Of a stretch of DNA of 6,860 bases, positions 1 through 6,860 are shown one piece after another. Origin of the DNA: Syntrophorhabdus sp. (GTDB lineage: Bacteria > Desulfobacterota > BSN033 > UBA1163). Under the pieces are notes generated by a model, which ran no database searches, was not told where the DNA came from, and worked only from the letters and a program-made list of their open reading frames with translations. Numbering within the stretch: position 1 is the first letter of the stretch; every line of letters starts with the position of its first letter. Both the position numbers and the translations under genes were made by a program. The stretch spans positions 7,416-14,275 of the forward strand of contig DYHU01000071.1 of the NCBI GenBank assembly GCA_020724025.1, read 5' to 3'.

Positions 1-1344
1 CTAATGTCCACCTTCAAACTCCCTGCGGTCAAGAACTCGTTTTGCCTTCCCTTCGTACCGAGGCAATGATCCTGGTTCATGTAAAACCACCTCAATGCTC
101 ATCCCTAAGCGTCCATAAACTCCCTGGCCAATCTTTTCCTCAATCGCCTTCCTCTGGGTGATATCCTGCCAGATATCGGGTTGAACTTCGGCATGGACAG
201 TAAGTTTGTCCAGGCTTTCCCTTGGGCGGTCAATCACGATTTGCCAGCCGTCCCCGATCCCCGGAGTTGAGTTTAGAATCTCCTCGATTTGAGATGGAAA
301 AACCAATGTGCTTCTAACCTTCAACACATCATCGCTTCGACCCGTAATCCGCTGAATCCTGGGGTGGGCCACTCTTCCGCAAGGGCATCCGAAAGGATTC
401 TCCGATAGGGCTGATATATCTCGGGTTCGCCAACGTATCAGCGGCGTAGCCTCCCGGGTTAGGGTTGTAATGACCAGTTCGCCGCTCTGACCTGGTCCAA
501 GCCGTTTTCCCGTAGCCGGGTCGATCACCTCGACAAAATAATGCTCCGCCAATATGTGGAGTTCACAGGATTCTCTTGAAAATTGACAGCTGTGGCCGAC
601 CGTAGGACCTCCAAGTTCTGTGATCCCATATCCCTCATGCCATTCGAACCCTTCCGGCATGAGAGCTTCAACTCGGCGCCTCAGGGCCGGGGCGGCGGGT
701 TCACCTCCTATGTGGCTGGTTCGAAGTTTCCAGTCCTTTTTAGGATGAAAGCCGTTTTTCTGGGCTACGTCAACGAGGTAGCTCACAAAAGAAGGGGTCG
801 TGCTAATGGCCTGGAATTCCAAATCCTTCAAGTACTGTATCGCAGCCAATGTCCTTCCGGGGCCGGCAGGAAAAATGATGGCGCCGATAGCTTCGGCTCC
901 CGCATCCAAACCGGGCCCTCCCATGAAAAGACCGTAACCAGCGCATTGATAGATGAGGTCGCTTCGACGAAATCCCATGGCAGTAAGGATTCGACCCATC
1001 TGCTCCCGAAGAGTCTCCATCCAATCCTTCCGAGTGAACCCTACCAAGGCGGGAACGCCGGTCGTTCCAGACGATGCAGCAAATCGATAAATCCGATCCA
1101 GGGGAACTCCAAGAAGGCCATAGGGATATAAGGCTCTCAGGTCATTTTTCTCTGTAAACGGAACGGAGGTCAAGTCCTCCGTGGTCCGGATATGTTCTGG
1201 TTTGATACGGTTTTTATCGAAGAGGTCCCGGTAATAGGGAATCTCACGATAACATCGCTCCACCAGGGCGCGGAGCCGTTCGTTCTGGATTTCACGGAGT
1301 TTCTGTAAGGAAATAGGGTCAAATTCATTAAAAAAATTAGACAT
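1..1344 (-). CDS. PaaK-like AMP-forming acyl-CoA ligase (phenylacetate-CoA ligase family)
   Basis: A cytoplasmic ligase of the ANL (adenylate-forming) superfamily, expected to turn a carboxylic acid, ATP and CoA into acyl-CoA, AMP and PPi. Seen: the nucleotide loop SSGTTGVP at residues 91-98, the YGITE motif at 239-243, RTRD at 306-309, the hinge motif GRSDD at 335-339, a CPC pair at 320-322 as found in many PaaK relatives, and the C-terminal EGK with the probable catalytic Lys433. At 447 residues it is close to E. coli PaaK (about 437). ATG 1344 is preferred over GTG 1368 because the GTG would put the ribosome binding site inside the gene. The stop codon is the first three bases of the window, so the gene is complete. 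Oddity: where PaaK normally reads RGVNVFP this protein reads RSTLVFP (344-350). The substrate cannot be read from sequence. Its place behind a mutase and a carboxylate transporter argues for an aliphatic or hydroxy acid rather than phenylacetate; known 2-hydroxyisobutyrate pathways also pair an acyl-CoA ligase with the mutase. Confidence 0.93.
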   Translation of the reverse strand: MSNFFNEFDPISLQKLREIQNERLRALVERCYREIPYYRDLFDKNRIKPEHIRTTEDLTSVPFTEKNDLRALYPYGLLGVPLDRIYRFAASSGTTGVPALVGFTRKDWMETLREQMGRILTAMGFRRSDLIYQCAGYGLFMGGPGLDAGAEAIGAIIFPAGPGRTLAAIQYLKDLEFQAISTTPSFVSYLVDVAQKNGFHPKKDWKLRTSHIGGEPAAPALRRRVEALMPEGFEWHEGYGITELGGPTVGHSCQFSRESCELHILAEHYFVEVIDPATGKRLGPGQSGELVITTLTREATPLIRWRTRDISALSENPFGCPCGRVAHPRIQRITGRSDDVLKVRSTLVFPSQIEEILNSTPGIGDGWQIVIDRPRESLDKLTVHAEVQPDIWQDITQRKAIEEKIGQGVYGRLGMSIEVVLHEPGSLPRYEGKAKRVLDRREFEGGH

Positions 1345-1350
1345 GCGAAT

Positions 1351-1357
1351 CTCCTTT
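1351..1357 (-). promoter_or_regulatory. Ribosome binding site that fixes the ligase start
   Basis: On the minus strand AAAGGAG lies 6 bases before ATG 1344. It sits inside the possible 8-codon extension that begins at GTG 1368, and no comparable site precedes that GTG. This supports the 447-residue protein. Confidence 0.75.
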
Positions 1358-1376
1358 TTTCTACTCACCCCACTGG

Positions 1377-1606
1377 GAGACTGTGTCGCAATATGAAAAT
1401 ACCGACTTTTTGAAAAGGGGGAGAGGCGGTCAGGTGGAAAAGATTTAGAGCGGTAACCTTTAACCGTTCGGATTCAGGTGTGCAAAACGTATGAAAAAAT
1501 TCGATTTTATACAAGCGACGATTTCCCATAATCTAAAAGACCCGCATTCTAAAGCTTTGGAACCTGACTGCCTCTCCCCCTTTGATTGCAATTATGACAC
1601 AGCCTC
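1377..1606. repeat. Long imperfect inverted repeat, possible MITE or insertion-element remnant
   Basis: The two sides of the gap between the mutase small subunit and the ligase are inverted copies of each other. Core: 1414-1435 pairs with 1562-1583, 22 bases with one mismatch (G1428/T1569, still a G-U pair in RNA). Outer ends: CTGTGTC at 1381-1387 matches GACACAG at 1596-1602, and similarity reaches weakly to 1377 and 1606. Inner part: AAAG-x-TTTAGA followed by CGG on the left (to 1453) matches the reverse complement of 1542-1558. The left arm carries about 14 extra bases. The centre (about 1454-1541) has no gene. No clear target-site duplication is visible. The layout (matching ends, non-coding, about 220-230 bp, between genes) fits a MITE; a folded RNA hairpin acting on the operon transcript is the alternative. 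Confidence 0.6.
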
Positions 1607-1635
1607 TGAGGAGAGGGGATGGGTGAAACGATGGT

Positions 1636-2031
1636 TTACGTTTCCACCAGCTCATTCACCTTTTGGATGATCGTATCCCGCATCGTGCCTGGAGTGAAAA
1701 TTGCAGAAACCCCCAAACCATTCAAGGCCTTTACATCATCAGGAGGGACCACTCCCCCGATGATGAGCTTCTTATCCTCTAAACCATTTTGACGCAGCAG
1801 TTGCAGTAGCTTCCGGCAATAGAAGAGGTGTTCCCCGCCTAAAAAGCTGCATCCGATGAGGTCTGCGTTCTCCTGGAGGACCGCCTTGACCATTCCTTCA
1901 GGGGTATTATAGAGCCCTAAGTAAATGACCTCGAATCCGGCATCGGCCAACCATTTGGATACGATCCGGATACCATTGTCATGACCATCCAGGCCGATCT
2001 TTCCGATCAGAATCCGTTTTTTCTTTTTCAT
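1636..2031 (-). CDS. Acyl-CoA mutase small subunit, cobalamin-binding domain
   Basis: The B12-binding subunit of a split acyl-CoA mutase, 131 residues, matching the usual size of stand-alone subunits (about 130-140). Seen: a basic start MKKKKR, then IGKIGLDGHDNG with the DxHxxG signature Asp15-His17-Gly20; His17 is expected to be the lower axial cobalt ligand and Lys11 matches the lysine that hydrogen-bonds in this region of methylmalonyl-CoA mutase. SxL is present as SFL at 62-64 (then GGEH where the usual form is AGGH), and GG at 92-93 is followed by VVPPDD. All parts needed to hold base-off, His-on cobalamin are intact, so the complex should be catalytically active. The ATG is 9 bases after the large-subunit stop, with GGAGG in that gap (2036-2040), so the two subunits are made from one message. 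The separate small subunit is the layout of isobutyryl-CoA and 2-hydroxyisobutyryl-CoA mutases and of archaeal-type methylmalonyl-CoA mutases. Confidence 0.94.
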   Translation of the reverse strand: MKKKKRILIGKIGLDGHDNGIRIVSKWLADAGFEVIYLGLYNTPEGMVKAVLQENADLIGCSFLGGEHLFYCRKLLQLLRQNGLEDKKLIIGGVVPPDDVKALNGLGVSAIFTPGTMRDTIIQKVNELVET

Positions 2032-2040
2032 ACCCCCTCC

Positions 2041-3678
2041 TTAAACATAGTGAACCTTAAAATCATAGGCCTCGCGTAAGGTGTCATTGATCTCTCCTAA
2101 AGTGGTCTTTTGATCTACGGCTTCGAGGATCGCCTGGAAAAAGTTACTATTGGGATTCTTCTTCACCTTATGGTAAAGATTTTCTAAGGCTCGCCTGGCC
2201 TGATCTTTGTTTCTGGACTCTTTATATTCTCTGATATATTGAATCCTTTTTTCCTGCATATCCGAGGCATGACGGAAGATATTGATCTTGACCTCCTCGT
2301 CCTCCTCCCGCTCCATGTTGACCCCCACCTGGATCTGTTCCCCTGTCTCTAATTGACGGGCGTATTCATATCGGGCTTCATTGATCTGATTCTCAATCCA
2401 TTGAGATTTGAAGCATTCTAAAAACCCTCCCTTTTTTTCGATCACCTCCATCAGGGCTAAGACGCCCTCCTCAATTTCGTCTGTTAATTTTTCGATCACA
2501 TAAGAGCCTCCGAGAGGATCTGCAGTACGGCAGACACCCGCTTCGTAGGCGATCACCTGCTGTGTTCGAATGGCGAGCACCTGTGCTTCCTCCGTGGGCA
2601 GGGCATAGCCTTCATCATAGGAGGTGGTGTGGACGGACTGACTTCCCCCTAAGACAGCGGCCAGAGTCTGAATCGCCGCCCGCACAATATTATTCAAAGG
2701 CTGTTGTGCGGTAAGAGGCAGAGAGGAGGTCTGAACGGCAATTCGACACAAGCAACTCCTCGGGTCTTTAGCGCCGAAGGTGTCCTTCATGAGGCGGGCC
2801 CATATCCGTCGCATGGCTCTCAGCTTGGCAATCTCCTCTAAGAAGTCAATATGAACGGTTGCAAAAAAACCGATGCGTGGAGCAAACTGATCAATGTCCA
2901 TTCCCCGGGTCAACAGGGAACGAACGTACTCTAATGCGAGTGAAAAAACAAAGGCAACTTCTTGCACGGCATTGACCCCCGTCTCTCTGATGTTACGGGA
3001 ATTAATATTGATGATGTTCCATCGGGGAATGTGTTGAACGCAATATTCCATGACATCGGATGCGATCTTGATCGCAGGATCCAAAGGGAAGAAATGTGTC
3101 CCGGATTGGTAAGTCGGGCCAACCAACTGAGTAATCGCACAATTCATGATCGTTCCGATCAATTGCGGGGGCTCAACCTTTTGTCTCTGAGCAACCAGAA
3201 GATACATCGCCATGATGATGGCCGAATAAGGAGGATTCACAATAAGGGTCGTGCTGACTTTATCCAAAGGGATCCCGTGAAAAAGGGTCTCCATGTCTTC
3301 GAGGGTGGCAACGGAAGTTCCTACCAAACCCACATCCCCTTCAGCCAAAGGGTGATCAGGGTCCAGACCCAGTTTGGTAGGAATATCAAAGTCAATGTTA
3401 AGCCCTGTCATCCCTTTGTTCAAAAGGAAATGAATGAGGTGGTTGCTCTCTAAAGGAGACCCGAAGCCGCTTTGCTGTCTCCTGGTCCATAACCGACCTC
3501 GATACATGTCCTTGTAAACTCCCCTGGTAAAGGGGAACGTCCCGGGGTCGGGCGGGTCTTGGGAGACGTCCTCACAAGTATAAAATTCTTTCATCTCAAT
3601 GCCTGAAAGGGTCCTGAAATGAGGAAGTCTTTCGCCTTTCAAATATCGATCATATCGAACCTTATCTAAAGCTTTCAT
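2041..3678 (-). CDS. Adenosylcobalamin-dependent acyl-CoA mutase large subunit with atypical active site
   Basis: Catalytic TIM-barrel subunit of a B12 acyl-CoA mutase, 545 residues, without its own B12 domain. Family signatures: PFTRGVY and MYRGRLWT (about 49-65), GxTGL..DFDIPT (89-101), DHPLAEGDVG (108-117), GIPLDKVS (135-142), IRETG..AVQEVAF (230-243), FAPR (265-268), LGGSQS-HT-SYDE (343-356) and DPLGGSY (387-393); the C-terminal 90 residues match the linker that precedes the B12 domain in fused enzymes. Aligned by eye to P. shermanii methylmalonyl-CoA mutase, substrate-contact positions differ: Tyr89 is Gln69, Ala116 is Asp96, Gln197 is Met178, Arg207 is apparently Ser192 after a 4-residue insertion, Tyr243 is Arg228, His244 is Asn229, Ser285 is Gly270, His328 is Ala314, Asn366 is Thr352. 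Glu370 (Glu356) and Gln330 (Gln316) are kept. It is therefore unlikely to use methylmalonyl-CoA; the true reaction is unknown. Start: GTG 3681 is directly followed by ATG 3678; AGGA lies 7 bases before the ATG, which is preferred. Confidence 0.93.
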   Translation of the reverse strand: MKALDKVRYDRYLKGERLPHFRTLSGIEMKEFYTCEDVSQDPPDPGTFPFTRGVYKDMYRGRLWTRRQQSGFGSPLESNHLIHFLLNKGMTGLNIDFDIPTKLGLDPDHPLAEGDVGLVGTSVATLEDMETLFHGIPLDKVSTTLIVNPPYSAIIMAMYLLVAQRQKVEPPQLIGTIMNCAITQLVGPTYQSGTHFFPLDPAIKIASDVMEYCVQHIPRWNIININSRNIRETGVNAVQEVAFVFSLALEYVRSLLTRGMDIDQFAPRIGFFATVHIDFLEEIAKLRAMRRIWARLMKDTFGAKDPRSCLCRIAVQTSSLPLTAQQPLNNIVRAAIQTLAAVLGGSQSVHTTSYDEGYALPTEEAQVLAIRTQQVIAYEAGVCRTADPLGGSYVIEKLTDEIEEGVLALMEVIEKKGGFLECFKSQWIENQINEARYEYARQLETGEQIQVGVNMEREEDEEVKINIFRHASDMQEKRIQYIREYKESRNKDQARRALENLYHKVKKNPNSNFFQAILEAVDQKTTLGEINDTLREAYDFKVHYV

Positions 3679-3681
3679 CAC

Positions 3682-3819
3682 TGTTTCCTTATTTTAATGA
3701 AGAGATTTTCCCTTCTGATGGGAAATACGGATGGCCATCGTTTCTGCAGGCTCTTGAGAATATTAAGAGATAGGGCCTCACATTTTCAACAGATTTGATA
3801 CCTGTAAACACTGGCCGTA
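3682..3819 (-). promoter_or_regulatory. Gap between transporter and mutase genes, with a weak promoter candidate
   Basis: These 138 bases hold no convincing gene. On the minus strand TTGAAA (3784-3789) and TAATAT (3760-3765) are 18 bases apart and resemble a sigma-70 promoter pointing into the mutase gene; the -10 matches consensus at only 4 of 6 positions. A small hairpin follows: GGGAAA at 3720-3725 pairs with TTTCCC at 3707-3712 around a 7-base loop. It has no run of T after it on the minus strand, so it is not a normal terminator. The region could let the mutase and ligase be expressed apart from the transporter. Confidence 0.3.
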
Positions 3820-5124
3820 TCAATAAATCCCCAAGAGAGATGGAAGGAAAAGCATGAGCTGTGGGAATACAAACAGCAAGGCCGCGCAAAAGATGAGACC
3901 GAGCAAGAAAGGGTAAACCCCGCTGTAAATCACCCCAAATGGCACCTTGGTGATATTCCTAACCACAAAGACATTGACCGCCACAGGAGGAATAACCACG
4001 CCAATCATCACAAAAATATGGAGGATGACGCCAAACCATATCGGATCGTAACCCAGTTTGACGACGATAGGAAAGAAGATGGGAGTGGCCAGGACCATAA
4101 AGGCGAGGTCATCGATAAAAGAGCCCCCCACTTCATAGATAAGCAAAATGAGAATCATAATCAGAAAAGGTGGAAGAGGAAGTTGCCCGACCCAATCTGC
4201 GGCTATTATGGGGATTTTCGTCACCACAAGAAAATGGCCCAGGATGGTGGAGCCTGCAATAAGCACGAGGACCATGCAAGCGGTGCGGAGCGACTCTGCA
4301 ACCGATTTAATAAACCCTTTAACATCGAGGTCCTTTTTGATAACGGATAAAAGGAGAACGGCAAACGTCCCGGCGCTCCCTGCCTCGGTGGGGGTAAAGA
4401 AACCCTTGGCCATCCCTCCGGTCACGATGATGAAGATTAGGACAACCCATATCACCTCTTTGAGTGACAGCCATCTTTCTTTCCAGGTCGATTTTTCGCC
4501 CTTAGGGCCTAAGGATGGATCAATCTTGCACCATCCATAGATGACGAAAATAAACATGAGGGAGACGATCAGCCCGGGAACCGTTGCAGCCATAAATAAT
4601 TTTCCGATGGATGTCTCAGTAATCATGCCATAGACTATGAGGGTGACGCTCGGCGGAATGAGGCTGCCAAGCGTCCCTCCCACGGCAATGATCCCCGTAG
4701 AGAGTTTCTTGTTGTAATGATATCGATCCATCTCGGGATAAGCCACACTTCCGAAGGTGGCTGCTGTGGATATAGCGGAGCCAGTCACGGTCCCGAAGGC
4801 GGCGGCCCCTCCCACAGTGGCCATAGCCAGCCCTCCGGGGATGTGTCCGATAAACTTGTAAGAAGTATCATACAATCTCTTCGCAATCCCTGCATTAAAG
4901 GCGATCTGGCCCATGAGGACAAAAAGGGGAATGACCGTAAACCCATATGAGGAGAAGACATCAAAAACATCCTTGGCCAATAGGTTCAAACCGGCCTTAA
5001 ACGAAACAATATAGCTGAACCCGAGAAAACCAACGAGGGCCATAGCAAATCCCAATTCGATCCCGGTGAGAAATAAGGCCATCACAACGGCCAGGCCTAA
5101 AATTCCGATCGTCACCTCATTCAT
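3820..5124 (-). CDS. dctM: TRAP transporter large membrane subunit DctM
   Basis: The ion-coupled transport channel of a tripartite ATP-independent periplasmic (TRAP) carrier, in the inner membrane. It has 434 residues, the normal size, and is hydrophobic throughout, with roughly a dozen membrane segments. Family motifs: PLFVLMGQIAFNAGI (66-80), GGAAAFGTVTGSAISTAATFG (105-125), GGTLGSLIPPS (149-159) followed by LIVYG and the TETSIGKLF stretch (169-177), TPTEAG (244-249), and a second IPP (378-380) in the matching half of the inverted repeat fold. The start ATG overlaps the end of dctQ by 8 bases (ATGAATGA), with GGAGG 5 bases upstream inside dctQ, which points to translational coupling. It lies ahead of the mutase and ligase genes, so it probably imports their substrate, a carboxylic acid, driven by a sodium or proton gradient. 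Confidence 0.95.
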   Translation of the reverse strand: MNEVTIGILGLAVVMALFLTGIELGFAMALVGFLGFSYIVSFKAGLNLLAKDVFDVFSSYGFTVIPLFVLMGQIAFNAGIAKRLYDTSYKFIGHIPGGLAMATVGGAAAFGTVTGSAISTAATFGSVAYPEMDRYHYNKKLSTGIIAVGGTLGSLIPPSVTLIVYGMITETSIGKLFMAATVPGLIVSLMFIFVIYGWCKIDPSLGPKGEKSTWKERWLSLKEVIWVVLIFIIVTGGMAKGFFTPTEAGSAGTFAVLLLSVIKKDLDVKGFIKSVAESLRTACMVLVLIAGSTILGHFLVVTKIPIIAADWVGQLPLPPFLIMILILLIYEVGGSFIDDLAFMVLATPIFFPIVVKLGYDPIWFGVILHIFVMIGVVIPPVAVNVFVVRNITKVPFGVIYSGVYPFLLGLIFCAALLFVFPQLMLFLPSLLGIY

Positions 5125-5599
5125 CTTTCCCTCCAGAGATCTTCAAGATATTACACAGGAGCACCAGGCACTGGATAAAACAGCAAAATCCCAATCCATA
5201 AGCAACCGGATAAAAAGGCATGGTCAAGGTGGGGGAGACTTCTCCTGCCTTCTTCAGATCCATTCCATACTTGATCAATTCCAAGCCGATGATGAAGAAA
5301 AGCAATATTCCAAGACATCTCGTAGAAATATTGAAGACGTTTCTTATTTTCTGAGAGAATCTTAAAATAAGAAAATCCGTATAGACATGTCCCTTCACCC
5401 AGGTTGTAAAAGGGACGGAAAAACCGATCACAACTGCCCCTGAGAAGGCGACTATCTCATAAGTCCCAATGATAGGTCTTCTAAAGGATCTTAAAATAAT
5501 ATCAGCAACCGTGAGAAACATGATGAATGTAAGGCTGACACCCCCAATGAAATTGATGAGGCGGCTGAGTTTCCATACCTTATCCAAAAACCATCCCAT
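5117..5599 (-). CDS. dctQ: TRAP transporter small membrane subunit DctQ
   Basis: The small membrane partner of DctM. It has 160 residues and four predicted membrane helices, at about 14-34, 46-66, 88-108 and 129-150. Family-like features are the early LTFIMFLTVADIILRSFRRP stretch (23-42; V-D-I-x-x-R-x-x-x-x-P is the usual DctQ pattern) followed by GTYEIVAFSGAVVIGF, and the WVKGHVYTDFL segment (67-77) where family members read KGHVRVD. ATG 5599 is preceded by AGGAG with 6 bases spacing. The last codons overlap dctM. It is separated from dctP by 95 bases that carry a terminator-like hairpin, so it is probably expressed at a lower level than dctP. Confidence 0.93.
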   Translation of the reverse strand: MGWFLDKVWKLSRLINFIGGVSLTFIMFLTVADIILRSFRRPIIGTYEIVAFSGAVVIGFSVPFTTWVKGHVYTDFLILRFSQKIRNVFNISTRCLGILLFFIIGLELIKYGMDLKKAGEVSPTLTMPFYPVAYGLGFCCFIQCLVLLCNILKISGGKDE

Positions 5600-5639
5600 A
5601 AATGACTCCTTTAATTTTATAGAAGAGATGGACGGGCCA

Positions 5640-5685
5640 AAATTATTACAAAAATAAAAGGGGAAGGAATGCAGTCCTTCCCCTT
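5640..5685 (-). terminator. Intrinsic terminator or attenuator between dctP and dctQ
   Basis: An 11-base-pair perfect stem (5675-5685 with 5658-5668) with a 6-base loop, rich in G and C in its lower half, is followed on the minus strand by TTATTTTTGTAATAATTTT. It begins 9 bases after the dctP stop codon. Since dctQ and dctM follow in the same direction with no clear promoter of their own, it is likely a partial terminator that lowers transcription of the membrane subunits relative to the binding protein. Confidence 0.85.
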
Positions 5686-5694
5686 CTCCTTGTC

Positions 5695-6708
5695 CTATTT
5701 TTGATATTTATAGAGTGTCTCCAGATAGAATCTCAGCGCTTCATCTCCGGGTAACCCCTTATCCTTCATACTTTTAACATATTCATCGTAGAGGGGCTTG
5801 AGCGCCCTTTCCCATTTCCGATTCTCATCCACTGAAAGGGGGATGATCTTGTTGCCCAATTTTATCGTAAAATCTTTTCCCGCTTTATCAATTTCATCCC
5901 AACCCTTTCCATGTTTCTCAGACCATTCCCCGTTGATCTGTTCGATGATCTTCTGGATATCCGGAGGCAAGGCATTCCACTTATCCTTATTCATGGCTAT
6001 GAAAAAGGCAGAGCTGTAATACATGCCCGGGGCTTCTGTGGTAAATTTCACCACTTCTCCCCACTTCCATGCTTGCAAGGCTTCATAGGGTGCAATCGAA
6101 GCTTCGACTACCCCTCTGCTTAAAGCCTCGTAGGTTTCACCCATAGCCATTGCCACTGGGGCTCCTCCAAGGGTTGTTACAATTTTTGTGACCGCGCCAA
6201 AGGCACGAACCTTCATCCCTTTAAGATCCTCAAGCTTCTCAACAGGTTTTTTGGTATGAAGGAGTCCTGGTCCATGGGCATGCATGTACATCATCTTGAC
6301 ATCATCAAATTCCTTTGGTTTAAATTTGGCTATGTATTCATTGATCACTTTCGTAATGGCCCATCCACTTTTGTGGCTTAAGGGCAGTTCAACCACCTCT
6401 GTCAAAGGAAATCTTCCTCTCGTGTAGCCACAGACGGACATGCCGACATCGGAAAGCCCTTTCACCACGCCATCATAAACCGCGGGCGCAGGAGTGAGTG
6501 TGCCGCCATAATGCATCGTGACTACAACCCTTCCATTTGTCCTCTTCTCGATCTCCTTTCCCCATTCAGCAGCCAGCACACTGTGCTTATGAGGAGCAGG
6601 GAAAAAGATGGAGTAGCTGAGTTTTATCTGTCCAAATGCCGGCGAAATGGAGAATGAAAATACCACCAATAAAAATAACGTAAATGCGATTGCTTTGTAA
6701 CGTCCCAT
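5695..6708 (-). CDS. dctP: TRAP transporter periplasmic solute-binding protein DctP
   Basis: The periplasmic receptor that captures the substrate and hands it to DctQ-DctM. It has 337 residues, the usual size. Residues 1-26 form a Sec signal peptide (GRYK, then a hydrophobic core, cleavage likely after SPAFG). Mature-protein motifs: GKEIEKRTNGRV (50-61), VVKGLSDVGM (81-90), KLEDLKGMKVRAFG (158-171), LGGAPVAMAMGETYEALSRGVVEA (180-203), and GMYYSSAFFIAMNKDKWNALPPDIQKII (228-255). Arg168 in KVRAFG matches the arginine that forms a salt bridge with the ligand carboxylate in TRAP receptors such as SiaP, so the substrate is very likely a carboxylic acid. The family spans dicarboxylates, keto and hydroxy acids, aromatics and others, and the ligand cannot be named from sequence. 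The start ATG is preceded by AGGAGG with 6 bases spacing. First gene of the visible operon. Confidence 0.95.
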   Translation of the reverse strand: MGRYKAIAFTLFLLVVFSFSISPAFGQIKLSYSIFFPAPHKHSVLAAEWGKEIEKRTNGRVVVTMHYGGTLTPAPAVYDGVVKGLSDVGMSVCGYTRGRFPLTEVVELPLSHKSGWAITKVINEYIAKFKPKEFDDVKMMYMHAHGPGLLHTKKPVEKLEDLKGMKVRAFGAVTKIVTTLGGAPVAMAMGETYEALSRGVVEASIAPYEALQAWKWGEVVKFTTEAPGMYYSSAFFIAMNKDKWNALPPDIQKIIEQINGEWSEKHGKGWDEIDKAGKDFTIKLGNKIIPLSVDENRKWERALKPLYDEYVKSMKDKGLPGDEALRFYLETLYKYQK

Positions 6709-6860
6709 ATGTTCCCTCCTTTCATTCTTATCCCTTATTCTATTCGTAAACGATCGGACCCTTTATTAAGTCTTTTCCTTTTATCACCTCCTTCTTAATG
6801 AGAATGTTCTTCTTCAAAAAGTATTCTACCACATACGACAAAAAAATATCTACCATTATT
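6709..6860 (-). promoter_or_regulatory. Leader upstream of dctP with ribosome binding site and candidate control elements
   Basis: No gene can be supported in these 152 bases. On the minus strand AGGAGG lies just before the dctP start (6715-6720). Further up, AAGGAGGTGAT (6783-6793) is a full match to the 16S rRNA anti-Shine-Dalgarno but has no start codon within 15 bases after it. A dyad GTAT-N8-ATAC (6821-6836) and two copies of TGGTAGA (6849-6855 and 6825-6831) could be parts of an operator; TAGAAT within it (6822-6827) could be a -10 box, but no good -35 partner is visible. The operon promoter may lie here or beyond the window edge. Confidence 0.35.

Follow-up and report, generated by a model that had tools for sequence, protein, structure and literature searches.

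The window, by which we mean the whole 6,860-nucleotide stretch analyzed here, encodes a predicted two-subunit B12-dependent acyl-CoA mutase in which Tyr89, Arg207 and the catalytic His244 of methylmalonyl-CoA mutase (MCM) are replaced by Gln, Ser and Asn. Its family, predicted fold, conservation and gene neighborhood place it in a distinct, conserved group found beside a CoA ligase and a TRAP transporter. We put the odds slightly above even (a probability of roughly 0.55) that it is an adenosylcobalamin (AdoCbl) carbon-skeleton mutase working within a small catabolic module, on the CoA thioester of a monocarboxylate that is imported and probably aromatic or hydroxylated. The first-pass annotation had read the altered pocket as a probable new reaction; that reading survives in a weaker form, with the enzyme appearing, from its sequence, to belong to a coherent branch within an already known kind of enzyme.

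Gene organization of the window

Six genes, all on the minus strand, were found in the window (Table 1). The large-subunit ORF spans 3681 to 2041 (546 aa), with the ATG at 3678, preceded by AAGGA, as the likely start and the stop at 2041. The small subunit begins 9 bases past this stop, and the two subunit genes therefore almost certainly form a single unit. That all six genes lie on one strand, and recur side by side elsewhere, suggests one operon; a terminator-like hairpin lies 3' of DctP (5687-5656), so that a single transcript of all six genes is not assured. The ligase ORF was listed from a GTG at 1368, and AAAGGAG lies upstream of the ATG at 1344. Promoter and terminator scans of positions 1300-6860 returned 8 and 7 hits, compared to 7.9 and 6.2 in shuffled sequence, which is about chance. 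No Rfam riboswitch was matched in the window or in seven related loci, the sole match being a tRNA in one of the loci (L023), and Pfam identified no dehydrogenase, thiolase or ring-attacking enzyme among the window's genes.

Table 1. Genes of the window, with positions counted from its first letter.
Feature	Positions	Strand	Remarks
Acyl-CoA mutase large subunit, Asn at catalytic His244 site	2041..3678	minus	545 aa from ATG; substrate/TIM-barrel part
B12-binding small subunit	1636..2031	minus	131 aa; GLDGHDNG cobalamin motif retained
PaaK-like acyl-CoA ligase	1..1344	minus	ATG 1344 is the likely start
TRAP transporter large permease DctM	3820..5124	minus	
TRAP transporter small permease DctQ	5117..5599	minus	
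TRAP solute-binding protein DctP	5695..6708	minus	nearest solved structures belong to the aromatic-acid-binder group (TarP and others)

A palindromic insert separates the small subunit from the ligase. This imperfect palindrome of about 230 bases (1377-1606) has arms at 1414-1449/1548-1583 (86%) and 1377-1392/1591-1606 (81%) and a DNA fold z of -7.75. It is missing at the corresponding junction of a related locus (L001), and an exact copy of an 18-base motif from its arm was found in none of 136 loci. It looks like a MITE-type insert.

Pocket residues of the large subunit

The large subunit matches PF01642 at 581.8 bits (cut-off 22.1) over profile positions 1-511 of 512, and this match identifies it as the large subunit of an acyl-CoA mutase at full length. 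PF01642 is its only domain, with no fused B12 or GTPase domain. The NF006944 score of 443 bits falls below the cut-off of 876, as would be expected of a split enzyme scored with a one-chain model. Fold scores and domain layout spoke against assignment to IcmF, glutamate mutase or the aminomutases.

Residues are numbered as in the literature on P. shermanii MCM, by alignment. All nine substitutions listed in the first-pass annotation were recovered against that enzyme: Y89Q, A116D, Q197M, R207S, Y243R, H244N, S285G, H328A and N366T. The window protein also has C199 and H291, and Q330 and E370 are unchanged from MCM. R207S is approximate owing to a four-residue insertion (VGPT or similar) just before the site, which is present in all 34 rows of the tree clade described below; this insertion, overlooked at first pass, is by that alignment a family-specific feature. 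The structure model is weak, with pLDDT below 50, at residues 353-360, which adjoin the site of Thr366, and through a large part of the first 60 residues.

Conservation across homologues

Conservation was assessed in 238 distinct homologues, the best 120 of about 8000 scored in each of two protein searches, which describe the near family. Among these, D116, M197, C199, N244, A328, Q330, T366 and E370 are each present in 238/238, and Q89 is present in 232, the other six being truncated at the site. Arg207 is absent from all 238 (S in 140, A in 97, C in one). In the wider tree clade, N244, Q89, R86, N114, A328 and T366 are each found in 34/34 rows; M197 is found in 32, and D116 becomes N in three (L012, L017 and L020). 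Compared with four relatives, the window gene gave dN/dS values of 0.088, 0.059, 0.085 and 0.047; saturation of synonymous sites was partial. Because Asp116, Met197, Asn244, Ala328 and Thr366 are invariant in the listed homologues and dN/dS is 0.05-0.09, the nine substitutions are, as far as alignments can tell, traits of a constrained enzyme family and not decay. His291 was also considered as a stand-in catalytic base and rejected, as it is present in His244-bearing rows too and is replaced in 15 of the 238 listed homologues (H291 in 223).

The substitutions are not equally informative. Position 328 is Gly and position 366 Pro in MeaA (L103, from a Ruegeria megaplasmid), the iaa-type operon rows have Ile or Leu at 328 and Cys at 366, and 2-hydroxyisobutyryl-CoA mutase (HCM) has Ala at 285; the list is therefore diagnostic only in part. 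Positions 328, 366 and 285 thus vary among known active mutases, and the telling changes appear to be Q89, D116, M197/C199, the loss of R207 with its insertion, and N244. The statement that known variants keep His244 holds for the characterized types in the alignment, namely MCM, MeaA and HCM, and also for the rows putatively assigned to IaaG, fused IcmF falling outside that alignment. Loss of His244 is clade-wide but not unique to the clade, since 15 of the 67 tree rows outside it have N, D, G, S or T at this position, and 13 of those 15 have also lost Arg207. By parsimony on the tree, as few as three changes between His and not-His suffice at 244. These 15 rows come from genomes with 3 to 18 PF01642 matches, and to our knowledge none has been characterized. 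The window family is one of many uncharted pockets in the superfamily.

Among these genomes are three with clade members (L019, L020 and L021), which hold 11, 18 and 15 PF01642 matches. They are MAGs of Rokubacteria (11 and 15) and Rhodospirillaceae (18), and several of their mutases lack His244 or have very different pockets. This would be consistent with a large radiation of B12 mutases in these genomes.

Placement among known mutases

A quick maximum-likelihood tree of 101 rows was constructed, in which several deep joins involve long branches. Fifteen of the 91 PF01642 matches were left out of this tree, some being fragments and others longer frames that may be fusions, and fused isobutyryl-CoA mutase (ICM) is absent for that reason; it was likewise built without the Desulfococcus biacutus, Kyrpidia tusciae, alkylsuccinate and verified IaaG sequences. 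The window family forms a 34-row clade of its own with a support of 100. The nearest rows to it (the first copy of L074, L078, L079, L080 and L097) have D or N at 244 and are uncharacterized, and the MCM, ICM-like, HCM, MeaA and iaa-type rows sit elsewhere. The separation from characterized mutases is thus seen in the best tree, which puts HCM in a different clade, but the AU test does not reject a tree in which the family joins HCM (p 0.11). The solved HCM structure 4r3u is also the closest solved relative by sequence (416 bits). At class level, 19 of 23 genomes have rows 49-53% identical to HCM and none nearer. A search for canonical HCM matched 0/395 genomes of the phylum at E 1e-190; it had no positive control and is uninformative.

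The ICM-like rows (F89, Q207) are so named by residues that we take to be those of ICM, and the iaa-type rows are named by their neighbors only. In the case of L111 these are a family III CoA-transferase, hydantoinase A and B, molybdenum-hydroxylase parts and a PaaK-like ligase, and in the case of L113 an acyl-CoA dehydrogenase and ETF; the hydantoinase-like and molybdenum enzymes are presumably parts of the iaa cluster. A published account describes that cluster as encoding the CoA ligase IaaB, the transferase IaaL, the mutase IaaGH and the dehydrogenase IaaF, and places it in sulfate reducers as well (PMC8360864). The three genomes with iaa-type operons (G007, G009 and G014, with L111, L112 and L113) also hold a member of the window family. 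Their iaa-type operons have their own mutase and PaaK-like ligase, and that of L113 also has TRAP genes.

Distribution and neighborhood in other genomes

Two peptide patterns searched against 84,980 species genomes returned 23 loci, all titled as MAGs. They include Desulfobacterota and Deltaproteobacteria (among them Syntrophorhabdus), a proteobacterium, one Nitrospinota, one Chloroflexi, two Rokubacteria and three alphaproteobacterial MAGs. In a draw from the phylum, at least 6 of 395 genomes matched at E 1e-180, with at most three candidates scored per genome. No cultured or characterized organism appears among the names shown, which cover part of the listed proteins. Where given, database names for clade proteins are methylmalonyl-CoA mutase or mutase family protein. 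Among the papers listed by full-text searches of the CC0, CC BY and CC BY-SA PMC literature, which most subscription papers fall outside, none was recognized from its title or the start of its abstract as describing the clade.

Neighbors were counted as ORF clusters, assigned to families by Pfam, anywhere in the 23 loci and the window. The small subunit was present in 18 of these 24 sources, DctP in 10, TetR in nine, a PaaK-like ligase in eight, a FadD-like ligase in seven and MmgE/PrpD in four; these counts come from contigs many of which are short, and antisense frames misled the ORF caller in L017-L019. A MeaB chaperone gene adjoins the mutase of family members L014 and L037. The fullest operon, seen in L016 (10001-15764) and L099 (9567-15244), comprises TetR, large (R243) and small subunits, a FadD-like ligase, large (Y243) and small subunits, MmgE/PrpD and TRAP genes. 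The order of the three TRAP genes differs between the two, and the L099 operon is flanked by thiamine and motility genes. In L001 the order is TRAP, large (R243), small, PaaK-like ligase and large (Y243).

Position 243 and paired copies

The Tyr243Arg substitution holds for the window but is not family-wide, with Arg in 158 and Tyr in 80 of the 238 listed homologues. A 49-row tree was built with this site masked, from 32 of the 34 rows of the clade, 14 other homologues and three outgroup rows. On it, a single origin of the R243 rows was rejected (AU p 1.9e-31), and Tyr243Arg arose twice. The window's own genome aside, an R243 or window-type copy occurs in seven genomes, and six of these have a Y243 copy as well. 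The two copies share one operon in L001, L016 and L099 and are paired within a genome as L003 with L004 and L015 with L037; L022, a partial sequence that ends before site 243, pairs with L005. The seventh genome (L002, G331) has at least one copy, with three of its six candidates scored. Because the R243/Y243 pairing repeats across genomes, it suggests that duplication and Y243R split one job into two. Tentatively, the Tyr243 ancestor and the Arg243 duplicate could serve one pathway by handling a pair of related substrates or two skeleton shifts in succession, and would form a new class of aryl- or arylhydroxy-acyl-CoA AdoCbl mutases with Asn in place of His.

Small subunit, ligase and transporter

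The small subunit matches TIGR00640 at 127.9 bits (cut-off 57.45) and carries the DxHxxG motif as GLDGHDNG, in agreement with its earlier description as intact. Comparison of motifs suggests that the small subunit changed in step with its large-subunit partner. Those of the window, L001, L007 and L023 share GHDNG(I/L)RI and SFLGGEH, and the iaa-type, HCM and ICM-like small subunits have GHDRG(A/V)KV and other letters at SFLGGEH. The two small-subunit copies of L016 differ in part from both patterns.

By both structure and sequence, the best matches of the window's DctP are TarP-type aromatic-acid TRAP binding proteins, and it is predicted to bind an aromatic acid. The title shown for the top-scoring structure, 4n6d, contains no ligand, and the titles of 4nap, 5im2 and 4p56 are partial. 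The L016 binding protein separates poorly (64.7-128 bits, compared to 72 for other groups), and the MmgE/PrpD and FadD-like ligases of the related operons are not obviously aromatic.

Proposed function and alternatives

In the proposed pathway, the TRAP transporter would import a carboxylate, and the PaaK-like ligase would convert it to a CoA thioester. The two-subunit AdoCbl enzyme would then shift the thioester group to the neighboring carbon, as ICM and HCM do, and so interconvert branched and linear acyl-CoA in one direction or the other. An aromatic acid is the most likely import, and an aryl-substituted (hydroxy)acyl-CoA mutase would therefore be expected. Loss of Arg207 would argue against a free carboxylate of the methylmalonyl type at that place, Asp116, as in HCM, may mean that the substrate carries a hydroxyl or another polar group, and Arg243 in window-type copies would add a positive charge that probably reads an extra acidic or hydroxyl group. 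His244 forms a hydrogen bond to the thioester carbonyl that probably aids migration, and Asn244 would take over this bond. In MCM, removal of His244 costs much activity (structure 1e1c is, by its title, the H244A variant), and Asn may therefore not be equivalent. We know of no activity or substrate for any clade member.

An unlikely but serious alternative is a divergent HCM-type 2-hydroxyacyl-CoA mutase whose substrate would come from 2-hydroxyisobutyrate, a homologue of it or another short, tertiary, aliphatic 2-hydroxy acid. Asp116 (HCM Asp117), the proximity to 4r3u and the joint tree are consistent with this, and HCM clusters also have a ligase adjoining the mutase. In the Xanthobacter cluster (L104) that ligase is labelled phenylacetate-CoA ligase (PMC7176365). 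The window ligase, however, is only 34% identical to it, and Ile90, Gln207, Tyr243, His244 and His328 of HCM are Gln, Ser, Arg, Asn and Ala in the window, so that neither Ile90 nor the catalytic His is matched. An acetone-induced mutase of Desulfosarcina cetonica, with a 64.7-kDa subunit, lies in a cluster with a 3-hydroxyacyl-CoA dehydrogenase and a TDP-enzyme (PMC7888143), whereas none of the 46 Pfam-scanned proteins of the window and related loci matched either family.

It is less probable still that the enzyme catalyzes a different AdoCbl radical reaction on an acyl-CoA, such as an elimination or hydroxyl shift, and not thioester migration. This would explain the loss of a residue aiding the carbonyl shift, replaced in 238/238 listed homologues along with other pocket positions, and the small subunit carries the unusual SFLGGEH segment. 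Asn can still bond the carbonyl, however, and the remaining fold, cobalamin motif and CoA-ligase context are mutase-like.

A decaying or non-catalytic copy, like the P. shermanii MCM beta subunit, might account for the lost pocket residues and is very unlikely given the low dN/dS, the invariance of the replacements, the intact small subunit and the lack of a second large subunit in the window. The earlier preference for changed specificity over decay is upheld by these results and by the MeaB genes beside L014 and L037. That this is an ordinary MCM with drifted residues is hardly credible: the database names, fold and Pfam match agree with it, but Arg207 is gone in 238/238 listed homologues and Tyr89 in all 232 aligned there, and the genomes of clade members L024, L026, L027 and L029 hold a further, separate mutase with the MCM residue at nine of nine positions.

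Few B12 acyl-CoA mutase reactions are known. The acyl-CoA mutase family described here has clear bounds and is conserved, and its association with a ligase and an importer makes its substrate directly searchable. If active without His244, it would test how far that residue is needed for a 1,2-shift, and if it is an aryl-acid mutase it would give branched aromatic acids a further route where these uncultured bacteria live. Labels of methylmalonyl-CoA mutase could mislead metabolic reconstructions.

Comparison with known systems

From MCM the window enzyme differs at all nine listed positions. MeaA, annotated as such in L103 and which we take to be ethylmalonyl-CoA mutase, resembles it in having lost His328 and Asn366 but, unlike it, keeps Tyr89, Ala116, Arg207, Tyr243 and His244. 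IcmF, compared by domain layout and not by pocket residues, has a fused GTPase, whereas the window enzyme is not fused. IaaGH, the phenylsuccinyl-/benzylmalonyl-CoA mutase of indoleacetate degradation, shares with the window a PaaK-like ligase and, as proposed here, an aromatic-acid path, with TRAP genes in L113. The iaa-type rows, in contrast, form a separate clade and keep Tyr89, Ala116, Arg207, Tyr243 and His244, and their characteristic neighbors (the hydantoinase-like pair, family III CoA-transferase and acyl-CoA dehydrogenase) are absent from the window, which possibly holds a partial operon. HCM (HcmAB, 4r3u) differs, beyond the residues given above, in Asn366, which is Thr in the window, and in the four-residue insertion; its cluster also differs in that the window has TRAP genes and lacks MeaB. 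HCM and the window enzyme are alike in their two-subunit layout, Asp at 116, the absence of Arg207 and an adjoining ligase of the PaaK family.
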